Positions 1-64,000 of a stretch of DNA of 64,000 nt are shown here, piece by piece. A program made the position numbers and the translations under genes. The stretch comes from Owenia fusiformis. Lineage: Eukaryota; Annelida; Polychaeta; Sabellida; Oweniidae. Within the stretch, counting starts at the first letter, position 1; the number at the start of each line of letters is the position of its first letter. The notes beneath the pieces are model-generated. The model saw only the letters and a program-made list of their open reading frames with translations, had not been told where the DNA came from and searched no databases. Location of the stretch: NCBI GenBank assembly GCA_903813345.2, contig CAIIXF020000002.1, positions 26,612,455 through 26,676,454 on the forward strand, written 5' to 3'.

Positions 1-1130
1 ATATCTCCTGATTTAATTTTCTAGTTTAACAAACCAAGATTATGTCATACTGGAAAAATGATTAATAAAGCGCAGTTTTCTTGAATCAAAACCACGCCAA
101 ATGCCAACAGTAATATGAACTCCTTTTGAATGGTGTTCTACAAATGGGCTTAGTTTGTTAATTCATTGATCTCCAAACCAAGTGCAAACTGCTATATTCT
201 TCCACCAAATGTCAATTAGATGAAACAATTTTAAAAATCTAAATCGCAAATTAGATCAACAATCACAACTAAAAAACAGCAACTCCACGGAGTAGCAAAT
301 CCCTCCGAACACAACACATTTTGATAATTAGTGGCCGTCCTGAAAATATCATCTTGAACAGAGCATATCAGCATCTAAAATTTAATTCAAATCCGTTCAC
401 TGGTATTTGAGTTACCAAAGATTACAATTCTACAAAAAAATGGTGGCAATTTTGAAAACAGCCACCATTCTGTTTACGAGAAATGGTGGACATTTAAAAA
501 TATAGCTGTCATCTTGAAAATTGTTTAAGTAGATCTCCTTTGACCCTGGGTACTGTAGCAGCATATACAATTTGAACCAAATCCGTTCACTGGTATTTGG
601 ATTATGAAAGATTACGTTTTTTGGGAAAAGTGGCGGCCATTTTGAAATTCAGATGCCAACTTGAAAATTGATTTTCGAACAGAGCAAATGCTCAGACATT
701 TTGTTTTGAAATCTTGAAGCCGCCATCTTGAAGATGTTTTCTCAAACAGATCACAACTGTGTCCCTAGTCATCAGCATATAAAATTTGGAAGTAATCCAT
801 TTACTGGTATTTGGGTTATCAAAATTACGTTTTCTTGCGAAAAATGGCGGCCATTTAGAAAATCAGCAGCCATGTTGAAAATCCCTTCTCGAATAAAAGC
901 TCCTTTGTTACTATAGGCATCAGCATATAAAATTTGAACCAAATCTCATTGATTACATTTTTTACGAAATTACGCGATTTTGAATTGAGCGGCCATATTG
1001 AAAATTCCTTCTCGAGCAGAGGTCCTACACCCATAATCGAATCCGTCAATCGCTATTTGAGTATCTGAACGGACAGACAGACGGCTCTCCTATATCCGCC
1101 TCGAACTTCGTTCGGTGGGATAAAAACAGA
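1..1130. repeat. Degenerate 'atggcggccatttt' repeat module, four diverged copies
   Basis: A module of roughly 150-215 bp recurs with matching blocks near 376, 565, 779 and 924. Each copy has an 'aaatttgaaccaaatccgtt' block, then 'actggtatttg', then 'aaatggcggccattttgaaa'. The array ends at about 1070-1125 with 'acggacagacagacgg' and 'cgaacttcgttcggtgggat', which looks like the terminus of a dispersed element. No ORF of note. The left end lies outside the window. Short ORFs at 728-1049 are only open stretches inside the repeat. Confidence 0.6.
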
Positions 1131-1719
1131 AGTTTAAGTTGTAGCTATATTCTTTATCAGAATATCGCTCTTCAAATTCTGTCATCAATCTCTATATGCG
1201 AAGATAGAATTATATTCCAATCATCTCCAATTATTTTTCCTTTTACCTAGGTATTTGAAGCGTCCATAATTAGTGTAACCATAGCGACGATTTCACAGGT
1301 GTCCTGTATATTAGCACATAATTATATTAGCTGTCGAGTTTATTACGAGAAGTGTTCTGTCTACGGGATGATAATATATATAGATTCATACAATCGGTCT
1401 ATCCAAACCTTTATCAGCTTTGTTGTGCCGGTGTAAAAGAAATTATGGTCCCCTAGGGGAATATGGTCCACTTTCTTTACGGCCTTTACTGGCCCTGACT
1501 GTGTATAAATAATAAGGAAAATAATTGTAATTAGGTCACCATATAAATCTATAGAGAGTAGGACAAAATCTGATAAGACCACCTACCATTTTACACCGGT
1601 TGGGTTATCTTGCACGATAATGCGGGAGTGCCAACAATACCCAGATACGTACAACTCTTAGATAAGTGAGAACTGCAGCAACCATTCAATTATGATAATT
1701 TAACACCTATATCACAGTG

Positions 1720-2200
1720 TATATAATGCGTAAGAATTCATACAATCTTTCTACATTTGTATTATACGCGTGAGAATTCCTACAATCCTCCATAAACACA
1801 TATGAACACAATTCTTTCTATATTTCACGAATTAAGAACACGAATATGTGTGTGAGAATTCATAAAATCTTACTTCATTTATATTTTACGCATGGGCATT
1901 CCTACAATCCTCTATGAACACATAATATAGGCGCAAGAATTCCTGTATTTCACGAATTTAGAACCTGTATGTGTGTGAGAATTCATGCAGTCTTTCTACA
2001 TTTATATTATACGCATAGGAATTCCTACAATCCTCCATGATCACATAATATATGCGCAAGAATTCCTATATTTCACGAATTTAGAACACGTTGTGTGTGA
2101 GAATTCATAAAATCTTTCAACATTTATATTATACGCATGGGAATTCCTACAATCCTCCACGAACACACAATATATCCGCAAGAGTTCCTATATTTCACTT
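1720..2200. repeat. Tandem array, ~123-bp unit, about four copies
   Basis: The phrase 'gagaattcat' followed by 'attatacgcatgggaattcc' recurs starting near 1729, 1853, 1976 and 2098, a period of about 123 bp. Each unit contains 'tcctacaatcctcca' and 'tatttcacgaatttagaac'. Copies are about 85-90 percent alike by eye. The array stops just left of the foldback at 2204, which appears to have inserted into its last unit. Confidence 0.75.
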
Positions 2201-2203
2201 TAT

Positions 2204-3628
2204 GGTACGTTCACACCAACGGCGCTTTGATGGCGCTTTAAAGCGGCTTGTAAAGCGGCACCAAAGCGTAACAAAGCTTAATTAAAGCGTCGGGGTCGTA
2301 ATAGGTCGTAGAAAAGCTCGGGAGTAAAGCGGGATATTCGGCAAGAGCGCTAAAAAATTTAAACTGTTTAAGCGTTCGCACCAACGGCGCTTTGATGGCG
2401 CTTTAAAGCGGATTGTAAAGCGGCACCAAAGCGTAACAAAGCTTGATTAAAGCGTCGGGATCGTAATAGGTCGTAGAAAAGTTCGGAGTAAAGCGGGATA
2501 TTCGGCAAGAGCGCCAAAAAATGTTAAACTGTTTAAAAATTTTGGGCGCTCTGTTACGAATTGATTGAAGCGCCGAGAGCGTATCAAAGCTTAACAAACC
2601 GTAACAAAGCTCAACAAAGCTTGACTCAAAGCGTAGGAAAGCTTAACACAGCTTGGTTCAAAGCGGGGACCCCAGTCTATTCACGGTCTGTTACCACTTG
2701 ACACGCTTCGTTAAGATGTCTCAAGATTTGCTACGATCTGGCATGAAGATCTGACACGAGGTCAGACGCTTTCATCAATATCTGACACTCTTTGTTACAC
2801 TTTCCTGAGGGACTCTCAAGCTTTCCAACGAATTGAGACGCTTTAATCAAGGATTGAAACGCTTTGCTAGGCTTTGTTACGCTTGAAAGTTTTCACACGC
2901 TATATCACGCCGTGCGACAAACGTCATGTCTTCTTCAGATAGGTCATGCTCTGGTCCATCTGGAATTTCTGGATCTCGTTGTTCTGCCATCGTGTTCTCG
3001 AGTCAAAGATGCAATGGTTTTATGGATCTACTGCATCTTTATATAGTCATTGGATCAAAAGCGGCATGGAATCGGCGATCTCGACATTTTCCAATGCGTG
3101 ACAGAGCTTAACAGAGCGTAACAATGCACAACAGAGTTTTGCAATCGTATCAGAGCCTGATTTAAAGCGTCATAATCGCATCAAAGCGTAATAATGCTTA
3201 TCAAAGCTTTTCAAAGCGTGATTTCAAGCGTAACAAAGCCTGATCAAAGCGGGATCAAAGCGTGAGGAACCTTTTAGAGCTATGTTAAGCTTTCCTACGC
3301 TTTGGATCAAGTTTTTCTGAGCTTTGTTACGGTTTGTTAAGCTTTGATACGCTCTCGGCGCTTAATCGATTCGTAACAGAGCGCCCAAAATTTGTTAAGA
3401 GTTTAAAAATTTTTGGCGCTCTTGCCGAATATCCCGTTTTACTCTGAGCTTTTTTACGACCTATTACGACCCCGACGCTTTAATCAAACTTTGTTACGCT
3501 TTGGTGCCGCTTTACAAGCCGCTTTAAAGCGCCATCAAAGCGCCGTTGGTATGAAGAAAAATGACAAAAATGACGGCGCTTTGCTCGCCGATTTAAAGCG
3601 TGGCATTCGCCGTTGGTGTGAACGTACC
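2204..3628. mobile_element. Foldback (long terminal inverted repeat) element rich in AAAGC words
   Basis: The ends are inverted copies: 'ggtacgttcacaccaacggc' at 2204 and its complement ending at 3628. The inversion continues inward for several hundred bases (e.g. 'gcggcaccaaagcgtaacaa' near 2255 pairs with the region near 3497). The left arm is itself duplicated: the ~160 bp from the left end recurs from about 2374. The interior is a dense patchwork of 10-12 bp words such as 'caaagcgtaa' and 'caaagcttaa'. TTTA at 2199-2202 and 3629-3632 is a possible 4-bp target duplication. No transposase ORF is seen, so the element is non-autonomous; I do not assign a superfamily. Confidence 0.8.
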
Positions 3629-6600
3629 TTTAGAAGAGGTATATAGGTGTGCGAGCACGAATTGGCCGAACGACTGCATCGTGCCGGATGATTGTATTTA
3701 ACCATTGGAGGCTGAAATGTTGTACCGTAAATGAAACATTAAATGAATACTGGAGGGGTTTTCTGTTGAATTTTCATCAGATGTTATAATGTCTTTATGT
3801 TATCACGATCAGCGTGTGTAGTGCTCATATTTCCCAGATGAATGGAACATTAATGGAGCTCTCTTCCCGGTGGGCTACTAAGTTGTGTGGTATGTCAGAC
3901 AAGTGAAACCGTCAGTTATAGAAATGATCTGATGTATAAATAATGTATATTTGCAGCTGAGTGAAGCGAAATTAGCAAAAAGATAAACGTTTTATTGCGT
4001 AGCATAAGCACGGTGCTATAGCATGACGGTTACGTCAAGGCGATTTGCAATATTTTGCGGTAACGACAACAAAAATTGGCGGATGGGAAAGACAGCATGT
4101 CCTCTTTCTCGCCTGTAGACAAGATTCACAGATTTGATTTCTTTTTCAACTAGTTCCATTCGGTGACGTATATATGGATGGTTATAAAGATTCGGTCAAA
4201 TCTCCCAGGTGGTTTACTAGAAGCAGAACTGAGATATCCAAGTTCATAATTTTTAGTCCTGTTTTTTCTCAGTATATGTGCCTCAGAGGCACACAAACTA
4301 TTTACTGTAAGTAAAGACGACTACGTATGAATTCTATGGACGGTAACGTATTGTATTAGTTGTACATTAGATATTTATAGCGGACGGTTACGTGCATGTA
4401 CACCTTTCAAGTCAAGGTTGCTAGTTCTGATAGCCTCTGTCCATGTCATTGTTATAATGGGTAAAAATGGAATATTGAATTACTTATATTTGTTTTCAGG
4501 ACTCGCAAGACGCTCTTGTTTGAGCATCTATAGGGCAAGGAAAAAATTGTGTCTTGCTTTATATATGAAACCAATGAAAGTCAAAAAGATAGCAATGAAG
4601 AGGCAAAAGAAGAATTAGCATCAAGTACTGATGAATTTGACAAAATTAATAACAATGAATAGTAGAAAACCTGATGGGTTAATATTTATTGATGAAAATG
4701 AGTTAATTCCTCGAGCAAAAGTTTAACCCTAAGGTGTTAGTTTATAATAAAATTGCGTTAGAGAGGATTTCAAACGACATATACGCAATTTTAAAACAAC
4801 ACCGGGATAACTCCACAGACACAAAAAATCTAAATTTAAAATCGGGATGATGGTTGATTGAAATCAAGATGTATCAGTGCAATCACTAGTGAAAATGTAC
4901 AGATTTTATATTTTATTTTGTTTATCTTGTGTGTATATAATTTTACAAAAAGTATGACGAAATGATTCGGTTCACTTCAAATATTGGACTTTTTGTGACG
5001 GTGGTCTTGAGTTTGAAATCTATTGAAAATTGTTTAGAATTCGGATAGATGGCGGAAAAAGTGGTCATATCTTTTTTTCTCAATGGGTTATCTATGCAAA
5101 TTTTTTTTTGATTTGAAAGGGCACATATGGAGCTATCCCGTGGTATATGGGGTTATGTACCGAAAATCCTCGTTTTTTCATAATCAATCCAAAGATTTCA
5201 ATATTTTCCCATTGGATTACATTAGAGCATTTATCTGTGGAATTGTCCCACCATGAACACTGTGCACTGATTTTCGGCAACATGATTTCCTAAATACGAC
5301 AGAAATACGAGCGACTTCTTGATTTCGAATTGTGAACAATTTACAGCAGTAAAAAAACTCCGACCATTTAACTATTTTATTAATATCTTCGGAGAACGAG
5401 AATCAAATTGACCCATCTTCACTTTTTGATATGTTTGGATGTTTTCTAAGAGGTCCAGGTACTCAGACCTTCACAATTTAAAGATCTTAATCAGTTCAAA
5501 ATGTTCGGATTTTTTCTACTTTTGCCGTTCGGTAAATTACAACCGCGTTAAAAGTAAGCATCCCTATTTATCAATACAATTCATTACAACACTGCAAACA
5601 TCTCCTTCACACGAGCCTTCATTTTTTTTAAATGATCTCTTATATGATATTATGTTGTGCAATCATATAACCATGGAGATTGAAACAGCAGCAAATTAGT
5701 GTATCTGTCCATTGACATCAATTGAAATAAAACGAAGCAAATTCTTGTGTCTGGTCATCGACATCGATTGATTAATAAAACAGCGACAATAAATTGTTGC
5801 AGCCGCACATGAACATGAAATGAAACAGTAGCAAATTACGGTATCTGCACATCAACATCAATTACAATGATCCGAACATCAATTGGAAAAAGCTAATGAT
5901 CGCGTTAACATGAATACTTAAGGTACAAAAATGATTAAATGATTGCATGTTATAATGACAGAATAATGATAAATGTCTTGGATTTGGAATTGATTATATT
6001 GATATAGTAAAATTAGAAACATGAAGCAAATTCTGGAGACTTGCTTTCATTTCACACGTTGATCGAAAGTAATTTCATAAAATAGTTTGTGCGATTAACT
6101 CCCATTTCACTTCTAAGTGAATAAGGTTTGTTTAGGTATGTTGAGTTACGGGGTGAAATATCTAATTTAATGCAAAACATGGGATATGGGATAATGCGAT
6201 TTACCTCTTTTAACCAAGAAATCTGACGCGTAACTTTCTTATCATGGCTATATCCATATGCAATGTATGTTATACATTTACGTGCTAGTGTTTTTGCAAA
6301 AAAAATTCCCTGCATTAAAGGCTAATGGGAATACTTTGTTCGACAGAGAAGTTGATGATAACCACATGTTCGACAGTACATTAGATATCAAGTACAAAGT
6401 ATCACTTATTTAGAACTGCAATGTTACTACCACAATTATGTCTCACGAATCTTTTAATAGAAATACATAAAAGATTTAAAAGGTTTATCCCCTCAGATCA
6501 ATTTGACCATAATCACACAAACAGATACTTAAAATACTCTGGCCTGATATCAATACTGGTTGAACTGACTAATTGTTATGGCGTATAATTTAGTAATTAC

Positions 6601-9600
6601 TGTTCATTCTCTCATTAATTTAATCGATTTTTCCTAGAATGATTTTTATACTATTCTCAAAATAGATTTCAATAGAATGTATTTAATGTACCATTGTTAT
6701 ATTTTGGTATCATCGCTATTTAATGGTACCATCGTATTGGTACCATTGTTATTTATCGGTACCATTGTTGTATATTCTAACAGCGTTATCTATTGGAACT
6801 ATGCGTAACACTAACAGTCCATGTAATATTCATTAGTCATGGTTTTCCACAGATTGCTAAACATTTATTGACTGTCTTATTGCAAGTGCCATATTTCAGA
6901 ATAGGTTTTGAAAGCAATAATCAATCGACCTGTTGCAATTGAAATTCCAGCTACATTTGTGGCTATTGGGCTATTTTCCATGTACTCGCCAGAGATAGGC
7001 CTAGTAGAACACGAAAATTTTACCTACGTTCCCGTGGCAAGTAGAAGATTATACTGTCAAACAAGAATGATATGATGTTCCTATTTATATGCAATGTATG
7101 GATGAAAGCAAGGAACTGCTGAGAAAGGTCACGGTATATTCTACTGGAGACTGCCAAATTGCTTTTTCAAGATGGCGGCCTCAAAGTGAACATTATTCTA
7201 CGATGTACGTCGGTTTAATAGAAAGGCGCAAACGAATTCAGAATGACTATCATAATCACAAATATCGTACCCAAGAGACAAACGCCTTTAACGGCTAATT
7301 GCGCTTTATATTCAATTTTGTAGAAAAAGTACCAAGCAAGTCAATATCTTGCGACGAGACAAATTTATAGGTCTTTCAAGAGCTCCGTGGACGCGTTCGG
7401 ATGGGAAGGTGCTCAGAACTTCGAGCATGTCATCATTTTTCTGACTCCAGTTCCAATGTACCTTCGCTGACAGTCCTAGTACTCATCGCGACTTACGTCT
7501 TTAATTATGAGTTATTCCATGAAAATACGTTGAAAATTAAAGAAATGTTTCTGAAGATCTTGCATGTACGTGGCTAAACGTTTACAAAAAATCGCAATAC
7601 TTTCTTACTAATTTTATACTCGTTTTAGTAGATTTGCGCACAGTGTATTGACGGCTATAAACGAACTCGCAACGCACTTTTGACATCTCATCGCGTCCTT
7701 TGATTTTTTAGGATTTCTGCAATTCTATTACTTCGATTTTGATAAAGGGTTTCCGTTTTTTTCAGAAATAAAAAAGGATTGTAAAGCAAATGTTGCTAGC
7801 TTTCCGATGAAGTTACTTCCAACATTATGTAAACACCTTAAAATCTTTGATTTCCCTTTAATCAATCGGATCAAATGAAAACTGTAACCACAGAAAAACA
7901 TCCTCTGGGAGTACTAGTTCCAGTAACACGTACCATTAGACAACCAGAGATTGATTTGCAGTCAGCGTACCAACCGTATTTCTTCATATGTCATCGATAA
8001 ACACATCTTTGATTATACCACACATGATTTATTACATGTTCCGACCTATTCTGCTTTTCTACAACTAGAGCCACTTATTAACATATTACATTTCATCAGC
8101 TGCGTATGTGTGTTTATTACAAGGAATGAAAATTCAATATTTTAGTACGAATGAAATTAGAAAAACGGTTATCGAACCTTCACTAATATTTATATTTCTA
8201 CAGTTAGTAATCTACTGGCACATTTGATATCCTTGATATTCCATTGCTTTGGCACGCTGATTAAATAACAAATCGTAATTATTTTCTGACTTAATGCAAA
8301 TGGTAGAATAGTGTACGTAGATATAAATTAACGTGGTATTAATGAAGTGTTATCTCCTTTATTGTATATCTAGTGTTTCCATTAAGGTCTACTTTATCAT
8401 GTATTATTGCATTTCATACGTGTTTCATCTAATTTAACATAGTCATACCTGGTATATGCTAGAGTGATTAGTAGTACTATGAACGTTGTAAATGGGGTTG
8501 TTTCCCACAGGACAAACTTGGCCAATTCACCTAACCTCTGATCCAATTAATACATAGTTATATTTTATTTTTGATTTGGTAGCCGCTGATGAATTGAATC
8601 GGGAGACCGTCGATGCTTCGCAGCCGAAATGGCCGAGCGAAATACCAATTTTTCTTTGGGTTTTAGGGTTAAGACTAGGGTTGAATTTTAAGACATCTTC
8701 TGTAATGTTGCCCGAATATTGAATCCTTACCTCGTCACGCAATGCCACAAGAGGCTCTGTCACTGTACATGTAATCCTTGGTCTAATGGTATTTCACTTC
8801 ATTTGTAGCAGTGAAGCTCGATCTTGAAGGATTGTACATGGCCTTATTTAATGAAACCTATACTTACGCAAGCGTAAAAAGGACGTATTTCAATTTAATT
8901 CCCTATGGAAATTTTCACCGACCGACGAAAGTCTAATGTCATGGTTTTCAATTTCCCTATTATCGATGTCACAATGCATTATTTACTTAAAAAACATTCC
9001 GAGAGAAGTCTAAATCTCCGTCAATCAATAGAGACCACTAAGCAAATATGACGGTGACAAAGATATGTTATGCAAGGAAGCCTATATTTTGTTATTTTCC
9101 ATATAAAGTTATCTGATTGAATACTGACAATTTACTGATAAAGTAGGGTAACAGTTACTCACGTTTGTTCTGATGTATCCTTGAAAAACGTTATTAATCC
9201 AAATGGCCAAAACAGATTCACGTAAACATCATATGTGCGTTGTAGTTGGAAAAACGCATGCTTTTTACGGCATAATTTCAGGTTTTGTGGATACACTTTC
9301 AACGGCTCTTGAATATTTTATAGAATGATCGAAAATCCTAAGCAAACTTATTGTTACTTAATCCATCCGTAATTTGTTTAAAGCATGATGGAAATGATTC
9401 AGAGTTTAACGTATTAGAAATGCAGTGTTCGTTTCGCTCCCAATTTGCATGTCGTCACTGGAATGCGATGGAAGAACTCTTTAATAAATATCATAGGTTA
9501 ATCAACCGTACAATTTTCCCTAAAACTGCACAGAACAATCCTTTTAACCTGTTTGATTTAATTCTAGAACACTCTCGAGAAAATCATGAACATGTTTATT

Positions 9601-10080
9601 CTCATAGTTAAATCCACATGTTTGTTGCAATTGTTGTGTATGATTACTATGCCTTCCACTGCGATTTACGTATGTACGGGCTTATATCATATCATCCCAA
9701 TAAGCAAGTAGAAAATTACTTGCTCTGAAGCTCCGATGAATATAACTAATGAGCCCAGAGACAAAATGAATGCAGGTAGGGTCGAAGCATATGCTATATA
9801 TAATGGAGTGATTACTAAGCATATAATTACCTATAGTGAACAGATAATTTTAACAATCTACGCAATATTGGCAATTCACTGGTATTCAATAACCAATTTG
9901 CTAAATGGGACAATTTCGATGTTTCAGGATAACTCATAGATAATCATCTTAGCCTCGCATATCTCCCTCTCCCCGATTGAACTTTATATGCTATTACATA
10001 AATAATATGTTGCATGGCATAGTAAAAATGTGTCATAGCTGATTATAGATGGGGTAATTATCGATATTACAGAAATGTAC
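3629..10080. other. Gene-poor stretch, no supported gene
   Basis: About 6.4 kb of AT-rich DNA in which I see no ORF with recognisable protein content or chain of splice-compatible exons. Small items noted: a hairpin 'tgtgcctcagaggcaca' near 4275, a short degenerate repeat of 'ggtaccattgttat' at about 6690-6775, and a tRNA-like hairpin structure near 8773. The ORFs present are under 90 codons and lack family features. Confidence 0.5.
8773..8833 (+). other. tRNA-like stem structure, probably degenerate
   Basis: AATCCTT at 8773-8779 can pair perfectly with AAGGATT at 8827-8833, like an acceptor stem. Just inside is 'ggtctaatggta', resembling a D-arm, and then a hairpin with stem TTCACT/AGTGAA. 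The total of 61 nt is too short for a normal tRNA, and I cannot place a T-arm with the GTTCRA box. It could be a tRNA-derived relic or chance. Confidence 0.2.
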
Positions 10081-10094
10081 AATAGATGTCGCTC

Positions 10095-10340
10095 TAGTTT
10101 TTAGCTCACATGGTGAGCTATTACAATCACTCACTTGTCCGTCTGTCTGTCCGTCTGTCAACATTTGGCCACTTTTAAAAGCTCTGTCAATAGGATTCCT
10201 GTTTTAATTATTTTTGTTCAACATCAATAAAGAAAACCCCCACATTACTCCTGGTTCAAAAGCTCGCCTATTTTCAATAGTTTTAGTCTCTACTTTCAGC
10301 TCAGTTGGGCACAGATTTAACGAAAACATGGTGCATGAAA
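10095..10340 (+). repeat. Repeat starting with 'agctcacatggtgagct' hairpin
   Basis: A short perfect hairpin (AGCTCAC...GTGAGCT) is followed by 'cacttgtccgtctgtctgtc'. This opening resembles dispersed repeats I know from marine invertebrate genomes ('agctcacct...gtccgttgtctg'). It abuts the reverse-transcriptase remnant that follows. Boundaries are approximate and its link to the retroelement is not shown. Confidence 0.4.
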
Positions 10341-10697
10341 GAGGTATCAAAGAACGAAGAAGGGACAACAATATGTTACCGAGAAAAGCTAGGCTAAAAA
10401 ATATTTCACCGATATTTAAAAATGGAAGAGAAATCTATCTACTGTCGCACTTATCAGAAAACAACCTCTTTCCGCAATGCCAACAGGGCTTCCTACCATG
10501 CCGGTCATGTGTAACCAACCTCTTGACGACGCTTGAAAAATGGACTGAATTTCTCTATGGTGGCAGCAAGTACCTAGACTTTAAGAAAGCATTTGACAAA
10601 GTTCCCCTGCCCAATGAAGGAAAATTGAAAATCTTGGAATGGGTAAGGGTAATGGAATGGGTGGTTGAAATCCTTCCTCGGAGCAAATACAGGAAAT
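10340..10697 (+). pseudogene. Reverse transcriptase remnant, 5' part (CR1/L2-like non-LTR element)
   Basis: Translation gives degenerate reverse transcriptase (RT) signatures: a 'SPIFKNG' block (compare P-hydrophobic-KKG of non-LTR RTs), 'QQGFLPCRSCVTNLL' (compare the QxGFRxGRSCxTQLL motif) and 'YLDFKKAFDKVP' (the first catalytic Asp block, normally D-h-x-KAFD). The endonuclease is absent. The reading continues to about 10697 ('WVVEILPRSKYRK', like the 'WIxxFLxxRxQxV' step) and then breaks off. It resumes at about 11559, so the two parts are one element interrupted by an insertion. Many frame breaks; certainly not functional. Confidence 0.75.
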
Positions 10698-11558
10698 GAC
10701 CAACTTGACCCCGTGAATCGAACCTCACCAGACAATGCTGAGAATAGAAATCCTCAATTAAGGAAACAACGATATTGTATAGATTAGTTGTTAATTGTGA
10801 AGAGGCCAATATGGCAAAGAAAGCATTTAGATGGGATTTAAGCTTAGCCAAATTGAAATGTGATTTTACCTGGAACGAAGAAATCCAGAGCATATGTAAA
10901 AGTGTTGACATGCTGAATATGTATGATGATATAAAAAAAATGTAAAGATTTTAAAAAATTTGTGAATCAAATGAAAGGAAAATTAATGAAATTACATGAA
11001 ACTCAATGGTTGGAGACAATTAGGGAAAAAAGAAAATTGACTTTTTATAAGAGCTTTAAATTATCTTTTCAAGGGTCTGAATATTTATTTTGTAATTTTT
11101 TGAGTAGAAAACAAAGATCTGTTTTAGCTAAATTTCGATCTGGCACTTAACCTTTAGAGATTGAAACGGGTAGGTGGCAGAATATACCAAGTCAAGAGAG
11201 ATATTGTAGGCAATGTAAGAATGAAATAGGTGATGAGTTTCATTTTTTATTCAAGTGTAAAGTTAATCATAAATTAAGAGAGGAAATGTTTTGTAAAGTA
11301 AAAGGTATATATGATCTATTTGAGTCTTGTGATAATGAAAAGAAAACAATGTACTTATTGAATTCTAAATCACTCTGTAAATATGTTTCAAATTTTTTGC
11401 TTTTGTCTTTGGAGGCTAAAGATAGATTAAAGTAAGTGTTAATTCTGACTTATCTGCTTATAATATGATTGTAATTGTGTCTCATAAGCCTTTGGAGGCT
11501 GGCCGTATAATTACGGGTGACACTGTAATAAATAAATAAATAAATAAATAAATATAAT
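10698..11558 (+). mobile_element. 5'-truncated non-LTR retrotransposon 3' end inserted in an older RT copy
   Basis: This segment interrupts the older RT remnant. Its translation (one in-frame stop at about 11148) contains 'SVLAKFRSGT', 'LEIETGRW' and then a zinc-knuckle-like C-x2-C-x8-H-x4-C ('CRQCKNEIGDEFHFLFKC'), the usual C-terminal tail of a class of non-LTR ORF2 proteins. The 3' untranslated end has 'gtgtctcataagcc' with a small stem and finishes in a (TAAA)n microsatellite at about 11529-11552, typical of non-LTR target-primed insertion. The same tail and 3' motif occur on the minus strand at 28.7-29.8 kb. Confidence 0.75.
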
Positions 11559-12300
11559 ATGAAGAAGCATCGTCATGGAAACACGTCACTTCTGGGATCC
11601 CACGGGAACTGTTTTAGGACCGGTAATGTTCCTGATATTTGTAAATGACATCCCCCAGACTGTTAACAGACCCTCTTTCGTCTGATAATGTTTGCACTGA
11701 GACGATACAAAGCTATTCCGGGAGATGAACACCATAGATGATTGTGACGAGCTACAGGATGACATCCAATTCCTTATAAATTGGACAAATGATTAATGGC
11801 AATTTTAATTTAACTGTAAGAAATGTAAGGTCCTAAGAATTGGTAAATCCTCTTGCAGTTATACCATGGGTAATGCAGTAGGCTACTTCAGGAACCAGAG
11901 TGTGAAATAACTTGGGAATGGGTGTCGAATGACATAAAGAAGAACATCCATATACCGTACATATGGTGATAAAAAAGGCCAACCAAATCCTTGGTCTTAT
12001 GCGAAGAACCTTCCAGGTTTTGGATCCTTCAAACATGATGCTGCTATAAGGCCATGGTCAGACCTCACTTGAAATATGCTAACACTGTATGGTCACCATA
12101 TCTATAGGACATTGAATCTGTTGAAGCAGTCCAGAGGGGGGCAACGAGAGGCATACCAAGATTCCAAGATGCAGTCCCAAAGACTTATGGACCTAAAGCT
12201 ACCATCACTTGTGTTCAGGCGCTTGAAAGGGGATATAATTGAAGCTGGGAAAATCCTAATGAAAAATATGACATCCCAATTCAGGCGCGTAATTTAACTA
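11559..12300 (+). pseudogene. Reverse transcriptase remnant, 3' part, continuation of 10340-10697
   Basis: After the insertion the reading resumes with 'SSWKHVTSGIPR', then 'GTVLGPVMFLIFVNDIPQ' (the SGxPQGxVLGPxLF block of RT), then a damaged catalytic box with 'DDTKLF' (normally F/Y-A-DD-T). Further on come 'VRPHLKYANTVW' and 'LPSLVFRRLKGDIIE', both characteristic of the C-terminal part of CR1/L2-like ORF2. Frameshifts and stops are frequent. The first Asp block lies upstream of the insertion and the DD box here, showing that the two halves once formed one domain. Confidence 0.75.
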
Positions 12301-13203
12301 GGCGCGGGGGTACGCAGTCGCGTACCCTAAGTGATGGAGTAGTGCCCCATTACACAATCTGAAATCGCTCAGAACGCACCATTTAAGGTCTAAAATTAAA
12401 AAAATTCCGGTCGGGCCTGCCCCAGGGCCGCCTAGTTTAGCTAGGTTTTCGGCCTCGTGTACCTGCTATCAGTCCTGGTTACACCGCTGCATTAGCAGTG
12501 TATGCTACCTCTCGGCACACAATATAGGGAGGACAGAGGCAACAATAAGCCCCCCCCCCCAATAAGAGAATCTTGAAGAAACAGATTAATTCTAAGACAC
12601 GGGGATTCTTTACCCAGGAACAAGCTACGAGGCAGACTATGGAGTGACCACCCAGCCAAGTACAACTATAGAGCCCTGAAGTAGACACAAGTCAAATAAT
12701 TGGGGAGACCTATAACTATAACTAACAATGTCCGTCATGTTGTGGATGCCTCGAAGGCATTTCTTGAAAACGCGGCCTGAAATAGTAGGAACATGTTGAA
12801 ACGCGCTTTGGTCGCAGAAATTGTGTATACTGCTGTTCGGATTTATACTGCAATAATTAGGGTTAGGGGAATCCCCACTCGTATTTGGATTTAAAAAGTT
12901 GAAAAAAAAAAATTTTGTAATTTATTTTAGGCTTTATACATCCTGTAACCATGCATAGTCTTCAAACCTGATGCTAAATGTAAAGTAAGTCTTTATTCTA
13001 CTATATTTATTCTATACTATATTGGAAACAGGGTCTTTGCGGCCCAGGGATAAATTAATACTTTTACTTCCTCATTCGTGACTTCGTCGACGTCTTTTTT
13101 TAGATCTAATTAAAATGCATTGTTGTACGTTGTATTCACTATTCAGGAAGAACATGCTTGTCTCCTTAGTCTAGCAGTATTATTGAGAATAGATTCAGTG
13201 CTA
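12301..13203. other. No gene seen
   Basis: The stretch starts with a small palindrome 'gggtacgcagtcgcgtaccc' at about 12307-12327 and contains a C10 run near 12550 and an A-run near 12902. No exon-like segment is recognised. It may include the eroded 3' untranslated end of the older retroelement. Confidence 0.4.
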
Positions 13204-14427
13204 ATTACTGTAGGGGAGGATGGATCCGGGTGATTGATATTGATTTCTGCTATGGTGCATCATGGGCTTTCAACTAGAAGGGTATGCAACTCTATGTAAT
13301 AACATGAGACCTTCAAAATGAACAATGACATGCTTCCCTTTTATGGCAATATTTCAAAAAGTATTAGATAAATGTATATGTTTTAGTATTATTTTGAATA
13401 AAAATCAATTTTTAATATGATTTAAGGACAGGGTGCATGTTGGGAAATTTTCTGCATTCCTCAATTGAGTCACATGTTATTTTTCAAACATGAATAACTC
13501 CTTCCCCACATTGTCTACATCTTCCAAGTTTGCACAAAGAGTGCACTTCTGTGCCTAGAAAAGCCTTGTGAGAAGGTTTGTTTTGTAAAATGTATAAAAA
13601 ATGAGAAAATTCAGTGAAAAAAATTTCTGAAAATTTTCTGATTTTTTTCACTGAATTTTTTTTATACACTTTATCAAAACATTCTTCTCACAAGTCTTTT
13701 CTAGGCACATAAGTGCACTCTTTGTGCAAAACTGGAAGATATAGACAATGAAGGGAAGGAGTGATTCTTGTTTGAAAAATAACATGTGACTCAATTGAGG
13801 AATGCAGAAAATTTCCCATCATGCACCCTGACCTTAAGCATAAAATATATTCAATATCATATAAAAGTAAACAAAAGAGACCAATAAGAATAAGAGTTAT
13901 CAAGATGTTCTCTTTGAGTATTGCATTGTGGGTAATTATTCAAGAACACATTCCAATGAAAACATAATTTGTGGGAGAATGTTCACTTTCTGTATTGTCA
14001 TAATTATGATGAATTCCAAATTTTATTAAATTATCAAGATGTATGTCTTTTAATCATCAATAAAAAGTACAAAATAAGATTTTCTTGGAATGTGTACATT
14101 CTCCAATTTTGAAAACCCATGGCAATGTTTATGTATGAAATATGGGAAGTTGCCTACCCTTCTAGTTGAAAGCCCATGGGTGCATGTTGGAATTTTTTGC
14201 AATCTTGAAAAGTAGTAAACCACTGAATATTCTAGATGTTCAAACATTCTGAAAAATTATCAACTCTCAATTAATAGTCTACACTAATGCATCTTTTGTG
14301 CAAGAATGAAAGATGTAGGTGATGTGTGGAATGAGTTATGTTTATCTGAAAATACATGTACTGTAGCACATGGTCATGAAATTTCATCGAAGTGCACCCT
14401 GACCTTAATTTCCCCCACTACAGTAAT
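13204..14427. mobile_element. Foldback/palindromic DNA element, ~1.2 kb
   Basis: The outermost inverted match is 'attactgtag' at 13204 and 'ctacagtaat' ending at 14427. Further in, 'gggctttcaactagaagggt' at about 13265 pairs with its complement at about 14155, and a long imperfect palindrome spans about 13425-13833, centred near 13631 in 'aaaatttctgaaaatttt'. The ORFs here simply read the arms. No transposase is seen. The staggered pairing suggests nested or rearranged arms. Confidence 0.6.
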
Positions 14428-14519
14428 GACGTCTAACCTTACAATTACATGATAAAGAGTGCATATCACAAGAACCCGTATCAACTGAGGTTCCTGTGAA
14501 ACCAAAACCCATTGGTCTG

Positions 14520-14850
14520 CAGGGTTCTCACCAGGAAATTTTTAGAACCCGGAAAAAAATTCAACGTTCGCGCCCCACCACCCCCCCCCCCCCCCCCCCC
14601 CCCCCGTGAAACATGAAATGATATATGCATTTTTCTGAATATTGGTTATGGTTGGAATGAAATACTCTCCCAACCAAAAGTTCAAAATCTTGCCATATTT
14701 GGACCAAAATTGAACCCCCCCCCCCCGTGGATTTTAAAAAAGTGACCCCCCTTCTTGACCAGGTCACGTGGTATACCAGTATATGTAACACTGGGCCAGC
14801 AGAGGTTGCAAAATTGCATCCAAAAAGAGTATGTTTATTACTCAAAAGTA
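14520..14850. repeat. Poly-C containing dispersed repeat
   Basis: The segment starts with 'ctcaccaggaaatttttaga' and contains a C-run of more than 20 bases at about 14580 and another near 14717, with 'gtgaccccccttcttgacca'. The style matches the CAGGCCCG elements elsewhere in the window (C/G runs preceded by 'gtgaa'), but no matching terminal repeats were found. The minus-strand ORF across it is glycine-rich only because of the homopolymer. Confidence 0.35.
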
Positions 14851-15529
14851 AACAGAATCAGCTTCAGAAGATCTTAAAATAGAAAGAAAAATTGCTGTTT
14901 TTATGAGAGTATAAACATTATCACTTCTGTACCAGACCATGTGGTTCAATATTTACATCCTAACTTCTGATCATGTGATGAGTCATGTGATGAGATCAAG
15001 TTATAAATTGACCAATCATGTTGTCATAAACATTCAAATTTAAATTTCCCACTAAACACATTCCTAAATGAAGCTAATATAGTGGCTGTTTCGTTTAAGA
15101 GGTTCCTCCCCGTGATTTAATTATTTAAATCTACATGATAAAATGGAATTGCCAAATTTTATCGGAGGGAGTATGTTTATTGGATTCAATTACTACTATT
15201 TTCTCAATAGATGTCTCCCTTCATACCACATGAAGGAAACAAAAATGTCTTGATGATACGATGATTTCAATTGAAAATCACCTGTTTTTAAGACCTTATA
15301 TTGGAAAATTAGAATCTGTACGGTAAGTGAACACTTTATTATATGTTTTGAGAAGTTGTAACTCAAAAACTGAAGTTAAAGAGGATAAAAAGTGGCATTG
15401 AAAAAAAAATCCCAAAAAATTAGAGACCGGCGGCATTCATTTTTAGCATTAGACACTGGCGCTATCAGGTCTGAACATGAGAGAGAACGGCGGGGCGCCG
15501 GACTCTAAAAGCCTGGCGAGATCCCTGGT

Positions 15530-15665
15530 CTGTATCCCAGTGGTCCAAATCTCATTGGTCTGAATCATACCTGTAATGGTTCGAATCCCATTCGTCTGAA
15601 TCCAAATGGTCCAAGTACAATTTGTTTGAATCCCAATCATCTTAATCCTATTGGTTGGAATCCTG
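15530..15665 (-). repeat. Short-period repeat 'ggattcagaccaattg' (inverted copy)
   Basis: About nine degenerate units of roughly 15 bp ('tggtctgaatcc' and variants) lie here. The same unit in the opposite orientation is at 18085-18180, on the far side of the foldback at 16.3-18.0 kb. Confidence 0.55.
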
Positions 15666-16320
15666 CTTAGTAACAAATAATTTTATTATCAAGTTACATA
15701 TAAAGATGCATACAGTTGTATGCTGTAAGGGATTTCTGAACGTTAAATAGAATATCACATTGATGTGTGATTATTGAATGAAGTCAATTCCATGTTCAAC
15801 TGCTTAGCCATGTTTATGGTAACATTATGTCAAGCATTTTTTCTGGCTTTATTTCTGATTTGGGTTCAACTGAAAATCTACTCGTTTGCTTGTAAAACTG
15901 ATTCTTTAAGAACATTTAAACAATTATTATCCAATGTACTAAAGCCTCATTTTCGTGTTTGTCGTAACCCTTCACATATCTGCAAAGAGAAACCCCATTC
16001 GGAGAGATTTGGTCAACAAAATTTAATGAAGGTTTAAGATACATGTATGTTGTTTTTGTCTGTGTCAGTAATCTGCAAAAGGCTAATAAGACCACTTGAG
16101 ATACCTGTATTTAATTTCACAGTGGTAGAATTTGAATAGAATATAATTTAAAAACTTTATAACATTTAGAAATAGGTCTATGGTTTGGTTTTAACTTATT
16201 TAAAAATTGGATTGATGAGATACACTGGTGGTGACTTTCAGGCTAGCCCGTTGACATTGTAACTGTTTACCAGGAGGCTATGTTGCTGTGCACTGGGAAA
16301 GGGAACCCTTACATTAGGGT

Positions 16321-17991
16321 GGCTCAAAATAATTTTTTTTTGGAAATGTTATGCTCCCTACGTGAATCGAGTTGCAGTTTGGGGTCAATATCACCTGTGA
16401 TTTTTTTTCAAATTTTTTAGTCAACTTTTAGGGGTCCCCCAAAGCCTTTGAAGTTTGCCCATAGGCTTAACATTAGTGGGCGTCGCCCAAAATTGTACTT
16501 TGTAGAAGTTTTCTTCTAGAGTGATTTATATATGTTGTTTGAAGAAAAACAACATTGTATATGATATGATTAGATGTTTAAATCATCATATTACTCTGTT
16601 TCATCATGTGAACTTATATAAAAGGTTATACTTACAATAAAACAAAATATTAGGTACATTCGACCAGTATAATTATTTGAACAAGTACAGTTTGAGAGAT
16701 TCATGTCTCATATATGATTTGGTATTGTCATTATAATGGTTTAAACTGTAAAAGGTACATGTATATTCATTCTTGACATTTAATTGGTTCAAATCAGATT
16801 TTCTTATATGTGACACTCTGATCTGAGCGTACAAGACATACATTGTCACGATGCGCCACATCACAGGACATTTGAGATATTCCTGCAGATGATACCAGAA
16901 CTTGAGACCGTGAAGAGGTGCTGTGGTCACTTGTGTGGGCACTTAGGAAATACCATCCGTAGAGACAGACCACAAATCCCACAAGTTGTGTTATCCTCTG
17001 CAGTTGCTGTGGAGTAAGTTGGACAAATAAGTGGCTGAGCATGAACATCTTCAAGAGGTAGAGAATCTTCCCCATGAACCTGGCATAGTGGTAGGCTCCA
17101 GGTTGGTCGCAGCTCTTCGCAGTGTAAGACAGAGCAAGAGAGGAGAAGCAGGAGCTTGCTACAGCACTGCTCAACATCCCGCGGCCTGTCCAATTTGCAA
17201 CTGGCAAACCAGGACAGCCTGACTTCAACCCAGTTGCTGCTCACTTAGGCAATGTTAAACCATCACTAGCAATGTTTGTAATTGAGAGATCTTGGCTCTT
17301 ATCGTGACAATGTATGTGTTGTACGCTCAGAGCATTATGTTCAAACCCAGAATTTCTGTCAAGACCTTCATTCTGTTAATGATCCAGCTGAACGAGCAGT
17401 GAAGCTGGTACAGAAATGCTCTCAAATGACCCGTGACGCGGCGCATCGTGACAATGTATGTGTTGTACGCTCAGATCATAGAGGAAGAGTGTCACATGTA
17501 AGAAAATCTGATCTGAACCATGTTTAAAACATTAAATGTCAAGAATGAATATACCTTTTACAGTTTAAACCATTATAATGACAATACCAAATCATATATG
17601 AGACATGATTCTCTAAAACTGTATGTTCAAATGATTGTACTGGTCGAATGTACCTGATATTTTGTAAATAGGATATTATAAGTATAACCTTTTATATAAG
17701 TTCACATGATAAAACAGAGTAATATGATGATTTAAACATCTAATCATATCATATACAATGTTGTTTTTCTTCAAACAACATAAATAAATCACTCTAGAAG
17801 AAAACTTCTACAAAGTACGATTTTGGGCGACGCCCACTAATGTTAAACCTATGGGCAAACTTCAAAGTCTGTGGGGGACCCCTAAAAGTTGACTAAAAAA
17901 TTTGAAAAAAATCACAGGTGATATTTACCCCAAAATGCAACTCGATTCATGTAGGGAGCATAACATTTCCCAAAAAAAATTATTTTGAGCC
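16321..17991. mobile_element. Foldback element with ~550-bp arms and protein-coding relics in the spacer
   Basis: The left arm (about 16321-16870) and right arm (about 17430-17991) are inverted copies. Examples are 'ggctcaaaataatttttttt' against the right end, 'gtgggcgtcgcccaaaattg' near 16477 against 17820, and 'tggtattgtcattataatgg' against 17570. The ~560-bp spacer has two relics on opposite strands. On the minus strand (ORF 16794-17228) is 'PGAYHYARFMGKILYLLKMF'; on the plus strand (ORF 17282-17527) is 'VNDPAERAVKLVQKC'. I recall both as pieces of one uncharacterised protein family repeated in invertebrate genomes, where they lie on the same strand, so the spacer is probably a rearranged fragment of the autonomous parent's ORF. 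Confidence 0.7.
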
Positions 17992-18084
17992 GTTGAGCTG
18001 AAACATTATGCATTTGTCTTTCTATCATGATATTCCCTGTGTTATACACTTATTCCCGATTGTTAATTTTCGGATTGTTAGGTT

Positions 18085-18180
18085 TCAGACAAATTGGATT
18101 TGGACCAATGGGATTCAGGCAATTGGGATTCAGACTGTCGGGATAAAGACCAATGGGTTGGGATTCGGACCAATTGTGTG
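18085..18180 (+). repeat. Short-period repeat 'ggattcagaccaattg'
   Basis: About six degenerate units of 15-16 bp ('ttggatttggaccaatggga' and similar). It is the inverted counterpart of the array at 15530-15665. The two may be the outer part of the same inverted structure. Confidence 0.55.
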
Positions 18181-18751
18181 TTCTTATTCAAAAATAGAGC
18201 AAATATTTGGCCAAGTATTTCATGTAGATCAATGAACATTGTATGTCGATATATACAGCACAGTTCACCCCCCCCCCCCGTTCCACTGCCACAAATGCAT
18301 TGTTGGAATCTATCCTTTGTTGCTTAAATTTATCAGTGAATAATTTAAAAAGAAGGTCGAGGTACATGTATTACACAGGTGCAAAAATCCTTCGTTACAA
18401 AGCTTATTGTCAAACAGCCTCGCTTGTTTTAGTGTACGAGAGTCTAAATTTCCAGTTTTTGGAGTTATGCAAGGTTAAGTCCCCCTCTCTAAAATCTATT
18501 GATGTAACCAATCTGAAGTTGAAATTCTTACAATTACATTTTTACTTGTTTTTCAGAAATATGGCATGTCTCAAAATGTGAAGTAGGTATACTGGTGGTA
18601 GAGGAAATCCAGCGGAGAAGCCACCAGTATACAGTATACATAGAAACATAAATTACAGACACATTGAGCATTGATTACGATATGAATCAACAACAATAGG
18701 TCAATAACAAAACACTGACACGCCTAGAACACAGACCAACCCTGGATACTG

Positions 18752-21700
18752 GTGTACAGAAAGACTGATCCCAGGAAAGAGGGAATGAATAACATGATGA
18801 GAAAATCATGGATGGGTATAGTGTTTGTTATAATGGTAGTGGCCACAACATATTGCAATGCTGTAGTTGACAAGTTAAACAAAGTTCTAAGTTCCCCAAG
18901 GCCCCCACATGGACTGACACCTAGTAGCCCACTGATAGAGTTTGTGAGTATAATGCACATCAAGTTGTATTTTATGTTTATTTAGACTGCATCTAGTGAC
19001 TGATTGGTTCACTAAACTGTCATCCACAAAAAATTGGAGACAATAGAGAGATTTCGCACCTAGTGAAAGTACAACTTATAACTTATACTTATACTTATAG
19101 GTAAACGTACAAGGTGTTTCATAATGTGAGCTTTTCGTCAGGAAAGATCTTCTCGGACTGTAATAAATACAGGTCAAAGGGATGCCATTTGTACTTTCCT
19201 GAATTGTAGCATGTTTAGTTGATCCAACTGTGTTTGTCTAGAATAAAATAGGCTCATATATAGTACATATGTTATAGACCCATCTCTTCTCAAATTGACT
19301 TTTTGGAGATGCTCGTTATGAAACACCCTGTATACGGTCATATGTTGAGCTACTGAATGGGTCGTTTCCAGGAATTGCTAGAACCTTCTGGTTTGATTGG
19401 TGTTTCAAATTGATGGTTAAATTATTTGATTGGATACTGTTCCCACTCAGCCAATTAATTTTAAAAAATGCTCGCGGTCAATTGTTCCACACACATGTAG
19501 GCAAATCTTTATACGGAGATCCAACTGTATACGTTACCATCTACGTAAATATGCCATTTTGTAAGTTCATTGAACTTATACTGATCATGAAAACATTGAA
19601 ATAATCAACTTGTTTATGTAATGACTCACTTTAAAGAATCATGACTCCCTTTAAAGGATCGTGTTTATAATACACTACAACTACAAGGACACGGAAGCAA
19701 GCATTTAATTATAATGTGCATAATCTACACGTGCAAATGACAGTGCATTCATAGTCTCTCGTTGATGGATCTTTTCTATAACGGAATTAGTTATGTTCCA
19801 TTAAGTACAATTTAAATTTAATTTTAGTAAATATAATAGTTCGACATGACCCTTCAGGCCCGTAGCCAGGGGGGGGGTTCACATGGTTCGGGCGAACCCC
19901 CCCCCCCCCCCCCTTGGCCAAAAATTCTTTCAAAATCATGCAGTTTTTCACCATTTTGAGCACTTTATAAGTGATTTTGGCCCTTTTTGGACCAAATTTG
20001 TCAAAAGTGAACCCCCCCTGGAATTTTCCAAAAAGTGAACCCCCCTTGGCAAATCCTGGCTACGGGCCTGCCCTTTAAACTATACGTATACGTATAAGTT
20101 GTACTTTCACTTATGTGCGAAATCTCTCTAATAACAATATGTCATCACTTATAGTGTTGAAATATTGACAGTTGATGTCACATTATTTATGTTTATTTAG
20201 AATGTGTCTAATGACTAGAGATCCCCTCTGGTGTAGTGTCTCCAACTAGAATTTTCAATTTGGTAGTCAGGGAAATGACCATCAATGTATCTCGATATAG
20301 ACCATTCAGCCGAGACAATACTGCCATCTATATTATCCATCTCCATCCATCCCCCATGTACATGTACCTGTAACTAATCTATCAAGATCAAAAAATATAA
20401 AAATTGCCAGGGTAAAATTCACAAAGGTACATGTTGAGAAAAAGTTAACTAAGTTCACATGCGCAGTATTTGTATATAATGTTGACTAGAAAGAGGTTAG
20501 TACATTCTAAGAATAGTTTGAGTTGTTTATCATGCAGAATTGAAAGATACAGGAATTCCCCTTTTCATGTAAATGATTCACATTTGAAAGAAAGTAGTTT
20601 ACATTTGCCTGACTACACAGTCGTATAGTATTCAGCATGTACGTGTATGTGTATGTTTAAATGTTTATTTTCAGGAAAAACATGGGTATAAGGGATGCGG
20701 GTATGATAATTGGTAAGTTGGTTTGTTTGATTGTTTATCACCATTGGAATAATTAACAGAAACAAAATGGTTCTTAATACTAGTACAGTCATTTTTCTTT
20801 ATCAATTTGTGTAACCATGTTGTTGAACATACTGTATAGAAATAAATAATAACTTTGATCTAATTCTGTTATATTATTTAAATCATTTTCCACGACTTTT
20901 TTCCACTTTTCTAAAAAAGTGTTAGGCCAAATCTCAACTGATGCAATGTTAAAATTCTTCAAAACCTTGGTTTCATCATTCATCAGCTGAAATGTTTATG
21001 ATTACTCACAATATGTACATTAACAGGGTAATCCCATTGTATGCCACTGGAGTTTTAGATAGATTCAACCAACACTTTTTGATAAGAGCGACAAGTACAA
21101 GCTTTTACATTGAAGCCTATGGAAGTCTGGCAAAAAAAAATATATATATATGGTATCAGATTCATACAATAGTATGTTTTTGTTTCATTTCAAGTGTTTT
21201 AAATTTATTGCATATTTTTAAATAACATCAATCTAGAAAATCTGTCTTTTGAAACATTGACTTTTAACCCTTAAACTTGTGTACAATTTCAGGTGTTACA
21301 TTGATGATGAGGGGGAAGGGCACTATTGTATGACCTGCCCAGAGTTCATCATCCAAGATGGCTGTTCTGGGGAATGCTGTCGTAAAAACAGAGGCGTACA
21401 AGAGGGTAAATTTCAGTGCGCTAGTACAGATCGTGATGTAAAGCGTCCAGGTAAGATTTATATAGTTCAGGTGGTTCAGTTTGCATTCGCTGAAAGTTGT
21501 AATGGGGATGTGTCCTGCATTTAACTACAATGGCAATAGAAATTCGTAACAAAATACAAAATCGTAAACAGTTAATCCACTGTTTTACATTCTTTTATCA
21601 GATTTTTCTTTCACTGATAGCAGAACCATGTGATAGGCGATGAATGATAGCCTAATTCATTTAATATTAGAAAATGTCTAGGTGTATATACAGGATGTCC

Positions 21701-24700
21701 CTAAAAAGGCCCTGCGTTTTTTGGTCACCCTGTATGTAAGTCATTTCTACTACTCATGTCTCATTTTACACATCTTTCCAGAATGTCCAAAGATTGAGAT
21801 TCCAGACAGTAAAATAACCTGTCACCCTGACAATCGCATAATGTGGATTCAAACAGAGTGCCTCGTAGAATGCCTCAACACGCCTGTACACAAATACTAT
21901 ACATGTGCCCGAAGTGGCGCATACCTTCAGTGGGTTCCAGAGTTGTCTCAGGAGCTCTGCAGAGGTAAATGGGCTACAATCAGTATATCACTCTATTGAA
22001 TATATCACAAATCATTAGCAGCATGGGATTGTACCTCCTTTAAGATGATTTTTCAATTTTAGAAACCCCTAATTGGTCTAGTTCTTACATGTGATAGCGG
22101 ATTCAAATCTCATTACAGTCAAATATATTTTTATTTGATTTCTCAGTTATTTGGAGCACTTCACTTTCTCGATGTTTTTATGTATGATAACATGTTAGAT
22201 CGGTTACTTTCATAGGTTATAAAATATAAATGATTAGTGAGAAAATTCTACATCTGAAAAATAGGAAATACTTTAAGCATAGGAAATTACTTGAAGCAAA
22301 TTGTTACAAATCATATTTTCAGTTGAGGGAACTACTCATACTGCCATTGATACAACTACTCAAACTGCCATTGATACAACTACAATCAAAATTGCTGACA
22401 CAACAACACCTGAGTTTGAATCAAGTCAGACTCTGTATGATATAGTTAATGCTTCAGACAAAATGTATAATCTCTCACAAAGCACAGGAACTATTGGTAA
22501 ATATTAATTTGATACATGTACTGTATTCTCTCTAATGAGTGCACAGTTCCAATGAGCACACATGCAACTTTTATGTTGAATGTGGTCCTAAGAAAAATAT
22601 CAATATCTCAAAATCCTTTTGAATTTCAATTTGGAAACTGTACTGTGCACTCATTAAAGAGAATACAGTTTGATAGAAAATATTTCTAAAAATGACTAGG
22701 ACAGCATATATGGCAAGTACACATTGATGGAAGGATTTATCATAGATCACTATTAAAGGAACTAGAAGGGACATCATATTTTTTGCTTTCATCATTCCAT
22801 GGCATTCCTGTAACAGTATTCCTAAAAGTCTATGACTGGATGTCTCCCTCCAAAAATTTAATTTCAGGAAATAAAGTTATGATTGTTAGAAAAACATTTG
22901 CACAATTACATTTGCACTCTCTCAATTCCTTCTTATTGCCTTAAAACTGAGTTAAAATCATGAAACAAATGTCCATGGGACATAAAGGAAAGTAGCATAA
23001 ATTGGTTTTTCATATCCTCCTGTCTCTTAGTTAATGCTGAATTTTGATATAAATCACTTGTATTTACGACGAAGTCTAACAAAGTTTCGTATCAGTAACC
23101 ACAAATTAAAAATAGAAACGGGTAGATACAAATACCCAAAATTAAAGATTGATGAAAGAATTTGCGAGTTTTGCAATTTAATAGAAAAGAAAAACATATA
23201 ATGCTCTCATGTAAAAAATACATTATATATAGAAAGCAAATGCTCGATAACTTGAATCACACGGCAATCCAATTAAACACCTTTTCAACATGGAGGACGA
23301 TTACATTTTTTCCAATATTGTATGTCTTGTGAAAATAAAGAAATTGAAATTGTAGCAGAATTTATTCATAAATGTAATATAACATAGAAGGGTGTGATAT
23401 ATAACATAAACAATGGACGCGTATCACAACCACCATTCATGTACTCATCCATGATACATATTTATTTGTTCATTTATTTACTTATTTATTTATTATGAAG
23501 TATTAATTGTGTGTGTTGTTATATTATACTGTTTTCTGTTGTATTGATATATTGTAAAATTAGTGTTTACTTTATGTACACTTAACCCTTTATCACAATA
23601 AAGTGTAATAAAGTTCACAAATCTAAATCTAAAGCTTGTACTATCTGTCATGGATATTACTGGAAAACTAATTTTGTTTCGCTGTGAATTATTTTATTAA
23701 TACTTACATTACTACAAATGCTGTTAATCCTTGTAATTTCAACAATCCTGGACAAACATGTAGTGGACCTTTCTTACCCACTAAAATGTTTCTTTTAATT
23801 TTTAAGATGAAGCAAAGAACAAATACTTAGGACCTGTGGTTGGGGTGGTAGCCGGTGTGGTTTTCATGGGACTTATCTTTCTTTGTTTCTGTCTAATTCG
23901 AAAATGTTTGAGAGATCCCAAATGGAAACCTTTAAAGAATCGCTTCATCAGATGCAAACCTAAAGAAGAAAATCCAGGTATTTTATCATTTTAACAATGC
24001 TTGAGCAATTGAACTATTTTGAAAAGCAAAATTAGATTTAGTAAATCTACATAAAAACATAGTCAAATAGGCAATATCACCAAAATAACAAATGATCATG
24101 TTATTATAGATTATTACAGATTTGAAAAGTTCTCATATTGCCATACTGTACTTCATGTATTCCATAAACCCATTAAGGAGAATCATATCTATCTGAAAAA
24201 GGTGCTGAAGAAGTTCCCCTAAATGGTCAGGAATTCGAAGAGGTTGAGGAGAAACCTCGACATGTAGAAAACAGCAAAGCAAATGCTGTAAGCAATGACC
24301 CAAAAACTGAAGAACACAATCTAAATCTAGGAAAGACTGCATGTGAGAAAGAAGGTATTTTGAGTTTGCTGTCCATTTTTCTAATATAATTCTTACTGTC
24401 AGTTCTTATTATCCAATTTTTATGTCACCACCCAAAAGTAGTGACATATTGTTATGGTTTCTGTTTTTGTGACGATGGTTGACGATCGGCAGTTGGCGAT
24501 CAGCTGGTGGCAGTTGGCATCTGTAACAAATTCTTAAAGTCCCCATCTAAAGTTTGAAAATATTTTTTTATCATTCATTTACTATTTGTCAGGACTTAAA
24601 AAGTGATTTTAGAGAGTTTTGAACGAAAAAAAAATTTTGAAAAAAAAGTTGTGAACATTTCATTTCTCAAATATTCAAATTTCCCGCCATTTTTCAAAAA

Positions 24701-27700
24701 AAGTTGAAATTTCTTAATCATCAAATATTTCTTAATGCATTTCAAAAAATATTATCTTTTTAACACCAATGCAAAGGTTGAACAAAGGACACACTATTTC
24801 AATAATAAAATGCCATATTTAATGGGCCATTTTAATGTTTTAGCATATCAAAAATATTTTGAAACATTAGTGATGTCACTAAGGTACAAAAACTTTTTGA
24901 AAAAAATTGAAATTTTTTTTTCGATGTCAATCTTTTCTAAATATGTTAGACTTTCATAAAAAAACAATGTTGATTGTCTAACCAGGTTAAAAGGAAAAAT
25001 AAATTATGTTTTAGATATCATTGTACCATTGGTTTCTATGAGAACTAAAATTTTGAAATGCATTTTATTCAGAACAATTTTCATGCACTGATAAGTTCAT
25101 TTCTTGCTTATTTATGAACCGATTTTCTTAATTTTTTCGGCAAAAAACACGGGAGGATGAATGCTATGCATTGGTATGAATTGTGGCTAATTAGAAGATA
25201 TGAGTGACCTCTAAAAGTTGGTTTTAAATAAATTCACAAATTTTGGAACAAAAAGTCTATCAAAAACCACTTTTTGAAATTTAAAAAAAAAGTTTCACAT
25301 ATCACACTTTGATAACATTAGGTAACACTACAATTTAAGCCAAAGTGGTTTAAACTTTATATGGGGCCTTTAAAACTTCCAGTAACTTAACAAATACTGT
25401 TTAGACAACTCTACTGACTTCAGTTTTTTTCAAAATCATCTTCAAGTTTTCAGAAGTTCAACTCTGACCTTATATTTAAGATTTGACCTTCAGTGACCTT
25501 CTCAAGGTAAAAAAAGGTCAAAAAGGTATTTTTTCAACTTGCTTAAAATTGACCATTAATTTATTTTTCTCGAAAAGTTCTCGAAAGATCAAATCTGATA
25601 ATAGATTTGACTTTCAATTACATTCACAAGGTCAAAAAAATAGTTGACCTTCAATGACCTTCTCAAGGTCAAAAAGGTATTTTTTCAGCTTGCTTCAAAT
25701 TGATCAATTATTTTTTAAATCATCTACAAGTTATCAGAAGTTCAAATCTGACTTTAGATTTGATATTTCACCTTCAGTGACCTTCTCATGGTCAAAAAAG
25801 GTATTTTTTCAAATCGCTTCAAATTGACCAATTTCTTTATGCAAAATCATCTACAAGTTCTCAGAAATTCCTATGTGACTTAATTGAACTAATAATATTG
25901 TGAGCAATTAGGTGGTGACATTTTGTCATGTTAATGCATTGTCCAATTCTTACTGTCCAATCTTCAAATTCTTCTTATTCAATCTTTCAGTTTGTATTGT
26001 CCAATCTTGAAATTCTTATTCAATAGACTAGAAGCGAGAAGAAATAATCTTGATTTACGTCATAAAAAATTCAGTCAAACTGATGTCATATTTGGAATTT
26101 ACATGTAAAATTACATTTAGAAATGTGGTTTGGAAAAGAGTAATTATCAACTTTGAAAATTAAATTTTCTTTGAAAATGTGACTTCTAGGTTGGGGAGAT
26201 TCCCCATAGACCCCATGTTGTAAAATCACAAAAGTGAAAGGCCTCCTCTGGTGTTGGTAGATAATATTTTCTTTTACTGGACATCTTTTAACTTGTATCT
26301 ATCAGAAACATAAGGGTAATATGAAAAGTGAATCACTAAAACTGATGAATATTCAAGATTAAGGGAATTTTGTAATACCCCGCCATGTTATTTTCCCCGA
26401 ATCAGCCACCTGGTGGCGAAACTGGTAACTACCTACTCGCATCTGAGTAATTGTCCAATCATCAAATTTGTATTGTCAAATCTTCCAATTCTTATTTTTA
26501 GTACCTCAGCTGAGATACTGTTGACAGCTTCTTTTGAAAAAAATTGAAAAAAAAATTGAAAAAGATTTTGAAATAAAAGGATTAGTATTGAAATAGGGAA
26601 CTGAATTTAACATTGTTTTTCTCTCAAACCAATTGTTGAAAACATTCTGTAAAAAACACTGTCATTTATGTAATGGTCACTGATTGACAACAATTTAATG
26701 CAAAAATTATTTATATATATTTTATTTAACTGTTTTTGTGAACAAGTTTTTTTTTTATAGTGCAATTGTTTTTTTTGTTCCTTTCTACCAATTCTTCAGA
26801 ATGAAATAAAAGATCTCTATTGGAACAAAATAGCATATACAACATTTTCTTAGACCTCTCAATATTGTAGTTAAACAAAGGAAAGTTTGGTTCATTTAAC
26901 AAAACGTATTCAAAAAATTAAACCAAAAAAAACAAAAATAGTTAAAAATTGGAAGTGAACCTTTTATTTCAAGATAGCTTTTTGAATGCACCAAACTTTC
27001 CTTTGTACAATTTCAATATTGAGAGACCTAAACACAATGTGTATATGTCGTTTTGTTCCAATGAGGTTCAGAGAGATGTTTCATTTCATTCCAAACATAT
27101 GACATAAAGAACAAAAGAAGTGTCTGATGTGTTTTCTAAAAAAAATATACGTAGAGAAAAGTATATTTTTTCAAATTAAATTGTTACCATTCAAAAGATG
27201 ACCATTAAATTGATGATGTGTAAAATTTTCAGAATTTTACCTGTTATTTACCTATATCACTATTAAGTATTGGATAAGAACCTATATAACACTGGGGCAA
27301 ATTATGAAAGTATGATTGTGAAAAGCCTGCACATACAAAGGTGAATTCCATGCCAATTAATAAGTATAAGAGATCGACTTGTCAAAAAGTTCTGGCTTTT
27401 CAAAATGCAACATTTCCTGTGTTAAAATGTGTTTTATTTATTTTAGATACTGAGGATAAAGATGTACACAGGTTTACTCCTGTAGCTGTAGGACCTAAAA
27501 GTACAGATGATAATGATTACAGTCTGTCTTCTTTAAACCTTGGACCAAACAAGAAGGATGATTATCCAATTAAAATAATGCCTGAACTTTCTGCTAGTGA
27601 AAATACTTTTGAGTTTATTGAAAGTAAACGTGAATCTGAAGAACTTGAAGCATTGATAGGACCAAAAGAAACACCAAATAAACCCTCGATCTCTGCACCT

Positions 27701-30119
27701 GATTCAAGTTCTCCCATACCACAGATTTCCCCTGCAGGATTATCTTCCATAGATAGTGTACTATTTAAGTATCCTAAAGATGCAAATCCTCATGCAGGAG
27801 GTGATCATATCGTTGGTGTGATCGATGAACCAAAGAGTGATGGTAATATGAAGGCTGTTCCAGAGCTATGTCCCTCTCCATCGTATGACTTTAGCGAACC
27901 AGGTATGCAAGCAGCTGGTGGGTATGTTGTAGAGAGTAATTCAATGGGAATCGATTTAGTACCTGTACGTGAAGAAGGAAAACCTAAGGAGAATTATGGA
28001 GGAGCCATAAAATATGACGAACCACAAGCCAAGGATCCCAACGAGCATCTCAAAACATGTAAGTTTAGAGACAACCAATGCAGGTGCTTCAACTCTAATG
28101 AATCTCTTGGTTTGAGTATATTCAATTAACAGTCAACACCTTGTGTTTAACATTAAAGGTGCAGTAGCCACTCGAAAAGGTAGATTGCTGTTGTTTAATA
28201 TGATCATTTTTCAGTTTCTATGCTAATTCTTGCATTTTCTTGTTAGTACATCCTGATACAATTACATGAATTGTGAAAAAGACAAAATTGAAACTTGAAA
28301 GTAAATCCCTATAAAATGATCAACTTATTTATAATGTGTTGATAATAGAAAATCAAAATGGATTCATATATCCATGACTTTATTTTTTACAGGGGTTGAA
28401 AAATTGAGAAAGAATGATGTATTACTAGACGATATGTGGCAGATGTTGGAGTTCCAAAAATTTCTTCAAGTCATATTGGATCCAGGGGATGAATGGATTT
28501 CATTGGAATATGAATGTCCCGTTAAACCTATTGATATTGAACATGGCATTTCTATGAATGACTACATTGAATATGCAAAGTATGTAGCAACTACATGTAT
28601 AGTGTAGAAACCCAATAGTATTTTAGGCCTCTGAAATTTTCAATCTGTCTGGTGTTTTGACAATTTTTATCCTTGTCATTCAAATGATTTGTAGAACAAA
28701 AATTAATTATATTTTTTTTATTAAAATATTTTATTATAGTGTCACTAGTGTTAAAAGTATACATACAATGTCAAATACAAAGTAAACTAAAACACTACCA
28801 GCCGGTGTCGGCTTATGAGACACTTCCTTCTACAATCTGGAACAATGTCCATTAAATAAATATACTATAATATACAATTATTGCACTGTTCAAATATAAT
28901 ATCAGCATGTTTTGGGAGTAAGCATTTTAAGTTGACTAGAATAAATATCTGTTGAGCAGTTGTTTTGATCATTTCAGACCCTCTCAATATTGAATTTCCT
29001 TTTTTGCCACATTTTAAATAGAGTTGAAGACAATAAATTTTGGATGTTTTTGTCATGCATAAGACTGATCAGTGTACCCAGGCCATCATTTGAGTTAATG
29101 TTTATATGGGGGGCTGTTACTTTAACATTGTCATAAAACTCTTTCCTTATGTCCTTATAATGTTCACATTGAGTCAAAAAGTGTATCTCATCCTCAATAC
29201 AATCATTATCACAGAGAATACATTTTCGTTCTTGCAGCGGTGTATTGTTCCATCTACCTGTCTCTATATTTAAGTGGAGACTTCCTGTTCGGAACTGAGC
29301 AAGTATTCTCCTGTGTTGTCTGGGCATTCTGTTTTTTAAGTACTGTTCAGTCACCACACCATATTTAAATTGACGGAATGTCCTAAGTTTGTTTCCATTT
29401 GCTTCATTATTTTTGTCATCCCATATGTTGGTTAGGAATGTGTCATTTTGATTCAGGTAATGTTTCAGTGTATTAAGAGCAAGTTTGGTTGAGACGTTTG
29501 TGGCATTTGTTATTGGGACTCCTCCTTTAACTAATAACTGCTGTGTTTTATAGTCCCAGCTAGACTTTCTCTTTGCAGACCATAAATGTATTTTGTGATT
29601 TGTCCTGGTTCTATCCATATTGTGAAGCCTCAAGTATAGTCTAGCACACTCAATATGTTGCTTATCGAGGAGAGATGACCAACCTAGGTCTCCCCTTACT
29701 GCCTCATTGCTTGTTTTTCGGCTCAACCCCAGGAACATCTTGCCAGCTCGGTTTTGGATGTTGTTCAGAGGTCTACGTCTAATACAAAATCAAAAGGGGT
29801 ATTGTTTATTAAAAGTTTGAACATACCTAGGGTAGTGTGGCATGAAATAGTCTTGGAGCCTTGAATAATTATATCCAAAAGTGAAAGTAAATGAACATGC
29901 ACAGTTATCTTTATCTTGTTATATTGAAGAATATTCTGTTTCAGGTCTGAAGGAAAAAAAAAACAGAGCTGCACCAAAAATACAATAAATGGCATTTTGA
30001 AACGTCATCCTGGTGTAACTATGAGTGAACTTCTTTTATGGTTCATAAAGCATCGACAATTTAGCAGTGTCAATAAAATTAAAACTTTTATGGAGAGGCA
30101 TGGACATAAGATTAACTAA
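18752..30119 (+). CDS. Single-pass receptor with death-domain-like C-terminus (10 exons)
   Basis: Exons: 18752-18943, 20675-20712, 21293-21450, 21782-21964, 22323-22496, 23807-23977, 24178-24354, 27447-28058, 28393-28579, 29945-30119. All junctions are GT-AG and phase-compatible, giving 688 codons and a TAA stop at 30117. Seen: a signal peptide (hydrophobic 'WMGIVFVIMVVATTYC'; translation may start at 18785 rather than 18752); a Cys-rich segment at residues 72-115; a six-Cys, sushi-like segment at about 130-190; a Thr-rich stalk with 'TAIDTTT' twice; a transmembrane helix at about 256-279; a Lys/Arg-rich stop; a ~290-residue acidic linker; and a C-terminal fold at about 590-685. The fold has 'DEWISLEYE' (compare the D-W-xx-L-A of death domains) and 'LKRHPGVTMSELLLWF', like the last helices of a death domain. 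By analogy with TNF-receptor-type proteins it would signal through death-domain adaptors; that is inference. The ectodomain is not a recognisable TNFR repeat. Introns carry several TEs. Confidence 0.75.
19108..19332. mobile_element. Short inverted-repeat DNA element, TA-flanked, intron 1 of the receptor gene
   Basis: The ends are 'tacaaggtgtttcataatgt' at 19108 and the complement of 'tacagggtgtttcataacga' ending at 19332. The length is 225 bp, with TA at both borders, as in Tc1/mariner-type miniature elements. No ORF. Confidence 0.7.
19855..20070. mobile_element. CAGGCCCGTAGCC-type miniature DNA element, copy 1
   Basis: Terminal repeats are 'caggcccgtagccagg' and 'cctggctacgggcctg'. It is flanked by CCCTT at 19850-19854 and 20071-20075, a 5-bp target duplication. 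It is 216 bp long with internal G- and C-runs and 'ggcgaacccccccc'. It lies in intron 1 of the receptor gene. Copies 2 (48591) and 3 (52597) have the same ends and also 5-bp duplications. Confidence 0.9.
21689..21734. mobile_element. Very short TACAGG...CCTGTA element remnant
   Basis: 'tacaggatgtccctaaaaag' faces 'ttttttggtcaccctgta' across only 46 bp, with TA at each edge. It lies 48 bp before the acceptor of receptor exon 4. The ends resemble the other TA-flanked elements here (19108, 38217). Confidence 0.5.
22520..22669. mobile_element. 150-bp inverted-repeat element in receptor intron 5
   Basis: 'actgtattctctctaatgag' at 22520 pairs with 'ctcattaaagagaatacagt' ending at 22669, followed on the inner side by 'tgcacagt'/'actgtgca'. 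The terminal inverted repeat is about 28 bp. No coding content. Confidence 0.7.
23035..23635 (+). pseudogene. Non-LTR retrotransposon 3' end, decayed, receptor intron 5
   Basis: The frame from about 23065 reads 'RRSLTKFRISNHKLKIETGR' then 'DERICEFCNLI', the same K/R-FR-x-S...L-x-IETGR tail followed by C-x2-C seen at 10.7-11.6, 28.7-29.8 and 31.0-31.7 kb. It then frameshifts. The 3' end is A-rich ('caataaagtgtaataaag') near 23600. It is inserted sense relative to the host gene. Boundaries are approximate. Confidence 0.6.
24422..25932. repeat. 1.5-kb repeat bounded by GTCACCACC/GGTGGTGAC, with internal ~140-bp tandem units
   Basis: 'atgtcaccacccaaaagtag' at about 24421 faces 'ggtggtgacat' at about 25912. 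From about 25400 to 25870 a unit of roughly 140 bp recurs: 'caagttctcagaagttcaaa', then 'gaccttcagtgaccttctca', then 'aggtattttttcaacttgct'. No ORF. It lies in receptor intron 7. It resembles GTCACCACC-starting repeats I know from marine invertebrates. Confidence 0.6.
26630..27190. mobile_element. Foldback-like inverted repeat in receptor intron 7
   Basis: The arm at about 26775-26925 ('gaaataaaagatctctattgg', 'caaaggaaagtttggttcat') is the inverted counterpart of about 26950-27120 ('gcaccaaactttcctttg', 'gttttgttccaatgag'). The centre is near 26940 in a run of A. Outer limits are uncertain. No coding content. Confidence 0.6.
28735..29785 (-). pseudogene. Non-LTR retrotransposon 3' part, antisense in receptor intron 9
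   Basis: An open frame runs 29738-28974 and extends upstream to about 29775 ('LNNIQNRAGKMFLGL'). It has 'NEAVRGDLGW' (the post-RT block ...NxAVxGDxGW of these elements), 'RRILAQFRTGS', 'LNIETGRW' and a C-x2-C-x9-H-x4-C tail ('CILCDNDCIEDEIHFLTQC'). The RT and endonuclease are missing, so it is 5'-truncated. Reading the minus strand, the 3' end has 'gtgtctcataagcc' with a small stem and 'gacactataataaa', matching the copy at 10.7-11.6 kb. A 254-codon uninterrupted frame marks this as the youngest of the set. Confidence 0.8.
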
Positions 30120-30964
30120 AGGTATGCTCAAAGTAAATTATGATGCCATACAGCCGTTTTTAAAAAAAATCTCAGAGGAAGTGTTACATGTTAAGGGTTA
30201 GAAATATAGGACAAGCGGGTCTCAGTTGATGGCACCTGTCATATACCCTGTTTATCGACGACAATGAGAGATTTAGTATAACATGCATGCATAGGACTAG
30301 GAACATGTATAATTATTAGTGTCTCACGGAATCCCAAGCAGAAAAGAGAGGGGACTCGGACTAGATTTTTTCTATAAGGTTCCAAGGCCTATGTATGCAC
30401 AGGCTCCAGAAATGCCTGAATGTTTCTATGCGCTGACTGAATTGAACAGAAATACTGAACTGGCTTCCAGAGTGCCATATAATTTAAAGATAATAAAAGT
30501 ATATAAATATATACTGTTGAATGCACATATACAAGAAATCGTTAAAATCAGCTTACATGTACACAGTTCATATTTTGTAAATGTTTTCTTTGTTCTGTTT
30601 CTGTGTAAAATAATGTACTTGACTGAGCTGGATATGAACTTACAAGTGATAGTTAGAGATTGATTAGAAAATAACCATGAAATGTAGAACTAGTCTTCAT
30701 ATTCTATTTATTTTCTACATGCATTATAATTGCTCAATCCTAACCATCATTCCGGTTTTAGTTTGCTTCACGCTTATAGAAGCTTAAAATTTTAAGGGGT
30801 GTGGGATTGAATCTGCCAATTGGACACTTTTAGGTAATTATGTATAATATAGACTGAATGCTTACATCGAAAAATTGTTTAAAAGCATAATTTTGAGATA
30901 GCCTTTGGTTGTGTGTTCCTATTGAACAATTCCAAGTTTAATGTACAAGGCTGATATTTTAAAT

Positions 30965-31660
30965 AAGGATCGGATTATATATAACTTTTATTGACATCTT
31001 GTATCATAACATGATTACATTAGTCATAACTATGAAAAAACTAAATATCTAAACTACAAATACTAACTAAGGCAAAAGTACAAAAATATATACGAGATAT
31101 ACAAAAACCCAAAATAAAGGTAGTATACATCATGATGAAAGGACAAGGTTACAAGGTTACATTTAAAGTGTGGTGCACATACCCTGCATTCTGACTACAA
31201 ATTCTTAAATGAATGATAAATGAATTTTCCAAAGTGTCTTTGTAATGTTAAGTTTTTACTTGAAATGAGATTGACAAATAAATGTTCACTATAGAGGTCA
31301 AAGTTACTTAGAATTTCACGAGCCTTAGTGTACAATAATTGTCTATGCTCATCATTCTTTGTACAAGTTAAAAGGAAATGACATTCATCCTCTATATGTT
31401 TACAGGTATTGCATAATCTTTCCTCTCTAGGTTTTGGTTTTGGCTTTGCATGTCTTCCAGTCTCAATCGCCAATCGATGAGAACTCATTCGAAATCTACT
31501 TATCGCCAATCTATAATTTTTATTATCTAATTTCAAATATAATTCAATTCTAAAATCTTTTTTGAACAATTTATACGTTCTCAGTATAGGATAAATGTTC
31601 AAATCATTTTTCCATTTTTCTACAAATTGTAAGCTCCTTCCTTTTACTATTGATACATTT
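30965..31660 (-). pseudogene. Non-LTR retrotransposon 3' end, downstream of the receptor gene
   Basis: The minus-strand frame 31602-31195 has 'YRLAISRFRMSSHRLAIETG' and then a C-x2-C-x7-H-x4-C knuckle ('CNTCKHIEDECHFLLTC'). The 3' untranslated region runs to 'caataaaagtt' near 30985. Its 3' end differs from the 'ctcataagcc' family, so this is a related but separate lineage. RT is absent. Confidence 0.7.
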
Positions 31661-32596
31661 TAAATATCAGTAACTTAAATTAAAAGATAGGATATTGTGT
31701 ACTCTTGAAACTTAGGCAGTATATAGATATAATACATAAACTATATTTTGGTATCAGTCTGCATAATAGTGCATGCTATTTTGCTAGTTTATTTATTCAT
31801 TTTCATATTTTAAAATACCAATGAAATGCTGGCCTTTTTATTAATGAACTATTTTCAGAAAGAAACAGTGGATTTTTACCGAATACGAGTATGTAGCTAT
31901 AAAAATATTTTGTCTAAAGGTATACATGTATTCATTTAAACACTATCAAAACTGAGAATTTATACAAAAAATAGGTAAAATTCTTGGTGTTATATAGATA
32001 AAACAGTATAGGCCTATTGTAGACCCGGTTGTCGACCCAAGTAATTGTAATGCCCTATCTGTAAAGTACCTGTTACATTAGCCACGTGGGCTCACTGTTC
32101 GCCACTGTGTGGCTAATTTTGGCATTGATTTTTGATTCATTTTTTGTATTTGGCGTGCTGGTGGATATCTTACTTTAAAACTATTAGATTTGCCCACAGT
32201 GTATCCATTGCCGTGACCCACCATTAGCCCCAACGTATTCACACGGTGGCGAATGGTGAGACCACATGGCCTAAGTCGGACGGCCCCATAACATGAGGTT
32301 GCTGCCTTATATTAGGTCTACATGTATCTTGTACACTTTGTCGTTGATGCAGTTAATACTGAATATTAGCTTTTTATTATCATACTCATTACATATGTAG
32401 AGATAACATTTTTATTTTATCCTACACAGCATTATCTAGCATGTGGCTCTGCCGCTGTTTGGTGTATATAATGTGTAGATGATACAGATGTATGTGCAAT
32501 AGCACAAGTCATGTTTGATATTTGGCCATTTACAATGTCAAGCATTTGAATGAATACATGGTGTTGGTTGTGAAGTGTGTTTCATATTAGTTTATC

Positions 32597-32829
32597 TAAA
32601 GTGCTCACCATAAATAAACGACACCTGAATTTTCTATCACCATTTCCAGACCAATTTGATTTGAGACTTCGTACTTTCCAATAATGTCTAGATACACAGT
32701 TTTGTATATTTTACATTTTGTATACTCTCATCCACTGATGTATAGTCTCTTGAAAATTCTCTTCTTTTTAACATGGGAAATCCTCACTTCAGCAAATCCA
32801 GGTGTCATTTGTTTATGGTGAGCACTGTA
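32597..32829. mobile_element. TA-flanked miniature element, GTGCTCACC ends
   Basis: 'taaagtgctcaccataaata' at 32597 pairs with 'tttatggtgagcactgta' ending at 32829, continued by 'cgacacctga'/'ccaggtgtca'. The element is 233 bp with TA at both ends, the pattern of Tc1/mariner-derived elements. Confidence 0.75.
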
Positions 32830-32833
32830 CATG

Positions 32834-33439
32834 CAGGGTGAGCCAAAAAATAACACAAACAAATCTCCATAACTCAGTCATCCAGTAAATCGAGTAGCCA
32901 TGATTCAATTTTCCCCCGGCCTGGGGCTTCGGTTTATAACGTAGAGGGAGGGAGTCAAGGCAAATGGTATAAGGGGTTCGCAAGACAGAAAAGGTTTCAA
33001 CAAATTACAGAAAATTGTATGCGTACTCATCAAGTACATGTAGCTAGTGTAGATGTTTGATTCATTGTTCCCGCGAAAATAGTCATCTTTCTGAGAGTGG
33101 GGTTCGTTCCAGGCCTTTGGTTTGTTGGTCTTTTAGAAAAGGGGTTGTTACCGGCCAGGTTTTTGTTTTATAAAGAAAGGGGGATCCACGGCGAATGGAG
33201 TTTACATGAGGCCCACAAATCCCCTCTCACTATGCCCATGCATCTTGAGCTGTAAGTTGACAATATCTTTGAAATGGCTCCAAAGATAAAAGTTTAGGGA
33301 TTCATATCGAATGACCAATGAAACGTTTCCAATGAAAGAAAATTGAACAAGGTTTAATTATGCCAAATATTAGTTCAGATCCTTGTTGGAAAACGGAGTA
33401 ATTAACATTTGTTTGGGTTACCCTTTTTGTCTCACCCTG
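32834..33439. mobile_element. Inverted-repeat element with CAGGGTGAG ends
   Basis: 'cagggtgagccaaaaaataa' at 32834 faces 'taccctttttgtctcaccctg' (complement) ending at 33439, with 'acaaacaaat' against 'atttgtttg' inside. It is 606 bp long, starts four bases after the previous element and has no ORF. Probably a Tc1/mariner-type non-autonomous copy. Confidence 0.65.
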
Positions 33440-34295
33440 TAGAAGTAAATGTAGCAGTAAACCAACTGACATATTTATTTATTTGCCATCTATCAACAAA
33501 ACCTACTAGAAGTAGCACGTTATCTGATTGTTACGTTACGTGTTATACGTAATTGGGTAGACTGTAAGTGTGTAAGGCATACGTCACTGCTGTAAAAGCT
33601 TGTATTTTATTATAAAATAAAGTAAATCTTCCATTACAAAATATATCTGATTTGTGGCTCTTTTATCACTGGCAGATCTGGAAAGGCAAACATGTAGACC
33701 GTACATGTATTTTAAATGTCTCATATTTGAGGAATCAGTGAACTTTTAAACTGTAAACGATCAAGTTTTTCAGAAAACTGCTCAATTTTTTTAAAGGTGT
33801 GCCCAAATTATTTATTTTTGCACCCTCTCCAGGAATTGTATTCCTCGTGCTTTCAATAAAGAGAAGACGAAGTACCCATCTCTACATAAACTATTTTTTG
33901 TGTAATGGCTCTAAAATATGATTCGCAAAACTTGTGCGCATGCATTGCTTTCAGTGAGAAGCCAGACCCTTTCCCACCACCTGTTAATGAAAAAACAAAC
34001 ATGCAGAGATCTGTTGTTGAAGAAATGGCTGTGCTTAGTTTTTGGCTCGGTCTGTGTATAAGTGGAAATTCTATCTGAATTCTTGCGCACTTTGGCAGCA
34101 ACATATCTGCAACTGTTTTGGTAGCCAAGAATCCCTTGCAGTATTCTTCAGGATATATTCCAGAGAACAATATGTCTTGTTAGGTTAACTCAAGACGAAA
34201 TGAATGTGAAAAGATTTGACAACTGGGTCGTTTTTACAGGAAAGAAATATGGCGTAAACTGAACAACCTGCTATATTAAACTAGTTGGACCGCTT

Positions 34296-34817
34296 CACTG
34301 GCGGATCCAGAAGCTAACAAGGTTTGGGGGGGCACATTCAAATTCCCCCGAAATCCCCAAATTAGGCCCTTTTTAAAATTGAATGGCCCATTTCAGGGGC
34401 GGATCTGGGAACCAACAAGGGGGGGGCCAAACGTGTGGTCTGAGAAAAGAAGTACCGCGGAAAAAAATTTTGGGCCCCTAAAACCAAAATGTGGGCCCAA
34501 ATTTTGAAATTTTGATGCCCATTTTCTTCAAAATTTGGCCTAAAATTAAAAAATAAGGCCTTAGAAGGCCCATTTATGACCAAAAAGGCCCACTTTTTGG
34601 GGCAATAAGGCCTTTTTTGGCTCAAAAATCTTTTTGGGCCCAATTTTTTTTTTCTGGGCTCACCCGAGGGGGGCCCGGGCCCCTGCCCCCCCCCCCAGAT
34701 CCGCCAGTGCATTTTTGAAATTAGGCCTATATAGGCCCTAAAATGCCACGCAATGCCAAAAAGGTCCATTAATAGAGGCCTTACAATTTCTTGCCCCTTC
34801 CCCCGGATCCACCAGTG
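34296..34817. mobile_element. CACTGGCGGATC element, outer copy
   Basis: 'cactggcggatccag' at 34296 and 'ccggatccaccagtg' ending at 34817 are near-inverted ends. The flanks CGCTT and CGTTT agree in 4 of 5 bases, fitting a decayed 5-bp target duplication. It is interrupted by a second copy of the same family at 34394-34709. The minus-strand ORF across it has no protein-family features. Confidence 0.7.
34394..34709. mobile_element. CACTGGCGGATC element nested inside the outer copy
   Basis: The ends are 'caggggcggatctggg' and 'cccagatccgccagtg'. It is flanked by CATTT at 34389-34393 and 34710-34714, a perfect 5-bp duplication. The interior is rich in 'gggccc' and 'aaggcc' words with G and C runs. 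A partial third copy lies near 45229. Confidence 0.85.
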
Positions 34818-37800
34818 CGTTTGGAGACATTTCATCTCATCTCGCTCCTTTAGCATTAAGATCAACTCAAGTCTAATGATTCATATTCTCTTGAACATAT
34901 GTCTTTAATATTGCATGGAGGGATTTGAAATTGAATGCAAGGGAGTGGAGAGTTCCTTAGAACTTGAGAACATCACGCAGTAAGCCATTCTCCCTAAAAT
35001 GTATCTTTTCTTCGTCTATCTCTGCAGACTGCAAATGGTCCAATCGCACTACTTTCAATAAAGCAATTCTTCCGCGTATTACTATCAACGGATTAAGTGT
35101 TACTATGAGTTGATATAAGGATATCCAAAGATCTTGGTTAGCATATGCTTACCTTTGAAAAGAATTTGCAAATCGTATGATTTTAATTTGTCCACGAGTA
35201 TAGAACTTTTTTTGTCGAAATCCATCAATATTTTCAACCGCGCACAGAGAAGAATCCGTGCTGTGGGAGAATGGCAGCAACAAGTACTAAACTTCCTCTA
35301 GTTACAAATCTCAAGATTCAGCTTACAAGTTCCAATTGCAATAAACCAGGAGTGGCATATTTAGTACTTGATATAAACATAAACTTGGTCTTCAACTAAA
35401 CAGGGTTTGTGTGCAACTGTTTATCCCCAAGGAGCCACTAAAACAAAGATTTGAGGGAAAGTCTTGATTTAATGGAGATGTGAAACACGTAATGCATCGG
35501 GTGGAGCTGAAAATGATGCAAAATTGATATTCCTTATCAGAGTTGCTTCTAGGAAATCTTGTTTGGCCCTAATTGTTTATTACGTAGAAAGAATGGAACA
35601 TGGTTATTAAATAAACTATATAGAAGGAAATGAGTATCTAGTGTGATACAAGCTGATAACCGGTAAGTACATACACTTTATATCTAATTGATACTTTACT
35701 AAATTAAATCAATATTTTCATTTGATTTGAATGGAACAATATTGTTGTAAATATCTGGGTCGACGTGAATCGGTCTAAACTGCTAAATGGAGGTTAACAT
35801 CAGGTCTGATCTCGATAAACATTAATGGGGAGTAAGTCACCCCTTTCCTCTTATATTCTGTAGCATATTGCACGTTTTAATATAGAGAATATTAGAGAGG
35901 GGGGGGGGTAACTTACTCCCCGTGTAAAATTTGGGCCTGAATGAGGAAACATTTAGGCCTTAATAATAGTATTGGGTTTATTGAAATATTTCTTGGGGTC
36001 AATTTAGAGATACGACTTACAGATATCGAGATATTTTGACAGATGTCTGATTAATATGATGTGCACCTGTACACCAAATGTACAATGGTGAGGAATCCAG
36101 GAATGATAAATACACCTAAGATGATGAATGGTGTACATTTTTATTTAATTGCAATACTATCAGGTCCTATAACAGTAAACAGTTGCTTATGTGATCGGCA
36201 TACTAGATATAGCAGAACCCCTGAGATATAGTGTACAGTAACATTGTGTGGAGTGTCAGTATAGGGGGGGGGCACCTCAAGGGGAATGCGACGATGTGAC
36301 AAGATTTTCAAAGAAATAAAATGAAAGCAAAATCATATATATCATAGGGAATCTTAACAATTGTTAAATCAACTTTTCAAACATGTGAACTATTTTACAT
36401 TTACAACGCCATAACTGTTATCATATAATAGAAAGAGAAATGAATTAAAAAAACGAAATGCTACAAAGTGGAATCAGATAACGGCGTAATCGGGAGCCCT
36501 GTATGTAGTTGTAGTTGGGATTTTCGCACTCACTGCTGGCACATCATGACTGGAACACATTATTTCCTTGTCTAACATTGTGTCTAAGAACAGGTTTATT
36601 TTTAACATTATGAATCTGATTTGATTGTAACTCGCTTTTGCCGAGCAATTCGTTCGCACTATGGATCGAAGATTCTTTAACGTTCATGGACCAGATTTCT
36701 TGCTCTAATATTTAACTCAAGAAATCTATGTCTGTACAATTTGATATTTGTAATATCCGTTCTATTTATTTCCTAATAGGCCGAGAGTAAGTTAATATAT
36801 TGACGTTTTGTCAAAATTGTACGTTGAAACATGACTTGGCTGACTCGTGAGCCAAAAATGATGGATTTGTACAGTTGTTGAAAGTAAAGTTTGTCACATT
36901 TTCATTTCAGGATCAGAAGTCGATGGACCTTCTGAAATACTAAAACTGACATGACACACGCTTAATAAGCGTCTAGGATACGTAACTGCAGAAGATTTAA
37001 ACCTTATCTAAGAAGCGTTAACATTACGAAAACGTAAACCATAATTAATCCAGGATGATTTGCTATCGGGAACTCTTATCTTCAACCGCGAGAGACGACT
37101 GACAAATATATCTGATTATTCGCTCCATTTGTCCAATCACCAGTGTGTTGGATTAGTAGTTTAGATTTACGTTTACTATTGGAACTGTATAGACGGAGAT
37201 TAGTGACTTACTTCAGTACTTGTGATTATACTGCAATCAGTTTCTGCTCACATTTATCAGAGCGTATTTATTTACTATATACCTCATTAGAAGGCCAGGC
37301 ACTGGAGGCCAGTTGTATTTGTTTACATTCAGTGGTTTACCAAGTACTTGGACTGACTTCAGCTTCCACTCTTCAGCTGGATGTGGTTTCCATGGTTTCA
37401 AAAATCGATTAAATATAGGACATACTACATGTACCCCGATTTTGAGGATCTGGATTCTTATTGAATCGTTTGGACGATCTATGTTAAACGAACGATCGTA
37501 ACTCAAGATACTGATTAGGATTAATACTCCAGTCTTTGATCTACGCCGCCATAGAACATGAGTCTAGGTAAATAATTCAATCAGAATTTTTGCTTATTTT
37601 TAAGTCAGCTCTTGGTTTTTGGAATAAGAAAACCAAAACTTGTTCTTTTGTTCGTTACGGTGGCCCCCGAGGCTCATCATTTTACATAAAAATGGGCTAG
37701 TTCGTCATTTTCGCAATGAAATTCATGATTTTTCTTTCACACATCACAGTATTTCACATGACAGCAGTGCATGAAATAACCAAAAGCGCATTTGTTTTGT

Positions 37801-39028
37801 ATGCTTGTCAAGGTGAGGAGATTGAAATTGATGCTTTTCCAATACTTGACCTTTGCAAAAAAATTCATTGAAAATATGTTCTTTTTGTGATTTTGTATCT
37901 TTTAGGTGATTTTGTGGAAAATATTTTGCAATATGTGAAAAGAATTTAAGCCCGAGACTCATTGTATTGTAGCTGCTTCATTCCACTCAGGCGTTGTTTC
38001 CTAAACAAGATTAAAGATTTGGAAGCAACACCTTCATTGTATGATTCAGAAAACAATGCAATAAGTCCAGGCCTTAAATATTTAATTTATTCAGGTTAAT
38101 GGTGGGGAGATATACATGCTATTTCACTTTTTACACATTTTGTTTTAATGGTATACATGGTAATGATTCTGCAGGGCCGACCTTCAAGTACATGTCATGT
38201 ATAAGTATAGGTTATTTACAGGGTGGTCAAAAAACTGCAACCCTGTATTTTCCTCGTACCTTTATTGTTTAAAGAACTGTAACGTCAAGTCAGTCTGATA
38301 TTCATGAAATATGATGGCCTGGTAGAAAATTGAATGATGTACAAATCTGCCAAATAACAGGTAGAAATAGTCTCCTAGTAATACCCTTAGGCTTAAAAGA
38401 CAAAGATAATAGGAAAATGCAGGGTTGCAGTTTTTGTTGACAACCAATTTCGACTTCTTGTGCCTGATTATAATTGATAGCGAATTTATGGATAACTGCT
38501 TAAGTCAGGACACGAATTAGAACACAAATCAAGGTAATTATAACTCGTCAGAAAACTAAAACACTGGTCCCAACTTAACCGAATAGTGTAGTTTAAAATT
38601 GATGCTACTTGGGCCACCTTAATCGAGGAATACGAATATCAGATTACTGAAGATCATTGATTTTGTCACGATTTCAGATTGGTTCAAAAGTATGTTTTTA
38701 TGCCTCTGGTTTGTGATACCAGAAACCTAAAAGAACAATGAATTCGAAGAAGATGTACATGATCATAGACCTCGAACCCTGGGAGGTCCCTGACATGAAA
38801 TACGTATACGTCGCAAATATCTTAACCCCAGAAAATTGAAAGGGGTTCCCTTAATTTTAAGTTTGTGAAATTCAACATCCTCCTAAGCAGGTGTCCAGAA
38901 TCCAGAATTCTTCCGGAAAAAGAAAGAATATATTCTTTATTTTGAAGCCCTGTGATCGGAGGATGGAAATTCAATAGTAATGGCTTTGTACGTGCTCGAT
39001 ATACAACCATGGGCTTTCAAAGCCCATG
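34818..39028. other. No gene seen; two minor repeats
   Basis: About 4.2 kb without a supported exon. At 35801-35939 a CAGG...CCTG-bounded segment has inverted 'ggggagtaagt' words but no clear target duplication. At 38217-38447 lies a TACAGGGTGG element, listed separately. ORFs near 37143-37506 overlap on both strands and show no family features. Confidence 0.45.
38217..38447. mobile_element. TACAGGGTGGTCAAAAA inverted-repeat element
   Basis: 'gtggtcaaaaaactgcaacc' at 38223 is matched in inverse by 'agggttgcagtttttgttga' at about 38421, followed by 'caacc'. The length is about 230 bp. The left end begins with TA as in the other Tc1/mariner-like miniature elements; the right terminus is eroded. 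Confidence 0.65.
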
Positions 39029-40619
39029 TACTTAGGGACCCAGCCTGAATATTTTTGTTTTTGAATATTGGAGAGTATTACGCGAGATTTTTTCATTTTC
39101 TTGTTGGAAAATATATTTATTTTATGATGTGGGGTGATATCTAGAGTTTGAGGCTTGCGAAAATAAGATATCCTCTTCTTTATACCCCCCGCCCTATAAT
39201 TTCAGGGGGGTCAGAAGAAAATAAACTTTAATCCATAACTTTGGAAGTAAATGAGATACAAACTTAATTTTTTCACCATAATTTATAGAATGACATCAGT
39301 AATGCAGAAAAAAATATTTTAAACGAAAATAAGCCAATTTGCATAATTTAACCCTTAAACCGCCATAAAAACTATTAAATAACAGAATGATAATAAACAA
39401 CTTTTACTGTAATTGCCTTCATATGAAGTTATAACTTATGAAATAATTCCTAAAAATGCATCTATATATGTATATTAGATGTGCAAAATATTAAAAGTGT
39501 ATCTTACATAACGACTGTTAAAAATATTTCTCCCCTTACCCTAAAATTGAAGGGAGGGGGTCAAAAGAAATAAACTTTAATTCATAACTTTGGAAGTATA
39601 TAAGATACAAACTTAATTTTTTCACCAAAATTTACAAAATAATATCAGTAATGGAGAAAAAAATATTTTGAACAAAAATAAGCTAATTTGCATAATTTAA
39701 CCCTTAAACCGCCATAAAAACTATTAAATGACAAAATGATAATATACGACATTTACAGTAATTTCCTTCAAATGAAGTTATAACTGATGAAATAATTCCT
39801 AAAAATGCATCTATATATGTTTAATAGATGTGAAAAATATTAAAAGTGCATCTTATATATAGATTGTGAAAAAATTTCTCCCCCTACCCAGATATTTCAG
39901 GGGGTCAACTGAAAATGGACTTTAATTTATAACTTTGGAAGTATATGAGGTACAAACTTAATTTTTCACCAAAATTTATGTTATAACATCAGTAATTCAG
40001 GAAAAATATTTTTTGATATGCAAATAAGTTAACTTGCATAATTTAACCCTTATAAAGTAATAAAAACCGTTAAATGACGAAGTGATAAAATATGGCATTT
40101 ACTTTAATTGACTTCTTATGAAGTTATAACTTCGAGAAAAAATGTACAACAGATATGCACAATATAAAGAGGTTATTTTATATAATGACTGTGAAAAGAA
40201 TCTTACACCCTACCTTAATAATTTTGAGGGCTCGGGGGGGGTGTAAGAAAATACTAGACTTTAACTCATAACTTTGAAATAATTTAAGAAAGAGCTTATA
40301 TTTCTTCGCTGAAAATTGAGAAATCACATCAATAATGAAACGAATATTACATGGGGACAATACTATATTTCAACTATTTTTGCATAATTTAAGCTTCAAA
40401 CAGTCATGAGAATCATTATAAGGCAAAGTGGTTCTATACTGAAATTGACTTCACATGAAGTAAGGACTTTGACAATATATCCTTTCTTAATACTAGCATT
40501 TAAATGGAAAAATGATATCAACAATTATGAAGCTATTTTTCCCAACTACAGTATTTCAATACCCATGGAGATTTTCATAGATATAATACTAGAGGCAAAT
40601 CAAACTTCACCCTTCCTAA

Positions 40620-41105
40620 AGCAAAACTGAAAATTATGGCAAAAAACAATAGCCTTTAGTGGTTACTCCATATGGAACAATCTCCCAGAAGAAATAAAAA
40701 AGTCAAATTCCATTTCTTTTCTTAAATCAAAACTGAAGAAGCATATTCTCTTAGCTTATTAATCATTAGTTGACCATATCATTTCTTGTTTCTTCAGTCA
40801 GAAGGGTAGGCTCTCAAGGGAGGTATATGGGCCAACCTGGGGGCTGCTCCAAACTACTTAAGATCTAAAATATATGGCACCTTCTTGGCTTCAAATGAAA
40901 CGAGCATCATGGATCCCCCATACCTTTATTTATTATAATCTAACTTTTGTGATTACATTCCGGTTTGATTCGTTGACAACATGATGATATACTTCATGAT
41001 TTAACTACTATATGTACGGGTATTTAAGCATCACCTGTGGTGCCACCTATTATTAATAATATGTGTGCACATAATGATTAAGTGTATGAATAAATTGAGT
41101 TGAAT
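40620..41105 (+). pseudogene. Non-LTR ORF2 C-terminal fragment in the foldback spacer
   Basis: The frame from about 40648 reads 'IAFSGYSIWNNLPEEIKKSN' then 'SFLKSKLKKHILLAY' and a stop. It matches the common C-terminal motif of several non-LTR ORF2 proteins (G-x-xx-WN-x-LP-x-x-I-K...FK-x-x-LK-x-x-L). The sequence then runs through a non-coding stretch to 'aataaattgagttgaattga' near 41090, a typical retroelement 3' end. RT is absent. Confidence 0.6.
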
Positions 41106-41162
41106 TGAACTTGCTATGTTTCAGAATAACCCTTAAAAAGGTAGGATGATTTGAGGTAGGAC

Positions 41163-41564
41163 CATTTTAATGGTCTCAAGAGTAATATGAACCACTTGAC
41201 ATCCAAATCCATCCTAACCATAACAATTCTAAAGTTTATTGAACCATAATCAGAGTCACTGTGAGGACTGGTGTCATATTCTAGGTTGTAGGTGAAGGTA
41301 GGTTGCAGTGAAAATGTCATCATATATATTTGGGTTAATCCACTTATTCCCGTCCACACTCACTTTCCTTTGAGCCGCATGAACATGCAGCAAAACATTA
41401 TGTACCTGCAGTGGCACATGAGCAAGTGGTTTAACATATTGCTTTGTCCTTGTATCGTTTGCATGTGCAAAATGACTTTGGGATTTTTGTTATATCAAGT
41501 TTCGGTTTTTTGGTCATTTTAATGGTCTCAAGAGTAATATGAACCACTTGACATCCAAATCCAT
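41163..41564. repeat. 50-bp exact direct repeat pair
   Basis: The 50 bases at 41163-41212 (starting 'cattttaatggtctcaagag') recur identically at 41515-41564. The offset of 352 bp is close to the ~350-bp unit of the surrounding foldback arms although the sequence is different. It might be a remnant tandem unit or the edges of an inserted segment. Confidence 0.7.
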
Positions 41565-43375
41565 TCCCTGGCTCTGGAATCTCAAAAAGTGGTTTGTCAG
41601 CATTCATTGAAATGTATAATTGTTATAAACCAAAAGTGCATCCATAATTAGTGGTAATGCTCTAATATCATTTTGGATGCTGCAAACAAGTGTAATACAT
41701 CCAATGATGGTTTGTTTTTATATTGAAATATAAACAAAAATAACGCAACTCCCCTAGACCAGAGATCGTGCCCATGTGGACAGTCAATGGAGACAGAAAC
41801 TCACTTTAAAGTAGAATGTCATATGTTTGAAAATGAACGATTAAGTCTGTTTGCCTAAATGACTGATATCCATAGTGACTTTTACATGTATACAAGTCTA
41901 GGAGAATATTGTATAATAATGAATGAAAAAACTGTTCAAAGGACACTTGGAAAATGTATAATAAATATGTTAGTCAAAAGTCGTGAAATAGTTACATGCG
42001 ATGGTCTCTAATAGGTCGACATCAACCAGGAATTGTTTTAATTCATGTATGTACCTTAATGTAACATCTTTAGTGCGTTAGACTTTAATTAATAAATTTA
42101 CTACTACTACTACTAGTATAATATTGTTTCCATGTAATATTTGTTTCATTCTTGATGTGATTTCTCAATATTCTGGCGAAGAAATACATCTATAAGCTCT
42201 TTCTTATACGATTTCAAAGTTATGAATCAAAGTTTATTATTTTCTTTTAACTTCCCCCAACCCTAAAATATTAGGGCAGGGTGTGAGATTTTTTCACACT
42301 CATTATATACAATACCTTTTTATATTGTGCATACCTGTTGTAAATGTATTTCTAGGAATTATTTCACAAGTTATAACTTCATAGAAGTCGTATTTCATCA
42401 CTTTGTCATTTAACGTTTTTTATGACTGTATAAGGGTTAAATTATGCAAATTAGCTTATTTTCATATCAAGATATTTTTCCGAATTACTGACGTTATAAC
42501 ATAGATTTTGGTGAAAGAATTAAGTTTGTACCTCATATACTTCCAAAGTTATGAATTTAAGTCCATTTCCATTTGACCCCCCTCAAATATCTGGGTAGGG
42601 GGACAAATTTTTTTCAGCGTCGTTATGTAAGATACACTTTTAATATTTTGCACATCTGTTATACATATATAGATGCATTTTTAGGAATTACTTTATTTGT
42701 TAAAACTTCATGAGAGGTCAATTAGAGTAAATGTCGTATTTTATCGCATCGTCATTTAACAGTTTTTATGACTGTATAAGGGTTAAATTATGCAAATAAA
42801 CTTATTTGCGTATCAAAAATATTTTTTCTGAATTACTGATGTTATTACATAAACTTTGGTGAAAAAATTAAGTTTGTACCTCATATACTTTTAAAATTAT
42901 GAATTAAAGTCCATTTTTATTTGACCCCCTACCCTCAAAAATCTGGGTAGGGGGAGAATTTTTTTCACAGTCTTTATCTAAGATACACTTCTAATATTTT
43001 GCACATTTATTATACATATATAGATGCATTTTTAGGAATTATTTCATAAGTTATAACTTCATATGAAGGCAATAACAGTAAATGTGATATAACATCATTT
43101 CGTCATTTACTAGTTTTTATGGCAGTTTAAGGGTTAAATTATGCAAATTAGCTTTTTTTCATTCAAAATATTTTTTTCTTCATTACTGATGTTATTTCAT
43201 AAATTTTGGTGAAAAAATTAAGTTTGTATCTCATATACTTCCAAAGTTATGAATTAAAGTCTATTTTCTTCTGACCCCCCTAAAATTATACAAAGATGAA
43301 GATATCTTATTTTCGCAAGTCTCAAACTCTAGATATCACCCACATCATAAAAGTAACTTATTTTCCAACAAGAAC

Positions 43376-44578
43376 CAAGGGCGTTACAATACCCGGGAAT
43401 TTATCGGTTCGTCCAGTACTTGTTTGTGATAGCGCCCTCTGTAGGTCACTGTGCTCATAGCCTACAGTAATACGGGGTAGGATATCGGGAATTCGGTCAG
43501 TTTCTATCCGTCGATTTCGCTATGAATTGAAGCAAGTGTGACCACTTTATCCACTTAAACAATTTGATAATTGATTAAATCTTTAAACAAAATCGATAAA
43601 CACGTTATACACTTCCTATCTCCTTAGAAATTAGCATGTATTTATGGATTGTGTTTTCGAACAAGGCTCGACCCACACCAATAGGGAAATCCTTATGCTA
43701 ATTAGTATGACGTCATATTTTCCTGGGGAATCCTAGATTTCAAAGCCTCAGTCTGTTATTGTGTCAAATGTAAACGCTCTTGGGACGCTCTTTTGCAGAC
43801 AGAAAATTGACAGATTAGCTTTTAACTTTCAGCTTTGATGTTTAAATATTCTGTATTTCTACCGGACTTCTTGCTGAATATCATATAATGTTATAACTTG
43901 ATTTGGACCATTGCCTGATTGATCATTCTGAAATTTTGATTGTGATTCATGATTGATTGGCAAGAAAAATAATTCCTATTGTTTTCCAGCTAAGTCAAAA
44001 TGTTACAGCATGCGTTATAATGTCGAGTTTGCATCATGTTAAATTCTGCTAGTGATTAGAAGTCCATGCACAAGCATACACATAAGAGACAAACACACCC
44101 AGGCTCCAGGCCGTGGATGGAAATATAAAACTATTTAAGGCACAAACTGGTATTAAAAGACCGATATGTAGTGTCTGCCATGTATTGAAGGTAAACCAAT
44201 CTGTATTATTAATGTTTCTTCTATCAATACATGGATTGTGCAATAGAAAAGCAATGGCACAATCAAAAATGTGCATATCAATCGTGAATATCTCTCGGTT
44301 CAAAGCTTATTTCCAACAGAATCGTGTCAAAATATGTGTCTGAGTAACAGTTATACATTATAAGATCGCAAACTCTTACCAATTATCAGCCGAATGGCTC
44401 ATTTTCAACGAAATGTCCTTAAGACAACAGCCCTGGGTCGCGCCTGAGACCAAAAACTACTTCAAATAGCCCTCCCCTAATTATATTGGATAATCACATT
44501 TATGCCTGCGCGCGCAGCTCATCCAATGAACGAAACGCCACTTCCCGCTGAAATCACCGGGTATTGATCTTTCCCTTG
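43376..44578. mobile_element. 1.2-kb DNA element inserted in the right foldback arm
   Basis: The left end 'caagggcgttacaatacccg' and the right end, whose complement starts 'caagggaaagatcaataccc', form imperfect inverted repeats. The flanks CAAGAAC at 43369-43375 and 44579-44585 are a 7-bp target duplication, and removing the insert restores the match to the left arm. No transposase frame is seen. The ORFs at 44049-44343 overlap on both strands. An hAT-like element (usually 8 bp) is possible. Confidence 0.8.
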
Positions 44579-45228
44579 CAAGAACTGAAAAAATCTCGCG
44601 TAATACTTTCCAATATCCATTTTCACTTTCTAGCTGTTTCTCAGAACTTGGGTCCCTGAGTAATGTTACAACATGCAATAAAACTTTGTCATCTTACCCT
44701 GCAATATTTTTACAACCTTAGTAGTCATAACTTGAATGATTATGATAAAAAAGAAATTTGGGATCCTCCCATATTGTTTAATTTATTTGAGTTTCCTGGT
44801 TGTGGTAAAATTGTAGACGTTTAACGTTCCTAACTTTTTGTCATATTACCCAGGAAAAATACAAAAAAACATATTAAAACATTTCTAAGGCTTAATAAGC
44901 CTATAAAGAGGAAATTTTCAGAAAATAAAGATGTAACTGGTTAATTTGACATGTTCGATTGCACCTTTAGGCTTGCTTATTCAGCTGCCGCCTGAGACTC
45001 GGGATTACTACTAACTATCGATCTGTAGAGAACCTTAAAGTTCACAAGCAGATGATCTACTTTTCAAATAAATGCATTTATGTAATGTACTTTTAAAACA
45101 AACATACCAACTCAGCAGCTGGTTCGATTTTTGGTTTTTTGTTTTGATTAAAACACACATTTTAATCCAATAGTCAAAATAATGATTGTTTTAGTCGAAC
45201 GGTTTGTCTGTCATAGCATCAAACCCCT

Positions 45229-45400
45229 TGTACTGGCGGATTAGGGGGGGGGGGGCAATCCACCCTTTGATGCGCCCAGAAAAAACGGTTCAAAATTTGG
45301 GCCCGAGTTTTGGTTTTAGGGGCCCAATTTTTTCCTCAAGGGGAACGATTTTTCCAGACTTGAAATTTCCCCCGTCTCGTGGTCTTTTCTTCATCCTATG
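45229..45400. mobile_element. Partial CACTGGCGGATC element copy
   Basis: 'tactggcggatta' is followed by a G-run, 'gcgcccagaaaaaa' and 'ttggttttaggggcccaa'. In reverse orientation these match the interior of the nested element at 34394-34709. The far terminus was not found, so the copy is truncated or decayed. Confidence 0.6.
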
Positions 45401-45668
45401 CAGTTATTGTCTTCAACATGTATATCTACCAGATACTGTTGTGGGAGTTCGTCCCCGGGAGTTCGTCAAAACAGACGGGACGAAAGCACAATCATTTCAA
45501 TGCTGAATAAACGAAAAGGATAAAAGTCGGTTTTATTCATCAATAATTTCCTCATGAATATGGAATATATCCAAGGGATAATTTAGACCATATTCAATAT
45601 CGGATGCGAATCCATGAGAAACTCATGCAGCTTTTGTTTGTACATGCAACTGTCGGCAACCGTATTAA

Positions 45669-46157
45669 CACCCCAGTCACATTTGTCGTACGGAGGCCGT
45701 GCGTCGACCGCAGATCAATTAAATCAGTGAATTTCTGCGGCGAGCTTAGAAAAACTACGCCCGCTTGCGGCCTCCGTACGGCGTATCCAGTTTTTTACAG
45801 GCCGCAGGGTCGCCGTAGAAATTATAACTCGGAGTTATAATATTTGTTCATTTCTGAGGTCCCCGTAGAAATCAACTGGCTCAACAAGATTGAATCATTA
45901 TTTGTTAATGTTTCACGATCACTTTTCATTTGGTATTACATCCTAGCACTATGAATAACATTTATAAATTGTCCTGATGTAAAAAAAATGAAAAAAGTAT
46001 TATTTATCAACAGAAATTTAAAATTCACCGTGCGGCTGCCGTGGGAAATGTGACTGCAAAAGTATGAGAGCGCAGAAATTCTACGGTGAGCGTAGAAAAG
46101 CTACTGACCGCAGAAATGATAGACCGCACGGCGGCCGTGAGAAATGTGACTGGGGTG
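45669..46157. mobile_element. Harbinger-like miniature element, CACCCCAGTCACATTT ends
   Basis: 'caccccagtcacattt' at 45669 is matched by 'aaatgtgactggggtg' ending at 46157. It is flanked by TAA at 45666-45668 and 46158-46160, a 3-bp duplication of the type made by PIF/Harbinger transposases. It is 489 bp long, with further inverted words inside ('gtgcgtcgaccgcag' against 'gaccgcacggcggcc') and no transposase. Confidence 0.75.
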
Positions 46158-46160
46158 TAA

Positions 46161-47424
46161 TTAATAACCTACTATTTTATGGGCAACTCATTCGATATGA
46201 AAAGTACCTGCAAGTATTCCATTTACTAGTAGTCGAAAGTTGCATTCGCGAATTCAAGCTCAGGTAATATGTATGTTTGCAGCAAATAATATCGAGCATA
46301 GAATTTAGCTTACATTTCATATTCCATGGTTTATTTGAAACCCGATAATCAATCTCATGACCATTTTTAAGAACGACCATAGATTACATCCTAATATCAA
46401 CACCAAATCTAGATATCGATCCGTAGTTTATTTTTGGTGTGTAAGTTTACACACGTGACTTCAACATAAATGAAGTTTTTACAAGTGCGTTCAATAAAAC
46501 CTGGTACGGTAACATCAGGTGGTCATATAAAACGCTAACATAAATAATGTATTAGTGTATAAAACTAGTACAACAACTTATATGTATATAGGATGGATGA
46601 GCTAGAGACACTTACTTATGGTACACGTATACCTGTATATTAGAACGTAAAATACTTGGATATTTTGGATATTGTTCGCGAGTAAAAATGGATATTTTGG
46701 ATATTGTTCACAGTTATCCTTCGATTGAGGCAAAGACGTCTTTAATTAATTATTTGGTTGATTTTGTGTATGCACGAAGGGATTTAGCTTCGATTTTCTA
46801 ACAAACATCACCAAAAGTGACGTTTATACTCGGATTTTGTTTACCATGGAATAGTGTTTTAAAAGATCTTGTGTTTCAAGCAAATCTCTATGAGAAATGG
46901 AGGATGATTCTTAGTATTGTATTTGGATTTTGATGATAAACACACTCGGATTCCTATTGTATGAATCAAGCAGATGTAACATAGATCCAATGTATTGATA
47001 CTGAGATTAGTCTGACCGATTTACATGTCAAAGTTATGCAATGTTTCCATTCAGTTTACTTATTTACTGAACATACATACAATATCGAGTAGGCATTTGT
47101 ACAATACATAGAGTTCTATTGGATATGTTTATTACCTGTATCATATAAATTCGGATTTTACCTAGCGGAATATGCATATTATACATAAAAATAGATGGTG
47201 AAACGAAGCAAAAGAAACTGATTCACCACCGAAAACTGAAAGGGCAGTATCTCTTATGCATGGTTAGAATTACTTTTCCTATGGAGATAGTTGGACGAAT
47301 CAGATGAGTTCAATATTGATGAAGTTCAATAAGATGAACGATGATGTATATAATATGAAGGCCAACTTTACAGGATCATCAGGTGGATGAATTAGATACA
47401 ATATAAACTCTTATTTAACGCATT
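46161..47424. other. Stretch upstream of M6; dispersed repeat fragment, no exon seen
   Basis: 46163-46262 carries 'cctactattttatgggcaac' and 'gcattcgcgaattcaagc', a short repeat also present near 51170 and 61686. The rest, up to the first M6 coding exon, probably contains its promoter and 5' untranslated sequence, but I can point to no specific core promoter element. Confidence 0.4.
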
Positions 47425-50400
47425 TTGTATTTCATTATGAAACTAGGAGCAAGAGTGAACAATGGGGCGTGTCTGAACTGCCTGGGGTCGGTACCCTGTG
47501 CCTCTCTCTTTGCATGGATTTTGATGACCGTCGGGCTGGCTGGAAGTGGTGCCGGACTTGTCATCGGGGTGCACAAAACGAGGGCTATGCTTAGTTTGCC
47601 ACAGTTGTAAGTAAATATTACACCGGGGGGGGGGGGGGTAAGACACTGCCCCCTCCCCGTCTATAGAGTATTTTAGAAGTGTAACATACCGTCATTACAC
47701 GGGAATGATAATTTCGAGTTTAGCTATTTAATAATATTGGAGAAGGTTTCATCAGATATTGTATTATTTGATGCGAAGCAGCTGAAAGTCAAGGTAATCC
47801 ATTGCCTATCAGTGAAGTAACAATGATGCTTAAGGTAGGACACGTCAAATGAATTATAAGACGCCATGTAAAAACATGTTCAAAAGACCAGCCAATCATC
47901 CCACCATAAATTGTCATTGATCAGATTAAAATCATTTGTTTCAGAACTAAGACTAAACAAAGCACATACATTTTTTTCTTAAATAGCTGCATTCATTAAC
48001 AGAATAACGAATGCTTCCCTTTGACTCCATGATCTTTTTTACCCAATGCCCCATTACAAATTACATAAAATGACCTATTTTAAGCTCCTGCTTCGTTTAA
48101 TTCAAATAAACTATTCTAATCGAGCGATAGAGAAAGTACCTATACCTGTAGTTGTCATGACCACCTGTTACAATAGTGATGAACCATCCCATAAAGAAAA
48201 CAACACAATTAAAGGCTAATGTTTATAATTTAATTGAAAGTGAAAATATGTTTAGAAAGAAAGAAATCGATTATTTGGACATGGTGTCCACACTCTAAAT
48301 TGCATCTTAATGAAAACTCATGAAAAACGATTGAAATATTAAAGAGAAATCGTATGGAACGGGAACTATTGTGAGAAACTTTAAGCATGAGATGAGGGAT
48401 TCTTGTGAACTGAATCTACTATTAGGGACTCAGACATAGAATGATAATTGATAATGATGATAAATGGTGAATTAGTTTACTTCAATGTTAATTTGGGATA
48501 TTATGTAATTAAATAATCTAATTGTCATAACTCACTGGCTTACGTCAGAGATAATAGGTCGAAATCAATAATGAGGAATGTGAACGGCAGCAGGCCCGTA
48601 ACCAGGGGGGGGGGTTCGCAGGGTTCGGGCGAACCCCCCCCCCCCTGGCCAAAAATTCTTTCAAAATCATGCAGTTTTTCACCATTTTGAGCACTTCTCA
48701 AGTGATTTTGACCATATTTGGGCTTAAATTGTCAAATGTGAACCCCCCCTGGAAATCTTTGAAAACTGAACCCCCCCCTTGGCAAATCCTGGCTACGGGC
48801 CTGGGCAGTATAAAGTTCGACGCACATATATTTGGGGTCCTAGCCAAATATGTCCGAATGTGTCCCCCTGTCCTTTGATAACAAATGTTTTCCCTACACC
48901 TATATATACTAAGTCAGACAATATAGTCCTGCAGGGACAATACTCCTTACTGTGCTTACAATAGAATATCATTCTTATTACCCTGGTATGCAAAATTAAC
49001 TAAATTCCCAGCATTTCTATCTAATACATTGATAATCATCATGTAATGTGAATCAATATGGTGTAATGACAACACATGACATGCCGTAATGTTAGGTGGT
49101 GTTAGGTGACGTAACATGATGTCACATCACGTAAAAGCAAACAAGTGTCTTGACATACATGACATATCATGTAATCGACTATCATAAGATATATTGACTA
49201 TCATGACTACTATCGACTATCATAAGATATATTGACTATTATGACTACTATCGACTATCATAAGATATATTGACTATCATGACTACTATCGACTATCATA
49301 AGATATATTGACTATTATGACTACTATCGACTATCATAAGATGTATTGACTATCATGACTAATATCGACTATCATGAGATATGTTTACTATCATGACTTC
49401 TATCGACTATCATAAGATATATTGACTATCATGACTACTATCGACTATCATAAGATATATTGACTATCATGACTACTATCGACTATCATAAGATATATTG
49501 ACTATTATGACTACTATCGACTATCATAAGATATATTGACTATTATGACTACTATCGACTGTCATAAGATATATTGACTATTATGACTACTATCGACTAT
49601 CATGAGATATATTGACTATCATGACTTCTATTGACTATCATGAGATATATTGACTATCATGACTACTGTCAACTATCATGGCTATTATTAGCTATTATGA
49701 CTACTATTGACTATCATGACTTCTATCGACTATTATGACTATTATCGACGATCATGACTGTTATCAACATTCTTCAAACGCATATCATTGTCACATACAT
49801 GCATTACTCGAATACTCGCATTAAAATGGTGACACTTAATAACAATTAAAAAATAAATGAAATAAGCTAATCATTTTCCAATCTATTCTTTTCAGACTTG
49901 GCCCAGTTGAGGAGATTGCTATTGCAGTATGCGTATCGATGTTTTGTTTCTCTTGCCTTCTGTTGCTAGTAGCATCGTTATCCACTGGATACACGAGTAG
50001 AAACGTCTTCAATACTTCCACGAGAAACCTCTGTGCACGAATCATTAACATATCTGTAAGTGCAATGTACTTCTAAAGTATTCAGGGTACTTCAAACTCT
50101 TTGGGTTATCCATTGTAACCGCCCAGTCCTCTACCACTAGAGAATCAATGTGAAAACATTTCACGAGCTGATTTTATTTAGATGTTTAAGAATGGCATCC
50201 AAGTTATTTCATCAGCACACACTTTTAATTCAATGAATCATATATTGGTTAATTTTGTTGAATTTTTTAAGTAAGTAAGTAAGTGGAACACTTCAGAGTC
50301 CCAAGGGGCACCTCCCAAGTGGAAAACTTCAAGTGGTACCAGAGGTGTTTCATTAATTCCGTGGTCACATTTGCTCCAATTTTTTACTACGGCGCCCGGC

Positions 50401-52876
50401 CAATTGAGTATTTTGTTCAAAATTTTATTCAATTATGAACAAAATACTCATCGGCCGGGCGCCGGTGCTGAAAATCGGAGCAAATGTAACGACGGCATTA
50501 CGCAGGATTTACTGTGTACTATAGGAGGCCTACTTTTGGCTGACAAAATAATTCACTATTTTGTCAATCTGAAATGCTTCATGGGAATCAAATTTCACTT
50601 TTTTAGGAAATATCCAAAATGGATTCAATGTTAAATCAAATGTCATCGTACCTTAATTTCACGGTCTAGCCTCTTCAGCTAGAAAATAGTGACTTTGACA
50701 GCTCAAAGTAGCTATTACATGATCAATGAACAATTACACAAAACTACCTCACTGGTATTGGTTAGGTTAGGTGGGGAAAGGGATAAAAGTTCTCCTCGCG
50801 TTGGGTTAAATAAGGGGTAGTTGGGGTTTGTTTTCTTTATGACTGGTGTACTCTTGGATGTATTCTTTTTAATTTATTGCTGCGTTCTGTAACCGCTTTT
50901 TGGTATTTTAACATACATATCCCTATTTTTGCTATATTTATCTTTTTTCTTTTTTATTTCAGTTGATTGGTGTCACATATTTGGTATCAATAGCGTGGCT
51001 TTTGGTATGTTGTGTCGTCACAGTTCCCCTACTATATACTGCTGCTACACGTCTTGCACAATGGCTACCACTTGCCATGTATAAATTTAAAACATTACGG
51101 TATGTTATATCTACTGACAAACATATGTTTTATTTCACTTAGTTTTTTGTCACAAAATAAGCATATCTTAGGAAGCATTTGCGAATTCAGCTAACTGCTG
51201 ACGATTTAACCTACTATTTTATGGCCCTTTTATTTGAATATTGATAGTACATTTCACTATTTCATTCATGTTTAAATGAGTAGGATGAACCACCGGCAGG
51301 CAGTTGATTTCGCGATTGATATTTAAGTCTTTTTAAATGTAATGCGTTGCCAGAATTATGTTATAGAAATTACGACGTAAAGCCCTTTTACTAAATGGAA
51401 GAAGGGATAATCCCGGTGTTTGGATTTGGTTTTTCAGCGATTACAGATGTTGACCAAGAGTATTGTGGTGCTGCTCTGACACGGCTTTGGGACCAGGTAT
51501 ATCCATTTATTCATTCCATACCATACGGGTAGAGATTACAAGGGGTTCAGTACTTCACAACATATTGTCAGGGTACTCCCCTAGGAACCAAGGGTATATG
51601 AACCGCAAGAGTCAGGAATATAAGTCAGGGGCTACATGTATATTCACTGACAACGAGATCGGAATAAATAACGATCGCCTAAAGATTATGATCCTCTTAG
51701 AATTTGCAGTCTATGAACCTATTGCATCTCCAACTTTCAATGTGTTTTGAATCAAGATTAACCTGTTTTTACATGTTATATCAAAAAATGGTAGTTGGAG
51801 AGTTGATCATATTATACTAGTTCTAATACTTACGAAGTATGCTTTGTCTTACTAGTATTACGTTGAATATGATTAATTCAGGAATTAAAAAGTTTTGTTT
51901 TTTCTCCTTGTTTTATTTTTATGCCATTTATTCATTTCAAATGATAAGAGCAAGAAATATATCTCCATACATACATAGGAACACAGTGTATACTTTTTGT
52001 ACTTTCATTATATTTTTATTTGATATTATAATATCATGATTACATTAAAAATCTATGAGCATTTAAATAAAAAAGTTCCTGTTTCTGTTTTCTTCTTTCA
52101 GTGCTTGGACGCTTCTGTCTGCTATATCGTCGCTTATGTATCTGCAATATTAGTCAAAGCTAGTCTGGTAAGATATTCTCTCCATGTAGATAGTATAATT
52201 AAACTAATACAAATAGCCTATATATTACATGGATATGTCACCCCTTTACATATTGTACATTATTTAAAAATTGTATCCGCAATAATAGATGCATATACCA
52301 GTATATGCTGTATGTATAACTTGTCTATATTATAATATAGATCATTTTTTCATTATATTGTCATTTCTCCGCAGACGTTTCTTTGATACATTCTGGCTAA
52401 CCTCACATTTATTCATATGAATCTGCAAAAAATTAGGGAATTGGCTTCATTTGATTGAAATTACAACGTTAATTCAGTTTTGTTGCAGATGTTCTTGTCT
52501 ATATATTTATAGATGTCACTACGTGCATATGACAACATTGTTTACTTACCAATGGTGTTCCTCAATGTACAATTTGATGACGTCTTGTATCTATAACAGG
52601 CCCGTAGCCAGGCCTCCGACCCCCCCCCCTGGCTACGGGCCTGTATAATATGCACTTTATGACATGTGTAATAAGCATACAAATGTTGCAAACATGGAAT
52701 ACCTTTTATGTTTTATTCTTCAGATTCATTTTTGTACAAATGCGGGAGCAAATTACGTGCACCTCAAGGAAACTAGATACGTTTACTATAACGACTACAA
52801 AGATGAGAGTAAAGAAGACCTAAGTAAAGTTATGAACAATCATGATCAACAAGAACCAGTTGAAACTGGAATGTGA
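47425..52876 (+). CDS. M6: M6/proteolipid protein family, four-transmembrane protein (6 coding exons)
   Basis: Exons: 47425-47606, 49896-50055, 50963-51099, 51438-51496, 52102-52167, 52724-52876 (TGA stop). Exon 1 begins with 'CLNCLGSVPCASLFAW', the N-terminal Cys motif of PLP/DM20/M6 proteins (C-xx-CL-x-x-VPYASL), and then the first helix. Exon 2 gives helix 2 followed by 'ASLSTGYTSRNVF'. Exon 3 gives helix 3 ('VSIAWLLVCCVVTVPLLY'). Exons 4-5 form the Cys-bearing extracellular loop and helix 4. Exon 6 ends in 'GANYVHLKETRYVYYND', like the NYAHIRD tail of M6. The length of about 252 residues is normal. Family members are membrane proteins of neurons, glia and epithelia. Odd: exon 3 ends in phase 2, but exon 4 is open only if entered in phase 1, so the 3-4 junction does not fit as drawn. 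Start may be Met1 or Met5 (47437). Confidence 0.85.
48591..48803. mobile_element. CAGGCCCGTAGCC-type miniature element, copy 2
   Basis: The ends are 'caggcccgtaaccagg' and 'cctggctacgggcctg'. The 5-bp duplication GGCAG lies at 48586-48590 and 48804-48808. It is 213 bp long and close to copy 1 throughout ('ttctttcaaaatcatgcag' shared). It lies in M6 intron 1. Confidence 0.9.
49163..49770. repeat. 38-bp minisatellite in M6 intron 1
   Basis: About fifteen units of 'cgactatcataagatatatt' plus 'gactatcatgactactat' lie head to tail with a regular 38-bp spacing. Single-base differences (tat/tca, t/c) shuffle between units, and the units are more degenerate towards the right end. There are no unique spacers, so it is not a CRISPR-like array. 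The sub-unit 'gactatcat' shows an older ~12-19 bp origin. Confidence 0.9.
51165..51255. repeat. Short dispersed repeat in M6 intron 3
   Basis: 'agcatttgcgaattcagcta', 'cctactattttatggccctt' and 'gaatattgatagtac' here also occur, with changes, at 46163-46262 and 61686-61796. It is about 90-110 bp, without clear terminal repeats or ORF. Confidence 0.5.
52597..52643. mobile_element. CAGGCCCGTAGCC-type element reduced to its termini, copy 3
   Basis: Only 47 bp: the left terminus 'caggcccgtagccagg', about 15 bp with a C-run, and the right terminus 'cctggctacgggcctg'. The 5-bp duplication TATAA lies at 52592-52596 and 52644-52648. It lies in M6 intron 5. It shows that the two termini suffice to define an insertion with a full target duplication. 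Confidence 0.9.
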
Positions 52877-55800
52877 TAAATGTGACACATTTATACGTGA
52901 TATGTTTTTAAACTTCACACTCATTCTCCCGCCGCGGAGATTAATCATCTCCAAACCTCTGCGGATGGCATACCAAAATGTTGAATTTTACAGAAAATGG
53001 TTCCGAACTATATCACACCAAACGTAAGCAATTCCTACTGGGATGATTCAATTTATCCCATACTTGGGCGTGTTTCAGTTACATAAAGCCGTTTGTAGAA
53101 TCTTATATTTTCATCAGCAGGCAGATATAGCTTTACGTCAGCGGGCAGATATAGTATATCGGGCGGATGCTTATATAGTCGGTTCAGGATATTGGGATTA
53201 TCCCAAGGAAATATAATATATCTGCCCGAGGGCCGTAGGTCCCGAGGGTAGATATATTATATTATTGGCAAAGGGATATATAGGATAATATATAGGATAA
53301 TCTCTATATATGTAATTCTCTTATATGTCAATTATAGCCTTTGTGAAACGATTGATGTACAGGGATTATTTTCACTGTAAGCCAAGATATAAGAAAACGG
53401 TTTAATTGCTGTCCGCAGAGATGAACTGATGGAAACGGAGAAACATCAAGAGAATGATGCACAAAGACACAAAGCAGTATTAAAATGAAGTGGAAAATTT
53501 GGTACAGTAAAATATATAAGTTCAATATAACGCATGTGGTTGCATTAAGTGTCCATACATGCCACTGTAATACCAGGACTAGTTACTACATGTAGCTAGG
53601 GTCTAGGCTATCGTAGTTCTGCCTCTGTGAATTTAAAAGCGAGAGTTGAAATTTTTAGCTTTAAAGATGGGATCAGATCAGTACAGTACATATTGTTTCA
53701 ATTATAAAATATTTTGGGCTGATTCATTCTTTATTTTTGTCTATTTTCTAAAAATACCCAAAGTATATAGTACTGTATTTGTAGAAAACTAAAGATTTTT
53801 GCAATAATACATTCATTTTTCTATTTTTGCCCATTTCCATATTTTTGCACTTTGAATCCTAATAATTTCACCAATTCATAAATATATTCTGGATCGTTTG
53901 GGAGTTATCATATTCATTTGAGATTGTAAGAAAATACATATGTAGGTCAACTGTACACGTTACTTGCAATTTTGTCATGCCCTGTAGATCTGATTCTGCC
54001 TTTGAATAATTCCTGACAGCTTCAAAAAGTTTATGGCTAGCAACTTGAGATATGAATATTATTATGACCATGTACAAGTGCATTGCATGATTATATGACT
54101 TCCTGAACAGACAACATGAAAAGTTGCGGCAATTGTATGACGCTAAATATATGATATTGGATGAGTTTACTGTATATGTATTTGAAAGAATTTAAATCTA
54201 TATCATATTTAATATATTTATAAGGCAGGTATGAAACGTATGGATACTTGGAAAACAGTACTTGTTAACCTATTAACCAATGATTTTAATCTACATTTCA
54301 CCATATGCAGAAACTTGTACGTAAAAGACAATGTCATGACATGGGTTTTTATTGTCATTAAAATGAATGCCTGTATATTGTATAATTTTGTATAACAATA
54401 AATCAAGCAAACAACCATAGTTCAGCGTTTAGTAGCAATTATCTAAATACATCGTCTTTTGTACTAATTCTATTTGTCCAAACTGGGCGAGAAGAACTGG
54501 TTACTTATGTCGATCGATTTCTTCCGGTAGTTTTCCCGACGAATTAAAACAATAGAGAGTTTAAGCTTACAATGTTTTTCACAACCTTAGTCTTGCTTAA
54601 AAGACCCTGTACCCCCCCCCCTTTATCCTTCTCTCTAGGGTCTTGTAACCACCAGTAAGTTGACACTGATATGAATTATTCATGCTAGATGGTTATATCT
54701 TAAGACCTTTTGATCAGCCAATCAGGTTCTTGTTCTTAGAGCAGCACATGGCTATTTTAGTAAACAGTAGCGTGTGCAAAATTTCCTCTTCACTGCCAAG
54801 AAAATAGTTCCTCATACTTGCACTTATATTTCCATGATTTTATCTTGTTGTGTACAGAAATACTTTTCTAAACTTAAATCCTCCTCTAACAAAGGTTTAA
54901 AAGCATAAAATAAAAAGTATTACTAACTAAAACTCACTACAAGAAAACATGTCTGGTGTAAGATATATCAAATAGTTCCAACCTCATTAATAATTCATGA
55001 TTTCCGGATCCGTTTAGGAAGGTGGCAGCACTGCATAAAATCAGTGATTACAAGACTGTATATTGCCAGGTAAAGAGAGTGAAGGTGACGGGGGGGGGGG
55101 TACAGTCTTTGAGCAGCAAGACTATCACAACCTAAACGTGAACTGAAAATATTTAAGCGATGCATTTGTATGTGCGATTGGTCATACGTATAGGTTGGCG
55201 TATTTTATATGCAAGCTTAAACTCCCTATTGAATAGGCCAAATTTAAGCATGAAAATTGACAACACAATAATCCCAACCAACTGACCAAGGTGAATTTCA
55301 AAAGTACTTAATATCCTTACAACAAAGAAATTTCGCTTATAAGTGAAAACTTTATTAAACATATATGTTTATGCGCCTTAATATTACATGTTCAATGTCA
55401 CCTTCAAAAAATGAAAACATTCTAAATACAAACTGTATTTACATTTTGTAGATTCAGTGATATTTACTCAAATTCTGGAAACTTCGTCATCTCGACACAT
55501 TATAATAGAGCGGTTAAGCTACACGTATTTAACAAAACTTGAACGTGAATTTCAAACATTTCTTTCCATTTTCACTATAGTAATTTTACTTTTAGTGGTT
55601 AACACACTATGAAGCATTAGTTTGAGAATTTCGTAATTTCGTTTATTCTATTTATTTTCTGCACAATATTATCATGATTTTTAGATTGATGCATATTATA
55701 TAGGGTTAGCACTGGCAAAAGTAGGAGAACTAAGGTATAGGAGTGCAACTGAGTTTTCACAGGGACAAGAACCATGACCAACAAATATGATATAATATTA

Positions 55801-56457
55801 TAAACAAGAAAAATGACTCATTTGCTCAGGTCAAAACATTATTTTGAGATTTGAGTACTTTTGTGACTAGACATCGATGATCGGGACCTTGTATCGTTGT
55901 GATTTTGGCACACTCCACTCCCACAAAGTCCATTATCATAGAATAATTGGGCACGATTGAATTAAGTGCACAATCTTTCCCATAAACATCATTCTAGGCA
56001 TGTTAATGCGAAAATAAAAGATGTTTCAACGAAATTGCATGTACCATTCAAACGAATAAACATTTTGCGAAAATATTAAGTTTAAACATTGAATGGGAAA
56101 GTTAGACCGTGTGCCATCTTACTGTACGCCCCTTGTATATTGACATTACTCTACAAAATGAGATTTTTACTCCAACGTCAAAAACCATAAAGCAATCTAA
56201 GCGTTTGCCTTTATAGAAGTGCTGGTTATGTTGAAAACACTTCATATATTTCATGTTATATTATCAAATTACTTGTTTTGATTGATTAAACGTTTTGAAT
56301 GATAACTACTACATGAATATTCTACAAATGCGTTTTATAAATAAGATATACACACACTCTACACTCTACAGTGTATATATGTTCCCAGATCTATCATTTG
56401 TTCTCCGACCACGCCTTTTAATGACATTCGGAAGATTTTATAAGTAGATATCCACAT
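52877..56457. other. Intergenic stretch between convergent genes; repeats only
   Basis: M6 (plus) ends at 52876 and the Ig-domain gene (minus) ends at 56458, so their 3' ends face each other. I see no coding exon. A palindromic block around 53200-53275 has 'tatctgcccgagggcc' against 'ggtcccgagggtagata'. An inverted pair at about 54590-54655 and 55040-55130 shares 'agaccctgtacccccccc' and its near complement, making a ~540-bp foldback. Confidence 0.5.
54586..55130. repeat. ~540-bp inverted pair with C/G runs
   Basis: 'ttgcttaaaagaccctgtac' followed by a C-run at about 54593 is the inverse of a G-run followed by 'gtacagtctttgagcagcaa' at about 55095. Matching continues inward with 'ctctctagggtcttgtaa' against 'ttacaagactgta'. 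The spacer is AT-rich, without an ORF. A non-autonomous DNA element is the simplest reading. Confidence 0.5.
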
Positions 56458-59400
56458 TTAATCTTGACTCGTATCAGGCATAGTCGAACTTTTATACAGA
56501 ATACATTCCATAGGCTTGAGTTCAGCGATATCATGTTGTGTATCAGTAGTGTCTCGTGGGTTTTCATATTTGGATTTAGTAGCGGCTCGTCTCATTCCTC
56601 TGCATAATAATATAATACAGACGATTGTAATACCCACAAGAAGTAAAATTCCACCAGTGATTAATCCAATTATCTCTGGTTTCAATCCACCATTCACGTT
56701 ATCACTAATGTTGATTTCTTCCACTTCACAATCGTCGAACAGGCATCTTTCGGGGTCATTATCCTTACACATATCACCGGTGAGACAGTCACTGAAACAT
56801 TTATGCATTGATTGGAGAAGTTCTATAATCAAATAAAGGGACTACATGGATGAAACTATTTTTTACATATTACTGAACTATCGTATAAACTGAGAGAACA
56901 GAAATAGAGTAACACTTTCTTCGAGCTCCGAGTGTGAAATTAGTATACCAAAGATGACTGTAGACTCATTTTTTAAAGCAGATTACAATGGAGTAACATA
57001 ATGGCCAATGGACATGCTACAATGGCGTAACATAATGGCCAAATGGACATGAAAATGTAGCATTAAAGCAGACTACAATGGAGTAACATAATGGCCAATG
57101 GACATGCTACAATGGCGTAACATAATGGCCAATGGACATGAAAATGTAGCATCCATTTGATTTTTATACTTACGATGTCATGTTTTTCAATTTTTGGACA
57201 CAAAGTCTCTTTTGCTCCCCCTCCAGTGTAAATGATGTATCTTCTAAACATGGAACTACAAAAAAGTCAAATGCAAACGTAATTGCAAATGAGTAGCTTA
57301 ATTGTATAATATAGGCTAGCTGTGTCGTGTATACACTTCAAATGATGCCTAAATAATTATTATTATGTCAGGCTGCTATTCAATAAATAAATGACACATT
57401 TTTTTTACTTTTGATACATGTCATATAGTTTATAAAGTGAATGATATGAAAACATACCGCATATCATACGCCATTTCTCTTCCGGATATAATTCGTGTCC
57501 ACGTGGACACTCTGTCTTTCGACTAATTGCAAATTGCGATCGATCAAAAGCATACTGCAATTGTGCATCAGTCTGTTTTGTAAGGATCTGCTCGTTCTCG
57601 CATGAGTCTTCAAATCTTTGCAATATCCTGTCCAACAAATTTGACCAGTTCTCAAATAAAGTTTGCATTTCTAGGTAGGCTTCATTAGTCATACTTTTAT
57701 ATTCCCCAATACGCAGCTGAAGGGTGATCGCCCCGCCATCAGTGTTTCCATCGCTAGTTAAACTATGCATGACCAGCAAAGAAGGTTCATCCGTGTCTCG
57801 TAAAATCTTTTTTATTGCGAGCTTTAAATCTGGCTCCGTTTCGTTATGGTGCAACAATGGAAGATTGTACTCCGTTTTAGTGATGTTATTTTCTTTCACA
57901 ACTTTGATGTAGCCAAGTCTCAGATACACACCAGGGAACGCAACCCGAGCTTCCAATACTCGTAACCTTGCATGGTCAGACAAAGCACTGCCGTGTTGAT
58001 TATTTGCTTCGCATAGATACTTGCCCTCGTCAGATCTTTTAGGATTAAACACTGTCAATTGTGCATTTGTCACATTCAATACTTCATTCTCTCCGTCGTT
58101 TAATATGCGTTTCCAAGTGATATTCGGTGTTGGAATACCTTTGACAACACACTTAAATGTTACACCATCGGGGTTACCAACTGTAGCTATCGTTGATTCG
58201 GGATGTTCAACAATTACAGGTGGCTCTATCAAGCTGATATACATTGTTGCTCTGACAGTAGCGATGTGATTGGATGCCACGCATGTATACCTTCCTTCAG
58301 AATCTAAGCTCGCGGTTGTATCAATCGTTTCATTACTCGACGCATTGAAAAGTTCACCTTCCCGTTCCCAATGTATGTCTTTTATTAAATCCCCAGTTGT
58401 CTTACAGACAATGGCGAACTTTTCCCCAAGTTTCACATTAAGCTCAGTTGGTATTTTTATTTCTGGAGCTTTGGCACAAAACACTTTCTTCTCCGTTGCA
58501 TGTTGAAGAACTTTCAAAATTGCATCTGTCAATTCCATTGCTTCATTATTAGAGATGTTTTTGCTATCAATGAGATCCGAAAATAATTCAGACAGTTTGA
58601 GGGTCATGTATTTCATATCGTCTGCACCTGGGGCGTCTGTATTATTGTAAAGATCGAAAAGTTCTAAGAAACTTATAAGCATACAGTCTTTGAATCCATT
58701 GCATCGATCCTCGTCCCAATAGAAAACAGTTGCATTTTCCATCGCATTTCGCCAGACGTACATAAGGGGAAAGGTCTCAGCGTTCTGTAACTGTTTTTCA
58801 TTTTCTAACTTCGTCTGGTTCATGGTCTTTTCTAGTTCGTTTACAGATTCGTCTTGTTCAATATTAGCGCCCTTTATTGTCAAAATCAATTGTTCTGGTG
58901 TTATTCCATAGTTTACAAAGGCGTCTGTAACATTGATTCCAAGCTTTCCCAAATCATCAATAGTCAGTCCATCATTTACATTTATCCCAATCGACCCCAC
59001 GTTCGAAGTGTTCAGCTCATCATTGTTTAGATCAATTCTTGAAGCATTGATCCCTGTTATTGTCTCATTTGTGATTTCAAAAAGGGATTGGGCAGCTCCT
59101 GTAAGAAATTCTTCAATCTTTTTATATTGCTCACACTTTCGTTTAAAAGCTTCTATTCTTATTGTTGTTTCATCCTCATCTGCGGTTTCATTTTGCATTT
59201 CGTATTTTTCTGTCACATCGATTGTACTGTTCAAGACATCTGATAGGATATCACTATCTACACCATCAGTTATGAGTCCATCTAAATCATCAACTTCCCG
59301 AAGGCTACGATACAGTTTATGGATAATATGTGACTGCCGGTATTCTATTTCCCGCTTCCTACGTCCAAATAAAATCATATTTGTTAGGTGTTCGATGACA

Positions 59401-61568
59401 GATTTTGCCGCATTCCAGAGTGATTCTAATATATTTCGAAAATTGATAGTTACACTAATGTTTCGCCATCCGAGTCGAAGCACATTAATTTCACAGAATA
59501 CATCAATCACGAATATGTCCTTTGTTGAGATTTCAGCAGAAAAACCACATTTTTTTATATCAATCAAACTTTGCAGACCATGATGAATTATCAAGTCCAC
59601 GAGTTTTAAACCCAATTTTACCGCTATTTTAACTGCCTCGATAGCAAGCTCAGTCCCTTTAAGAATTCCTTTAGCTGCTTCCAATCCAACTTGAGCTAGC
59701 GTGAGAATTCCCTTTGCGACATCTAATACTATTCTAGCCTTATCTACAACGAGTTGTGCTACACTAAGTGCCGCCTTTGCAATGTCAAATGGGAGCATAA
59801 GGGCTCGAACACCAATTTTGGCTATCTCCAAGGCCACATAAGCAAGTTTTCTTATTACCCAGCACGCAGCATTTTTAGCCAAACAAAGGAGATTAGGAAA
59901 TTTTATCATGCAGCTTGTCCAGGAGCAACATAGCCACGGTATTCTAACGAACAAAACTTTCTTTGTGCAGAACCTGCATTTGATCCCTGGGATACACCAT
60001 GGCTTACAATCTGTAATCTTACAAAGGTTGTCAATATTTTTTTGGGCTGCACTTAGTTTATTTAACGCTGTTTTTAGAGGACCCTTTGCTTCTTCCACAG
60101 CATCCTTTGCCCTTTGTAGCGCTTGAACGCCTCTATCGAATACAACATTTGCCTTGTCAACGTCACTCTTTTTATCTTCGAGCCTTAAATATAAATTTGA
60201 ATATGTGTACAACCTGAAAATATGACAATTTTCTTATTATATTACATTATTTTTTACATTTCATAATATGATTTTTTTGGCCTCTCCACAAGTAAAAAAT
60301 GTTTATGGCCGACGTGCTTTACAAAAAAGTATTGCAAATATGATCGTTTAATTTTTATTACCATTGTTGTGCTCTCGTAAGATCGCCTCTTGCTGCCGCC
60401 AGTCCATCTTGTGCAACCGTTAATCTGTCCTCTGCTTCGTTAGCAATGTTCTGAATAACCCGCCTCAGTGCATCACCAAAGCTCCCTTCAAAGGAGTCAT
60501 CTCCGCCAGGGAGAAACTGAACTGCCACTCTATATAGTAGATCTTTAAAAGGCGTGAAACCCGGAACTGTAGACTCGACATCCATTCTCGCACGGAATAT
60601 GTTAAATACATTTGCTTCAAAGCCAAATCCAAGTTTGTACAGAGATATGAACACGTCGACACGTTTTTTTAGACCAAGGAAATTAGATCTAGCAGTGAAA
60701 TGTACAATTGTCTTTTCTATGGCTTCCTCGCTAAATGCAATTTCCAATCCAAAGCCCTTCGATACCTCCAAGATATATCCAAATTTCTTGTAAGCAGTAA
60801 ACATACCCATCGCTCGCAAGGCATTCTTTCCTTTAAGTATGTTATACATATAATTAAACCTACTGCATTGCCCTAGCGACCCAACACTGTAGACAAATTC
60901 TACGTCGAGAGAGGGAAAATGAAGACCAAATATGTTGATATCCACAGATGCTTTCAAGCCATATCCTGAATAGTTTTCTGTCACATCCATGATTTCACCT
61001 GTTATTTTCTCAATCAATACCTTCGTGTTGTTCTTAATTTTCTCTACTTCATTATTGATGAAAGTTGTAACATTTGATTTTAAGACATCAATATTGAATT
61101 CAATTTCATCTTTAAATGTGTTCCATTTGCCTTTTATGTTATCGATTGCAGTCATTACTGGTTTGATCAAATCTGGAATTGATGGAAACTTGCCAGCTTT
61201 GATATCACTAATTGCTTTTTTAATCACGTCGATGGTTTCAGAAACCCCAATCTTAAATGTGCTGAATAGATCAACAGCGGTGGACGTTAACATCTCCTTG
61301 AATCTCAAAATATTTTCTGCAATTAGGCCCTCTAGATGTTCCACGATAATTTGAACTTCTAGCAAATCATTCCAAATACTGTACGTTGGAAGTTTCTCCA
61401 AATCATCAGAAACTTCATATGTGAGAAATCCATAAGCAATAACGTCGAAATTGAACACCCAGTTTTGAAGTATGGGTACATCTCTGAATGGGTTAACGGT
61501 AAGGTAGAACGAGGCAAACATACCGGGTGGATTGGCATTTGGAGCGCACCACTTCCTTAACTCCAAAC
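56458..61568 (-). CDS. Large extracellular protein with amphipathic helices, two Ig domains and a transmembrane tail (3' part)
   Basis: Minus-strand exons: 61568-60362, 60213-57458, 56822-56458 (TAA stop). The GT-AG junctions are in phase and give about 1440 codons; upstream exons are not identified. Exon A has long helices and conserved Trp/Cys. Exon B starts with coiled-coil heptads, a Cys cluster ('CKPWCIPGIKCRFC'), Ala/Lys-rich amphipathic repeats ('AKGILTLAQVGLEAAKGILK'), a furin-like 'RRKR' near residue 283, many N-glycosylation sites, two C-type Ig domains (about residues 580-760; 'GRYTCVASN', 'GKYLCEANN') and a membrane-proximal Cys segment. The last exon has a Cys-rich juxtamembrane part, one transmembrane helix ('IGLITGGILLLVGITIVCII') and a ~45-residue tail. 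I recall the Cys-cluster/helix block from uncharacterised cnidarian and invertebrate surface or matrix proteins; function unknown. A role in adhesion or matrix is a guess. Confidence 0.8.
56975..57153. repeat. Tandem duplication of ~89 bp in the last intron of the Ig-domain gene
   Basis: The segment starting 'aaagcagattacaatggagt' at 56975 recurs from 57065 ('aaagcagactacaatggagt') and ends at about 57153. Each half itself contains 'aatggmgtaacataatggcc' twice. The copies differ by two or three bases. It lies 20 bp from the 82-base candidate cassette exon. Confidence 0.85.
57174..57255 (-). CDS. Candidate 82-base cassette exon of the Ig-domain gene
   Basis: On the minus strand, 'ttttttgtag' precedes and 'gtaagtat' follows an 82-base open segment. 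Entered in phase 1 (as exon B ends) it reads 'VPCLEDTSFTLEGEQKRLCV' and 'QKLKNMTS' and leaves in phase 2. Exon D must be entered in phase 1, so inclusion shifts the frame and stops after about seven codons ('TSPINA', stop), before the transmembrane helix. Skipping it keeps the helix. It could be a real alternative exon giving a soluble form, or chance splice signals. Confidence 0.35.
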
Positions 61569-63385
61569 CTGTAGAATGAGAATAAAATGCATTTCTATGT
61601 ATCGTAAATGTACAATATTAAATGATTATATAACAGAACTAGAATTTGTTGTTTGGCTTCAATTTTGATTGTACACGTGTTCTAGAACTTTGGTAGCATT
61701 TGCGAGTTCATTCGCCAGCTGACGAAGCAAAAGCTATTTTCATGGCCAACTCATTCAAATTTTAATAGTACCTACTACTATTCGCGAATTCTAGTTTAGT
61801 TAACAAGAATTGTTGGTACATTACTTATATTCATATTTACTTATATCCTATTCAAACAAATGCAATGAATATAGCTCCGAAGTGTACTCCCACTTTCTGA
61901 CAAATGCAATGAGACACGTGAAGTATACTTCCATTATACCCAATTCTAACAAATGCAATGACAACTCAACTCCTAAGTGTTCTCCCAGTATACTCCCTTC
62001 TTACAAATTCAATGTAAAACTTCAAGTTTACTTCTATTATACCCCTTTCTAACTGTAATATAAATAAGAAGAGAAACTTACTACAAGGGCTAAATTGCCT
62101 CAATACCAAGTTATTTTAAAGGTAACCAGAGATTTAAAAGGGCTAATTATTATGCTATAGAGGCCACACTAGTCAGTTGAGCCCAGGTTGTCCACATGTA
62201 AAGACATAGGCAGTTGAAGATTAGTTTTAGATATAATTTTAGGTGTGCACACTTTAGATAAGTTAGATAATCAAGATAAGTTACAAATTACAAACGAAAG
62301 AAACATCTTACCAACAAGGAGACAAGAACAACACGCTAAGGTAATCAATTTATAGAAGTTTAGATGTTTAGAAGTTTAGGTAGTTTTGCATATTCTAGAG
62401 GTGCAATTTGTAGACGTTATTTTAATAGAAGAGCAGTTACTAAAGTTTGCAATTTATAGATGGTCCCAGAAGGACAATTTCTTAGATGTCAGTTTATAGA
62501 TGCTCATTGAGGTAGAAGTTGATTTTCTAGAAATGCTATTTTAGAGGTGCATTTAGACGTGCATTTAGATGTGCATTTAGAGGTGCAATTAGATGTGCAT
62601 ATAGAGGTGCATAATTTAGAAGTAATTGAAGTTTAGCATTATAGAAGTCTATATGGTAGAAGTTCATTTATAGAGGCAATTTTGAAGTACATTCCAGAAA
62701 ACTGCAATGTTTAGTCTCAATTGAGATTGTTTTTAGAGGTTAGATGTTCATACAAGTTAGATTGCAATATTGATAGTTATTACAGGTCCTATAGTACAGT
62801 GTTGCTAATCCAAGTAGCCAAGTTTAGTGCATAAGTAGCCAAGTTTAGTGTAAAATTAGCCAGCTTGAGTGTTCAGATTTCAACGGCACTGTTGAATTTC
62901 AAACAGCATTAAAATTACCTTGTATAAGATTAGGTATTGGGATCTCAGTCATTACATTGAATTTCATAAAATGTGGTGAAAAGGTGTGAAATGAGTTAAG
63001 TGTTGAGATTTCTTACTGATTTTTGCAGGCAGGCTTATTGACCACTTAAATAGAATTTTTAAGTGAGTGATACATTTTTAATTTACATTGACTTTATTAG
63101 AAGGTCATAATGACTCTATTCACATCAATTGAGTGAGTTTGAATTCATGCAGAGAAAAGTTTAGCCTTTGAATTTATCAATTAGAATTACATTATACATT
63201 TGGCTAGACTCAAATCAAAACAAATTGCATAATGCAAATGTAAATAAACAAACTGTACAGATCCAGAGTACATGTACAGTTTATTCAATTGAATTTTGAG
63301 AGTATTTTTGATTGAGACATTTGATTGATTTTATTTTTCAATTCTGTGTGAATAGAGCAAGTTTATTTATGTAAGGGTATAAGGA
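61569..63385. other. Upstream of the Ig-domain exons and 5' to gag; small tandem repeats
   Basis: No further exon of the minus-strand gene is recognised. 61686-61796 is a copy of the short dispersed repeat seen at 46.2 and 51.2 kb. 61850-62055 is a degenerate array with 'aacaaatgcaatga' and 'tactcccactttct' every ~50-60 bp. 62547-62620 has about six 12-bp units 'gtgcatttagag'. From about 62100 rightward the sequence is probably the LTR and/or leader of the retroelement whose gag starts at 63386. The LTR borders cannot be set without the other LTR. Confidence 0.45.
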
Positions 63386-64000
63386 ATGCCCGATACTAGA
63401 AACAAAACATACGATTCATTCGAAGATAGACAAAAACAAGCCAAGAAGAAGAAGAAACCAAACACAATGTCAACAGAAAAACAAGAATTTTATGAAGCTG
63501 ATGAAGAAGGGGCTCAAGGAGATACCATGGACCCAATGAAACAAATGATGACAATGATGGCTGCTATGATGAAAAACAGTGAAGCAGAACGTCAACATCA
63601 ACAAATGATGATGCAGATCCAACTTAAAGAACAACATAACCTCTTAGAGGCAGAGAGACAGGAGAGATTAAGACAAGAAAAGATCCACAGAGATGAACTC
63701 GAGGAAGAAAGGCGATTACGAGCGGAATTTAGACAACAAGAGTTGGAGTTAAGAAAGAAACCAACTGATCCACAAATCCAGAAGATGAAGGATGATGAAG
63801 ACATCGATAATTATCTCACAGTATTTGAGAGGACTGCAGAGATGTGCAAATGGAAGCGAGAATACTGGACTCTAAAATTAGGACCTAATCTCACTGGTAA
63901 AGCACAGTCTGCATATGCGAGTGTTGCAGTTGAAGATGCCAAAAATTATGATGTCGTAAAAGAAGCCATTCTTCACAGATATCCCATCAATGAAGAAACC
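63386..64000 (+). CDS. LTR retrotransposon gag, 5' part, running off the window
   Basis: An ATG at 63386 opens a frame that stays open for 205 codons to the window end. Residues 1-60 are basic then acidic; about 50-70 are Met-rich ('PMKQMMTMMAAMMKN'); about 75-130 form a Gln/Glu/Arg coiled coil. Then come 'DEDIDNYLTVFERTAEMCKW', 'YWTLKLGPNLTGKAQSAYAS' and 'NYDVVKEAILHRYPINEET', the SCAN-like capsid pattern of Gypsy-type gag proteins (L-x-x-FER...W...L-x-P-x-LTGKAQ-x-A...Y...VK-x-AIL-x-RY-x-INEET). No stops or frameshifts are seen, so the copy may be young. Protease, RT and integrase would lie beyond 64000. The minus-strand ORF at 63598-63804 is its shadow. Confidence 0.8.
   Translation, partial: MPDTRNKTYDSFEDRQKQAKKKKKPNTMSTEKQEFYEADEEGAQGDTMDPMKQMMTMMAAMMKNSEAERQHQQMMMQIQLKEQHNLLEAERQERLRQEKIHRDELEEERRLRAEFRQQELELRKKPTDPQIQKMKDDEDIDNYLTVFERTAEMCKWKREYWTLKLGPNLTGKAQSAYASVAVEDAKNYDVVKEAILHRYPINEET

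Follow-up and report, generated by a model that had tools for sequence, protein, structure and literature searches.

The window, by which we mean the whole 64-kb stretch of DNA that was analysed, contains a ten-exon gene that, judging from its sequence, most likely encodes a single-pass type I membrane receptor. We tentatively propose, giving it somewhat less than an even chance, that the C-terminus of this receptor is a very divergent death-fold domain, nearest to the branch formed by MyD88, IRAK, Pelle, and Tube. The gene itself we regard with high confidence as real. The evidence for the exon chain and the receptor anatomy can be read directly from the DNA, and the case for the C-terminal domain depends on comparisons with profiles of known death domains and on the junction between the last two exons.

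Gene Structure and Coding Evidence

Rebuilding the gene model from the sequence yields ten exons spanning 18785–30119 on the plus strand (table 1), all with GT-AG borders and compatible phases, that together form a single frame of 2034 nt encoding 677 amino acids. The ten phase-compatible exons of the preliminary description are thereby retained; its length of 688 residues is not, because that figure was counted from position 18752, a GTG, whereas the first ATG comes 11 codons later, at 18785. Introns 3–8 (six of the nine) are in phase 1 and exons 4–8 are symmetrical 1-1 exons, an arrangement that is compatible with exon shuffling. Since most introns share phase 1, matching phase does not by itself prove that every exon is joined, and that one mRNA carries all ten is a prediction of the model.

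Table 1. Exons of the predicted receptor gene, in window coordinates
Feature	Position	Strand	Content
Exon 1	18785..18943	+	ATG start, signal peptide, and beginning of the mature protein; hydrophobic segment within residues 9–31
Exon 2	20675..20712	+	Residues 54–65, opening part of the Cys-rich segment
Exon 3	21293..21450	+	Cys-rich segment 1; no Pfam match; profile does not give a TNFR repeat
Exon 4	21782..21964	+	183 nt, symmetrical 1-1, six-cysteine module
Exon 5	22323..22496	+	Thr/Ser-rich stalk; N-glycosylation sequons at residues 222 and 229
Exon 6	23807..23977	+	Transmembrane helix at about 245–268, then a basic stretch
Exon 7	24178..24354	+	First part of the acidic cytoplasmic linker
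Exon 8	27447..28058	+	Second part of the acidic linker; 612-nt open frame
Exon 9	28393..28579	+	First half of the C-terminal domain; candidate death-domain helices 1–3
Exon 10	29945..30119	+	Second half of the C-terminal domain; candidate helices 4–6; stop codon

The composition of the 677-amino acid frame is coding-like, with a GC content of 0.50, 0.38, and 0.30 at codon positions 1, 2, and 3. Trained on 1357 codons from two further long ORFs at 57–62 kb in the window, a codon model scores the frame at +0.105 bits per codon, compared with -0.24 and -0.50 for the shifted frames and -0.21 to -0.34 for the reverse frames. Exon 8 stays open throughout its length in AT-rich DNA, for which base composition gives a chance of about 6e-8 to 2e-6 per frame. 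The remaining exons were compared singly with random stop-free stretches, a null for which exon 8 is too long: for exons 2, 3, 5, 6, 7, and 9, between 0.8% (exon 7) and 9.8% of the null equals the score (4.6% for exon 2), and exons 1, 4, and 10 taken alone carry no codon signal, with 31%, 39%, and 52% of the null equally high.

A tblastn search of the window did not identify a second copy of the gene (next matches at E 2.4 or worse). Among contigs of IMG/VR and GTDB, none of the pattern matches to the C-terminal 125 amino acids (6 and 28, respectively) was confirmed as a relative. There was also no phage DNA match to 20601–28600, and scans of the window for Rfam families (at gathering thresholds) and for tRNAs were both empty.

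The introns and flanks hold several features in their own right. Intron 1 contains a C-rich/G-rich repeat-like stretch (19860–20075) with several copies of GAACCCCCC, the two ends of which are complementary (CCCGTAGCCAGG / CCTGGCTACGGG). Intron 7 contains direct repeats, degenerate and 37 to 99 nt long, that are built around GACCTTCTCAAGGTCAAAAA (25420–25881) and an inverted repeat with 99-nt arms that are 75% complementary and 46 nt apart (26819–27062). A sub-threshold match to RVT_1 (E 0.006) on the plus strand at 10208–10696 points to a weak fragment of a reverse transcriptase. On the minus strand, 57408–60233 and 60361–61617 are open frames of 942 and 419 amino acids, the first with two Ig domains (Ig_3, E 7e-22), and these two long ORFs may form one membrane protein gene with 56461–56841, which encodes a hydrophobic segment on the same strand. 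Together with the gene structure and the repeats, these Ig domains suggest an animal, probably a marine invertebrate, as the source of the DNA.

Receptor Anatomy

Hydropathy analysis gives one N-terminal hydrophobic segment and one transmembrane segment; inspection by eye suggests that the signal peptide is removed around residue 26. Beyond it, the ectodomain contains 14 cysteines, eight of them encoded by exons 2 and 3 and six by exon 4, followed by a stalk with 21 serine and threonine residues between positions 181 and 240. On the cytoplasmic side, residues 275–557 contain 54 aspartate and glutamate residues versus 34 lysine and arginine residues, and this acidic linker of about 280 residues is probably disordered; a scan for three TRAF-type motifs gave one loose match, PKEE at 289. 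Hydropathy and residue counts therefore bear out the signal peptide, Cys-rich segment, Thr stalk, transmembrane helix, and acidic linker that had been described earlier.

The first eight cysteines lie at residues 61, 67, 78, 81, 90, 94, 95, and 108. Those of exon 4 lie at 120, 149, 160, and 178, with an extra pair at 132/145 and a tryptophan between the last two. A single symmetrical 1-1 exon with ordered cysteines and tryptophan is the usual form of a sushi module, and exon 4, with about 60 residues and its cysteines and tryptophan in order, has this form. The earlier designation of this segment as sushi-like holds for the exon form and the residue order, but not at the level of sequence comparison: Pfam searches of ectodomain pieces return nothing at E ≤ 10, sushi/CCP included, a PDB sequence search with the ectodomain pieces gives no match, and a home-made sushi profile scores exon 4 at 1.4 bits, a value equaled by 165, 356, and 263 of 2000 shuffles with nothing, cysteines, or cysteines and tryptophan held fixed. 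The same profile recovers nine of nine left-out sushi modules, one of them typed approximately, at 16.1 bits or more. An AlphaFold2 single-sequence model of exon 4 alone is uninformative (pLDDT 48). We also considered whether the first cysteine module might be a kringle, WAP, or Shisa-like domain; Pfam gives none of these for the pieces.

The order of a Cys-rich head, stalk, transmembrane helix, and candidate death domain is that of death receptors in general, and by eye the C-x2-C-x8-C spacing in exon 3 is like part of a TNFR repeat. These features could be taken to mean that the protein is a very divergent member of the TNF-receptor superfamily in which the cysteine-rich repeats have drifted past recognition. 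We consider this highly improbable, however, given that Pfam shows no TNFR match and that neither cysteine module separates from shuffled sequences on a TNFR repeat profile: exons 2–3 score 0.8 bits (equaled by 459 free and 279 Cys-fixed shuffles of 2000), exon 4 scores -1.6 bits (1354 and 1609), and exons 2–4 jointly score -0.7 bits (842 and 849), on what is a weaker test, as 3 of 11 true repeats are also matched by some Cys-fixed shuffles. The negative result with non-Toll death-domain profiles, detailed below, likewise argues against a TNF-receptor origin. The earlier view of the ectodomain as non-TNFR agrees with these results, and the segment is best called a Cys-rich head without family assignment, in which the cysteines would form disulfides.

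The C-Terminal Domain

The preliminary description called the C-terminus death-domain-like, and the evidence for this divides. Pfam gives three sub-threshold matches for the whole protein (Protocadherin, Afaf, and ATP-synt_D) and one for exon 9 alone (HicB), and the Death domain model PF00531 is missing from the rows with E ≤ 10 whether the query is the whole protein, the C-terminal 125 amino acids, a trimmed 106 amino acids, exon 9, or exon 10, with the caveat that HMMER filters discard most weak matches. The HMMER profile search that had been suggested earlier for both C-terminus and ectodomain consequently produced no family match, and a PDB sequence search with the C-terminal pieces produced none either.

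For our own profiles, 20 death-domain sequences were entered by hand, 18 of which matched PDB entries (IRAK1 and DR5 gave no match), and for the E. coli comparison set 85 ORFs were cut into 533 overlapping windows of 126 residues. On the profile of all 20 members, residues 552–677 score -0.4 bits, equaled by 227 of 2000 shuffles and 46 of 533 E. coli windows, in a setting where all 20 true domains, each left out in turn, score 16.9–57.3 bits and are equaled by none of 2000 shuffles. A profile of the 13 non-Toll members is no more favorable (351 of 2000 shuffles, or 927 after trimming, and 97 of 533 E. coli windows equal the query), and 333 of 2000 shuffles reach the query on a profile of six non-Toll members. 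With a 12-member profile, 90 of 2000 shuffles equal the query and 91 of 2000 equal an N-terminal piece of the protein, a nearly identical fraction; among five other pieces of the protein the counts are 314, 1208, 1241, and 587 of 2000, with one unscored, and 12 of 12 left-out members score at least 15.8 bits with none of 2000 shuffles equal. Profiles of DED and CARD, built from four members each, give -1.6 bits (1019 of 2000 shuffles) and -0.8 bits (464 of 2000), and the true CARD of APAF1 itself is equaled by 3 of 2000.

In contrast to these results, a profile of the seven Toll-branch members (MyD88, IRAK1–4, Pelle, and Tube) gives a weak positive signal. Residues 552–677 score 4.3 bits, equaled by 23 of 2000 shuffles (the same count on repeat), a fraction that, like the others given here, is uncorrected for the eight profiles tried overall, two of which had a Toll-branch core. 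None of the 533 E. coli windows reaches this score, the best attaining 3.6 bits, and 101 of 2000 shuffles that preserve residue class do so. Residues 566–677, a trim chosen by us, score 4.9 bits (5 of 2000), and an earlier six-member version that included MALT1 gave 4.1 bits (29 of 2000). Exons 9 and 10 alone score 1.8 and 2.6 bits, respectively, and the alignment passes in order over their junction. All seven members score above the query when left out (14.3–68.3 bits versus 4.3), as do 12 of the 13 other true death domains, which range from 3.5 to 31.4 bits, TRADD (5.6) and RAIDD (7.1) being slightly above it. Given that Fas, at 3.5 bits and 57 of 2000 shuffles, falls below the query, 4.3 bits neither shows nor excludes a distant death domain. 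We therefore treat the apparent resemblance of the C-terminus to the MyD88/IRAK branch as a weak lead from sequence comparison.

An AlphaFold2 model of exon 10 alone predicts three helices (pLDDT 76) where helices 4–6 would fall; these are consistent with the second half of a death fold and equally with other helical bundles. None of the 44 matches listed by Foldseek for this model reaches E ≤ 0.001, and the sole death domain among them is that of RIPK1, at rank 27. A DEK_C-like reading of exon 10 was also considered, and Pfam does not give it for the pieces.

These observations leave room for a serious alternative, to which we also assign a little under an even chance, in which the type I receptor is the same but ends in a small helical domain unrelated to the death fold, for example a helix–turn–helix-like protein-binding module, and signaling proceeds via another partner or via the linker. 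The absence of backing for a death fold from Pfam, PDB, and the general death-domain, DED, and CARD profiles speaks for this alternative, as does a Foldseek list for exon 10 made up mainly of histones and PEX14, none significant. Against it stand the Toll-branch signal, which no E. coli window equals, the ordered alignment of both exons 9 and 10 to that profile, and the position of Fas, a true death domain, below the query.

The Exon 9/10 Junction

Exon 10 encodes half of the claimed death domain, and the death-like domain thus depends on the exon 9/10 junction, which is the weakest of the gene model. It is conceivable that a genuine gene has been modeled with the wrong 3′ end, either because exon 10 is not joined or because exon 9 runs into the intron, so that the C-terminal domain is incomplete. 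The missing codon signal of exon 10 is compatible with this, as is a scan of 28600–34000 for acceptors with a pyrimidine-rich lead, in which ten open at least 36 codons in phase and that of exon 10 itself, at 29944/29945, is not among them. An acceptor 15 nt upstream of it, in the same frame, passes the pyrimidine-rich filter, and a longer frame, of 92 codons, follows the acceptor at 30387. Read-through from exon 9 meets a stop within ten codons, and intron 9 holds a reverse-oriented ORF of 271 amino acids that resembles a retroelement remnant and has no Pfam match. Conversely, the borders of exons 9 and 10 are GT-AG, their phases agree, and exon 10 is predicted to form three helices and raises the Toll-branch score. 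We consider a misplaced 3′ end unlikely on balance, and exon 10 is likely joined to exon 9. Polyadenylation-like hexamers, 35 of which occur in 22400–33000, are too frequent to be decisive.

The ORF in intron 9 (28977–29789, minus strand) and a second minus-strand ORF at 31198–31659 each have a Cys/His cluster that ends in HF-L-x2-C; the second also has no Pfam match, and both are possibly C-terminal remnants of retroelements.

Comparison with Known Receptors

MyD88, IRAK1–4, Pelle, and Tube, whose death domains are weakly resembled by both halves of the C-terminal domain, are cytosolic adaptors or kinases. The predicted protein shares with p75NTR and the TNFR-superfamily death receptors a type I form and a C-terminal candidate signaling domain, and differs in having no TNFR repeat. 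Among the matches listed from the open-licence literature, no title or abstract opening names a receptor that combines sushi and death domains.

The preliminary description did not recognize this arrangement and contrasted it with TNFR and UNC5 receptors alone. That claim of novelty is weakened by about 50 proteins of Crassostrea virginica that are described with a Cys-rich ectodomain, a transmembrane helix, a DED, a TRADD-N domain, and variable C-termini (PMC8195603). In common with these oyster proteins, the protein described here is probably from an invertebrate and has a Cys-rich ectodomain, a transmembrane helix, and an intracellular death-fold module, which here is a candidate; compared by description, theirs contain DED and TRADD-N, whereas here the DED profile is negative and Pfam shows no TRADD-N (PMC8195603). 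TNFR-caspase hybrid receptors with cDNA support are described for amphioxus (PMC2575513). They likewise couple a membrane receptor to a cytosolic domain of cell-death type (again, a candidate here) via domain shuffling, although the domains differ, Pfam showing neither caspase nor TNFR in our protein (PMC2575513). Judged against what is described for oyster and amphioxus, the contrast with TNFR and UNC5 receptors was too narrow, and the architecture, if its tail is a death fold, would be a further variant of a known theme.

Proposed Mechanism and Implications

If the tail is indeed a death-fold domain of the Toll branch, we hypothesize that the short head, with its 14 cysteines disulfide-bonded in two modules, would take up a ligand from its position on the glycosylated stalk, and that the flexible acidic linker would tether the C-terminal helical domain. 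Clustering by the ligand would then gather the C-terminal domains, to which death-domain adaptors or kinases may be recruited in the manner of Toll/IL-1 signaling. A stronger version, which we think doubtful, is that the tail of this cell-surface receptor itself bears a Toll-branch death domain, together with an ectodomain outside Pfam families, so that binding of the ligand could directly nucleate an IRAK/Pelle-type complex with neither a TIR domain nor MyD88 as intermediary.

If the tail is not a death domain, the gene would encode an ordinary lineage-specific receptor whose tail has no name. If it is a Toll-branch death domain, this would be a receptor that feeds directly into innate immunity at the level of IRAK/Pelle and, if true, a further case in which domain shuffling in invertebrates has yielded shortcut receptors.
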